Below are positions 1 to 42,628 of a stretch of DNA of 42,628 nucleotides, in pieces; within the stretch, counting starts at the first letter, position 1, and every line of letters begins with the position of its first letter. The DNA comes from an uncultured Lachnospiraceae bacterium. GTDB taxonomy: Bacteria > Bacillota > Clostridia > Lachnospirales > Lachnospiraceae. The position numbers and the translations under genes were made by a program. The notes below the pieces were generated by a model. It saw only the letters and a program-made list of their open reading frames with translations, was not told the DNA's origin and did not search any database. The stretch covers positions 1-42,628 of the forward strand of contig CANOVJ010000030.1 in assembly GCA_947570615.1 (NCBI GenBank), given 5' to 3'.

Positions 1-1
1 G

Positions 2-1327
2 CGGTCTATCTCTTGTTTTCGGTTGCTTGCTTCTTTACCGTACATGAGCATTTTGCCGGAGTTGTATCAGGTTACGGTGTCGGATTCCGGGACAACGGTT
101 ATTGAGGAGTACATAGAAGGGGAGCCGCCGGCCGGCGACTCTCTTACGTCAGCACAGCTGCGCGTGGTCGTAAGAGAGCTGTGTACTGTTCTGGAGTTTC
201 TTCACAAAAAAGGGATCATCCACCGGGATATCAAGCCCTCCAATATTCTTCTTGCCAGGGACGGGCATATCCGTCTGATTGATTTTGACGCGGCCCGGAT
301 GCACAGCTCTGAGCGGGAGCAGGATACCAGGTTGCTCGGGACAAGGGGATATGCTCCGCCGGAGCAGTACAGGTTTGCCCCGACCGATGAGCGGGCGGAT
401 ATTTATTCCCTGGGGGTGACGCTTAAGCATCTTCTGGGGGAGAGTGCGAACCGGTTGGCGTATAAAAGAGTGATCCGTAAATGTACCAGGCTGGACCCGG
501 ATAAACGGTACCAGTCTGTGGCGCAGGTGAGAAGAGCTTTTTCCGGGGGATGGTATGCCCTGAGTGGTGTGCTGGTTCTTTTTCTGATTCTCTTCTCACT
601 GGGACTGGTTTCGTATCCGTCTGCGCGCCTGGGGGATCTAAGGTGGGACGGCGAGACGGGAATCGGGCTCTGGGGCATTGTGCCCGAGTCCGGCAGGACG
701 CAGACCGATGTGGAATATAAGTGGAAGCTGTGCAGGAGGGATCCCCCCGATACGCCCGACCCGGATGAGGATGTGTGGGAGCGGGAAGACGATATGAGTG
801 GGAATATGTGGAGCGAGGTGGACGGGGTTCCCACCTTTGACGTTAATTTTTCCATGGAGCTGTGGGATAACGGGTTTTACTATTTTGCCGTGGCGGCTGT
901 GGGGGACGGCGTTCATTACAGCGACAGTCCCTGGGGGGTATCGGACGCTTTCCATTATACGGGGACGGACGCGCCGTATCTGCCGGCGCCCGAGGATCTG
1001 GAGTGGAGGATGGCCCAGACCGAAAAGGGGTGGGTGTTTTATGCCACTATAAGCAATCTGGAGGATTATGATGATCAGGACAGCATCAACGTGACGGTTT
1101 ACGATAAAGAGGGGGAGTATGTCACCAATAATATCTGGTCGAAGGAATATATCCTGCAGGAGAATGAGTACGGCGGGGTCCGGATCAGGCCGGAGTTTCT
1201 CACAGAAAGGGACGGGGCGTTCCGGTTCAGCGTGCAGGTGCAGTCTTCCCGGCCCAATGAATACCGGTCAGGCTATCTGCGGGATCCGGTGACGGAGGAG
1301 TATCTTAGTCCGTGGTATTATTATTAA
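2..1327 (+). CDS. Membrane Ser/Thr protein kinase, 5' end outside window
   Basis: Eukaryotic-type (Hanks) protein kinase that phosphorylates protein Ser/Thr at the membrane. The reading frame is open to the left edge, so the ATP-binding N-lobe is cut off by the window and the TTG at 23 is not a convincing start. Visible motifs are the catalytic loop HRDIKPSN (nt 218-241), a DFD in place of DFG (about nt 283), a GTRGYAPPEQY activation segment and DIYSLG. A hydrophobic segment near nt 550-625 (rich in L, I, F, V) is a single transmembrane helix. The remaining 230 or so residues are Trp/Tyr/Asp-rich and probably extracytoplasmic, possibly fibronectin-like sensor repeats. The DFD variant still keeps the metal-binding Asp. 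The gene is followed after 99 bp by an acyltransferase-like ORF in the same frame. Kinase assignment is firm; the ligand and targets are unknown. Confidence 0.88.
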   Translation, partial: RSISCFRLLASLPYMSILPELYQVTVSDSGTTVIEEYIEGEPPAGDSLTSAQLRVVVRELCTVLEFLHKKGIIHRDIKPSNILLARDGHIRLIDFDAARMHSSEREQDTRLLGTRGYAPPEQYRFAPTDERADIYSLGVTLKHLLGESANRLAYKRVIRKCTRLDPDKRYQSVAQVRRAFSGGWYALSGVLVLFLILFSLGLVSYPSARLGDLRWDGETGIGLWGIVPESGRTQTDVEYKWKLCRRDPPDTPDPDEDVWEREDDMSGNMWSEVDGVPTFDVNFSMELWDNGFYYFAVAAVGDGVHYSDSPWGVSDAFHYTGTDAPYLPAPEDLEWRMAQTEKGWVFYATISNLEDYDDQDSINVTVYDKEGEYVTNNIWSKEYILQENEYGGVRIRPEFLTERDGAFRFSVQVQSSRPNEYRSGYLRDPVTEEYLSPWYYY

Positions 1328-1426
1328 AGGGATACAACTGAATCAGGATGCGTATGGAAAGGGCGAAAGCACACGAAAGCTTCCACCCTTTTTCCATTAA
1401 ATGCATGTTTTCATTCCTTCGAGGTA

Positions 1427-2236
1427 TTGAGGATTGCAAGCCCGTGCTCATCTAGCAGCCCGGTGTTCAGGGCATTCCTTACCATGGACAGGCTGTTCCG
1501 AAAGCAGGACGTCACGGTAATTGCTCCGCCGCCCAGGCACAGGGGAAGGGTCATTTTTGCCTGCACCCATATCGGGGGAAATGGTCTGGAGAATATTTAT
1601 GAGAAGCTGGGACGGGGATGCTGGTGGTTCGTGGGCGACCCGTGTTTTATGTACCGGGATATTTCCGGGCTGTTTGTATACCTGAACGGCTGTATTTTCA
1701 TGGATACGGACGACAAAGAGGATCGCCGCATCTCCTGTCTGCGTGCAGTGGAGCTGTTGAAGGGCGGCGGTTCCCTTATGATTTTCCCGAAGGGGGCGCG
1801 CAACGGTTCGGAGAACCTCCCGGTCATGCCTCTGTTTTCCGGAACGGCCAAAATGGCGCTGGAAACGGATTCCCCTGTCATCCCGGTTGCCATAGAACAG
1901 TATGACAGACGATTCGTTATTAATTTCGGACATGAGATTTATCCTGAAGGTTTTTGCAACCGGGATGAACTGACCCGGACTCTCAGGGACGCCATGGCGG
2001 CTTTAAAGTGGGAAATCTGGGAAAAAGAAGGCGTACACTCCAGAAGCAGTCTGCCGGAGGATTACAGAGAACGGTTTATCAGTCTGTTTGAAAAACGGAT
2101 CCATCCCTATGATACGATGGAAACCGTTGAAAGATCCCGCTTCCACACCAGAGAAGAGATGGAGCAGAAGGATGCCTTTTCGTATTTGGACAGGCTGGTT
2201 CCCTGCCGGGAAAATGCGTTTCTGCTTCGGAGGTAA
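1427..2236 (+). CDS. Divergent lysophospholipid acyltransferase-like protein (copy 1)
   Basis: Resembles the PlsC/LPLAT family, which transfers acyl chains to lysophospholipids at the inner membrane face. The substrate pocket motif is degenerate: the HX4D block reads THIGGNGLE, with Gly at the catalytic Asp position, while the FPEGTR-like block is kept as FPKGARNG (about nt 1783-1806), followed by PVIPVAIEQY. The start is uncertain: the only in-frame candidates are TTG 1427 or ATG 1484, both with weak ribosome sites. The frame is open back to the kinase stop without an ATG or GTG. Similarity to the next paralogue begins around residue 11, so translation should start upstream of 1484. A frameshift near 1349-1427 is possible. 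Activity is doubtful without the Asp; it may be a non-catalytic or decayed family member. Confidence 0.6.
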   Translation: MRIASPCSSSSPVFRAFLTMDRLFRKQDVTVIAPPPRHRGRVIFACTHIGGNGLENIYEKLGRGCWWFVGDPCFMYRDISGLFVYLNGCIFMDTDDKEDRRISCLRAVELLKGGGSLMIFPKGARNGSENLPVMPLFSGTAKMALETDSPVIPVAIEQYDRRFVINFGHEIYPEGFCNRDELTRTLRDAMAALKWEIWEKEGVHSRSSLPEDYRERFISLFEKRIHPYDTMETVERSRFHTREEMEQKDAFSYLDRLVPCRENAFLLRR

Positions 2237-2240
2237 ATGA

Positions 2241-2447
2241 GTGAGGGAATTGTTTTTTCAAAGGGGCAGTCATTATGAGGGCCTGCAGAAAGCGGAGAAT
2301 ATGAGAATTATTACAGGAACGAAATCATATATGGACACAGTGTTGCCGGATGATATGGTTTTGGACTATTTACGCAAAACAGGGAAATTGAAAACAGTGA
2401 AGAAAGAAAAATCCGAAGGCTGTCGCGGAGACAGGAAGAAAGCCTGA
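2241..2447 (+). CDS. Small ORF of unknown function, possibly not a gene
   Basis: A 68-codon frame starting with GTG just after the first acyltransferase-like gene. It has a basic, Lys-rich C-terminus (KKEKSEG then RKKA) and no recognisable domain. The ribosome site before GTG 2241 is weak. It lies where one would expect the missing N-terminal coding region of the next acyltransferase-like gene, and that gene's frame is open alongside from 2354. It may therefore be noise or a frameshifted leftover rather than a protein. Confidence 0.2.
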   Translation: MRELFFQRGSHYEGLQKAENMRIITGTKSYMDTVLPDDMVLDYLRKTGKLKTVKKEKSEGCRGDRKKA

Positions 2448-2470
2448 CAAATGACGAGTACGCAGTTTAT

Positions 2471-3214
2471 TTGAAACAGCTCAGGCAAAAGGATGATGAA
2501 GCAGGGATAAATAATCTGGATTTAACGACAAGAAGAAAAGTAAGTCCGTTATTGCGTTTTATCCTTATGATGAGCGCGATGTTTTCAGGACTTCGCATAA
2601 AAAAATTAAACTGTAAGCTTCCGGAAACGAATGGACGGCCTGTCATATTTGTATTCACCCATGTGGGAAAAGAGGATCAGATTGTTTTCAGTCATGTTAA
2701 AAAACACTATACCATTCTGTCCGGGGATTACGAGAGCCTGCATAATAATGTTGAGGGACTTATTTGCAGTTTGAATGGAATATTGTTTTTTGATATGCGT
2801 TCAAAAAAAGAACGGGCAGAAATTGAGAGCAGAGTAGAAAGCATATTAAGGTCAGGAGATAATATTTTATGCAGCATGGAGGCTGCGTGGAATCTATCGC
2901 CGAATGTACCTGTTCACGAACTGTTCCCCGGAATGATCAGAAGCGCTATCAGGACGAACGCAGTTATTATGCCCATAGGGATAGAACGATTCAGCAGGAA
3001 ACTGTTTGGGATAAATGCAGGCTTTTCATTTTTTGATCCAAAGACTTATGTTGGAAGATTTGGCAGCGAGCGGGAGGAGATTTTAGAGGGATGGACATTT
3101 ACGGAGGATGTAATCAGAGAAAAGACATATAAAAATGATAATGCGCCGGAAAGAGTATTTGGGTATGTGATTAAAAAATATACAAAATTAGAATTGTTTT
3201 TTATAAAAATCTGA
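2471..3214 (+). CDS. Divergent lysophospholipid acyltransferase-like protein (copy 2)
   Basis: Paralogue of the preceding LPLAT-like gene, much more AT-rich. The HX4D motif is intact here (FTHVGKED, about nt 2653-2676), so the His/Asp pair for acyl transfer is present. The EGTR-like block, however, is degenerate, reading SMEAAWN (about nt 2875), followed by PVHELFPG and AVIMPIGIERF. The TTG at 2471 is only nominal as a start: the frame is open back to 2354, reading into a charged coiled-coil-like stretch (SEERKIRRLSRRQEES), but has no ATG or GTG there. The real start could be a non-ATG codon or have been lost by frameshift. The two copies degrade complementary motifs. The substrate is unknown. 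Confidence 0.6.
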   Translation: MKQLRQKDDEAGINNLDLTTRRKVSPLLRFILMMSAMFSGLRIKKLNCKLPETNGRPVIFVFTHVGKEDQIVFSHVKKHYTILSGDYESLHNNVEGLICSLNGILFFDMRSKKERAEIESRVESILRSGDNILCSMEAAWNLSPNVPVHELFPGMIRSAIRTNAVIMPIGIERFSRKLFGINAGFSFFDPKTYVGRFGSEREEILEGWTFTEDVIREKTYKNDNAPERVFGYVIKKYTKLELFFIKI

Positions 3215-3363
3215 TAAGGATAGTTTCTTTTCGGGGGCTGTTTTTGTTCTGGGATTGATGGTAAAATAGACGCAGTCCGAGACGAATGGCAGCTTATGAA
3301 ACTAAAATAAGATCCGATTCAGACTGTGCAGATGGATCGTATGGAGAGACGAGGTATAAAAAC

Positions 3364-4743
3364 GTGAAAAAAGAAAAAGGAAGTTTAAAAAAACAGGGTA
3401 TTGTTTTATTGTGTGCGGCCAGTATACTTTTAGCTGGCTGTGGTGGGAAAGAGGCCGGGTCAGAACAGCTCAATATCGAGTCGACAGAACAGTCTGGTGG
3501 AGAGAGTGGGAACGCGTTTGCTGAAGGAACAGAAGCTCCCGAATTGGAGGAAACAGGTGTACCTGACAGCGCAGACAGGGGAAATGATGACGAAGCAGAT
3601 ACAGAGAATACGCAGGCCCTGTATGCGGCGCAGGTCAGACATTATTACGGCGGCATTCTTTCTCAGATCACGGCGGCATGGCAGCTTCCGGATGGAGAGT
3701 TAGACATTTCCTCTCTGGAAAACGGGTTTGGGCAGATGAGCGACAATCGTTTTGCGGTGGCGGATATTGACGGGGACGGCAGGGAGGAACTGATCGTCTG
3801 CTATACGAATGCAAGTATGGCAGGTATGATGGAAATTATCTATGACTACGATCCGGTTCCCGGCGAACTAAAACGCGAGTTTACGCAGTGGCCGATGCTT
3901 ACTTATTATGACAATGGTATGATTAAAGCGGAGGCTTCTCACAACCATACACATGGAGAGTTCTGGCCCTTTGCGCTTTATCGGTATGAAACGGAGAGCG
4001 ACTCCTATAAGCAGATTGCCAGTGTGCATACCTGGGATAAGGAAATTTCCGATGTGTACGAGGGTCATCCATTCCCGGAGGAGCTGGATGCGGATGGGGA
4101 CGGGACTTTGTTCAACATTTCGGAGGGTGCGGAACCATCATACGAATACGAAAACTACAAGTATAATCAGGCCGACTTTGAAAAATGGTACGTTGAAATG
4201 ATGGATGGAGGACAGGAGATTTCGGTTCCATATCAGCCTTTGGAATATGAATCCTATGCGGATTTTGCGCCGGCTTATCTGAAACTGAAAGCGGAGGAAG
4301 CGGGCAGGGGACGAACCGATACGGAGAGCGATCTGGGATTGCTGATTTTAAGTGAGGATCGTTTTCTCAACGCGGCACAGACCCTTCTTTCGGAAAAATA
4401 CGGTGTAGAACTGGAAGTGCCGGAACCGGATTTTGAGGAGCACACGGTTGGGCTGGTCGACGGGAGAGAGGTCTTTTCCTTCATGGCGCTTGATGCGGGC
4501 AGTCTTTCCTATTCCGGCGAGAAGGTGGGTGATGTAACGATTTTTGGTATTTATCCCGGTATCAGCGTAGACGATGCATGGAAAAAGTTAAACGCCTGTG
4601 GGTTTTACGCCTCTCCCTACGGGGAAGTGGAGAACTGCCTCATTACGGGGGATGGCTTCGACAATATCAGTATCTGGTTTTCGGAGGAGGACAACAGGGT
4701 GACTCAAATTACGGTCAGTCCTTTCTGCGCTTTTGCGGGGTAG
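3364..4743 (+). CDS. Secreted lipoprotein of unknown function with DxDGDG repeats
   Basis: Start chosen at GTG 3364, which has a GACGAGG ribosome site and gives a clean lipoprotein signal peptide: basic n-region (KKEKGSLKKQ), hydrophobic core, lipobox LAGC. An upstream in-frame ATG at 3286 would bury this signal. The mature protein (459 codons in all) starts with an acidic, low-complexity linker. Two Asp-rich calcium-loop-like motifs follow, DIDGDGREEL (about nt 3766) and DADGDGTLF (about nt 4087), of the kind found in FG-GAP or EF-hand-like surface proteins. The C-terminal third carries a small domain ending near CAFAG. It is probably anchored on the outer face of the membrane. Function is not recognised. 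Confidence 0.75.
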   Translation: MKKEKGSLKKQGIVLLCAASILLAGCGGKEAGSEQLNIESTEQSGGESGNAFAEGTEAPELEETGVPDSADRGNDDEADTENTQALYAAQVRHYYGGILSQITAAWQLPDGELDISSLENGFGQMSDNRFAVADIDGDGREELIVCYTNASMAGMMEIIYDYDPVPGELKREFTQWPMLTYYDNGMIKAEASHNHTHGEFWPFALYRYETESDSYKQIASVHTWDKEISDVYEGHPFPEELDADGDGTLFNISEGAEPSYEYENYKYNQADFEKWYVEMMDGGQEISVPYQPLEYESYADFAPAYLKLKAEEAGRGRTDTESDLGLLILSEDRFLNAAQTLLSEKYGVELEVPEPDFEEHTVGLVDGREVFSFMALDAGSLSYSGEKVGDVTIFGIYPGISVDDAWKKLNACGFYASPYGEVENCLITGDGFDNISIWFSEEDNRVTQITVSPFCAFAG

Positions 4744-4800
4744 CTTAAATCGGGAAACTGCGGGAAATGGTGCAGGGGTAATGGAAGGGTCTGGTGGGAA

Positions 4801-4950
4801 ATGAAACATATTCTGGTAGTGGAGGACGATGAATCTGTTTCGGCGGCGTTCACGTATGCTCTGGAAAAAGAAGGATACCGCACGACACATTGCAGAAATT
4901 CTGCCGATGCGTTGCGGGTACTTCACCAAGCCGTTTCGTATGGAATATGA
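4801..4950 (+). pseudogene. Truncated response-regulator receiver remnant
   Basis: From ATG 4801 (GGTGGGAA upstream) the frame reads MKHILVVEDDESVSAAF then ALEKEGYRTTHCRNSADAL. This is the first beta strand, acidic pocket (EDD) and first helix of an OmpR-type receiver. It stops at codon 50, before the phospho-acceptor Asp. In the neighbouring frame, YFTKPFR (about nt 4918-4938) looks like the conserved Lys-Pro end of a receiver. The whole reads as a receiver with an internal deletion and frameshift. It now forms the 5' side of the nucleotidyltransferase frame. Confidence 0.7.
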
Positions 4951-5347
4951 TGAAGTGGGATATACAAGCAGGGTGTACGGTGCGCAGGATTTTGTAAAAA
5001 TCATAGATTTAAATAGTATTATTGTCGAAAAGATAAAAATGGAAGCACCTGAACTAATCAGAGAATTTATGAAAAATGATCTTGTAAAAATGATTCTTTA
5101 TGGTTCCTGTGCAAGAGGAGATTTTAAGGAATACTCTGATGTAGATATTGCGCTTCTTACGAAAGGAAGCCGGACTGACGCCTGGAAATATAACGATAAA
5201 ATTGATGAAGTAACAACAAAATTGGCAATGAAATATTTTGCCGTTGTAAATTTTGTCCTTCTTCCTTACGATGCGTTTGAGGAAAAAAAGAGTTGGTATG
5301 GTTATTTTAAGAATATTGACGAAGAAGGGATAAAGCTGTATGGATGA
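4940..5347 (+). CDS. MNT-type nucleotidyltransferase (HEPN/MNT antitoxin-like)
   Basis: Minimal nucleotidyltransferase domain with the signature YGSCARGDF followed by SDVDIALL (about nt 5098-5157), the GSX10-11DXD metal site of MNT proteins. In HEPN/MNT toxin-antitoxin modules the MNT protein neutralises the HEPN RNase, in studied cases by AMPylating it. The frame stays open upstream to 4829 and there includes a response-regulator scrap (YFTKPFR), so the native start is unclear. ATG 4940 is used here; ATG 5041 (MEAPELIREF) is another choice. The stop overlaps the start of a truncated HEPN reading frame by 8 bp, as expected for this gene pair. Base composition is more AT-rich than the flanks. 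Probably a remnant module with an intact antitoxin domain. Confidence 0.7.
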   Translation: MEYDEVGYTSRVYGAQDFVKIIDLNSIIVEKIKMEAPELIREFMKNDLVKMILYGSCARGDFKEYSDVDIALLTKGSRTDAWKYNDKIDEVTTKLAMKYFAVVNFVLLPYDAFEEKKSWYGYFKNIDEEGIKLYG

Positions 5348-5438
5348 TAAAGATTTTAAAGCTTTGGCTTTAGTACGATTGGACAGGGCAAAAGAATTAT
5401 ACATTGAATCCAAAGAGCTTGTAAAAATGGATATATAA
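5340..5438 (+). pseudogene. Truncated HEPN-domain toxin remnant
   Basis: ATG 5340 overlaps the MNT stop and opens a 32-codon frame starting MDDKDFKALALVRLDRAKEL. This is the typical first helix of HEPN proteins encoded next to MNT antitoxins. A TAA at 5436 ends it before the RX4-6H catalytic motif, and no further HEPN sequence follows. The toxin is therefore lost or deleted. Confidence 0.6.
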
Positions 5439-5500
5439 ATATATGTCAGGCACAAAGTCATTAACGTTTTAACAACGTGCGGAGTATAATAGTATATTAA

Positions 5501-5536
5501 GCGAAAGCATCGGCCTGAAACAGCCGATGCTTTCGC
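5501..5536. terminator. Strong hairpin, likely bidirectional terminator
   Basis: Perfect 14-bp stem GCGAAAGCATCGGC / GCCGATGCTTTCGC with an 8-base loop. It lies between the HEPN remnant (+) and the 3' end of the cotJ operon (-), so it can end transcription from both sides. Confidence 0.7.
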
Positions 5537-5566
5537 GCTTGAATTTACTTAAATCAGTATGGTTTT

Positions 5567-5767
5567 TTATGATTTGCATTTGTCAAATTCCGGGTTAAAC
5601 GCGTAGAAGTTCCTGGAATCCAGCTTATCCTGGACGATGCGCAGGGCTTCGCCAAATCTCTGGAAATGCACGATCTCTCTGGCCCGCAGGAATTTGATGG
5701 GTTCGCACACGTCGCTGTCGTGGACAAGACGCAGGATGTTGTCGTAGGTGGTGCGGGCCTTCTGCTC
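5567..5767 (-). CDS. cotJC: CotJC spore coat protein, 3' third of interrupted gene
   Basis: Encodes the C-terminal 66 residues of CotJC, a manganese-catalase-family protein of the spore coat. Recognisable blocks are EQKARTTYDNILRL, REIVHFQRFGEAL and NFYAFNPEF. EIVHF carries family metal-ligand-type Glu/His residues. The frame continues upstream into non-homologous sequence (to 5887), but homology begins exactly at GAG 5767-5765, next to the core repeat GCAGCAGA. The missing 5' part is at 12112-12516. Joining GCA GCA (12117-12112) to GAG (5767) gives DMAAEQKART, matching the usual CotJC sequence with no gap. On its own this fragment has no good start or ribosome site. It is silent unless the intervening element is excised. 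Confidence 0.9.
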   Translation of the reverse strand, partial: EQKARTTYDNILRLVHDSDVCEPIKFLRAREIVHFQRFGEALRIVQDKLDSRNFYAFNPEFDKCKS

Positions 5768-5790
5768 TGCTGCGATCATATAAGAACAAC
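5766..5790. repeat. attL: core repeat plus element arm
   Basis: Core TCTGCTGC at 5766-5773 (GCAGCAGA on the coding strand of cotJC), followed inside the element by GATCATA and the arm TAAGAACAAC (5781-5790). The recombinase stop codon is 40 bp farther in. The symmetry centre predicted from the arms falls between 5766 and 5767, giving a TC (GA on the coding strand) overlap dinucleotide. That dinucleotide is not self-complementary, as required for directional serine integration. Confidence 0.75.
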
Positions 5791-5813
5791 CTGGGGTCAA
5801 TAGGCTCATGGAG

Positions 5814-7373
5814 CTAGAAACTCCAGTGAATTTCAATCGGAACGTCCTTTGTACCCGGTATACGTTTTCCCACACACACATAATCAATCAGAGCTTCCAC
5901 CATTTCCCGGGTAAGGCGCTCCGGGGTGGTGTATTGCCCGATCAGGTCACGGGGGTTACCGCCGGCCGCAATTTTTCCCTCAATTTCGGATAACTGTTCT
6001 TCACCGTCTGCCACTATGCGCATCAGGCGGTCGCGCTCTGTGGTAAAGTCCTCTGACATTTCCACATAATCGCTTTCAGACAGCAGGCCCTTTACCTTAT
6101 CCATGTAAAGCTCCCGAATCCCTTTTGAATATTCCCCAATTCTTTTTTCACAGACTGCTATAGATGAAAGCAGACGGGCTTTTTGCTCCTGCAAATTATC
6201 ACAAAATTCTATGTTCTGTTCCAGCTGGTCCCTGTCAAGAAATTCTGCTGTTAAATGGTTAAGCTCGTCGATTACAAGCTGTTCTAATTTATCAACAGAG
6301 ATAAAGGAACCGACACAGGCGTCCTTTGCCACATGGCGGTTTGAACATTTCAGATAATGCCTGTCGTGGTTTTTGGATGAGCGCATGGTGTAACCGCAGT
6401 TAGCGCACCTGGCTTTTCCTGCGAACAGGCCGATCGCGCCGGTTGTAAAGGGCCTGGCTTTCCGTGAGATTAACGACTGTACTCTCTCCCACAGCCCGCG
6501 GTCGATGATCGGTTCGTGGGTTCCCTCCACAATATACCATTCGCTTTTGGGACGGGGCCTGTTCTGCCTGGTCTTGTAGGATACGCTGCCGTATTTGCCC
6601 TGTACCATGTTTCCGATATAGATTTCGTTGACCAGCATACTGGAGATCGCAGCGTATTTCCAGAGCGTGCTGTTTCTGTTTTGGGGCTGCCGGTAGCGCA
6701 GACCGTGCAGGCGCTTGTATTCAGTCGGATTCGGTATGCCTCTGTCGTTGAGCATACGGGCGATTGCAGTTTTTCCATAGCCCTGTGAAAACAGGGTAAA
6801 TACCTCACGGACAACGGCGGCGGCTTCCCCGTCAATGATCAGGTGTCCCTTCCGGTCGGGGTCTTTCTTATAACCGTAGAGAGCAAATGCGCCGATATGA
6901 AACCCGTTTACCCGCCTGTTTGTGAGAACGCTGCGGATATTCTCGGACATATCCTCCAGGTACCATTCATTGACAAGTCCGTTGATCTGGCGGGATTTTT
7001 TGTTTCCCCTGTTCGCGGTGTCCGCGTTGTCTATAATGCTGATAAAGCGGATGCCCCAGAGAGGGAAAAGGCCATGTATGTACTTTTCTACCAGTTCAAG
7101 CTCACGGGTAAAGCGGGACTGGGTTTTGCAGAGGATAATATCAAATCTGTGCTGCTCCGCGTCGTTTAGCAGACGGTTAAACTCCGGGCGGCGTCTGTCA
7201 GCCCCCGCATAGTCGTCGTCGCTGTAAATGTTGTAGAGCTCCCACCCCTGTTCCATGGCGTATTGCAGTAACATTGATTTCTGGTTCTGGATGCTGCCGG
7301 AGTCGTCCGCTTCGGATTGTTTGTTTCTGTCCTCCTCGGATAAGCGGCAGTAAAGAGCTACTTTCATACTCAT
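5814..7373 (-). CDS. Large serine recombinase (site-specific integrase/excisionase)
   Basis: Catalyses strand exchange between att sites through a serine nucleophile. Domain order in 519 residues: resolvase-type catalytic domain with YCRLSEED (Ser12 nucleophile) and the later conserved block SRFTRELELVEKY; recombinase domain (GYKKDP, GYGKTAIARMLNDRGIPNP); zinc ribbon CANCGYTM then KCSNR and DAC, about residues 325-370; a Leu/Glu-rich coiled coil (about 375-460); and a short C-terminal part ending PIEIHWSF. ATG 7373 is chosen because it overlaps the stop of the preceding small ORF as ATGA; ATG 7367 is equally close, and longer starts would remove the overlap. It is encoded at the element edge pointing toward attL, the usual place for integrases. 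It is the obvious candidate for moving the cotJC element. Confidence 0.93.
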   Translation of the reverse strand: MSMKVALYCRLSEEDRNKQSEADDSGSIQNQKSMLLQYAMEQGWELYNIYSDDDYAGADRRRPEFNRLLNDAEQHRFDIILCKTQSRFTRELELVEKYIHGLFPLWGIRFISIIDNADTANRGNKKSRQINGLVNEWYLEDMSENIRSVLTNRRVNGFHIGAFALYGYKKDPDRKGHLIIDGEAAAVVREVFTLFSQGYGKTAIARMLNDRGIPNPTEYKRLHGLRYRQPQNRNSTLWKYAAISSMLVNEIYIGNMVQGKYGSVSYKTRQNRPRPKSEWYIVEGTHEPIIDRGLWERVQSLISRKARPFTTGAIGLFAGKARCANCGYTMRSSKNHDRHYLKCSNRHVAKDACVGSFISVDKLEQLVIDELNHLTAEFLDRDQLEQNIEFCDNLQEQKARLLSSIAVCEKRIGEYSKGIRELYMDKVKGLLSESDYVEMSEDFTTERDRLMRIVADGEEQLSEIEGKIAAGGNPRDLIGQYTTPERLTREMVEALIDYVCVGKRIPGTKDVPIEIHWSF

Positions 7374-7513
7374 ACGCCGGTGAGATCCCTGCGGCTTTTT
7401 TCCATCCGGTTGATCAGATTGATCCACACTCTGGTAAAGCTCTCACGGGAGGGCGTATTTTTGCCGTCTTTGAAGATGCTTTTACAGATTACGGGAGGCG
7501 TTTTTTCAGGCAA
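7370..7513 (-). CDS. 47-codon ORF coupled to the recombinase; candidate directionality factor
   Basis: Small reading frame from TTG 7513 (AAGGTG ribosome site 6 bases upstream) to a TGA at 7372-7370 that overlaps the recombinase ATG by 4 bases (ATGA), which implies translational coupling. The product begins LPEKTPPVICKSIF and continues KDGKNTPSRESFTRVW then INLINRMEKSRRDL. It is small, basic, and looks like a folded helical protein rather than random sequence. No known family was identified with certainty. Recombination directionality factors of serine integrases are small, basic, diverse proteins often encoded beside the integrase, so this is a reasonable candidate; a regulatory leader peptide is the alternative. 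Confidence 0.55.
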   Translation of the reverse strand: MPEKTPPVICKSIFKDGKNTPSRESFTRVWINLINRMEKSRRDLTGV

Positions 7514-7567
7514 GACATCACCTTCTTTTTCAGACTGTAATACAGCCTATGTATGGACGCCTGTACC

Positions 7568-8953
7568 TTATGCCATATCCTGGGGAAATGGAAGACTCAC
7601 CGTGACCAGCGCGCCCTTTTCCGGTGCGTTTTCAAGGCGGAGCGTTCCGCCCAGATCCGCGGCGATCCGGCTGGCGATGGAGAGTCCCAGGCCGAAATGC
7701 TCTCTGCTGCTGCGGCTCTCATCGTCACGGTAAAATTCGGTTGTGGCCAAACGCAGGGCCTGCGGGGAAAAGCCCTCCCCCTCGTCCTGCACGCAGAGCT
7801 GCAGCATGTCCCCGGCAGAGAAGGCGCGAAGAAAGACAGATCCGCCCTGAGGGGAATACTGCACGGCGTTGTCGATAAGATTGGCCAGGATCCGCCGCAG
7901 CTTATCTTCTGGAACAGGCAGGGAATCCGGCAGATTCTCCGTTGTAAGGGAGCAGGATATCCCTTTCTTTTTTCCGAGAGTTTCGATACTCCGCTCCATG
8001 GACAGAAGAAGCTCCTTAAGCTCGCAGACGCTGCCGGACGGGCCCTCTGACCGGGAGAGGGCGATCATTCCGGTTACATAGCGCTGGATCTGACCGGCAT
8101 GCTCCAGGATAAACGCGGTATACTCGCGCTGTTCCCCGGACTGTTCTGTCTCCAGCAGAAGCTCCGCATTGCCTGACACAATGGCCAGAGGGGTCTTGAT
8201 GTCGTGGGCCAGGGCGGAGAGCTGTTCCTTTTTCTGCTGCTCCATTGCCCACTGCCGTCCAAGGGACTGCTTCAGCCCCATCCGCAGCTGCTCCAGAGAG
8301 TCCATGATCTGGTTGAATTCCAGGAGCGACGTTTTCTCCGTCTCAAAGTCCAGGGTCTGCCGGCCGATCTGCTCCGCCGCCGCTGCCAGCTTTGACAGCT
8401 CCCGTTTCAGCCTGCGGGCATAGCGTACGGCGATAAAGAGCAGATCGCAGAGGAGCATAAAAAACAGCAGCAGAATAAAAAACAGATCCGCGCTGGGAAA
8501 GAGACGGCGCAGGAGCGGGGAAGTGAACTGGGCAAGGAGACGGTAGACCACTACCACGCACTGGGTATCTGTGATAAGGCGGAGATAGATGGAAGCGCCC
8601 CTTCGACGGATGCCCGTCCTCTCGCCGTTCTCCGTCAGCTCTGCGGCGGTATTTATGGCGCTTTCCTCCTTCAGACTGGTCTGTACAAGCGTCCCTTCTG
8701 CCGTAAAGAAGGCGTAATCTACTCCTGCGGGGATCTCCTGCGGCGTGATGGGGCGGTGTCCGTCAAGGGTGGCGCACCAGGCGGAAACGGCCTGTTCTGC
8801 GGCGTTCGCCGGGGACATGATATGAAAAAAGCCGGCGGCACAGAGCAGGCACGCCCACAGGATTCCTGTAAGGATCAGGGAGAGGACTGCGCGCCCCAGA
8901 AATATCACAAAAAAGCGGTTTAAGGTAATCTCTTTTTTCACACTGTGTTCCAT
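7568..8953 (-). CDS. Sensor histidine kinase of element two-component system
   Basis: Membrane histidine kinase, 461 residues. Two N-terminal transmembrane segments (about residues 20-45 and 158-178) enclose an extracytoplasmic sensor of roughly 110 residues. A HAMP-like linker, the H-box ALAHDIKTPLA (His about residue 250), the N-box NLIDNAVQYS, the G1-box DEGEGFS and the G2-box FGLGLSIA follow. All catalytic boxes are intact. The start overlaps the response regulator gene by 16 bp, so the pair is co-translated in the order TraX-like, regulator, kinase. The domain style is that of kinases governing envelope or antimicrobial-peptide responses, but the signal is not known. Confidence 0.88.
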   Translation of the reverse strand: MEHSVKKEITLNRFFVIFLGRAVLSLILTGILWACLLCAAGFFHIMSPANAAEQAVSAWCATLDGHRPITPQEIPAGVDYAFFTAEGTLVQTSLKEESAINTAAELTENGERTGIRRRGASIYLRLITDTQCVVVVYRLLAQFTSPLLRRLFPSADLFFILLLFFMLLCDLLFIAVRYARRLKRELSKLAAAAEQIGRQTLDFETEKTSLLEFNQIMDSLEQLRMGLKQSLGRQWAMEQQKKEQLSALAHDIKTPLAIVSGNAELLLETEQSGEQREYTAFILEHAGQIQRYVTGMIALSRSEGPSGSVCELKELLLSMERSIETLGKKKGISCSLTTENLPDSLPVPEDKLRRILANLIDNAVQYSPQGGSVFLRAFSAGDMLQLCVQDEGEGFSPQALRLATTEFYRDDESRSSREHFGLGLSIASRIAADLGGTLRLENAPEKGALVTVSLPFPQDMA

Positions 8954-9603
8954 CGGTATCCAATCCCCCAGATCGTTTCTATCGGAGATATGCCTGCCGC
9001 GGCCAGCTTTTTCCGAATATTTTTGATGTGCTCGGTGATGGCGGAAGCATCGCTCTCCTTCTCGTAGCCAAAGACATATTCAAAGATCTGCTCCCTGGAA
9101 TAGATCTGGCCGTGATTTCGGGCAAGCAGCAGACTGATCTCGTATTCGCTTCTGGTGAGGGAAAGCTTCTGCTCCCCGGCCCGCACCTCCTTCTGAGACA
9201 GGAAAAAGCGGACGCTCCCCACACAGAGACAGTGGATTTTTTCACGCTGCTCCCGGCGCAGGTGAGCATTCACCCGGGCTCTCAGCTCCCGGATGGAAAA
9301 GGGCTTTCGGATATAATCGTCCGCACCCACAGAAAAACCGAAATCAACGTCCTGTTCAAGGTCTCTGGCGGTGAGAAAAAGGATCGGGCAGTCCGTCTCG
9401 TCGCGTATTTCCCGACAGAAGGTGTATCCGTCCACGTCCGGCATCATCACATCCAGAAGGATCAGATCGAAGGATGAAAGCACGCTTCGAAGTGCAGAGG
9501 TGATCCGGGAGACGGTCTTTACCCGGTGTCCGTCTTTTGTCAGAGCGTTCTGAATCAGGACGAGCATGGCCTCGTCGTCGTCAATTGCCAGAATGTTTGC
9601 CAT
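8938..9603 (-). CDS. OmpR/VanR-type response regulator of element two-component system
   Basis: DNA-binding response regulator, 221 residues. The receiver has ILAIDDDEA, phospho-Asp in LILLDVMMPDVDG, Thr in FLTARD and Lys in YIRKPFS. A winged-helix domain follows (LTRSEYEISLLLARN, YEKESDASAITEHIKNIRKK, ETIWGIGYRW). Start set at ATG 9603 (AAAGGA 8 bases upstream), where receiver homology begins; an in-frame ATG at 9627 would add eight residues. The frame stays open much farther upstream but there it is only the complement of the TraX-like gene. The partner kinase overlaps the 3' end. A pair of 11-bp direct repeats in front of this operon (10588-10609) is a plausible target. Confidence 0.9.
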   Translation of the reverse strand: MANILAIDDDEAMLVLIQNALTKDGHRVKTVSRITSALRSVLSSFDLILLDVMMPDVDGYTFCREIRDETDCPILFLTARDLEQDVDFGFSVGADDYIRKPFSIRELRARVNAHLRREQREKIHCLCVGSVRFFLSQKEVRAGEQKLSLTRSEYEISLLLARNHGQIYSREQIFEYVFGYEKESDASAITEHIKNIRKKLAAAGISPIETIWGIGYRWNTV

Positions 9604-9626
9604 TTGCAGATTCCTTTCATCGGGCA

Positions 9627-10475
9627 TTAAACAATAATTCCATAAAGTATGCAGGAAAGCGCATACAGGATGTATATATGAGCCGGATAGAACCAGTAAA
9701 AGAAGCGTCCACAGCCCCGGCCCCGTGTCCCATTGTAGCACAGCATGGGGATCACTGCAAAAATTTCCATCCATTCGTATGCCGTTGTGAAGAAGTCTGT
9801 CATGCGCAGCGAAGGCGCCAGCAGCCGCAGCCGGACGATGTCCCACAGAATGCATACAGCCACAAAGGCCGCGGCCTGCGCCTTCCTGTTTTTGCGAAAA
9901 AGATAAAGCACGACGCCGAAAATAAGCGTGGCGGTTCCCCCGTCCATGATAAAGGTGTGGAGGGGCAGCAGGGTAAAGGCCAGAAGGTTCAGGGTAAAGC
10001 CACAGGCCGGACTGGGGAAGGCCGCCATCAGGGCGGATACGGCGAAGGGAAGCAGCACCGGAATCAGTATGGCGCAAAGGCCCGGCCCCCATTTCCGGCG
10101 TGTACACCAGTCAAATCCCTGCAGCACCACGATGAGAATGGAGAAGGACGCCAGCATCTGGTTCTGTGGGAAAAAGCCGTCCGGCCGCACCAGTACAGCG
10201 CCCAGGTTGTAGAAGGAAAACTGCACCGCCCCCATGAACACCGAGAGCAGGTAAATGCGCAGAAAATATTTTTTCCGGTCATGGGTATGGACAAAGCCCT
10301 CGATCACGCAGAACAGAAACAGCGGGGCGGAGAGCCGGCCTGCCATGGAAAGAAATATGGGAATTTTTCCCGTGTAGGCAAAGAAGTATTCGATGTGGTC
10401 GAGGACCATCAGGGCCAGAGCCAGATATTTCAGCGCGAATCCGGATAATCCTTTGGGGGATGTTGTCTGTTGCAT
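9627..10475 (-). CDS. TraX-family polytopic membrane protein
   Basis: 282 residues with about eight hydrophobic segments; the N-terminus reads LSGFALKYLALALMVLDHIE, followed by GRLSAPLFLFCVIEGFVHT. This is characteristic of the TraX family (named for the F-plasmid pilin acetylase) and related acyltransferase-like membrane proteins. In Firmicutes these genes usually occur without pili, and the acetyl acceptor is unknown. Start at ATG 10475 with an AAAGGAGGTAC ribosome site. It is first in a three-gene minus-strand operon; the regulator gene begins 23 bp after its stop. This suggests an envelope-modifying activity controlled by the adjacent sensor pair (inference). Confidence 0.8.
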   Translation of the reverse strand: MQQTTSPKGLSGFALKYLALALMVLDHIEYFFAYTGKIPIFLSMAGRLSAPLFLFCVIEGFVHTHDRKKYFLRIYLLSVFMGAVQFSFYNLGAVLVRPDGFFPQNQMLASFSILIVVLQGFDWCTRRKWGPGLCAILIPVLLPFAVSALMAAFPSPACGFTLNLLAFTLLPLHTFIMDGGTATLIFGVVLYLFRKNRKAQAAAFVAVCILWDIVRLRLLAPSLRMTDFFTTAYEWMEIFAVIPMLCYNGTRGRGCGRFFYWFYPAHIYILYALSCILYGIIV

Positions 10476-10587
10476 AAGTAAAGTACCTCCTTTGGGGTTT
10501 TAATTGTGGAGAAGCTCTTACAGCTTTGCGTACACCCGTCAGACGCGCCCGCGACAGAGCCCTCTGAAAAACAGCCTATCAGAGAGA

Positions 10588-10609
10588 TATAAGGAAAGTA
10601 TAAGGAAAA
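10588..10609. promoter_or_regulatory. Tandem 11-bp direct repeats, possible response-regulator operator
   Basis: TATAAGGAAAG followed immediately by TATAAGGAAAA, in the divergent intergenic region between the TraX-like operon and the hemerythrin gene. Head-to-tail repeats at about one helical turn are the usual binding layout of OmpR/VanR-type regulators, so autoregulation is plausible. No footprint is available. Confidence 0.35.
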
Positions 10610-10622
10610 ACAGATAATGAGA

Positions 10623-10652
10623 TTGCATTGTCGGGAGCGTATGATATATAAT
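10623..10652 (+). promoter_or_regulatory. Putative sigma-A promoter of the hemerythrin-receiver gene
   Basis: TTGCAT (10623-10628), 18-bp spacer, TATAAT (10647-10652), 55 bp before the ATG of the hemerythrin-receiver gene and next to the 11-bp repeats. Confidence 0.5.
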
Positions 10653-10706
10653 AGGTTATACTGTGGATAAAAAACTGTATGGAACAAAATAAGGAGGAGT
10701 GGAGCT

Positions 10707-12059
10707 ATGGATACGCAGTTTGTGTGGCGGCAGGAATTCAACATCGGCGTGGATAAAATCGACCGGGATCATCAGAGACTTTTTAAGATTATCAACAGGA
10801 TATATTCTTTTAAGGATAATGATGAGGGATATCGGTGGGCGTGTCAGGAGGGAATCAAGTTTTTCAAAGGCCATACAGTGCAGCATTTTGCGGACGAAGA
10901 GGCATACATGATTTCTGTGGGCTACGAGGGATTTGACGAGCACAGAAGAATACATAAAACCTTTCGGGAAAATACGCTTCCCGCTCTGGAACAGGAGCTG
11001 GAAAGAACGGATTATTCCCAGGAAGCCGTGAAGCATTTTCTGGGAGTCTGCGTGGGCTGGCTGATCGGGCATACCATGACGGAGGATCTGGCAATCGCGG
11101 GAAGGCCAATCCGAAGATGGGAAAACCTTCTTCCCAGAGAGCAGACCAGGGCTACGCAGGAGGTGATCGTGCAGCTTGTGCAGGATCTGTTCCATTTAAA
11201 GGCGCGAATGATCAGCGATGCCTACGGCGGTGAAAAATTCGGAGAAGGAGTGTACTACGATCTGATCTACGGGACAGACCGGGAGGAAAAAAAGCAGGAG
11301 ATCATTATGGTCTTTGAAGAAAAGCTGCTGATCAACACCGTGGGCAGGATCATGGGAATCCAGGCTGGTACGATGGATGCGATGCTGGTTCATGCCGCCA
11401 GATTCACGACTCAGCAGTTTGTAGGGCGGATTATGGAGCATTTTCCGGCCATGAAAAATTATGAGCTGAAGGGGGAGCGGCTTTTATCCTATGATCAGTT
11501 TCAGAAAGTGGTCGGAAATGAAAAGATGCAGCTGAGCCTGCTCTTTGGGGCAGAGGATGCGGGGTACTTCGCCTATTGCATGATCGCGCCTCATTTGCTG
11601 GAGAATGGCCTGGGGATGTCCATTGAGTCCGAAAAGGCCGCGGACGAAGTGAATCAGTATCTCCAGATGCGAAAAAAGCAGGAGCAGAATCAAAAGAAAA
11701 AGGTGCTGGTGGTGGACGATTCCATGACTGTCCGGCAGAGTATGATATCGCTTCTGGGCAGAGATTATGAAGTGTCGGAGGCGGAGTCCGGGGTGGCGGC
11801 CATCAGAGTCATCACTCTGAACAGGCCGGATCTGGTTCTGCTGGATTATGAGATGCCTGTCTGTGATGGCAGGCAGACGCTGGAAATGCTGCGCTCCGAG
11901 AAGGCATTTGAATCTGTCCCGGTGATTTTCCTCACAGGAAGGGGAGATCCGGAGAGCGTGAAAAAGGTGCTGGATTTAAAGCCGGCGGGGTATCTGCTGA
12001 AGTATTTGAAGCCCGAGGAGATTAAGCGCAATATCGATGAGTTCTTTAAAGGCAAATGA
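10707..12059 (+). CDS. Hemerythrin / CheX-like / receiver fusion protein
   Basis: Cytoplasmic signalling protein of 450 residues with three parts. Residues 1-135 form a bacteriohemerythrin with a full set of di-iron ligands: DRDH (His22), HFADEE (HxxxE), HRRIH (HxxxH) and HTMTED (HxxxxD). It should bind O2 or NO, or sense iron or redox state. Residues 190-320 look like a CheX/CheC-type phosphatase-like domain (EEKLLINTVGRIMG, later KVVGNEKMQLSLLF); this part is less certain. Residues 330-450 are a receiver (VLVVDDSMTV, phospho-Asp in LVLLDYEMP, FLTGRGD, Lys in YLLKYLKP). There is no DNA-binding or GGDEF output, so phosphotransfer or protein contact is likely. Start ATG 10707 has an AAGGAGG site. 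It is transcribed divergently from the TraX operon, inside the cotJC element. Confidence 0.88.
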   Translation: MDTQFVWRQEFNIGVDKIDRDHQRLFKIINRIYSFKDNDEGYRWACQEGIKFFKGHTVQHFADEEAYMISVGYEGFDEHRRIHKTFRENTLPALEQELERTDYSQEAVKHFLGVCVGWLIGHTMTEDLAIAGRPIRRWENLLPREQTRATQEVIVQLVQDLFHLKARMISDAYGGEKFGEGVYYDLIYGTDREEKKQEIIMVFEEKLLINTVGRIMGIQAGTMDAMLVHAARFTTQQFVGRIMEHFPAMKNYELKGERLLSYDQFQKVVGNEKMQLSLLFGAEDAGYFAYCMIAPHLLENGLGMSIESEKAADEVNQYLQMRKKQEQNQKKKVLVVDDSMTVRQSMISLLGRDYEVSEAESGVAAIRVITLNRPDLVLLDYEMPVCDGRQTLEMLRSEKAFESVPVIFLTGRGDPESVKKVLDLKPAGYLLKYLKPEEIKRNIDEFFKGK

Positions 12060-12078
12060 ATCAGGATGCAAATGGGAT

Positions 12079-12108
12079 GGGGCGATGTTGTTCTTACGAC
12101 ATCGCCCC
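12079..12108. terminator. Perfect 10-bp hairpin next to attR
   Basis: GGGGCGATGT, 10-base loop, ACATCGCCCC. It lies 19 bp after the hemerythrin gene stop and contains the right attP arm in its loop region. There is no U-tract on the plus strand. It may end transcription, help recombinase binding, or both. Confidence 0.5.
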
Positions 12109-12117
12109 GTCTGCTGC
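12087..12117. repeat. attR: element arm plus core repeat
   Basis: Arm GTTGTTCTTA (12087-12096), 13 bp, then core TCTGCTGC (12110-12117). The arm is the exact inverse complement of the attL arm at 5781-5790. Once the ends are joined, both arms lie 14 bp from the centre between the first and second core bases. A second inverted match (GCGAT) occurs at equal distance on both sides. Confidence 0.75.
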
Positions 12118-12516
12118 CATATCCTCAAACAGATCCGTGATGGCGTCCCCCTTGGACTGGAATTCGCAGCTGTTGAAGGGAATTCCCCCTGCCGCCATGG
12201 GCCAGATACCGATGGTGTGATCCACGTAATAGTTGGCGAAACCGGACGCCTCGATCTCCTCCATGGAAAGGTTTTTGGTGAGCTGGTGGACGATGGTGGA
12301 GACCATTTCCAGGTGAGCCAGCTCTTCTGTTCCTATATCCGTCAGGATCGCCGCCACCTCGTTATAGGGCATGGAATAGCGCTGGGAGATATAGCGCATG
12401 GAGGCTCCCAGCTCGCCGTCAGGGCCGCCGTACTGAGACATGATCACCTGAGCGATTTTCGCGTTGGGCTCCTTGATATTTACCGGGAACTGTAATCTTT
12501 TCTCATAACTCCACAT
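12112..12516 (-). CDS. cotJC: CotJC spore coat protein, 5' two thirds of interrupted gene
   Basis: Codes for the first 135 residues of CotJC, a manganese-catalase-like coat protein made in the mother cell. Blocks include QYGGPDGELGASMRYISQRY, LTDIGTEELAHLEMVSTIVH (with Glu and His metal-ligand-type residues) and YVDHTIGIW. Start ATG 12516 has a GGAGGA site, just after the cotJB stop. Reading through the insertion junction adds only DGAMS before a stop at 12094, so the present product would lack the last 66 residues (including EIVHF). The remainder is at 5567-5767. The two parts join perfectly in frame through the 8-bp core repeat to give a 201-residue protein of normal family length. Confidence 0.92.
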
Positions 12517-12519
12517 AAC

Positions 12520-12789
12520 TTAACATCCTCCTTCCCAGGGCCAGGGCTGAGTCGCCCATTTCCACTCATTCTGCGGGCATCCGTCCGCGTCGGAGATCCG
12601 CAGCGGGCCGTACTTCATGGCGTATTCCCGCATGGCCTGATTCTGCATACGCACATAGTGGTTTAAATATTCCATGGCTTCCCTGTCGGTAGGGTGGGTG
12701 TCCAGATACTCGTTCATCTCCACCACCACAAAGCTGATCACACCGATCTCGTGATAGAGCCTGCGCTGTTCGTTATTCTGCATATTCAT
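12520..12789 (-). CDS. cotJB: Spore coat protein CotJB
   Basis: 89-residue CotJB, an inner-coat-associated partner of CotJC. It shows the family pattern LYHEIGVISFVVVEMNEYLD, then DREAMEYLNHY and a C-terminal KYGPL with a W-rich end (EWKWATQPWPWEGG). ATG 12789 is preferred over the ATG at 12798: it is correctly spaced from AAGGAG and overlaps the cotJA stop as ATGA, implying translational coupling. The cotJC start follows 3 bp after its stop. The gene itself is intact. Confidence 0.9.
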   Translation of the reverse strand: MNMQNNEQRRLYHEIGVISFVVVEMNEYLDTHPTDREAMEYLNHYVRMQNQAMREYAMKYGPLRISDADGCPQNEWKWATQPWPWEGGC

Positions 12790-12956
12790 TTCACGCATCT
12801 CCTTCCTGTAAAGGGCTTTTCCAGCTCAGGGAAAATGGTACCCGTTTTATAGGCTTCGTCGAGGTTTTCAAAAACGCTGGTCAGATGCTGCCAGGGAACA
12901 TAGGCCATCGCCAGCGGAAAACGGTCAAAATACTCGTTAAAACTGTAGTCCTGCAT
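12786..12956 (-). CDS. cotJA: Spore coat protein CotJA
   Basis: 56-residue CotJA, first gene of the cotJ operon, needed for coat assembly of CotJC in Bacillus. Typical sequence: FPLAMAYVPWQHLTSVFENL followed by AYKTGTIFPELEKPF. ATG 12956 is chosen (GAAAGGA site 6 bases upstream); an upstream in-frame extension to 13010 has no family similarity. The stop overlaps the cotJB start. Confidence 0.9.
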   Translation of the reverse strand: MQDYSFNEYFDRFPLAMAYVPWQHLTSVFENLDEAYKTGTIFPELEKPFTGRRCVK

Positions 12957-12993
12957 GGTTTTCCTTTCATAAAATGGAAAGTGATTTAATATT

Positions 12994-13001
12994 ATAGTAT
13001 G
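12994..13001 (-). promoter_or_regulatory. SigE-like -10 box upstream of cotJA (weak)
   Basis: On the minus strand CATACTAT matches the mother-cell sigma-E -10 consensus CATACAMT in seven of eight positions, 38 bp before the cotJA ATG. No convincing -35 is seen at normal spacing. cotJ is a known sigma-E operon in Bacillus subtilis, which is the main reason to mention it. Confidence 0.3.
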
Positions 13002-13178
13002 TCGGGGCAAAATTCCGGTTCCCTGTAAGTGTAAATATTTCCCGTTTTTTTTCCGGTATCCGGCGGCCTTTTGTCATTGCGTAAAATTCCGCCCTTCCGC
13101 TTGCAAACCCCCCGGCACTGTGATTTAATAATAATGACGGCAGTATGCCGTTACAAAAAAGAAACCAAAGAGGGTGGT

Positions 13179-13415
13179 ATGATGTCGCTGTTTGAGGGCA
13201 TAAAAGGAAACCGATACGAGATCAGAGGTCTGAATGTGGAGGAGGCGCTTACCCGCAGGCTCCAGGCGCTGGGCTTAAACGACGGGACAGTGGTCAGCGT
13301 TTTGAACAGGAAGAAAAACGGCGCGCTGATCATTCGGGTGAGAGGGACAAGGCTGGCCATAGGCAGGCGTATCTGTCAGGGGATAGAAGTGGAGGAACGG
13401 GCAGATGAGGTATGA
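13179..13415 (+). CDS. feoA: Ferrous iron transport accessory protein FeoA
   Basis: 78-residue SH3-like FeoA protein that assists FeoB at the cytoplasmic membrane face. It shows YEIRGLNVEEALTRRLQALG, then GTVVSVLNRKKNGALII and ending RGTRLAIGRRICQGI, the usual FeoA fold. Start ATG 13179 with a GAGGGTGG site; an upstream in-frame ATG at 13071 would add 36 unrelated residues. It overlaps feoB by 11 bp, so the two are translated together. Transcribed divergently from cotJ. No clear Fur box was recognised. Confidence 0.9.
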   Translation: MMSLFEGIKGNRYEIRGLNVEEALTRRLQALGLNDGTVVSVLNRKKNGALIIRVRGTRLAIGRRICQGIEVEERADEV

Positions 13416-15441
13416 GGATACGGTTCATGTGGCGTTCGTGGGCAATCCCAACTGCGGAAAAACCACGCTGTTCAACGCCATAACAGGCTCGAAGCTGAAA
13501 GTAGCCAACTGGCCCGGGGTGACGGTGGAGAAGATCGAGGGGGAGGCGGAGTATGAGGACGTACATATGACGCTGGTTGATACGCCGGGGATCTACTCTC
13601 TCACCAGCTACACCATAGAGGAGAAGGTCACCAGAAGCTGTGTGATGGACGATGATATCGAGGTGATCGTGAACGTGGTGGACGCTTCCTCCCTGGAGAG
13701 GAATCTCTACCTTACACTGCAGCTTCTGGAGCTGGGAAAGCCTGTGGTGCTGGCCCTGAATATGATGGATGTGGTGGAGGAGCGGGGGATGGAGATCGAT
13801 CTGCACCGTCTGCCGGAACTTTTGGGGGATATCCCCGTGGTGCCGGTGTCCGCCGCCAGACGAAAGGGGCTGGATATTCTGCTCCACGCGGTGATCCATC
13901 ACTACGAGGAGGGCTCAAAGGGGGACGTGTTCCACTACAGTGAGGAGATTGAGGAAAAGCTCACGGAGCTGACCAGGATGATGCGGGCGAATTATCCCAC
14001 CCATTCCTCCGCCAGATGGCACGCCATCAAGCTGCTCGAGGGGGATGAGGACGTGAGGACGGATCATCCCATTGAGGTAGGGCACATCGTGACGCGCAGC
14101 TATGAAAAAGAGATCATTCAGGCGAAATACGCCTTCATAGAGAGTATTATCAGAGAAATTCTGTTCTACCGGAAAAAGGACAGCAGCCATGGCCTTTTTT
14201 CTCTGGGAAGAGGCAGTACGGACAGGGCGGACGCCCTTCTCACCCATCAGGTGTGGGGCGTGCCCGTTTTTCTGTGTATCATGGCGCTGGTATTTTTTCT
14301 GACCTTCGCCATCGGAGACTGGCTCAAGGGCTACTTTGAGACGTTTCTCGAGATCTTTTCGGGCCAGGTCAGAGGGCTTTTGGGTGTCGTCCACGCGGCG
14401 GACTGGCTCAGCTCTCTGATTGTGGACGGGATTATCGCGGGGGTGGGAGGAATCCTGACCTTTATTCCCAACATTGCCATCCTGTTTCTGGCGCTGGCGA
14501 TTCTGGAGGACAGCGGTTATATGTCCCGGGTAGCCTATGTGATGGACGGCATTATGGGAAAGGCGGGGCTCTCCGGCAAGGCTTTTCTGCCCATGGTGCT
14601 GGGCTTTGGCTGTACGGTTCCGGCTATCATGGCTTCCCGGGCGCTTGAGACGGAGAGGGACAGAAAAAGGACCATGATCATCACGCCCTTTATGTCCTGT
14701 TCTGCGCGGCTGCCGGTATATGTGCTGTTTTCCGGGATGTTCTTCGGAAAATATGCGCACATCGCGGCGTTCTCCATGTATGTAATCGGAATGCTCTGCG
14801 CCATCCTTGTGGCGCGTCTGCTCCATACGATTGAAAAACGCCGGGGCACAGAGGGGAGCGAGAGTCTGCTGATCGAGCTTCCCGAGTACAAAAGACCCAA
14901 TGGGCGCACCATCCGTATCTATGTGTGGAATAAATTAAAGGATTATCTCTCCAAGGCGGGAACCACCATCTTCATTGCATCCATCCTGATCTGGGCGGTA
15001 TTGAATTTCGGTCCCCGCGGCATGATTGAAAACCCGGCGGAGAGCTTTGGGGCCATGCTGGGAAGATGGCTGGAGCCGGTGATGCGTCCGGCAGGACTTG
15101 GTATGTGGCAGATCATCGTCTCGCTGATCGCCGGGATTTCCGCCAAGGAGGTGGTGGTCTCCAGCTTTTCCGTGCTGTTCGGGGTGGGAAATTCCCAGGC
15201 CGCGGCAAGTATGGATCTGGTGGCGGAGAATTTAAAGAGCATCGATCCTTCCTTCGGACCGCTGAACGCCTACTGCATGATGCTTTTTGTGCTCCTGTAC
15301 GTGCCCTGTGCGGCGGCCATGGGAACCATACGCAGGGAAAGCGGCTCCACGGCCTTTATGGCGAAGCTGGCGGCGTTTCAGATTCTGTTCGCCTGGACGG
15401 CGGCAACGCTGGTGTTCCAGATCGGAAGGCTGATATTTTGA
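13405..15441 (+). CDS. feoB: Ferrous iron transporter FeoB
   Basis: 678-residue GTPase-coupled Fe(II) uptake permease. The N-terminal G domain has G1 GNPNCGKTT (about residue 13), G3 DTPG (about residue 59), G4 as NMMD and a G5-like VSAARRKG. A helical GDI-like linker and the FeoB membrane domain follow, with two GATE regions (LGFGCTVPAIMASRALE; ISAKEVVVSSF). The C-terminus has further membrane helices and ends LVFQIGRLIF. The C-terminal FeoC-like or Cys-rich tail of some systems is absent. Coupled to feoA by overlap. Confidence 0.96.
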   Translation: MRYEDTVHVAFVGNPNCGKTTLFNAITGSKLKVANWPGVTVEKIEGEAEYEDVHMTLVDTPGIYSLTSYTIEEKVTRSCVMDDDIEVIVNVVDASSLERNLYLTLQLLELGKPVVLALNMMDVVEERGMEIDLHRLPELLGDIPVVPVSAARRKGLDILLHAVIHHYEEGSKGDVFHYSEEIEEKLTELTRMMRANYPTHSSARWHAIKLLEGDEDVRTDHPIEVGHIVTRSYEKEIIQAKYAFIESIIREILFYRKKDSSHGLFSLGRGSTDRADALLTHQVWGVPVFLCIMALVFFLTFAIGDWLKGYFETFLEIFSGQVRGLLGVVHAADWLSSLIVDGIIAGVGGILTFIPNIAILFLALAILEDSGYMSRVAYVMDGIMGKAGLSGKAFLPMVLGFGCTVPAIMASRALETERDRKRTMIITPFMSCSARLPVYVLFSGMFFGKYAHIAAFSMYVIGMLCAILVARLLHTIEKRRGTEGSESLLIELPEYKRPNGRTIRIYVWNKLKDYLSKAGTTIFIASILIWAVLNFGPRGMIENPAESFGAMLGRWLEPVMRPAGLGMWQIIVSLIAGISAKEVVVSSFSVLFGVGNSQAAASMDLVAENLKSIDPSFGPLNAYCMMLFVLLYVPCAAAMGTIRRESGSTAFMAKLAAFQILFAWTAATLVFQIGRLIF

Positions 15442-15572
15442 CGAAACTTAAAAAAGCAGATCTTCGAAATCGCACGGAACGGGTTACGGGAGCAAAGGCG
15501 GCCGGAAACTGTTGCGGATGAAAGTGTTTTGAGGCGCATCTGCGGAATGAAAATCAGGAGGTGTATTGAGAA

Positions 15573-16595
15573 ATGAAAAGCGCGGTTTTTTATGGAAAGC
15601 ATGATCTGAGAGTGGAGGAGCGGGAGATTCCCGAGGTAGGGCCCCAGGAGGTACTGATTCAGGTGAAGGCCTGTGGAATCTGCGGTACGGACGTACACGT
15701 TTACGAGGGGGACAAGGGCGCGGCTGAGGTGACGCCGCCCACCATCCTGGGCCATGAGTTCGCGGGCGTGATCGCAAAGGCGGGCGACCAGGTGAGAGGT
15801 CTTAAGGTGGGGGACCGGGTTTGTATCAATCCCAACTGCGTCTGCGGCGGATGCGATTTCTGCCGCGGCGGACAGGTGCATTTCTGCGAGCATATGATCG
15901 GCTACGGGACCACCGTGGACGGCGGCTTTGCGGAGTATTGCGCGGTGCGGGAGAGCCAGGTTTATCTTCTGGGAGAAAACACCAGCTTTGCCCAGGGCGC
16001 CATGACGGAGCCGGTGGCCTGCTGCCTCCACGGAATCGACATGTGCGGGATCGAGCCGGGTCATCAGGTGGTGGTGATCGGCGGAGGCATGATCGGCCTT
16101 CTGATGCTGCAGCTGGCCAGGCTTGCCGGGGCCTCCAAAGTGGCGCTCCTTGAGCCGGTGGGGAAAAAGCGGGAGATGGGAAGACGTCTCGGAGCGGATG
16201 TGTGCATCGATCCCCTGCATGAGGATGTGGAGAGCCGGTTAAAGCGGGAGGGCATGACATGGATCCGCTGTGTCATCGAGTGCGCGGGGCTTCCCGCCAC
16301 CATGGAGCAGGCGATTTCCCTTGCCGGAAAGAAGGCGGTGGTGATGATGTTCGGGCTCACCAGGCCCGATGCGTGCATCAGTGTAAAGCCTTTTGAGATC
16401 TTTCAGAAGGAGCTGACCCTTAAGGCGTCCTACATCAATCCCTGCACCCAGCAAAGGGCGCTGCAGCTGATTGATTCCGGCCGTCTGGACGTGGAAAGCA
16501 TGGTCTGCAACACCATCGGACTTACAGAGCTGGAGGCGGTGCTCTCCGATCCGGGGCGCAGGGCCGAAGGGAAATATATCGTTGTTCCGGAATGA
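15573..16595 (+). CDS. Zinc-dependent medium-chain alcohol/polyol dehydrogenase
   Basis: 340-residue MDR-family NAD(P)-dependent oxidoreductase. The catalytic zinc site is seen in KACGICGTDVHVYEG and GHEFAG; the structural zinc motif is NCVCGGCDFCRGGQVHFC (four Cys); EPVACCLHG and the Rossmann motif VIGGGMIG follow. It is closest in style to threonine or sorbitol/iditol dehydrogenases; the exact substrate cannot be assigned. Start ATG 15573 with CAGGAGG. Separated from feoB by 131 bp in which no gene is seen, and followed 23 bp later by the alarmone synthetase, possibly the same transcript. Confidence 0.88.
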   Translation: MKSAVFYGKHDLRVEEREIPEVGPQEVLIQVKACGICGTDVHVYEGDKGAAEVTPPTILGHEFAGVIAKAGDQVRGLKVGDRVCINPNCVCGGCDFCRGGQVHFCEHMIGYGTTVDGGFAEYCAVRESQVYLLGENTSFAQGAMTEPVACCLHGIDMCGIEPGHQVVVIGGGMIGLLMLQLARLAGASKVALLEPVGKKREMGRRLGADVCIDPLHEDVESRLKREGMTWIRCVIECAGLPATMEQAISLAGKKAVVMMFGLTRPDACISVKPFEIFQKELTLKASYINPCTQQRALQLIDSGRLDVESMVCNTIGLTELEAVLSDPGRRAEGKYIVVPE

Positions 16596-16618
16596 AAAGC
16601 GTGTGAGGAAGGATACAG

Positions 16619-17359
16619 ATGGAGTCGGGAAAAAGGACGGAAGAAAAAAGGGAAGAGGAAAATCAGTCTAAGGCGGCGATGATGCCGGACGATAAGCCGG
16701 GGGAGCTTCTGGAGGAGGCCAGGCCCTTTATCGACCTGATGATGCACTATCGGTGCGCCATCATGGAGGTGGAGACGAAGCTCAAAATTCTGGACGCGGA
16801 ATTCTCCCAGGAGCACAACAGGAACCCCTTTGAATCCATCAAGACCAGGCTCAAGAGTCCCATGAGCATTTTCCAGAAGCTTCGCAAAAAGGGATACCCG
16901 GTGACGGTGGAAAGCATCGAGAAATATTTAAACGATGTGGCGGGAGTTCGGGTGATCTGCTCCTTTCCGGACGATATTTACCGTCTGGCCGACCTGCTCT
17001 CGAGACAGGACGATATCGAGGTGCTCAACCGGAAGGATTATATCGAAAATCCCAAGCCTAACGGCTATCGCAGTCTCCATCTGATCCTGCGCACGCCCAT
17101 CTACCTGTCCAGGGAGAAAAAGCTGATGCGGGTGGAGGTACAGTTCCGCACCATTGCCATGGATTTCTGGGCGAGTCTGGAGCACAAGCTGAAATATAAA
17201 CAGGATCTGGAGGATGGCGAGGACATAGCAAGACAGCTCAGGAACTGTTCGGACTTTATAGAGGCCCTGGATTATCAGATGCAGGGGATACGGGACCGGA
17301 TCGACCGGTCCGGCGGAAAGGCACAGCAGGGAGAAAATCAGCGTACCGGTGGGCTTTGA
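16619..17359 (+). CDS. Small alarmone synthetase (RelQ-like, ppGpp synthase)
   Basis: 246-residue single-domain RelA/SpoT synthetase that makes (p)ppGpp from ATP and GDP/GTP, without the HD hydrolase. Key blocks: KSPMSIFQKLRKKGYPVT, YLNDVAGVRVICSF (metal-binding Asp), PKPNGYRSLHL, VEVQFRTIAMDFWASLEHKL. A charged N-terminal extension of about 30 residues precedes the domain. Start ATG 16619 behind AGGAAGG. The full-length RSH enzyme at 30870-33209 supplies hydrolysis, so the cell carries both constitutive and stress-type synthesis. Confidence 0.92.
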   Translation: MESGKRTEEKREEENQSKAAMMPDDKPGELLEEARPFIDLMMHYRCAIMEVETKLKILDAEFSQEHNRNPFESIKTRLKSPMSIFQKLRKKGYPVTVESIEKYLNDVAGVRVICSFPDDIYRLADLLSRQDDIEVLNRKDYIENPKPNGYRSLHLILRTPIYLSREKKLMRVEVQFRTIAMDFWASLEHKLKYKQDLEDGEDIARQLRNCSDFIEALDYQMQGIRDRIDRSGGKAQQGENQRTGGL

Positions 17360-17395
17360 TGACGCCGGGTTTCTGTAAAATTTTTATAAATATTG

Positions 17396-17424
17396 TTGTT
17401 AAATCGTCAAAAACATGGTAGAAT
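17396..17424 (+). promoter_or_regulatory. Putative sigma-A promoter before the Rpn-like gene
   Basis: TTGTTA (17396-17401), 17-bp spacer, TAGAAT (17419-17424), leaving a leader of about 220 bases before the ATG at 17648. The leader holds no recognised gene or riboswitch. Confidence 0.5.
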
Positions 17425-17647
17425 TTCTTTAAAGCATATTTTCTAAAATAAACTGTGAACGCAGTATTTCTTTCATTAACATTTTCTTGCCAACAGCGGA
17501 CAGCGCTCTTTTTAAGCTGTCCCGGTGTCAGTCAGCGGCAGGTATTGCGATACCTGTCCCTTTCGGAAAATTCATGCTTTATATCCCATATTTTAAAGGC
17601 AGGAGTTTTCCGAAGGGACCTCCTGCAGAGCGCACAGGAGGTTTTGA

Positions 17648-18814
17648 ATGAATGAAAAACAACGGACAGCACACTCTGCGGACAATCCTTATGTTAAACG
17701 GACGCCGTCGCGTATCGCCGGAGAGCTTATTGTAACAGGGGATGCCGGGCCTGGCCGGTCATCCTCAGGCAAAAAAATCCGGCAATGGCATCCGGCATTT
17801 TTTGCCGGGCTGCAGATTGAGTTTGAGGAGGAAAAGGATAACCTCATCTTTGAGAGCGAGCATCAGCTCGGCAGAAAGCCGTTGGGGATTGATGTGCTTA
17901 TTATCCGAAAGGACGAAAGCATTTTGCCGCAAAAAAACATCGGGAAGATATTTCGCAGGTACAATATCGTCGAGTATAAAAGTCCGGCGGATTATTTAAG
18001 CATCGATGATTTTTATAAGGTACTGGGATACGCGTATTTATTTAAGTCGGATACGGCCCATGTGGACGAGATTCGGATCGCGGAGCTGACGGTTACCCTG
18101 ATCTGTCACAGATATCCCGTCAAACTGATCCGCTATCTGAGGGAGAGCTGCGGCGATGCAGTGACGCAGCGGGAGAAGGGAATCTATCTGGTAGAGGGGG
18201 AGAAGATCCCCATACAGATCATTCTGACCTCGAGACTGTCGGAGGAGAAAAATCTGTGGCTGAAATGCCTGGGAAATCCTCTGGAAAGCGCCAGGACAGT
18301 GGAGAGGCTTGCGGCTGCCTACCGCCGGAAAAGAAAGAACAGTCTTTATGAGGCGGTTATGGATATGATTATTCAGACGAACACACAATACTTTAGGGAG
18401 GGAACAGATATGTGTCAGGCACTGGAGGATCTCTTCGACGAGATCATGGGAGAGAGGTTTAAGAAGAAGCTGGAGAATGAGCTGGAGAAGGAAGTGAAAA
18501 AAGCGCTGGAGAAGGAAGTGAAGAAAGAGCTGGAGAAGGAAGTGAAAAAGGAGGTGATGGCCAGAATAGATCTGGCGACGTCCCAGGCGAAAACGCAGGC
18601 AAAAACTGAAGGAAGAGCCGAAGGAAAAGTCGAGGGGAGGATCGAGGCAACAACGGAAGTGATTCTGGAATTCCTTAAGGATTTCGGAGACATACCGGAG
18701 GAACTGCGCTCTAAGATTCTGATGCAGAGAGACACCGATATTTTAGGGCGCTGGGTTAAGCTGGCCGCAAGAACCGATTCTGTGGAGTCGTTCCGGATGG
18801 CGATGAACGGATGA
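17648..18814 (+). CDS. PD-(D/E)XK (Rpn-like) putative nuclease with coiled-coil repeat
   Basis: 388-residue protein of a family common in clostridia and usually left as hypothetical. The middle part shows a PD-(D/E)XK-like core: GIDVLIIRKD supplies the Asp and NIVEYKSP the ExK, followed by DFYKVLGYAYLF. Residues about 260-310 are Lys/Glu-rich and include three 8-residue repeats (LEKEVKK plus A or E), then a Gln/Glu-rich stretch (EGRAEGKVEGRIEATTE) like the C-terminus of Rpn/YhgA recombination-promoting proteins. No transposon ends were seen around it. DNA cleavage is inferred only from fold motifs. Confidence 0.65.
   Translation: MNEKQRTAHSADNPYVKRTPSRIAGELIVTGDAGPGRSSSGKKIRQWHPAFFAGLQIEFEEEKDNLIFESEHQLGRKPLGIDVLIIRKDESILPQKNIGKIFRRYNIVEYKSPADYLSIDDFYKVLGYAYLFKSDTAHVDEIRIAELTVTLICHRYPVKLIRYLRESCGDAVTQREKGIYLVEGEKIPIQIILTSRLSEEKNLWLKCLGNPLESARTVERLAAAYRRKRKNSLYEAVMDMIIQTNTQYFREGTDMCQALEDLFDEIMGERFKKKLENELEKEVKKALEKEVKKELEKEVKKEVMARIDLATSQAKTQAKTEGRAEGKVEGRIEATTEVILEFLKDFGDIPEELRSKILMQRDTDILGRWVKLAARTDSVESFRMAMNG
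18482..18553 (+). repeat. Three 24-bp in-frame tandem repeats
   Basis: Units start CTGGAGAAGGAAGTGAA at 18482, 18506 and 18530, each differing by one or two bases and each coding LEKEVKK plus one residue. Near-identity at DNA level suggests recent slippage expansion within the coiled coil. Confidence 0.8.
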
Positions 18815-18890
18815 GAGAGCGCTCCGGCGCTGACAGATTTCCGGAAAGGCTTTTGCACTGCCGTGCGGGTTGACGGATGGGGAGACAAAA

Positions 18891-18913
18891 GGGGGAGAAC
18901 TGATCAGTCCCCC
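18891..18913. terminator. Hairpin between converging genes
   Basis: GGGGG and CCCCC flank the palindrome ACTGATCAGT, giving a stem with a small bulge. It overlaps the stop of the KdpE-like gene and lies between it and the converging Rpn-like gene. No clear T-tract. Confidence 0.35.
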
Positions 18914-19617
18914 TCCGCCATCCGGTAGCCGATGCCGATTTCCGTAAATACATATTCCGGTGTGGCCGGATTTTTTTCGATCTTGCGGCGGATGTTGGCC
19001 ATGTTTACCCGCAGGATCTGATTGTTATTGTCGGTGTAAGGCCCCCATATCTTTTCCATAAGCCAGGTATAGGTAAGGACCTTGCCGGAGTTTCTGGCAA
19101 GCAGGGTCAGGAGCTTGTACTCGATCTGAGTCAGGTGGATATTCTCTCCCCGGAGGGTTACCACATGATTTTCAAAATGGATGGTGAGATCCTTACAGTG
19201 GTAGGGTCTGGGCTCTGTGGAGGCCATATCCTGCATCTGGCGGCTGTGGCGCAGGGAGGTACGGATCCGGGCAAGGAGCTCTACTGTGCCAAAGGGCTTG
19301 GTGATATAATCGTCGGCGCCCAGGTCGAGGGCGCGGGCCTTTTCGTGTTCGTTGGTGCGGGCGGAGATCACGATGATGGGAACCGCCGACCAGGAACGGA
19401 GCTTTCGGATCACCTCCATGCCATCCAGATCGGGCAGCCCAAGATCCAGGAGAATGAGATCCGGGCAGAGGGATGCGGACAGATGCAGGCCTTCCTCCCC
19501 GCAGCCGGCGGTTGTGATCCTGTAGCTTTGATTTTTCAGTGCCGTGAGGATAAAGGAGCGGATATTTTCCTCGTCCTCGATGAGTAAAATGCTGTTTTTT
19601 GAAAGATTGTTGTTCAT
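18904..19617 (-). CDS. KdpE-like OmpR-family response regulator
   Basis: 237-residue regulator: receiver with ILLIEDEENI, phospho-Asp in LILLDLGLPDLDGMEVI, SARTNEHEKARALDLGADDY and Lys in ITKPFG; winged helix with HLTQIEYKLLTLLARN and RVNMANIRRKIE. This is the typical KdpE sequence pattern. ATG 19617 is chosen (AAGGGGAAG site); the longer open frame upstream to 19800 only mirrors the kinase gene. It follows its kinase by 52 bp. No kdpFABC genes lie nearby, so the target may be another potassium transporter or something else. Confidence 0.88.
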   Translation of the reverse strand: MNNNLSKNSILLIEDEENIRSFILTALKNQSYRITTAGCGEEGLHLSASLCPDLILLDLGLPDLDGMEVIRKLRSWSAVPIIVISARTNEHEKARALDLGADDYITKPFGTVELLARIRTSLRHSRQMQDMASTEPRPYHCKDLTIHFENHVVTLRGENIHLTQIEYKLLTLLARNSGKVLTYTWLMEKIWGPYTDNNNQILRVNMANIRRKIEKNPATPEYVFTEIGIGYRMAEGD

Positions 19618-19669
19618 TGGCTTCCCCTTTTTTCGTTTATAAAAAGTCTGATCCGTCAGGAAGTCTCCT

Positions 19670-20794
19670 CTACTGGCCGCGGGGCAGGGTAAAGAAAAAT
19701 TCGCATCCGTTTTCGTGGTTTCTGGCCCCGATCCTGCCGCTGTGGGCAGTGATGATCGTTTTGCAGATAGAGAGTCCGATTCCCATCCCGCGATGGCCAT
19801 CGGAGTTGCTCTCCGGGCTGTAGCAGGAACCGTCGAAGATGGTGGAGAGTCTCTCCGGGGCGATTCCCACGCCGTAGTCCCTGACGCAGAAGCAAGCCTC
19901 CCCGTCGGTACAGGTGACGGTCAGCTCCACCGGAAGACGGCTGCCGGAATGGACAAGAGCGTTTTCCAGCAGGTTGATGATTACCTGCTCGATCAGCATG
20001 GCGTCCATTGGGATCATGAGAAACTCCCGGGGGACCTGGACCATGATCTGCACATCGGGAAAGCGCTTGCGCAGACGCATGATGGCTTCGGAGACCACCT
20101 CCTCCACCGATTCCAGGGAGGTGGCGATTTTCATGGAATCCTCCCTGATCCGGGTGACGGAGAGAAGATTTTCTACCATATTAAGAAGCCAGTTGGAATC
20201 GTCGCGGATATGGGTGATCAGCTTCAGACGCTCCTGATCGCTGAGGGAGGCATAATTATCCAGACAGGCGGAGCTGCTTCCGATGATGCCCGTAAGGGGG
20301 GTTCGCAGGTCGTGGGAGATGGAACGGAGCAGGTTGGCGCGCATTTTTTCTTTTTCCGCATCCATCAGAAGCTTTTCCCGCTCGATGAGCGCCTCGGCCT
20401 GGGCCTTGATCCGGGTGGTCATGGTGCTGACCATCAGGGAGATAATCAGGGTGAACACAAAGGTTACCGGGTAGCCTGTGAGCGTAAAATTCACCTGAAA
20501 ATAGGGCCAGGTAAAAAGGTAGTTGATCCCCACCACGCTCACAAGGGAGGCGGCGATCCCGTACAGATAACCTTCCGTAAAGCGGGCGGTGAGCACCAGC
20601 GCGGTGATATATACCAGCGCGACGTTGGCTGAGTTTTCCGGGACCGTCTTAAAAAACCAGAAGGCGATCAGTGTGGCGATCAGCAGGATCAGCGTGGTGA
20701 GCAGAACGTCCCTGGCGCAGAAGGCGAAGGCTTTTTTTATGGAATATATGCGCGCCCTGCGGGGGGCAGTGTCCGTGGCTTTGAATGGATTCAC
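19670..20794 (-). CDS. KdpD-like sensor kinase lacking the N-terminal KdpD/USP domains
   Basis: 374-residue membrane histidine kinase. It starts directly with the four-helix DUF4118 membrane domain of KdpD (ILLIATLIAFWFF, NVALVYITALVLTARFTEGY, PYFQVNFTLTGYPVTFVFTL). H-box SISHDLRTPLTGIIG, N-box INLLENALVHS, DYGVGIAP and GMGIGLSIC follow. Compared with classical KdpD (about 900 residues) the cytoplasmic KdpD ATP-binding and universal-stress domains are missing. Start GTG 20794 with AAAGGAGA. First gene of a two-gene operon with the KdpE-like regulator. The stimulus is probably ionic or osmotic by analogy, but this is inference. Confidence 0.85.
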   Translation of the reverse strand: MNPFKATDTAPRRARIYSIKKAFAFCARDVLLTTLILLIATLIAFWFFKTVPENSANVALVYITALVLTARFTEGYLYGIAASLVSVVGINYLFTWPYFQVNFTLTGYPVTFVFTLIISLMVSTMTTRIKAQAEALIEREKLLMDAEKEKMRANLLRSISHDLRTPLTGIIGSSSACLDNYASLSDQERLKLITHIRDDSNWLLNMVENLLSVTRIREDSMKIATSLESVEEVVSEAIMRLRKRFPDVQIMVQVPREFLMIPMDAMLIEQVIINLLENALVHSGSRLPVELTVTCTDGEACFCVRDYGVGIAPERLSTIFDGSCYSPESNSDGHRGMGIGLSICKTIITAHSGRIGARNHENGCEFFFTLPRGQ

Positions 20795-21003
20795 AGGCGG
20801 TCTCCTTTGTGGGTATACTCTGTGATGATTATACCCTTTTTGAATGACGGGAGCAATTTTTTCGGCGGGAAAGGGCGTTAAGATCCTGTGAAGATTGCGG
20901 CCGGGAGAAGGAAGATGCCCGGGAAGAAAAAACGAAAGGAAAAAGTGATGGCAACGAAGCGGGTTTTGGGCTATAATGTAGCCATGTGGGAGGAAGCTGT
21001 TTT

Positions 21004-22782
21004 ATGGAAAGAAAAGCGCAGAAAAGGCCGGTATACAGAAAGCCGGATTTTGAGGAACCGGAACTGGATGAAGAAGAGTCTGAAGAGGAATATGAGGATA
21101 TGGAGCTGTCCGGCGGCGAGGACTTTGAGGAAGACTCTGAGCAGTACCCGCAGATGGAATGTAAGGGCGGCGACAGGAGGCTTCTTCTGATTCTGGCGTC
21201 CCTGGGGGCGGTGCTGGCGACAGTGGCCGGCATTGTCTTTTTCCTGTTTCTCAAAGACGGCAGGGAACAGCGGGAGGAAGTGGTCAGTCGGCTGGAACAG
21301 TCCCGGGAGGATTTATCTGCGCAGGATCAGGAAAGGACAGACGCTGCGGATCCGGAGGAAGATGGAAACGGCGGCGAGATACAGGACGGGGACTCAGCAC
21401 AGCCACAGAGCGGACAGGACGTGGAGGAAGACCCGGAGAGGGATTCCCGGATCGATCAGTCCCGGGGCCAGTCAGATCAGATGGGCGAAGGGGGCGGAAC
21501 GGATCAGGTGAGCGTGGGCGCGCTGGACGATCAGCAGGACCCGCAGGGAAGCGGCGCGGCAGGGAACGAGACCAGCGGCGCGGCGGTGACGGTGGCCCCC
21601 CTGGGGGAGGGCGAGACCGCAGGGACGACCATGGGCATCGACGTGTCAAAGTATCAGGGAACCATAGACTGGAAAAAGGTCAGGCAGTCCGGGGTGGAGT
21701 TTGCCATGATCCGGGTGGGGTACCGGGCCAGAACCACTGGCGAGATCTTTGAGGATCCCACAGCCAGATACAACATGCAGGAGGCCCAGGGGGCGGGGAT
21801 TAAGCTGGGAGCCTATTTCTTCTCCACGGCGGTGACGCAGGAGGAGGCCAGGGCGGAGGCGGCGTTTACCACAGAGATCATCTCAAAGTATAAGATCACC
21901 TACCCGGTGGCATATAACTGTGAAGACTTCCTCTCCCCGGACAGCAGACAGAACGGACTGGACAGGGACACCAGAACGCTTCTTGCCTGTACTTTTCTGG
22001 ACGAGGTGGCCGCGGCGGGCTATACGCCCATGTTTTATGCCGCCAGGGGAGAGCTGGAGGGGAGCGCTCTCTGGGATACGCAGACGCTTGCGGGTAAATA
22101 CAGGATCTGGGTTGCCCAGTATCCGGCGCAGCCCTGGCCTCAAACCCAGGCCTCGGACTACACGGGAACCCACCACATGTGGCAGTACACCAGCCAGGGA
22201 ACAGTGGCGGGAATCCCGGGAAAGACGGACGTCAACGTGGCTTATTTCGGTTATACTGCGGAGGCCAGGGCACGTGACGAGACGCCTGCGGAGGTGGTGA
22301 GCGCCAATCCCGAGGTGGGGATCATCTTTACAGAGGTAAATGAGACGGTGACGGCCAAGCAGGAGACCAATCTCCGCTCGGAACCCAGCACCTTAAACGA
22401 CGCCTCCATAACAGCCAGGCTGGTACACGGGGACATGGCCACCCGCACGGGAATCGGCCACAACGGCTGGTCCAGGGTGATCTATAACGGTCAGACCCTG
22501 TATGCGGTTTCCAGCTATCTCACCACGGATATGGAGGATACCGGGCAGGAAGCACCGCCCCAGGGGCCGGTGTACACACCGGTGAACGAGCGGGTGACAG
22601 CCAAGATTGAGACGAACCTGCGCTTGCAGCCGGGCACGGAGAGCGACGATACGGTGGTGGGCCTTCTGAAAAACGGGGAGGTGCTCACACGGACGGCCAT
22701 CGGTGATAACGGCTGGTCCCAGCTGGATTATAACGGTCAGACAGTCTATGCGGTGAGCAGCTTTCTGACCGCGGCAGAATAA
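21004..22782 (+). CDS. Membrane-anchored GH25 lysozyme with two SH3b domains
   Basis: 592-residue cell-wall hydrolase. An acidic cytoplasmic tail of about 55 residues (EEESEEEYEDMEL) precedes a transmembrane helix (about residues 58-80) and a long Gln/Asp/Gly-rich linker. The GH25 muramidase domain (about 208-410) follows: MGIDVSKYQGTIDWKKV, FAMIRVGYR, GAYFFSTAVTQEEA, HHMWQYTSQG, TDVNVAYF. The conserved DxE reads NCE, so the first acidic residue is Asn while the Glu is kept; activity may be altered. Two C-terminal SH3b repeats (TNLRSEP and TNLRLQP to GWSRVIY/GWSQLDY) should bind peptidoglycan. ATG 21004 is chosen (GGGAGGAAG site) over 20986. Divergent from the KdpDE-like operon. Confidence 0.9.
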   Translation: MERKAQKRPVYRKPDFEEPELDEEESEEEYEDMELSGGEDFEEDSEQYPQMECKGGDRRLLLILASLGAVLATVAGIVFFLFLKDGREQREEVVSRLEQSREDLSAQDQERTDAADPEEDGNGGEIQDGDSAQPQSGQDVEEDPERDSRIDQSRGQSDQMGEGGGTDQVSVGALDDQQDPQGSGAAGNETSGAAVTVAPLGEGETAGTTMGIDVSKYQGTIDWKKVRQSGVEFAMIRVGYRARTTGEIFEDPTARYNMQEAQGAGIKLGAYFFSTAVTQEEARAEAAFTTEIISKYKITYPVAYNCEDFLSPDSRQNGLDRDTRTLLACTFLDEVAAAGYTPMFYAARGELEGSALWDTQTLAGKYRIWVAQYPAQPWPQTQASDYTGTHHMWQYTSQGTVAGIPGKTDVNVAYFGYTAEARARDETPAEVVSANPEVGIIFTEVNETVTAKQETNLRSEPSTLNDASITARLVHGDMATRTGIGHNGWSRVIYNGQTLYAVSSYLTTDMEDTGQEAPPQGPVYTPVNERVTAKIETNLRLQPGTESDDTVVGLLKNGEVLTRTAIGDNGWSQLDYNGQTVYAVSSFLTAAE

Positions 22783-22794
22783 GGAAACAGGCTG

Positions 22795-23604
22795 ATGCAG
22801 ATACAGAACAATTATAATAAATATGCCGGAGGGAATTATTCCGCAGGGAATTATTTAAAGTCCCACACACATCCCGGGCAGGAGGGCCTTTATGAGACGG
22901 GGAGCGGGCCGGAGAGGGAAGATGCCGGAACCGTGAAAAGGAGAGATCTGCCCGGGACGGGAGCTTTGCAGGAGAGCGGGCCGGATCCTGGCCGGAAGGA
23001 GGATCCGGCCCCCGAAAGGGGCGCGGGCGGTCTTCGGAAGGTTTCCGGGATGCTCCGCCAGGCCTGGGAGGCCATGGGCGATGAAAACGAACAGGCGGGC
23101 GGGACGCCTTCCTCTGCCGGGGAGAAGAATCAGGGGGCGGTCTTCGCGATCCTTTCGGCGCCTGGGCAGTTTTTTTCCCGCTATGTGGCGGAACCTCTGG
23201 GGAAAGTCAGAGACCGGGTCAAAGCGGGGGCCGGTGCGGCTTTTCAGCGCTTTGAAAAGCGCAGGGACGCTTTTTCGGCCCTGGCGGATCCCAAAAGCCA
23301 CTTTTCAGGAAAGAGAGAAAAGCAGGGACGGTCCGGGAAGACGCAGAGAGCCGGAACGGGACGAAGACGCCCCGAGATTCTGACGGCTCTGGAATCCGAT
23401 TCCCATCTGATGGACTCCTACAGCAGATCGGGAACATACTGCCGCCTGAATGAGAATCTTTCCAGACGGCAGGAGCGCAGGGATGCAAATCGCAGGGCAT
23501 TTTCCGAGGGGGAGGAGCCGAAGACGGATTTTGCCGGAAAAACCGCCGGAAATTCGAGCAGGGACGCTTTGGGGAGAGAAGAAAGACTTGATAAACGTCT
23601 GTGA
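22795..23604 (+). CDS. Hypothetical basic protein downstream of the lysozyme
   Basis: 269-residue protein with no recognised domain, starting 12 bp after the lysozyme stop behind an AAGGAAA site. It is hydrophilic and rich in Arg, Gly, Glu and Ser, mostly low complexity. Small ordered-looking blocks are GLRKVSGMLRQAWEAMG, APGQFFSRYVAEPLGKV and ILTALESDSHLMDSYSRSG. No signal peptide or membrane helix. Tight spacing suggests co-expression with the lysozyme, perhaps as a cytoplasmic partner of its acidic tail; that is speculation. Confidence 0.6.
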   Translation: MQIQNNYNKYAGGNYSAGNYLKSHTHPGQEGLYETGSGPEREDAGTVKRRDLPGTGALQESGPDPGRKEDPAPERGAGGLRKVSGMLRQAWEAMGDENEQAGGTPSSAGEKNQGAVFAILSAPGQFFSRYVAEPLGKVRDRVKAGAGAAFQRFEKRRDAFSALADPKSHFSGKREKQGRSGKTQRAGTGRRRPEILTALESDSHLMDSYSRSGTYCRLNENLSRRQERRDANRRAFSEGEEPKTDFAGKTAGNSSRDALGREERLDKRL

Positions 23605-23688
23605 AAAAGCTATACTGATCTCACAAAACGCAAAAGACCGGAAAAGGCAGAAAACTTTGGCATAACGTTGAAAGGAGCATGGTTATAA

Positions 23689-24621
23689 ATGGGCTACGAC
23701 ACAATACCTTATGAAAAGAGAATCAGGGAGAATATCAGAAATTATACGCTGTCCAATCTTTATGATATGGCGATCGTCAGGAAGTATCTGGGCAATCTGG
23801 CGGAGGCGCTTAAAATCAATGTGCTCCTTACGGACAGACATGGGGAAAAGGAGGTCGTCATCGGGGACGGCTTTGTGGGCTTTCATCCCGATGTGGTGGA
23901 ACAGCCGGGACGCAAGCTCCGCGTCCGGGAGCGCACCATCGGCCACCTTTATGTGAAGTATCTGGCGCAGAACGAGGATAAGGCGCTGACGGACGACCTG
24001 CTGGACGGCACCGTCGCCATACTCGGCAGGCTGGGGGAGGAGGCCTATCTTCACCGGGAGAGCAGTATTTACCTGGAGGAGCTGGAAAGGCAGGTGGAGG
24101 ACAGGAATCATATCGTGTCCCACAATGAGAGGGAGGATGTTCTCACAGGGGTGTTCAACTCCATTTATTTTGAGAACAGGATGAAGCTCATCGACCGCTC
24201 CGAGGTGATTCCGGTGGCGGTTCTGAATGTGAATATCAACGACTGGAAATTTGTCAATGACCATTTCGGGGACGAGGAGAGCGACCGCCTGATCCGGGTG
24301 GTGGCGGATATCATAAAACAGGAGGCCAGAGCGGACTTTGTGATCGGAAGGATCGACGGGGACGTGTTCGGCGTTCTCATTCCCATGGCCGAGGAGGGGG
24401 AAGGGGAGGATTACATGGAACGGATCCGGCAAAGATGCCTTGACTTTGAGGATGCGATTCTGGCTCCTTCGGTGGCCGTCGGCATGGTGTACAAGACCAA
24501 CATAGAGCAGACGCTGCAGGAGCGGCTCTCCGACGCCGAGTATGAGATGTTCAACAATAAATTTGAGATCAAGAACGCTCCCGGATACCGGGAACGGCTG
24601 GAAAAATGCCTGAATAAATAA
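23689..24621 (+). CDS. Degenerate GGDEF-domain signalling protein
   Basis: 310-residue cytoplasmic protein. The N-terminal half (about 1-140) looks like a small sensory domain (INVLLTDRHGEKEVVIGDG), followed by a short coiled coil (EELERQVEDRN) and a GGDEF-fold domain beginning DVLTGVFNSIYFENRM. The active-site loop reads RIDGDVFGVLI, DGDVF in place of GGDEF, so the catalytic acidic residue pattern is lost and diguanylate cyclase activity is unlikely. It may bind GTP or c-di-GMP or act as a scaffold. Start ATG 23689 behind GAAAGGAG. No c-di-GMP phosphodiesterase is nearby. Confidence 0.8.
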   Translation: MGYDTIPYEKRIRENIRNYTLSNLYDMAIVRKYLGNLAEALKINVLLTDRHGEKEVVIGDGFVGFHPDVVEQPGRKLRVRERTIGHLYVKYLAQNEDKALTDDLLDGTVAILGRLGEEAYLHRESSIYLEELERQVEDRNHIVSHNEREDVLTGVFNSIYFENRMKLIDRSEVIPVAVLNVNINDWKFVNDHFGDEESDRLIRVVADIIKQEARADFVIGRIDGDVFGVLIPMAEEGEGEDYMERIRQRCLDFEDAILAPSVAVGMVYKTNIEQTLQERLSDAEYEMFNNKFEIKNAPGYRERLEKCLNK

Positions 24622-24635
24622 GGACAGTCAGAGAG

Positions 24636-24677
24636 GACTGCCGCATCTGCGGCCAGAGTGGGCGCGGGGCGGCAGTC
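24636..24677. terminator. Hairpin after the GGDEF gene
   Basis: GACTGCCGC (24636-24644) pairs with GCGGCAGTC (24669-24677) around a 24-base GC-rich loop, 14 bp after the stop. A short T-rich stretch follows farther on, so terminator function is only likely. Confidence 0.45.
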
Positions 24678-24796
24678 TGTGATTTCTAAACTGTTTATTA
24701 AATCTTCTTTTTGAATTGAAAATGAGATATATAGAGAAAAAATTAGAAAAGATAAGAAAATGAGAGATATCGATAAAAATACGTCTGTAAAACCGG

Positions 24797-24825
24797 TTGC
24801 AAAGGAAAGCATATGAAATTATTAT
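24797..24825 (+). promoter_or_regulatory. Sigma-A promoter of groESL
   Basis: TTGCAA (24797-24802), 17-bp spacer, TATTAT (24820-24825), ending 12 bp before the CIRCE operator, so transcription starts at or beside the operator. Confidence 0.7.
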
Positions 24826-24837
24826 ATGCATTAGTGA

Positions 24838-24864
24838 TTAGCACTCAAAGCAAATGAGTGCTAA
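24838..24864. promoter_or_regulatory. CIRCE operator (HrcA-binding site)
   Basis: Perfect inverted repeat TTAGCACTC-N9-GAGTGCTAA, identical to the CIRCE consensus. HrcA repressor binding here links groESL expression to heat and folding stress through GroEL-dependent HrcA activity. Confidence 0.97.
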
Positions 24865-24954
24865 CAGACAAAAAGGAGAAGTACCTGAAGCCATGCTTTT
24901 GAGGTATTACTTCCGAAGGAGATTAAGGATTTTTAATTGAAGGAGGCATTCATA

Positions 24955-25239
24955 ATGAAGTTAGTACCATTAGCAGACAGAGTTGTATTGAAGCAGCTTG
25001 TAGCGGAGGAGACGACCAAATCGGGCATCGTGCTGCCGGGCCAGAATAAGGAAAAGCCCCAGCAGGCAGAGGTAATCGCGGTAGGCCCCGGCGGTGTGGT
25101 AGACGGCAAGGAAGTAAAGATGGAGGTTAAGGTCGGCGATCAGGTGATCTACTCCAAATACGCAGGAACCGATGTGAAGATCGATGAGGAGGAATTCATC
25201 ATCGTGAAGCAGAGCGATATCCTGGCAGTGATCCAGTAA
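24955..25239 (+). CDS. groES: Co-chaperonin GroES
   Basis: 94-residue GroES, the heptameric lid of GroEL. It shows LVPLADRVVLKQLVAEE, KSGIVLPGQ (mobile loop), AVGPGG, KVGDQVIYSKYAGTDVK and EEFIIVKQSDILAVI. ATG 24955 is chosen because AGGAGG lies 8 bases upstream; an in-frame ATG at 24937 would place the ribosome site inside the gene. Transcribed with groEL from a CIRCE-controlled promoter. Confidence 0.97.
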   Translation: MKLVPLADRVVLKQLVAEETTKSGIVLPGQNKEKPQQAEVIAVGPGGVVDGKEVKMEVKVGDQVIYSKYAGTDVKIDEEEFIIVKQSDILAVIQ

Positions 25240-25313
25240 GGCTTGCACAGAACTGCGCACGAGGCGGTCCTGGCAGAAAATGTAAAAGCGGTTTTGTAAC
25301 AGGTTTTTTGTAA

Positions 25314-26972
<1,659 letters not shown>

Positions 26973-27030
26973 TTCTCCTGTGAAAACAGGGCCGGCCCTC
27001 GTTTCTTAAAAATATACAGAGAATCTGTGA

Positions 27031-27061
27031 GCAGGTATGCTGATGAAAGCATACCTGCTTT
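27031..27061. terminator. Terminator hairpin after groEL
   Basis: Perfect 10-bp stem GCAGGTATGC / GCATACCTGC with an 8-base loop, followed by TTT. It lies 58 bp past the groEL stop and just before the ABC exporter genes. Confidence 0.65.
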
Positions 27062-27081
27062 GCTGAGCGCAGGAGTGAAAA

Positions 27082-28869
27082 ATGAAGGGGATCCTGAAAT
27101 ATATAAAACCTTACGGCGCGTTTATGGCGCTGACACTGTTTCTGAAGTTCGTGGCGGCGATGATGGATCTTCTGATCCCTTCTCTGCTGGCGAAGATCAT
27201 CGATGATATCGTTCCCACCAGAGAGGTGAGGCTGGTCTTTGTGTGGGGAGGGATCATGCTGCTGTGCGCGGTGTTTTCTGTGACCACCAACGTGACGGCC
27301 AACCGGATGGCGGAGGTCTCCGCGGGCGGGATGACGGAAAGGCTGCGGCACGACCTTTTTTCGAGGGTTACATATCTGAGCGCGGGGCAGATGGACGACT
27401 TCACCGTATCCTCGGTGGTATCCAGGCTGACCTCCGACACCTATAACGTGAACAGGATGTTTGCCAGGATGCAGCGGCTGGGCGTGCGGGGGCCCATCCT
27501 TCTGATCGGCGGGATTCTGATCACCATGACCATGGAGCCCAGGCTGACGCTGGTGCTGGCGGCGGCGCTGCCCTTTATCATTCTCATTGTCACTCTGGTC
27601 ACCAGAAAGAGTATTCCGGTCTATGGCGGCCAGCAGAAGGTGCTGGACGAGATGGTGAGAGTCCTTCAGGAAAATATCACCGGCGTGCGGGTGATCCGCG
27701 CCCTTTCCCGGACGGATTATGAGAAGGACCGCTACGATGAGGTCAACCAGAGACTGGCGGACATCGAGCAGAGAGCGGGGAGGATCTCCGCCGCCAGCAG
27801 CCCCTCCACCACACTGGTGCTGAATCTGGGCCTCACGGCCGTGATCGTCACCGGCGCTTACCTGGTGCAGAAGGGGGAGGCCGGGCCGGGAGTGATTATC
27901 GCCTTTCTGAGCTACTTTACCATTATCTTAAACGCCATGCTGGGGATCACCAACATTTTCGTCATGTGCTCCAAGGGACTGGCCTCTCTTCGGCGTATCT
28001 TTGAGATTATGGAGGCCCCGGAGCAGATGCCGGTGCTTTTGCAGGACGCGTCCCGTTCTGATGCGGGCAGTGCCGAGCCGCCTCTGGTAGAGTTTGAGGA
28101 TGTGACCTTTTCCTATAATAAGAAGGGAGAGAACCTCTCCCACATCAGCTTTTCCCTGAAAAAGGGGGAGAGTCTGGGCGTCATCGGTGCGACCGGGAGC
28201 GGAAAGAGCACGCTGGTGAATCTTCTTCTGCGGTTTTATGATGTGGATCAGGGCTGTATCCGGATCGACGGGCGCAGGATCGACAGCATCCCCTACCCGG
28301 AGCTGCGGAGTATGTTCGGGGTGGTGTTCCAGAACGACTATCTCATGGCGGCCTCGCTGGAGGAGAATATCGATTTCTTCCGGGGGCTTTCCGGGGAGCA
28401 GATCGGGGAGGCCGCAGGCTACGCCCAGGCACAGCAGTTTATCAGGGAAAAGGAAGGGATGGACGCCAGGGTGGCGGTGCGGGGAAACAACTTAAGCGGC
28501 GGGCAGAAGCAGCGCATCATGATCGCCCGGGCGCTGGCGGGCGGCCCCAGAATCCTGATTCTGGACGATGCCTCCTCCGCGCTGGACTACAAGACCGACG
28601 CGGAGCTGAGAAAGGCGCTGCACACCCATTTTAAGGATACCACCACCATCACCATCGCCCAGCGTATCAGCTCCATTCAGGGGGCGGATCATATTCTGGT
28701 GCTGGAGGATGGAAGGTGTATCGGTTATGGAACCCATGAGGAGCTTCTGGAAAGCTGCGGCGAGTATCAGATGATCTATGAGCTCCAGATGGGGGCGGGC
28801 GGCGAAGCCATAAGAGCGGGGCATGGCAAAAGTCTGAACGGAGAGGAGGTACGGAAAAATGAGGGGTGA
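27082..28869 (+). CDS. ABC exporter half-transporter A (degenerate catalytic Walker B)
   Basis: 595-residue type IV ABC exporter: six-helix membrane domain (about 1-310) and nucleotide-binding domain. Walker A GATGSGKST, Q-loop VVFQND, intact signature LSGGQKQR, Walker B ILILDDASSALD. The residue after Walker B is Asp rather than the catalytic Glu, which marks the degenerate site subunit of LmrCD/BmrCD-like heterodimers. Start ATG 27082 with a CAGGAG site. The 3' end overlaps the next half-transporter by 11 bp. Substrate unknown; drugs, lipids or peptides are typical for the class. Confidence 0.92.
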   Translation: MKGILKYIKPYGAFMALTLFLKFVAAMMDLLIPSLLAKIIDDIVPTREVRLVFVWGGIMLLCAVFSVTTNVTANRMAEVSAGGMTERLRHDLFSRVTYLSAGQMDDFTVSSVVSRLTSDTYNVNRMFARMQRLGVRGPILLIGGILITMTMEPRLTLVLAAALPFIILIVTLVTRKSIPVYGGQQKVLDEMVRVLQENITGVRVIRALSRTDYEKDRYDEVNQRLADIEQRAGRISAASSPSTTLVLNLGLTAVIVTGAYLVQKGEAGPGVIIAFLSYFTIILNAMLGITNIFVMCSKGLASLRRIFEIMEAPEQMPVLLQDASRSDAGSAEPPLVEFEDVTFSYNKKGENLSHISFSLKKGESLGVIGATGSGKSTLVNLLLRFYDVDQGCIRIDGRRIDSIPYPELRSMFGVVFQNDYLMAASLEENIDFFRGLSGEQIGEAAGYAQAQQFIREKEGMDARVAVRGNNLSGGQKQRIMIARALAGGPRILILDDASSALDYKTDAELRKALHTHFKDTTTITIAQRISSIQGADHILVLEDGRCIGYGTHEELLESCGEYQMIYELQMGAGGEAIRAGHGKSLNGEEVRKNEG

Positions 28870-30688
28870 TCAGAGAAGGCCGGAACAAAAAAACGGCATC
28901 TGGCCGGGATCGGGAGGGGAAGCCGCCTCCGGAAAAAGAGCGCCCAGAAAGTATCTGCTGCTCAGGCTCTGGCGCTACCTGGGGAGATATTATGCGCTGA
29001 TCGGCATGGGGCTTGCGCTGATGCTCGTGTCCAACGTGCTCTCGCTTTTGGGGCCGAAGCTTTCAGGAAAGGCCATCGACGCCATCGGCATCCGGGCCGG
29101 CGGGGTGGATTTTGAAAAGGTTTTCTACTATGTGGGATGGATGGCGGCGTTCTATGTGCTCTCCGCGTTCTTCGCATATCTGCTCTCCCTGCTGACCATC
29201 CGGCTGACCAGAAAGGTGATTTACCAGATGCGCAGGGATGTGTTTGAAAATCTCTCAAGGCTCCCGGTGTCCTTTTTTGACCAGTACCAGACAGGGGATA
29301 TTATCAGTATCATCACCTATGATATCGACACGGTCAACCAGTCTCTGTCCAATGACTTTTTGCAGATCATGCAGAGCATCGTCACCGTGCTCTTTTCCCT
29401 GGCGATGATGCTCTCCATCGCGCCGGTGATGGTCCTGATTTTTGTGGTGACCATTCCCATCTCCATTCTGCTCACCCGGTTTATCACCAGCCATTCCAGG
29501 CCCCTTTACCGGGTGAGATCCAAAAAGCTGGGAGAGCTCAACGGCTTTGTGGAGGAAATGCTTAACGGACAGAAAACCACCCGGGCCTATGGAAGGGAGG
29601 AGCAGGTGATCGAGGCCTTTGACCGGAAAAACCGGGAGGCGGTTGCGGCCAACACGAAGGCGGAGTATTACGGAACCCTGGCGGGGCCCTCCGTAAACTT
29701 TATGAACAACACCTCGCTGGCGCTGATCAGTGTGTTCGGCTCCCTTCTGTACCTCAACGGAGCGATCGGCATCGGCGATATCTCCTCCTTTGTGCAGTAT
29801 TCCCGGAAGTTCTCCGGCCCCATCAACGAGACCGCAAATATCCTGGGGGAGCTTCAGTCTGCATTCGCGGCGGCGGAGCGGGTCTTCAGGCTGATGGATG
29901 AGCTTCCCGAAAAACCGGACGCAGAGAAGGCGCGTATTCTGAATGAGGTCTACGGGGAGGTTCTCTTAAAGGACGTCTCTTTCGGATATCAGAGCGGAAA
30001 GCCGATTCTGAAGGATTTTTCTCTCCATGCCGGAGCGGGGAAGCAGATCGCCATTGTGGGGCCCACCGGAGCGGGAAAGACTACGGTGATCAATCTTCTG
30101 ATGCGGTTTTATGATATCGATCAGGGCTGTATTTTGCTGGACGGTCAGGATGTGTACCAGATCGCCAGAGACAGCCTGCGGGGAGCATACACCATGGTGC
30201 TGCAGGACGCCTGGCTTTTCCACGGGACGATCTATGACAACCTCGCCTATGGAAGAGACAATATCACCATGGAGGAGGTGGAGCGGGCTGCCAGGGCGGC
30301 CATGATCTACTCGTATATTATGAAGCTTCCGGAGGGCTTTCAGACGATCTTAAGCGATAACGGCGTACATATTTCCAAGGGACAGAGACAGCTTCTCACC
30401 ATCGCAAGAGCCATGCTCTCCGACGCCAGGATGCTGATTCTGGACGAGGCCACCTCCAATGTGGATACCAGAACGGAAATGCAGATTCAGGAGGCCATGA
30501 GAAGTCTGATGGCGGAGAAGACCTGCTTTGTGATCGCCCACAGACTCTCCACGATCCGGGGGGCGGACCTGATCCTGGTGGTGAAGGACGGCCGCATTGC
30601 CGAGCAGGGCAGCCATCAGGAGCTGATGAGCAGGCGGGGGCTGTATTATCAGATGTACGACGCGCAGTTTGAGGGAGCGTTCGAGTAA
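28859..30688 (+). CDS. ABC exporter half-transporter B (degenerate signature motif)
   Basis: 609-residue partner of the preceding gene. Walker A GPTGAGKTT, Walker B MLILDEATSNVD with the catalytic Glu, switch IAHRLS, but the signature reads ISKGQRQ instead of LSGGQ. Paired with subunit A, this gives one normal ATP site (Walker motifs of B, signature of A) and one degenerate site (Walker motifs of A, signature of B), as expected of asymmetric exporters. An N-terminal extension of about 30 basic residues precedes the membrane domain. Start ATG 28859 behind GAGGAGG, translationally coupled to A. Confidence 0.92.
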   Translation: MRGDQRRPEQKNGIWPGSGGEAASGKRAPRKYLLLRLWRYLGRYYALIGMGLALMLVSNVLSLLGPKLSGKAIDAIGIRAGGVDFEKVFYYVGWMAAFYVLSAFFAYLLSLLTIRLTRKVIYQMRRDVFENLSRLPVSFFDQYQTGDIISIITYDIDTVNQSLSNDFLQIMQSIVTVLFSLAMMLSIAPVMVLIFVVTIPISILLTRFITSHSRPLYRVRSKKLGELNGFVEEMLNGQKTTRAYGREEQVIEAFDRKNREAVAANTKAEYYGTLAGPSVNFMNNTSLALISVFGSLLYLNGAIGIGDISSFVQYSRKFSGPINETANILGELQSAFAAAERVFRLMDELPEKPDAEKARILNEVYGEVLLKDVSFGYQSGKPILKDFSLHAGAGKQIAIVGPTGAGKTTVINLLMRFYDIDQGCILLDGQDVYQIARDSLRGAYTMVLQDAWLFHGTIYDNLAYGRDNITMEEVERAARAAMIYSYIMKLPEGFQTILSDNGVHISKGQRQLLTIARAMLSDARMLILDEATSNVDTRTEMQIQEAMRSLMAEKTCFVIAHRLSTIRGADLILVVKDGRIAEQGSHQELMSRRGLYYQMYDAQFEGAFE

Positions 30689-30706
30689 GGCGGGGTGCTG
30701 CTTACC

Positions 30707-30741
30707 GAATCAGAAACTGACACCGGCAGAATCAGAAACTG
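30707..30741. repeat. Two 13-bp direct repeats upstream of the RSH promoter
   Basis: GAATCAGAAACTG occurs at 30707-30719 and 30729-30741, a 22-bp period or about two helical turns, ending 5 bp before the -35 box. The layout is that of an activator or repressor site. No known consensus is recognised. Confidence 0.6.
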
Positions 30742-30746
30742 GCACG

Positions 30747-30775
30747 TTGACGAACCGGGCAAAAGAATATATAAT
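30747..30775 (+). promoter_or_regulatory. Sigma-A promoter before the RSH gene
   Basis: TTGACG (30747-30752), 17-bp spacer, TATAAT (30770-30775), about 95 bp before the ATG at 30870. Near-consensus. Confidence 0.75.
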
Positions 30776-30869
30776 AGCTTAAATGAGCGCGAATCATGTA
30801 TACAAAAAGCGCGATCTGTGAATATAATAGTTACGAGTATATTTGTCGGCGCATCTGAGGGTATGATTT

Positions 30870-33209
30870 ATGACGGAAGAAAAAGACAGAGGTCAGGACA
30901 GGAGTCAGACGAAAAGCGGGGTAGTGATCGACGATGGCAGGATTGAGGCCATTCAGGAATTCCAGAGTCCCGAACAGCTTTACAGGGACCTTATTTTGCG
31001 TGTCCATAAATATCATCCTTCCGATGACATTACGCTGATAGAAAAGGCGTACAATCTTGCCAAAAAGGCCCATGAAAATCAGGTGCGCAAGTCCGGGGAG
31101 CCGTATATTATCCATCCCCTGTGCGTGGCCATTGTCCTGGCGGATCTGGAGATGGACAAAGAGACCATTGCGGCGGGGCTTCTGCATGATGTGATCGAGG
31201 ATACCATCATGACGGAGGATGAGATCCGGGAGGAGTTCGGAAGCGACGTGGCCCTTTTGGTGGACGGCGTCACCAAGCTGGAGCAGCTCCGCTTTACCGG
31301 CGGCGACGGGGGCGAGAAGACGCTGGACAGGTTGGAAATGCAGGCGGAAAATCTGCGCAAGATGTTTCTGGCCATGGCCAGGGATATCCGGGTTATCATT
31401 ATCAAGCTGGCCGATCGGCTTCACAACATGCGCACCCTGAAATACAAGAGTCCGGAGAGCCAGCAGAGAATCGCCAGGGAGACCATGGAGATCTACGCGC
31501 CCATCGCCCAGCGGCTGGGGATCTCCAGGATCAAGGTGGAGCTGGACGATCTGTCCCTTAAGTATTCCCAGCCGGAGGCTTACTATGACCTGGTGGATAA
31601 GATTGCCGCCCGCAAGAGCGAGCGGGAGGCCTATATCCAGAGTATCGTGGACGAGGTGAGCGAGCACATCGTAAACGCCGGGATCCGTGCCCAGATCGAC
31701 GGGCGTATCAAGCATTTTTTCAGTATCTACAAAAAAATGAAGAACCAGAACAAGACGCTGGATCAGATCTACGATCTCTTTGCGGTGAGGATCATCGTGG
31801 ATTCGGTGAAGGACTGTTACGCCGCCCTGGGGGTGATCCACGAGATGTATAAGCCCATTCCGGGACGGTTCAAGGACTATATCGCCATGCCAAAGGCCAA
31901 CATGTATCAGTCCCTGCACACCACGCTGATCGGCAACAACGGCCAGCCCTTTGAGATTCAGATCCGCACCTATGAGATGCACAAGGCGGCGGAGTACGGG
32001 ATCGCCGCCCACTGGAAATACAAGGTGGCTTCGGACGGTAAAAGGATCGAGGACTCGGAGGAGGAAAAGCTCTCATGGCTGCGGCAGATTCTGGAGTGGC
32101 AACAGGACATGTCGGACAACAGGGAGTTTATGAATCTGCTCAAGAGCGACCTGGATCTGTTTTCGGACAGTGTTTACTGCTTTACCCCTACCGGGGAGGT
32201 AAAGAGTCTTCCCACAGGCTCAACACCCATCGATTTTGCCTACAGCATCCACAGCGCGGTGGGCAATAAGATGATTGGCGCCAGGGTCAACGGCAGGCTG
32301 GTGACCATCGACTATGAGATCAAAAACGGCGACCAGATCGAGATTCTCACTTCCCAGAACTCCAGAGGGCCAAGCCGGGACTGGCTTGGCGTGGTAAAGA
32401 GTACGCAGGCCCGCAACAAGATCAATCAGTGGTTTAAGACGGAGTTTAAGGAAGAAAATATCATCAAGGGCAGGGAGCTGCTGGGCGCGTACTGCAAGTC
32501 CAGGAATATCAACGCCCCGGAGATCATGAAGACCGAGTACATGGAGGTCATCATGCGCAAGTACGGTTTCCGGGACTGGGATTCCGTGCTGGCGGCGGTA
32601 GGGCACGGCGGCCTTAAGGAAGGCCAGATCATCAACAAGATGATGGAGGTCTACGACAAAAACCACCGCAGGGAGATGACCAACGAGGAGGTTCTTGCGG
32701 CGGTGGCGGAAAACGATTTTTCCCGCAAACCGGCGCAGATCCGTTCCAAAAGCGGCATCACCGTGAAGGGGATCCATGATCTGGCGGTGCGTTTTTCCAA
32801 ATGCTGTTCCCCGGTGCCGGGGGATGAGATCGTGGGCTTTGTCACCCGGGGAAGGGGGGTGTCCATCCACAGAACGGACTGCATCAATGTGATCAATCTT
32901 CCCGAGGGGGAGAGGGTGCGCCTGATCGACGCCGAGTGGGAGGGGACGCCGGACGCGGCCGGAGAGGAGAAGTATCTGGCGGAGATCAAAATTTTCGCCA
33001 ACAACCGAAACGGCCTTCTGGCCGATATCTCCAGGGCGCTGACGGAAAAAAATATCGATATCATGTCCATGAACACAAGAGTGAGCAAACAGGGAACCGC
33101 AACCCTCGCTACCTCCTTTGAGATTAGCAACAGGGAGGAGCTCAATCATATCATCGACAAGCTAAGCGGCATAGAAAGCGTGCTGGATATCGAGAGGACC
33201 ACAGGATAG
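30870..33209 (+). CDS. relA: Bifunctional (p)ppGpp synthetase/hydrolase RSH
   Basis: 779-residue long Rel/SpoT protein that sets alarmone level in the stringent response. HD hydrolase: RKSGEPYIIHP and LLHDVIEDT (intact HD). Synthetase: YDLFAVRIIV, MYQSLHTTLIG, PFEIQIRTYEMHKAAEYGIA. TGS domain: SVYCFTPTGEVKSLPTGSTP. A zinc-finger-like region with KCCSPVPGDEIVGF follows, and a C-terminal ACT domain (NNRNGLLADISRALTEKNID). All domains are complete, so both activities are expected. ATG 30870 is chosen; the ribosome site (GAGGGT) is weak. The small synthetase at 16619-17359 is a second source of ppGpp. The metallo-hydrolase gene follows 37 bp later, probably in the same operon. Confidence 0.95.
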   Translation: MTEEKDRGQDRSQTKSGVVIDDGRIEAIQEFQSPEQLYRDLILRVHKYHPSDDITLIEKAYNLAKKAHENQVRKSGEPYIIHPLCVAIVLADLEMDKETIAAGLLHDVIEDTIMTEDEIREEFGSDVALLVDGVTKLEQLRFTGGDGGEKTLDRLEMQAENLRKMFLAMARDIRVIIIKLADRLHNMRTLKYKSPESQQRIARETMEIYAPIAQRLGISRIKVELDDLSLKYSQPEAYYDLVDKIAARKSEREAYIQSIVDEVSEHIVNAGIRAQIDGRIKHFFSIYKKMKNQNKTLDQIYDLFAVRIIVDSVKDCYAALGVIHEMYKPIPGRFKDYIAMPKANMYQSLHTTLIGNNGQPFEIQIRTYEMHKAAEYGIAAHWKYKVASDGKRIEDSEEEKLSWLRQILEWQQDMSDNREFMNLLKSDLDLFSDSVYCFTPTGEVKSLPTGSTPIDFAYSIHSAVGNKMIGARVNGRLVTIDYEIKNGDQIEILTSQNSRGPSRDWLGVVKSTQARNKINQWFKTEFKEENIIKGRELLGAYCKSRNINAPEIMKTEYMEVIMRKYGFRDWDSVLAAVGHGGLKEGQIINKMMEVYDKNHRREMTNEEVLAAVAENDFSRKPAQIRSKSGITVKGIHDLAVRFSKCCSPVPGDEIVGFVTRGRGVSIHRTDCINVINLPEGERVRLIDAEWEGTPDAAGEEKYLAEIKIFANNRNGLLADISRALTEKNIDIMSMNTRVSKQGTATLATSFEISNREELNHIIDKLSGIESVLDIERTTG

Positions 33210-33246
33210 ACTGCATATTCAGATAAATCAAAGGGGAGGCCTGAGG

Positions 33247-33876
33247 ATGGCGAATTTGAAGATCGGCAGAATCGTGCTGGGCATGTGCCAGACCAACTGC
33301 TATTTTGTGTATGAGGAGGGAAAGAAGGACGCGCTGGTTTTTGATCCGGCGGATAAGGGGGAGTATATTTTTAACGGCCTTAAGGATAAGGGCTTTGGCG
33401 TGGCGGCAATCCTTTTAACCCACGGCCACTTCGATCATATATGGGGCGTGGAGACCCTTAAGGAGCTCTCAGGCGCGAAGGTGTATGCGTTCGAGCAGGA
33501 GAAGGAGGTGTGCGAGAACGCGTCTGTCAACGTATCGAAGGGGGCGGGACGCCCCTGCGCCATAATCGCCGATTTTTATTTAAAGGACGGAGAGGAAATT
33601 TCTGTCAGCGGCATGCACTGTAAGCTGATCGCCACGCCCGGGCACACGAAGGGGAGCTGCTGTTATTATTTTGAGGATGATAAGATTCTGATAAGTGGGG
33701 ATACTCTTTTTCAGGAATCGGTGGGGAGGACAGACCTGCCTACGGGCAGTATGGGAACGCTGGTGCGCTCCGTGAGAGAAAGACTGCTGCCCCTGCCGGA
33801 GGATGTGAAGGTCTATCCGGGGCATGGAGAGTCTACCACCATCGGTTATGAAAAGAAATACAATCCTTTTATATAA
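33247..33876 (+). CDS. MBL-fold metallo-hydrolase (glyoxalase II-like)
   Basis: 209-residue metallo-beta-lactamase-fold hydrolase. The metal motif THGHFDH (HxHxDH, about residue 60), ATPGHTKGS, ILISGDTLFQ and VYPGHGEST supply the ligands of a binuclear zinc or iron site. In clostridia this gene commonly follows relA. Substrate unknown; glyoxalase II or other thioesters are possible. Start ATG 33247 behind GGGGAGG. Confidence 0.88.
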   Translation: MANLKIGRIVLGMCQTNCYFVYEEGKKDALVFDPADKGEYIFNGLKDKGFGVAAILLTHGHFDHIWGVETLKELSGAKVYAFEQEKEVCENASVNVSKGAGRPCAIIADFYLKDGEEISVSGMHCKLIATPGHTKGSCCYYFEDDKILISGDTLFQESVGRTDLPTGSMGTLVRSVRERLLPLPEDVKVYPGHGESTTIGYEKKYNPFI

Positions 33877-33912
33877 AGACAGCAGAAAAATACAACAGAA
33901 AGGAACAGAAAA

Positions 33913-35088
33913 ATGACAGCCAGAAGAAAAATATTGACAGGTGCCGGCGCGCTTGCAGTGAGCGTTATGCTCGCGGGGTGCGCAGAAAAGACGGAGGCAG
34001 TTCCGGAGCCGGTGGTTGAACCCATCGCCGTGCAGACGCCGGCAGAGCAGGAAGCGCAGCCCACCCCGGAGGGTGAGGACGACCAGACTATCGGGGAGAG
34101 GGAGAGCGTTGACGGAAAAATGCAGAGCTACCTCACCGGAGAGTGGAAGGATGAGGAGGTGGTGAACAGACGGCCCATTGCGGTTATGATCCCCAACAAT
34201 TCTCCCGCCATGCCGCAGTATGGTATCTCCAGAGCCAGTATTATCTATGAGGCTCCCGTGGAGGGACGAATCACCAGACTGATGGGCGTTTTTGAGGACT
34301 TTGACGATCTGGAGAGGATCGGACCTGTCAGGAGCAGCCGGGACTATTTCCTGTATGTGGCCATGGGCTATGAGGCTCTGTACTGTAACTGGGGGCTGGC
34401 AAGGCCCTATGTGGAGGAGCTGATCAACCGGGACACGGTGCAGAATATCAGCGCCGCGGTGGAGGGGATCTACCATCCCGCTCACGAGGCCTTCGACAGG
34501 GTGAGCCGTCCGGGATATGCGACGGAGTTTACGGGATATCTTTTTATCGACGGAATGAAGGAAGCGGCGGAGCGTCTGGGATACGAATGGGAGTATGACG
34601 ACGCCTACGTGCCTCCCTTTACCTTTGCGGCGGAGAATGCGAAGGCGCAGGACAGCTATGAAAGTGAGAAGGACGCCACCATGATTTACCCTGGCGGCCA
34701 GAGCGGTAACCAGGGCGGCTACGGTGCGTACAATCCTTATTTCGAGTACAATGAGTCGGAGAATCTCTACTACAGATACCAGAACGGCAAGGAGCATATC
34801 GACGAGCTGGACGGGAAGCAGCTTGCGGTTTCCAATGTGGTATTCCAGTATTGCCACGGCGAGGTGAGAGATTCCCACGATTATCTGGCCTTCGGCGTTC
34901 ACGGGGAAGGGGATGCCATCGTCTTTACCGGCGGCAAGGCCATCGAGGGTACCTGGAAGCGGCTTGACGGCGATGCCACGCCCGCGAAGTTCTATGATAA
35001 GAACGGGGACGAGATCATTTTTAACCAGGGAAAGACCTGGATCTGCAATATCTGGAAAGAGTACGGAGAGTATGCAGAGTATAAGTAG
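33913..35088 (+). CDS. DUF3048 (YerB-like) lipoprotein
   Basis: 391-residue secreted lipoprotein: basic n-region (TARRKIL), hydrophobic core, lipobox LAGC (Cys about residue 23), a Pro/Glu-rich linker, then the DUF3048 domain with RPIAVMIPNNSPAMPQYGIS, IIYEAPVEGRITRLMGV and RIGPVRSSRDYFL. The later part carries YKNG-type and AVSNVVFQYC blocks and ends with IFNQGKTWICNIW. Family members are anchored outside the membrane; their role is unknown. Start ATG 33913 with an AGAAAGG site, 36 bp after the hydrolase. A strong terminator follows. Confidence 0.88.
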   Translation: MTARRKILTGAGALAVSVMLAGCAEKTEAVPEPVVEPIAVQTPAEQEAQPTPEGEDDQTIGERESVDGKMQSYLTGEWKDEEVVNRRPIAVMIPNNSPAMPQYGISRASIIYEAPVEGRITRLMGVFEDFDDLERIGPVRSSRDYFLYVAMGYEALYCNWGLARPYVEELINRDTVQNISAAVEGIYHPAHEAFDRVSRPGYATEFTGYLFIDGMKEAAERLGYEWEYDDAYVPPFTFAAENAKAQDSYESEKDATMIYPGGQSGNQGGYGAYNPYFEYNESENLYYRYQNGKEHIDELDGKQLAVSNVVFQYCHGEVRDSHDYLAFGVHGEGDAIVFTGGKAIEGTWKRLDGDATPAKFYDKNGDEIIFNQGKTWICNIWKEYGEYAEYK

Positions 35089-35117
35089 AGTGCGGGAATC
35101 GGCCGATAATTTCTGAT

Positions 35118-35155
35118 AAAAACCCTGTGTGGGCAGGAGCCCATGCAGGGTTTTT
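35118..35155 (+). terminator. Rho-independent terminator after the DUF3048 gene
   Basis: Stem AAAAACCCTG...GGGC pairing with GCCC...CAGGGTTTTT, ending in five T. It lies 30 bp after the stop and just before the glmS promoter. Confidence 0.85.
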
Positions 35156-35156
35156 G

Positions 35157-35185
35157 TTTACAATACCCTGTCTTTTGTGTATAAT
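35157..35185 (+). promoter_or_regulatory. Sigma-A promoter of glmS
   Basis: TTTACA (35157-35162), 17-bp spacer, TATAAT (35180-35185). A leader of about 390 bases follows, starting with a short hairpin (TGGTGTG / CACACCA) and containing the glmS ribozyme. Confidence 0.75.
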
Positions 35186-35269
35186 GGTAGCCATGGTGTG
35201 AGAGGTCCCACACCACGGCACCTTGAAAACAGAACAGAGGCACTTAAATTGTCATTGTTTCCCTTATTT

Positions 35270-35470
35270 AGCGCCATGGCCTTTCGGGAGGTTTCGTAAG
35301 GCTGACGAGGTAAAGAGTGATCGAAAATTCGGCGGATGCTCTTTCGTATCGCTCCGGTGCGAGATATACCGGCAAATATGCGGGTAACTGCAAAACAAAT
35401 ACGGTATAGCGGAGCAGGCAGAGGAAAGGACGTACTGCGTACTGTCCGCTGCTTTACAGATTAAGCGGAA
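35270..35470 (+). ncRNA. glmS self-cleaving ribozyme/riboswitch
   Basis: The leader of glmS has the cleavage-site context A|GCGCC at 35270-35271. It is followed by the conserved core elements GCTGACGAGG (about 35302), GATCGAAAATTCGGCGGATG (about 35319-35338) and the pairing arms AAAGAG/CTCTTT. Glucosamine-6-phosphate acts as cofactor for cleavage, after which the downstream mRNA is degraded, giving feedback control of GlmS. The 3' limit is approximate and was judged from remaining stem pairs. Location directly before glmS supports the call. Confidence 0.88.
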
Positions 35471-35571
35471 GGATGCCGGAGGGCATTTTTCAGAATATTG
35501 GGCCTGACGAAGGCGCGCGCAGCGTCTTGCGGGCATACATATATAAACAGAGAAAAGATGAGGGAAACAAT

Positions 35572-37389
35572 ATGTGTGGAATTATCGGTTATACAGGAAA
35601 TGGCAATGCGGAAAAAATCATGCTGGACGCACTGGAGCTTTTAGAGTACCGGGGCTATGACAGCGCGGGGATCGCGCTTTTGCATCAGGGCAGGACGCAG
35701 ATTATAAAGAGAGCGGGAAGAGTAAAGGATCTGCGAAAGCTCTGCGAGACGGTAAAGCCTGTGGGATGCTGCGGGATCGGACACACCAGATGGGCTACCC
35801 ATGGAGGCGTGTGCGACGAGAACGCCCATCCTCACAGGTTTGGCCCTGTCACGCTGATTCACAACGGCATCATAGAAAATTACCGGGAGCTGATGGAAAA
35901 GTATCATCTGGAGGGACGCCTTGCCTCGGAGACGGACAGCGAGGTGGCGGCCGCGGTGGTGGAGCATTTTTATACGGGAGATCCTTACTCGGCCATCCGC
36001 AGGACGGTACTCAAGCTCAAGGGCACCTTTGCCTTTGCCATTATGTTTGACGACCAGCCGGACAAAATCTTCGCGGTCCGCAACGTGAGCCCCATCGTGG
36101 CGGCTCTCACACAGGACGGTGCGATTCTGGCGTCTGATGTGGCGGCGGTTGCGCCTTTCACAACAGATTATTTTGTGTTGCCGGAATTTCACGTGGTCTG
36201 CCTGGAAAAGGAAAAGGTCAGCCTCTTCGACTTATCCGGCGACCATGCGCAGATCGACTGGCTGAAGGTGGACTGGGACGTGAGCCGCAGCGGAAAGTGC
36301 GGTTATCCCTTTTATATGGAAAAGGAGATCATGGAGCAGCCACAGGTGATCCGGGAGACGATAGCGCCCAGAATCAGGGACGGCAGGCCGGATTTCTCGG
36401 CGGAGCAGATTCCCGATTCGCTGTTTACGGACTGCAAAAGAATCTGTGTGATCGCCTGCGGTACTGCCATGCACGCGGGGCTTGTGGGAAAAAGCCTGAT
36501 CCAGGCCATGATCGGCATCCATGTGGATGTTGTGATGGCCTCCGAATTCATGTATAATGATCCCGTGGTGGATAAGGATACGCTGGTGATCGCCATCTCC
36601 CAGTCGGGGGAGACCATCGATACCCTGGAGGCTTTGAAGTTTGCCAGGAAGTGCGGTTCGCCCAGCATCTGTGTGGTAAACGTGATGGGAGCGTCCATCG
36701 CCCGGGCCGGCGAATATGTGATCTACACCCATGCCGGGCCGGAGATCGCGGTGGCCAGCACCAAGGCCTACACCACCCAGCTTGCGGTGCTGTATCTGAT
36801 CACGGCCAGAATGGCCATGGCCAGAGGGCTCTGGAGCGGGGAGGAGCTTTCGGATTTTATGGCGGAGCTTGAGAGAGTCCCGCAGGTGATCCGGCGGGTT
36901 CTGGATACAAAGGAGGAGATCCACCGCCTTTCCGGGGCGGTTTTGAACGCCCGGGATGTGTTTATGATCGGGCGCGGGCTGGATTATTCCATCCTGCTGG
37001 AGGGGTCTCTTAAGCTGAAGGAGGTTTCCTATATCCACTCCGAGGCCTATGCCTCCGGGGAGCTCAAGCACGGCACCATTGCGCTTATTACCGAGGATAC
37101 CCCGGTGATCGCGGTGGTGACACAGGAAAAGCTAAAGAGCAAGGAGCTGTCCAATATCCGGGAGGTACAGTCCAGAGGCGCGAGAGTCCTGCTCCTGATC
37201 AAAGAAAATGAGACGCTGGATGCCGGAGAGCAGTGGAGCTGCGTCTACAGGCTACCGCAGATGAAGGATCCCTTTATGGTGATGCCCGCGTCCGTGGCGC
37301 TGCAGATGATCGCCTACTTTGTCTCTCTGGATAAGGGACTGGACGTGGATAAGCCCAGAAATCTGGCGAAGGTGGTCACAGTAGAATAG
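35572..37389 (+). CDS. glmS: Glutamine-fructose-6-phosphate aminotransferase GlmS
   Basis: 605-residue enzyme making glucosamine-6-phosphate from fructose-6-phosphate and glutamine, the first step to UDP-GlcNAc for cell wall. N-terminal class II glutaminase starts MCGIIGYTG with Cys2 as nucleophile and continues RGYDSAGIAL, GIGHTRWATHG. Two SIS domains follow (CGTAMHAG, SQSGETIDTLEAL, ASTKAYTTQ, GRGLDYSILLEGSLKLKEVS), and the C-terminus is DVDKPRNLAKVVTVE. ATG 35572 is chosen because Cys must be residue 2; an upstream in-frame ATG at 35473 lies in the leader. Controlled by the ribozyme upstream. Confidence 0.98.
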   Translation: MCGIIGYTGNGNAEKIMLDALELLEYRGYDSAGIALLHQGRTQIIKRAGRVKDLRKLCETVKPVGCCGIGHTRWATHGGVCDENAHPHRFGPVTLIHNGIIENYRELMEKYHLEGRLASETDSEVAAAVVEHFYTGDPYSAIRRTVLKLKGTFAFAIMFDDQPDKIFAVRNVSPIVAALTQDGAILASDVAAVAPFTTDYFVLPEFHVVCLEKEKVSLFDLSGDHAQIDWLKVDWDVSRSGKCGYPFYMEKEIMEQPQVIRETIAPRIRDGRPDFSAEQIPDSLFTDCKRICVIACGTAMHAGLVGKSLIQAMIGIHVDVVMASEFMYNDPVVDKDTLVIAISQSGETIDTLEALKFARKCGSPSICVVNVMGASIARAGEYVIYTHAGPEIAVASTKAYTTQLAVLYLITARMAMARGLWSGEELSDFMAELERVPQVIRRVLDTKEEIHRLSGAVLNARDVFMIGRGLDYSILLEGSLKLKEVSYIHSEAYASGELKHGTIALITEDTPVIAVVTQEKLKSKELSNIREVQSRGARVLLLIKENETLDAGEQWSCVYRLPQMKDPFMVMPASVALQMIAYFVSLDKGLDVDKPRNLAKVVTVE

Positions 37390-37416
37390 AAGATATACAG
37401 TAAGGTAAGGGAAACA

Positions 37417-38946
37417 ATGACAACGAAAAACGAAGAAAATGTAATAGGTGTCACGGTCAGCAGGGCGGGATTTGCCTACGATATCCACGCCCTGGTGAAG
37501 TCATTTTATCCGGCCTGCCAGGTGCGGATTCTGGAAGGGGATACAGAATCCCGGAGGGACGCCGCGCCGGAGGAAAACGACAGGGAGCTTTCAGGGCTTC
37601 CCCAAATCCGGATCGAGATAGAAGAGGAGCAGGTGACGATCTCCCTGACCCCCGAAAGGGGGGATGCCGCGTCCTTTTCCGGGAGGAGGATCACTCTGAA
37701 TGCGGACGAAAAGGGGCAGGTATCCCGGCTGGAGATCAAGAACCGGATCAAACAGCTTCTGTACCGGATGCTCTCCGAATATACGGGACGCAGGCTCCCC
37801 TGGGGGACGCTCACCGGGATTCGGCCGGTAAAGATTCCCATGGCCATGCTGGAGGAGGGCAAAGGCGATGAGGAGATTCTGGACTATATGCGCAGGACCT
37901 ACTTTATCAGCCGGGAAAAGGGAAATCTGGCCACGCAGATTGCCAGGAGGGAGAAGGCGCTCCTTGAAACGCTCCACTATGAGAACGGATACAGCCTGTA
38001 TATCGGGATCCCCTTTTGCCCTACAACCTGCCTGTATTGCTCCTTTACCTCCTTTCCCCTGATTACCTGGAAAAAGAGGGTGGACGCTTATCTGGATGCG
38101 CTGGAAAGGGAGATCGATTTTACGGCGCAGATCTGCGGCGACAGGATTCTGGATACCGTCTATATCGGCGGCGGTACGCCTACCACGCTGGAAGCGCCCC
38201 AGCTTGAGAGGCTCCTTGGAAAGCTCCATAACAGCCTTGATCTGTCCCGGTTAAAGGAATTTACCGTGGAGGCGGGCCGGGCGGACAGTATCACGAAGGA
38301 CAGGCTGCTGGCGCTGAAGAAATGGGGTGTCACCAGGATTTCCGTCAATCCCCAGACCATGAAGCAGGAGACGCTGGACTTTATCGGAAGGCGGCACACG
38401 GTAGAGCAGGTCAGGGAGGCCTTCGCCATGGCCAGAGAGGCGTGCTTTGACAACATCAATATGGATATTATTCTGGGGCTGCCCGGGGAGGGAGCGGAGG
38501 ACGTGCGCCACACCATGGAGGAGATCGGGAAGCTGGGGCCGGACAGCCTCACCGTCCATTCCCTGGCAGTCAAGCGAGCCTCCAGGCTCAGTCAGTGGAT
38601 CCAGGAGAACGGGCTTTCTGCTCTGGTCAACACGGACGAGACCATGCAGATTACGGCGGACGGGGCCGCAGGGATGGGAATGGTACCCTATTATCTCTAC
38701 CGCCAGAAGAACATGTCCGGCAATTTCGAGAACGTGGGCTATGCCAGGGAAGGAAAGTTCGGGATCTATAACATTCTGATTATGGAGGAAAAGCAGGATA
38801 TCGTCGCGCTGGGGGCGGGCTCCATCTCCAAGCGGGTGTTTCCGGACGGACAGATTGTGCGGAGCGAGAATGTGAAGGATGTTTCCCAATATATCGAGAG
38901 AATCGGGGAAATGATAGAAAGGAAACGTGTGTTATTAGAGGATTAG
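37417..38946 (+). CDS. hemZ: Radical SAM coproporphyrinogen III oxidase-like protein HemZ
   Basis: 509-residue radical SAM enzyme of the HemN/HemZ group, which acts anaerobically on coproporphyrinogen III. An N-terminal domain of about 150 residues is typical of HemZ. The Fe-S cluster motif CPTTCLYCSF (CxxxCxxC, about residue 200) follows in YIGIPFCP, then YIGGGTPTTL, GRADSITKDRL, RISVNPQTM and INMDIILGLPGE. HemZ-like proteins in clostridia may differ in substrate from true HemN, so heme synthesis is likely but not proven; no other heme genes are in the window. Start ATG 37417, 27 bp after glmS, behind TAAGGGAAA. Confidence 0.88.
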   Translation: MTTKNEENVIGVTVSRAGFAYDIHALVKSFYPACQVRILEGDTESRRDAAPEENDRELSGLPQIRIEIEEEQVTISLTPERGDAASFSGRRITLNADEKGQVSRLEIKNRIKQLLYRMLSEYTGRRLPWGTLTGIRPVKIPMAMLEEGKGDEEILDYMRRTYFISREKGNLATQIARREKALLETLHYENGYSLYIGIPFCPTTCLYCSFTSFPLITWKKRVDAYLDALEREIDFTAQICGDRILDTVYIGGGTPTTLEAPQLERLLGKLHNSLDLSRLKEFTVEAGRADSITKDRLLALKKWGVTRISVNPQTMKQETLDFIGRRHTVEQVREAFAMAREACFDNINMDIILGLPGEGAEDVRHTMEEIGKLGPDSLTVHSLAVKRASRLSQWIQENGLSALVNTDETMQITADGAAGMGMVPYYLYRQKNMSGNFENVGYAREGKFGIYNILIMEEKQDIVALGAGSISKRVFPDGQIVRSENVKDVSQYIERIGEMIERKRVLLED

Positions 38947-39050
38947 CAATTCAAAATTCAGAGTAAAATTGCCCCGTGTGATGCGGATTATGGGTACAAC
39001 AAAAATACCGGAAGTCCAACAAAATCAGTGTAAATTTACAGATTCCAAAG

Positions 39051-39084
39051 GAGCGTTTCGGAAATAATCGAAGCGCTCTTTTTT
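39051..39084 (+). terminator. Rho-independent terminator after hemZ
   Basis: 10-bp stem GAGCGTTTCG / CGAAGCGCTC with one G-U pair and an 8-base loop, followed by six T. Confidence 0.88.
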
Positions 39085-39618
39085 ACACCTTTCAAAGAGG
39101 ATTTTAGCCAGTTCTATAAACTGGAAGTTATTTTTGGCAGTATGAACGTATCCATTTACAAATACGATAGTAAATTTCACCCAAAAACAGACAGACTATT
39201 ATGAAAACAGGCCATCTTAACAGACCAAAAACAGACGAAATTATATATCCCATCCACAAACAAATTATAGCAATAGAAAATAACAAAAATCCACCGATAT
39301 ATTTCATATTCCGTACCTTCTCAAATTCCAGATTTGTATGGCAGGAAACGCAAAAGCCATTCCCAAAAGGTATATGACCTCAATCCCATTATACCCGAAA
39401 TCCCGGCTAAATCAATCAGAGATTTTGTGATGAATCTTTTCCCATTATGGTTCTCCTTCCCATCCGTGACATGGCATTGCGGTTTGCCGACATAGCTGCG
39501 GACGGAACGGAGCCGGAGGAGAGAAAGCGCAGGTGGCAGGACAGACAGGGCAGGGAGCAGGTTACAGAGTATGAAGGCGTCTTCGGTATTGAAAAAGCGG
39601 ATTGGGAGAATGAGCCTA
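39085..39618. other. AT-rich gene-poor stretch
   Basis: Some 530 bp without a convincing gene between the hemZ terminator and the TetR promoter. Base composition shifts to AT-rich. The only notable frame is a 71-codon plus-strand ORF at 39447-39662 (contains ADGTEPEERKRRWQDRQ, ends IIWS-like then INHMM) without a ribosome site, probably the tail of a lost gene. It marks the left border of the AT-rich TetR/ABC block. Confidence 0.5.
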
Positions 39619-39662
39619 TTGACTTTTTGATGATCTGGAGCATAATAAATCATATGATGTAA
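39447..39662 (+). pseudogene. 71-codon ORF, possible remnant of a lost gene
   Basis: Hydrophilic N-part with ERKRRWQDRQGREQ, then a more ordered C-part (EGVFGIEKADWENEPIDFLM). No ribosome site before ATG 39447 and no family recognised. Its end overlaps the putative TetR promoter. The GC-rich middle differs from the AT-rich surroundings, which suggests a fragment. Confidence 0.3.
39619..39648 (+). promoter_or_regulatory. Putative promoter of the TetR/ABC operon
   Basis: TTGACT (39619-39624), 17-18 bp spacer, ATAATAA (39642-39648), 45 bp before the TetR ATG. Confidence 0.5.
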
Positions 39663-39692
39663 AACATTCGATTTAATTAAAGGAGGAACAAA

Positions 39693-40274
39693 ATGCCGCC
39701 AAAAGCAAAATTTACAAAAGCAGAAATTATTGGAGCCGCACTAAATATTGTCAGGACAGAAGGATATGAAGCCTTAACTTCCAGAGCATTGGGAACATAC
39801 CTCGGCAGTTCGGCAAGACCGATTTTTACTGTATTCAAAAATATGGAGGAAGTTCAGCAGGCTATGATTGAGGCTGCCAGAGCTTTGTATAAAGAATATG
39901 TCCATAAAGGTTTAGCAGCGGCGCACCCTTTCAAAGGCGTAGGTACGCAGTATATTCTTTTTTCTGTTAATGAGTCAAAACTTTTTCAGCTCCTCTTTAT
40001 GACGGAGCAAAAACAAATTCCCGATTTATCAGGCGTGCTTCCGCTGATCGATGAAAGTTATGAGCAAATTCTGTTGTCAATTCAAGATGATTACAAAATT
40101 TGCATGTCATCAGCGAAAAAGCTCTATCATCATCTTTGGATATATACACACGGAATTGCATCCCTTTGTGCCACAAAAATGTGCCGCTTTACAGGTGAAG
40201 AAATCAGTACAATGATTACCGAGGTGTGTACGGGCGTTTTGAAAAAGATACAGGAGGAAGAAAACAATGATTAA
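39693..40274 (+). CDS. TetR/AcrR-family transcriptional regulator
   Basis: 193-residue repressor-type regulator. The N-terminal helix-turn-helix spans about residues 8-55 (KAEIIGAALNIVRTEGYEAL, TSRALGTYLG, RPIFTVFKNMEEV). The C-terminal ligand domain is helical and contains FQLLFMTEQKQ and YTHGIASLCATKM. Start ATG 39693 with an AAAGGAGGA site. The stop overlaps the ABC ATPase start by 8 bp, so it is cotranscribed with and probably regulates the transporter. AT-rich codon use differs from the left neighbours. Confidence 0.88.
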   Translation: MPPKAKFTKAEIIGAALNIVRTEGYEALTSRALGTYLGSSARPIFTVFKNMEEVQQAMIEAARALYKEYVHKGLAAAHPFKGVGTQYILFSVNESKLFQLLFMTEQKQIPDLSGVLPLIDESYEQILLSIQDDYKICMSSAKKLYHHLWIYTHGIASLCATKMCRFTGEEISTMITEVCTGVLKKIQEEENND

Positions 40275-40959
40275 AGCGAGAGATATTATAAAATCATATG
40301 GAAACGGCGAAAGCAGATTTCAAGTATTAAAGGATATCAGTCTTGATATTGAGGATCATGATTTTGTGGTTATACTCGGTGCCTCGGGTTCGGGCAAGTC
40401 AACATTTTTGAATGTAATTTCAGGTCTTGAACGTCCTGACAGCGGTAAAGTGTTTTATGACGGAAAGGATATTACAGCACTTTCCGATAATGAATTGACT
40501 TCATTCCGTAAGGAAAATGTCGGCTTTATTTTTCAGCAGTATGATCTGCTGCCTGATATAAGCGTCGATAAAAATGTGAAAATGGGTGCTGATTTAGCAG
40601 GTAACAAAGATTACAAAACCGTTATCGATGCGGTCGGACTCGGAGAAAAACTACATAAATATCCAAGTGAACTTTCGGGCGGCGAACAGCAAAGAGTATC
40701 TGTTGCAAGAGCTTTGGCAAAAAGACCGAGAGTTTTATTTCTGGACGAGCCGACAGGTGCATTAGATGAACAAACCGGCCGGCAGGTGCTCGATTATATC
40801 TGGAAACTTCAAAAGGAATACGACTTTACAATCGTAATGGTAACGCACAATCTGAATATTGCGGAAATGGCGCACACAGTTATAAAAATGAACAGCGGAA
40901 AAATATCTGAAATTTATACAAATGAAACGCAGAAGACCGCTTATGAGATTGGATGGTGA
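40267..40959 (+). CDS. ABC transporter ATP-binding protein (LolD/MacB type)
   Basis: 230-residue ATPase of the MacB/BceA class: Walker A GASGSGKST, Q-loop FIFQQYDLLP, signature LSGGEQQRVSVARAL, Walker B VLFLDEPTGALDE, switch VTHN. All motifs intact. Start ATG 40267 behind AGGAGGAAG inside the TetR end. The permease follows almost directly. Systems of this class export or sense antimicrobial peptides, lipids or signal peptides; the substrate here is unknown. Confidence 0.92.
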   Translation: MIKARDIIKSYGNGESRFQVLKDISLDIEDHDFVVILGASGSGKSTFLNVISGLERPDSGKVFYDGKDITALSDNELTSFRKENVGFIFQQYDLLPDISVDKNVKMGADLAGNKDYKTVIDAVGLGEKLHKYPSELSGGEQQRVSVARALAKRPRVLFLDEPTGALDEQTGRQVLDYIWKLQKEYDFTIVMVTHNLNIAEMAHTVIKMNSGKISEIYTNETQKTAYEIGW

Positions 40960-40963
40960 TGAT

Positions 40964-42112
40964 ATGCTCGTTGGAATAAAAAATGCTTCAAAACTTATCG
41001 GCATTTCCATTATTGCCTGTTGTGCTGTACTTGTTTGTACCATGTTTTTGAACTTTTATTTTGATGTACGGTTAATTGAGAGTGAAATAACATCTGAATT
41101 GTCAATGTTTTTTTATAATGCGCAGGTTTCTACCGTAAAAGTCGTTTGCCTTGTAAGCGGCGGATGCCTGCTTTTAACTGCGGTTGTTATGGTGTTGTTT
41201 TATATTAAGCATTATATCGACACACATAAGAAAGAACTTGGGATATTAAAGGCGTTGGGATATTCAAATCTTAAAATCGCAAAAGGCTTTTGGGTATTCG
41301 GAATTAGCACTTTTATTGGAACTGCAATCGGATATGCAGGAGCATTTCTTTTAATGCCATGGTTTTACACTCTGCAAAATGAAGATAAATTGCTTCCTGA
41401 GATAACTATAAATTTTCATCCGGGCATTTTGCTTTACTTCGTGGTTTTGCCGACAGCATGTTTTTCGGTGCTTTCTGTTTATTATGCCTGCTACAAATTA
41501 AAAAAGCCCGTGTTGCTTCTTTTGAAAGATCATCTGCAAACTGCTTCTAAAACTCCAAAGCACAGAATCGAAAAAGACAGAGAATTATCATTTGTAGAGG
41601 ATTTGAAAAGGAGTACCCTGAAAGCTAAAAAAACACTTGTATTTTTCATTATTTTTGCTTCGTTTTGTTTTTCAGCTATGACACAAATGTCGTTTAGCAT
41701 GAAAGACTTATCAAGTGAAATGATGGGTGTGATGATGTTGGTCATCGGACTTGTATTAGCGTTTACGACTCTGTTTCTTGCCATAACTACAGTAATAAAT
41801 GGAAACACAAAAACGATTGCCATGATGAGGGTATTCGGCTATTCACAAAAAGAATGCTGCAGGGCAATTCTCGGCGGTTACAGGCCAATGTCATATATTG
41901 GTTTTGCAATCGGAACCGTATATCAGTACGGATTGTTAAGGCTTACGGTTGATATAATATTCAAGGATTTTGAGGGAATATCTGAATATGAATCTGATTT
42001 TCCTGTTATGATTATTTCACTTGTTGTTTTTATTGTGATTTATGAAATTCTGATGTATGCATATTCCGAAAAAATCAGGAAGATTTCTGTCAGGGAAATT
42101 ATGATTGAGTAA
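40964..42112 (+). CDS. FtsX-like ABC transporter permease
   Basis: 382-residue permease with two FtsX units and about seven membrane helices (IGISIIACCAVLVCTMF, LVSGGCLLLTAVVMVLFYI, LLYFVVLPTACFSVLSV, LVFFIIFASFCFSAM, MMLVIGLVLAFTTLFLAI, MIISLVVFIVIYEIL). The cytoplasmic loop motifs ELGILKALGYSNLKIAKGF and TIAMMRVFGYSQKECC are the coupling helices typical of FtsX permeases. ATG 40964 is chosen because it follows the ATPase stop by 4 bp; an in-frame ATG at 40922 would overlap the ATPase by 38 bp. No large extracellular domain is present, so it is simpler than MacB. Confidence 0.88.
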   Translation: MLVGIKNASKLIGISIIACCAVLVCTMFLNFYFDVRLIESEITSELSMFFYNAQVSTVKVVCLVSGGCLLLTAVVMVLFYIKHYIDTHKKELGILKALGYSNLKIAKGFWVFGISTFIGTAIGYAGAFLLMPWFYTLQNEDKLLPEITINFHPGILLYFVVLPTACFSVLSVYYACYKLKKPVLLLLKDHLQTASKTPKHRIEKDRELSFVEDLKRSTLKAKKTLVFFIIFASFCFSAMTQMSFSMKDLSSEMMGVMMLVIGLVLAFTTLFLAITTVINGNTKTIAMMRVFGYSQKECCRAILGGYRPMSYIGFAIGTVYQYGLLRLTVDIIFKDFEGISEYESDFPVMIISLVVFIVIYEILMYAYSEKIRKISVREIMIE

Positions 42113-42121
42113 CAGGGAGGA

Positions 42122-42283
42122 ATGTATGCAAATGCGACAAATAGAAATTTATTCGTCAGTTTATGGGGAATGAGGCGTAAATGCGTTATGGATTATCAGG
42201 AAGCAATTATAATATTTGAAACAATACAAAAAGAGTGTCGTTCAAATAGAGCGGTGCTGGGGAAATATTTTATGAATATTTAG
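42122..42283 (+). CDS. Small ORF after the permease, uncertain
   Basis: 53-codon frame (contains VMDYQEAIIIFETIQKECRS) right after a GGGAGG that is too close to ATG 42122. That site fits a 15-codon frame from ATG 42126 better. No family recognised. Between it and 42389 nothing else is seen. Confidence 0.25.
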   Translation: MYANATNRNLFVSLWGMRRKCVMDYQEAIIIFETIQKECRSNRAVLGKYFMNI

Positions 42284-42389
42284 AGCTGAAAAACAAAAAA
42301 TCTGCGATTCACGCAGCCAGATGAACCATTCACGAAGTAGACGTTAGAAATCGCCCTGATTTTTCCGATAAGTTAGTTGAAGACTGGAG

Positions 42390-42628
42390 GTGGCAGAAAC
42401 GATAAAAATTGCGGTGTGTGATGATGAAAAAAATATAAGGTCTTACCTTGTTTCGCTCATCAAAAAGCAGGGAGGGGAGTGCGGCATCACGGAATATGCC
42501 TCTGCCGATGCGTACCTCTCGGACGGTAAGGAGCATGACATTATATTTCTGGACACAGAGATGGGCGGCTCCGGCGCAGGTATGGACGGCATGGGGCTGG
42601 CAAGGCATATCCGGGGCATGGAGGCGCA
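42390..42628 (+). CDS. Response regulator (AgrA/LytTR-type receiver), 3' end outside window
   Basis: The frame reads IKIAVCDDEKNIRSYLVSLI, then ITEYASADAYL, phospho-Asp in IIFLDTEMGG and GMGLARHIRGME. This is the receiver style of LytTR regulators used in peptide signalling. Where a Met is expected before KIAVCDDE the codon is ATA (42402), with GGAGG 11 bases upstream; the nearest standard start is GTG 42390, which sits on that ribosome site. The output domain lies past the right edge. GC content rises again here, marking the right border of the AT-rich block. Confidence 0.75.
   Translation, partial: MAETIKIAVCDDEKNIRSYLVSLIKKQGGECGITEYASADAYLSDGKEHDIIFLDTEMGGSGAGMDGMGLARHIRGMEA

Follow-up and report, generated by a model that had tools for sequence, protein, structure and literature searches.

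A mobile large serine recombinase element splits the spore coat gene cotJC in a Lachnospiraceae bacterium and is a candidate sporulation intervening element

The window analyzed here, 42,628 bp of DNA from an uncultured Lachnospiraceae bacterium, holds the spore coat gene cotJC in two parts, and this raises the question of whether the DNA between them is an element that leaves the gene when CotJC is needed. A single 6,344-bp element bearing a large serine recombinase (LSR) interrupts the gene at codon 136. The sequence GCAGCAGA stands at both ends (12110-12117 and 5766-5773, 6,344 bp from start to start), reproducing exactly the spacing given by an earlier sequence-only reading. Both parts of cotJC lie on the minus strand, one running from 12516 to the junction and the other from the junction to 5567, and cotJA and cotJB, recognized by Pfam, lie immediately 5’ of the gene. 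The features of the locus are as follows.

5766..12117, no strand: whole element including both 8-bp repeat copies, whose starts are 6,344 bp apart
12110..12516, minus: cotJC 5’ part, residues 1-136, with the left repeat GCAGCAGA (12110-12117) at its end; Pfam Mn_catalase, 3e-31
5567..5773, minus: cotJC 3’ part, residues about 134-201 plus stop, starting in the right repeat GCAGCAGA (5766-5773); Pfam Mn_catalase, 3e-9
12520..12798, minus: cotJB; Pfam CotJB, 2e-28
12786..12956, minus: cotJA; Pfam CotJA, 7e-16
12993..13022, minus: sigma-K-like promoter of the cotJ operon, GGAAC-N16-CATACTATA; motif match
5814..7373, minus: LSR, 519 aa from the ATG at 7373; Resolvase, Recombinase, Zn_ribbon_recom, DUF4368; PHROG integrase, 2.8e-98
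7370..7513, minus: conserved small ORF, 47 aa, TTG start, candidate recombination directionality factor (RDF); homologues directly 5’ of LSR
7541..7572, minus: sigma-E-like promoter block CATAAGGTACAGGCGTCCATACATAGGCTGTA (ATA-N17-CATA); motif match
7568..8953, minus: cargo, sensor histidine kinase; HisKA, HATPase_c
8938..9606, minus: cargo, OmpR-type response regulator; Response_reg, Trans_reg_C
9627..10475, minus: cargo, TraX-family protein; Pfam TraX, 2e-22
10707..12059, plus: cargo, hemerythrin-response regulator protein; Hemerythrin, Response_reg

Neither part of cotJC contains a stop, and the two occupy consecutive positions (1-150 and 147-198) of the Pfam Mn-catalase family profile. Joined at the repeat, they give the full 201-residue CotJC that had been proposed, which aligns end to end with uninterrupted copies from the same genus at identities of up to 98% (L003). 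The sequence-only reading held that another intact cotJC would make this copy dispensable; no second match was found in the bacterium's own genome (94.8% complete, 112 contigs) at E <= 0.001. The circle junction of the free element was not found in the same assembly, an absence that means little. The joined element ends, a reconstructed attP, form an imperfect inverted repeat centered on a GA inside GCAGCAGA, within the codon for E136, a putative metal ligand of CotJC. The dyad has 16 of 25 matches, against a mean of 10.5 and a maximum of 16 in 2,000 shuffles, and its center was GA in all five elements tested, the window element and four others. Because the inverted repeat is centered there, the crossover is probably the GA dinucleotide rather than all 8 bp. 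Tn5397, mobilized by TndX, likewise has a GA core dinucleotide (PMC4430133, in extract); that of the window element is read from the dyad center.

The LSR carries Resolvase, Recombinase, zinc ribbon and DUF4368 domains, the last just above its cut-off (26 versus 25 bits), and an alternative longer start, a GTG at 7427, is possible. This domain set is typical of TnpX/TndX-type LSRs, and TndX and TnpX are themselves members of the DUF4368 clade. The stop of the small ORF overlaps the LSR start codon (ATGA), and homologues directly upstream of the LSR were recognized in 68 of the 105 loci examined. The window small ORF has no family match in Pfam, NCBIfam or PHROGs. TnpW, as in Tn4451/TnpX-type elements, was expected and was rejected, since no TnpW match was obtained; the small ORF of another element does match TnpW. 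From position and size, we would guess that the window small ORF is an RDF. The cargo ORFs of the window element include no relaxase family by Pfam; a MobA-like protein was recognized, by eye only, in another element (L075). We also rejected a phage origin, as no phage structural family was found by Pfam among the ORFs of the element and LSR matches in phage records are all below 60% identity.

Among the 80 best relatives of the LSR, 74, probably 75, occupy the same cotJC site, three lie elsewhere and two are at contig ends. A break recurring at one cotJC site in this many of the 80 is far beyond chance, and the window element belongs to a widespread mobile family and is not a one-off. The many-targets trait of TnpX/TndX-type LSRs is thus not what these loci display, cotJC being the address in 74, probably 75, of the 78 that are readable; most DUF4368 LSRs are said to use multiple targets (PMC10083194, in extract), whereas the window clade is nearly cotJC-specific. 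Uninterrupted cotJC in close relatives, which the sequence-only reading had proposed to look for, was found in 16 of the 35 genus genomes with a cotJC match (37 surveyed), and in the other 19 the gene is broken or partial. The breaks in the genus fall at three fixed positions, and three LSR lineages (A, B and C, the window element being B) occupy three cotJC sites with small ORFs that are unrelated. Two insertions within one 600-bp cotJC gene, with pieces retained, occur in both G030 and L070, and G387 has each of the three LSR types next to cotJC pieces (26-64, 61-136 and 172-200), across two contigs. Cargo differs among the cotJC elements, and copies lie in tandem at L037. At least 5 of 20 other family genomes carrying a window-type LSR have an uninterrupted second cotJC. 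Culturable bacteria are among the carriers, for instance Roseburia faecis M72, Anaerotignum lactatifermentans DSM 14214, Diplocloster modestus and Parablautia intestinalis D8-82.

The LSRs of different hosts can be identical or nearly so, while the surrounding cotJC genes are synonymously saturated, and many of the cotJC insertions, though not necessarily the window's own, are therefore young as judged from these sequences. Only the close pairs enter this argument. A pairwise comparison of LSR and cotJC synonymous divergence (102 of 402 pairs with the lower value in the LSR) was set aside as an unusable count, because doubly saturated pairs scored as not lower. The sequence-only reading had taken the conservation of both halves as a sign of selection: the halves are indeed stop-free, and the step from there to selection is weak, given the recent date of many insertions and the saturation of most synonymous sites. 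We therefore dropped selection on the halves as proof of function, and as evidence in either direction. Within the genus, pN/pS has little power, with 0.051 for the 5’ part in split genes (8 genomes) versus 0.048 in intact genes (16 genomes), and 0.023 for the 3’ part in split genes (3 genomes) versus 0.060 in intact ones. Median pairwise dN/dS of the split parts (0.14 and 0.18) is somewhat above that of intact copies (0.11, 16 pairs only).

The sequence-only reading had also proposed that a recombinase element sits within a mother-cell operon and that its precise removal restores the frame of the gene. Both points are supported, and the predicted promoters add evidence that this reading did not have. 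Upstream of cotJA, a K-type motif, AC-N16/17-CATANNNTA, is present in 21 of 22 nonredundant genus sequences (0.07 in shuffles) and the E-type in none. In C. difficile, the operons that encode CotJC homologues depend on sigma K (PMC3789822, in extract). Upstream of the element small ORFs, by contrast, a sigma-E-type block was found in 38 of 42 nonredundant elements and the K-type in 2; the 42 derive from the 68 loci with a recognized small ORF, the other 37 of the 105 being left out. When every B-type locus in cotJC with sufficient upstream DNA was counted by looser criteria, 47 of 54 had the block, against 3.94 in shuffles. In the controls, spoIVA (sigma E) had the E-type in 13 of 20 and the K-type in none, and sigK (sigma K) had the K-type in 8 of 8 and the E-type in none. 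An E-type block before the small ORF and a K-type promoter before cotJ would fit an element that leaves in the mother cell ahead of cotJ transcription. Of the 35 elements with enough room, 30 have a sigma-A-like promoter between small ORF and LSR; the window element, with its overlapping genes, lacks the spacer that carries it. The block with its spacer core, GKACWWG, is present in 8 of 16 nonredundant C-lineage elements (shuffles 0.06; absent from the other half) and in 5 of 12 from the A lineage (shuffles 0.02; absent from 7). This core resembles a SpoIIID consensus; control by SpoIIID is not claimed, no box having been recognized in sigK upstream regions.

A search of 250 family genomes gave 42 matches to the block pattern and 28 to its reversal; by itself the pattern is therefore unspecific, and only its position before LSR operons is specific. 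Thirty of the 42 matches were read: 11 fall within larger ORFs, and 17 of the remaining 19 precede an LSR. Seven of these 17 operons have other LSR types and lie outside cotJC, in TnpW/TnpX-like elements, some of which adjoin pieces of further recombinase genes, and with DUF6870-linked LSRs. Ten C-type relatives outside cotJC, mostly alike, have no block (L231-L240). The nonredundant C-type group away from cotJC comprises four loci and includes one, L212, with the block, and the elsewhere groups in the A/B/C count include loci whose cotJC end was not retrieved, and so are not a clean negative control.

Elements of this kind have precedents in skin, SP-beta, vfbin, vrin, gin and yin, and sigK, spsM, spoVFB, spoVR, gerE and yabG are already reported targets, so the suggestion that cotJC represents a third type of sporulation intervening element does not stand; no cotJC-intervening element was found in the literature searched. 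As in skin, the two junctions share a core, the recombinase is internal, removal gives one open frame over residues 1-201, and the sigma-K-type cotJ promoter marks a probable mother-cell gene. The skin of C. difficile (sigK; LSR CD1231, RDF CD1234) is also an LSR element in a mother-cell gene that is restored by excision there, with a constitutive recombinase (sigma-A promoter) and an RDF under sigma E and SpoIIID (PMC5025042, in extract). Most window-type elements in cotJC have a sigma-A-like promoter before the LSR and a sigma-E-like block before the small ORF, a block that also precedes LSRs outside sporulation genes; they differ from skin in target, and the window element differs in lacking phage structural families and in having only a candidate RDF. 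The gin element in gerE of Bacillus cereus is also non-phage, with a short shared repeat and a serine recombinase plus helper, but has three recombinase genes instead of one LSR with a GA core, and has been considered in strains of B. cereus and B. toyonensis, whereas 74-75 of 80 relatives of the window LSR share one address (PMC5595907, in extract). In Clostridium botulinum, yin also occupies a SigK-regulated gene and has a putative RDF; it has excised circles, is prophage-like, and is described from one strain in yabG rather than cotJC (PMC10747680, in extract). Staphylococcal cassette chromosome (SCC, ccr) elements share with the cotJC family an LSR, a single chromosomal address, exchangeable cargo and tandem copies. 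CcrB is the top NCBIfam match, far below cut-off, and the cotJC element differs from SCC in target, in its single recombinase and in its sporulation-type promoter block.

The reading that we think probable is that of a mobile integrative element with an LSR specialized for the cotJC E136 codon, which would be excised in the mother cell before cotJ is switched on. The small ORF, with its expression driven by sigma E in the mother cell, would act as directionality factor; the element would leave cotJC in frame ahead of sigma K activating the cotJ operon; and the forespore chromosome would retain the element, so that the insertion would cost the host lineage little. This reading is drawn from the LSR, the GA-centered attP, the near-single address among close relatives, the horizontal spread, the variable cargo and the sigma-E-like block. 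Because 7 of the 17 block-found operons belong to other LSR types outside cotJC, developmental excision is no more than likely. Points against mother-cell excision are those operons, the C and A elements without a block, the absent sigma-A spacer in the window, second cotJC copies, the somewhat higher dN/dS of split parts and the absence of a circle junction in the assembly. Whether cotJC is a general safe harbor for mobile DNA in gut Clostridia we regard as an even call. In that case at least three LSR lineages, each specific for one metal-ligand motif and many with excision genes behind the same sigma-E-type block, would have their insertions reversed shortly before CotJC is required, in a mother cell that is going to die anyway, and elements with unrelated cargo could therefore settle in a sporulation gene, even several at once, with hardly any cost.

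Recent spread, varied cargo, the block before non-cotJC LSRs and second cotJC copies in some carriers would also suit an ordinary LSR mobile element that lands in conserved cotJC codons because the gene is dispensable, is excised at a low rate for transfer only, leaves its carriers without CotJC, and has a block that is a general feature of LSR operons unrelated to sporulation. C. difficile mutants of two CotJC homologues reportedly had less catalase and no significant coat defect (PMC11222575, in extract), and permanent loss of CotJC could therefore be tolerated. We nevertheless hold this explanation to be rather unlikely: the spacing and -35/-10 of the block match the host sigma-E control gene and not the sigma-K type, one mother-cell gene hosts three LSR lineages that share the block but have unrelated small ORFs, pieces are kept after double insertion in G030 and L070, and three LSR types adjoin cotJC pieces in G387.

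Some mobilizable islands leave when a helper element is active, and the block might obey the regulator of helper conjugative elements instead of sigma E. That 17 of the 19 read matches outside larger ORFs precede an LSR, that TnpX-like carriers adjoin recombinase genes of other elements and that the spacer core was not seen by eye in spoIVA promoters would agree with this, but in the controls it is sigma E whose pattern combines a CATA-type -10 with an ATA-type -35 at N16-18, and no candidate regulator is known, making it very unlikely. That the window element is a stranded remnant, with excision and cotJC both lost, is suggested by the missing spacer promoter and the lack of a relaxase family; we judge it very improbable, as the LSR is intact (pN/pS 0.13-0.16 versus its 12 nearest relatives), promoter block and small ORF are retained, both cotJC parts are stop-free, and expression from the block alone would be the layout of B. 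subtilis skin, where extracts of the literature place the recombinase itself under sigma E.

So far, reports of sporulation intervening elements concern a handful of genes. In the genus studied here, a single spore gene is split or only partly recovered in 19 of the 35 genomes that have it, at three addresses, by elements that differ in cargo and move between genera, and annotators should be aware that CotJC may seem absent or truncated in many gut genomes. If excision is developmental, it would explain how mobile DNA sits cheaply inside a useful gene, and the family would offer many natural replicates of the capture of mother-cell promoters by recombinase operons, as well as a source of small proteins that are candidate directionality factors, each with a site-specific LSR as its partner.

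The cotJC gene in the window is split at codon 136 by a 6,344-bp element encoding a large serine recombinase (LSR), and the relevant features are:

12956 down to 12110, minus strand: cotJA, cotJB and the 5' part of cotJC
5773 to 5567, minus strand: the 3' part of cotJC
12110-12117 and 5766-5773: the two copies of the repeat GCAGCAGA

The starts of the two GCAGCAGA copies are 6,344 bp apart and both cotJC parts match the Mn-catalase family (Pfam) at consecutive profile positions, bearing out the sequence-only reading of a gene split by a recombinase element with a shared repeat. The gapless CotJC it proposed on joining aligns end to end with intact same-genus copies, and the intact second cotJC that would have made this copy dispensable was not found in the organism's own genome at E <= 0.001; a point against excision is that its assembly holds no circle junction of the element. 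Between the cotJC parts lie genes for the LSR (Resolvase, Recombinase, zinc ribbon and DUF4368 domains), a histidine kinase, a response regulator, TraX and a hemerythrin-response regulator protein, and the stop codon of a 47-residue ORF overlaps the start codon of the LSR gene.

We searched 37 genomes of the genus for cotJC and found a match in 35, with 16 uninterrupted (L003-L015, L017, L023, L024), giving the intact copies in close relatives that had been proposed as a check, and 19 broken or partial only. Breaks fall near codon 62 (G002, G006, G023), codon 136 (G000, G001, G004, G019, G020, G030, G032, G036) and codons 173-184 (at least G002, G003, G005, G007, G008, G011, G030, G032 and G035), and the gene is broken twice in G002, G030 and G032; single cases are uncertain because only one piece was found in G009, G011, G023 and G028 and contig ends interrupt the gene in some drafts. 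In G004 and G020, codon 136 is occupied by an LSR that is only a 49-52% relative, and LSRs at the other addresses (L016, L035, L070) are about 22-29% identical to the window's over the aligned parts. G387 has all three LSR types beside cotJC pieces 26-64, 61-136 and 172-200, on two contigs. The junctions were compared with solved Mn catalases to place the three sites, which lie at or near what we take to be the metal ligand positions, E65xxH68, E136 and E166xxH169. Against developmental repair, at least five further LSR carriers of the family (G138, G148, G271, G306, G320) also possess an uninterrupted second cotJC.

A stretch of about 57 kb, prophage-sized, splits cotJC near codons 171-184 in G003 (C18 96161-153500; L146, L145), and the LSR beside the 5' part is 54% identical to the C-site type. 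At L051 3265-3348, L157 3265-3348 and L154 4944-5048, a complete 3' part or gene is followed by an additional cotJC 3' end, as though a replacement end had come with some C-site elements.

A search with the window LSR through one genome from each of 84,980 species gave 517 confirmed relatives, of which the best 80 were retained. Among these 80, the 3' end of the LSR gene adjoins the cotJC 3' part in 58, in 13 it adjoins the 5' part, oriented the other way, L037, L069 and L103 are likewise inside cotJC, and L105 probably is, judging from its left junction; three (L040, L043, L067) end in non-cotJC sequence and two (L096, L102) run up to the end of a contig. Host record titles include Lachnospiraceae, Oscillospiraceae, Anaerotignum and Caproiciproducens, and 21 of 396 sampled family genomes, the window's own counted, carry the LSR at E <= 1e-150. 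Cargo differs widely among the 12 elements with both ends known, although a few families turn up in two or three of them; common to them is the LSR, mostly with its small ORF. According to PMC10083194, LSRs with DUF4368 mostly use many targets, which makes this near-monospecific clade unusual.

Two cotJC-type LSR genes lie in tandem within one cotJC at L037 / L142 (912-8071), the second disrupted by frame changes and with an att-like junction between them, making these stacked elements at one address. At L043 (1556-1610, on a 38-kb contig) the junction after the LSR reads as an attP that has not recombined, not as cotJC, and the element may be present there in a free or tandem form. DUF262-like, AlbA-like and Abi-like proteins, seen by eye in L033, L166 and L162, suggest that some elements carry candidate phage-defence genes.

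Joining the ends of the window element gives an inverted repeat centred on GA with 16/25 dyad matches (2,000 shuffled controls: mean 10.5, at most 16), and four other elements likewise have a GA centre with 15-17/25. In elements such as L094, whose two junctions differ around the core, a crossover at GA retains the conserved A-A-E-Q codons, whereas one further upstream would not. TndX, the LSR of Tn5397, is described as requiring a central GA (PMC4430133), and GA is also the dyad centre of the five elements here.

The LSRs of L111 and L178 have no synonymous difference and those of L039 (Anaerotignum) and L042 (Roseburia) have a dS of 0.14, while the surrounding cotJC is saturated in both pairs; many insertions are therefore young. 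The window's own insertion need not be among them, its LSR being separated from the nearest relatives by a dS of about 0.6 or more. The sequence-only reading took conserved halves without stops as a sign of continued selection. Stops are indeed nearly absent: counting duplicates, the 37 5' parts have none and the 75 3' parts a single one (L088). Within the genus, 5' parts have a pN/pS of 0.051 when split (8 copies) and 0.048 when intact (16 copies), and 3' parts 0.023 when split (3 copies) and 0.060 when intact; over all loci, median dN/dS is 0.14 and 0.18 in the split parts versus 0.11 in intact copies. These ratios neither prove nor refute selection after insertion. The LSR genes are under constraint, with a median dN/dS of 0.06 across 544 pairs.

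Of 41 nonredundant elements, 35 have a sigma-E-like block, ATA-N17-CATA, ahead of the small ORF (shuffles 0.52, at most 3). Counted more loosely, B-type loci in cotJC, those with the window's LSR lineage, have the block in 47/54 (shuffles 3.94) and block plus spacer core in 37/54 (shuffles 0.08); shuffles leave shared ancestry in such counts, although spacers are not the same from one element to the next. Elements at the two remaining cotJC addresses have unrelated small ORFs, and block and core precede these in 8/16 (C) and 5/12 (A) nonredundant elements. In the window (7541-7572) the block overlaps the histidine kinase stop codon, and cargo and recombination genes may share one transcript.

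Because the exact sigma-E and sigma-K patterns (E and K) used here are in part our assumption, they were tested on control genes: spoIVA gave E in 13/20 and K in 0, the start read for spoIVA in the window's own genome being one of those lacking E, and sigK gave K in 8/8 and E in 0. Element small ORFs, from the 68 of 105 loci where one was recognised, have E in 38/42 and K in 2, versus K in 21/22 and E in 0 for cotJA in the genus (K 44/72, E 3 over all loci). By this contrast, the element operon resembles early mother-cell genes and cotJ resembles late ones. In C. difficile, sigma E and sigma K are described as sharing the same -10 and differing in the -35 (PMC3789822), and in its skin element the recombinase is constitutive and the recombination directionality factor depends on sigma E and SpoIIID (PMC5025042). 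Of the 35 elements whose spacer between small ORF and LSR is long enough for a second promoter, 30 have a sigma-A-like one there (shuffle rate per sequence 0.18); the window lacks this spacer.

A stricter block pattern had 42 matches in 250 family genomes versus 28 for the reversed pattern. Thirty matches were examined; 11 lay inside larger ORFs, and an LSR followed in 17 of the remaining 19. Ten of these 17 LSRs are cotJC types and seven are not (four near-identical TnpW-associated, three DUF6870-associated). The block is thus a mark of LSR operons beyond those in cotJC, which means that sigma-E control of excision is common or that the block has another meaning. Where their surroundings were examined further, TnpW-associated LSRs lie beside fragments of other recombinase genes in three loci, and the TnpW and TnpX-like pair with nearly the same block (L305 17496-19776, L314 1613-3893, L316 1436-3728) is placed as if it targets recombinase genes. 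One DUF6870-associated LSR adjoins a collagen-like gene and one is near tuf. At L309 2105-4825 and L313 365-2673, a DUF6870 small ORF with LSR, or another LSR, adjoins collagen-like repeat genes, presumably of the type found on spore surfaces and possibly further spore-surface targets.

In titles and abstract openings of the open-access journal papers searched on cotJC, Mn catalase and sporulation intervening elements, a cotJC split by a mobile element does not appear; prophage phi027 of C. difficile is described as adjoining a CotJC homologue (PMC11222575). In the same literature sigK, spsM, spoVFB, spoVR, gerE and yabG are already reported targets, and the claim that cotJC represents a third type had to be given up. 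Developmental repair of cotJC is plausible, on evidence other than that first offered for it, and the window case is part of a larger pattern, which is the more interesting finding.
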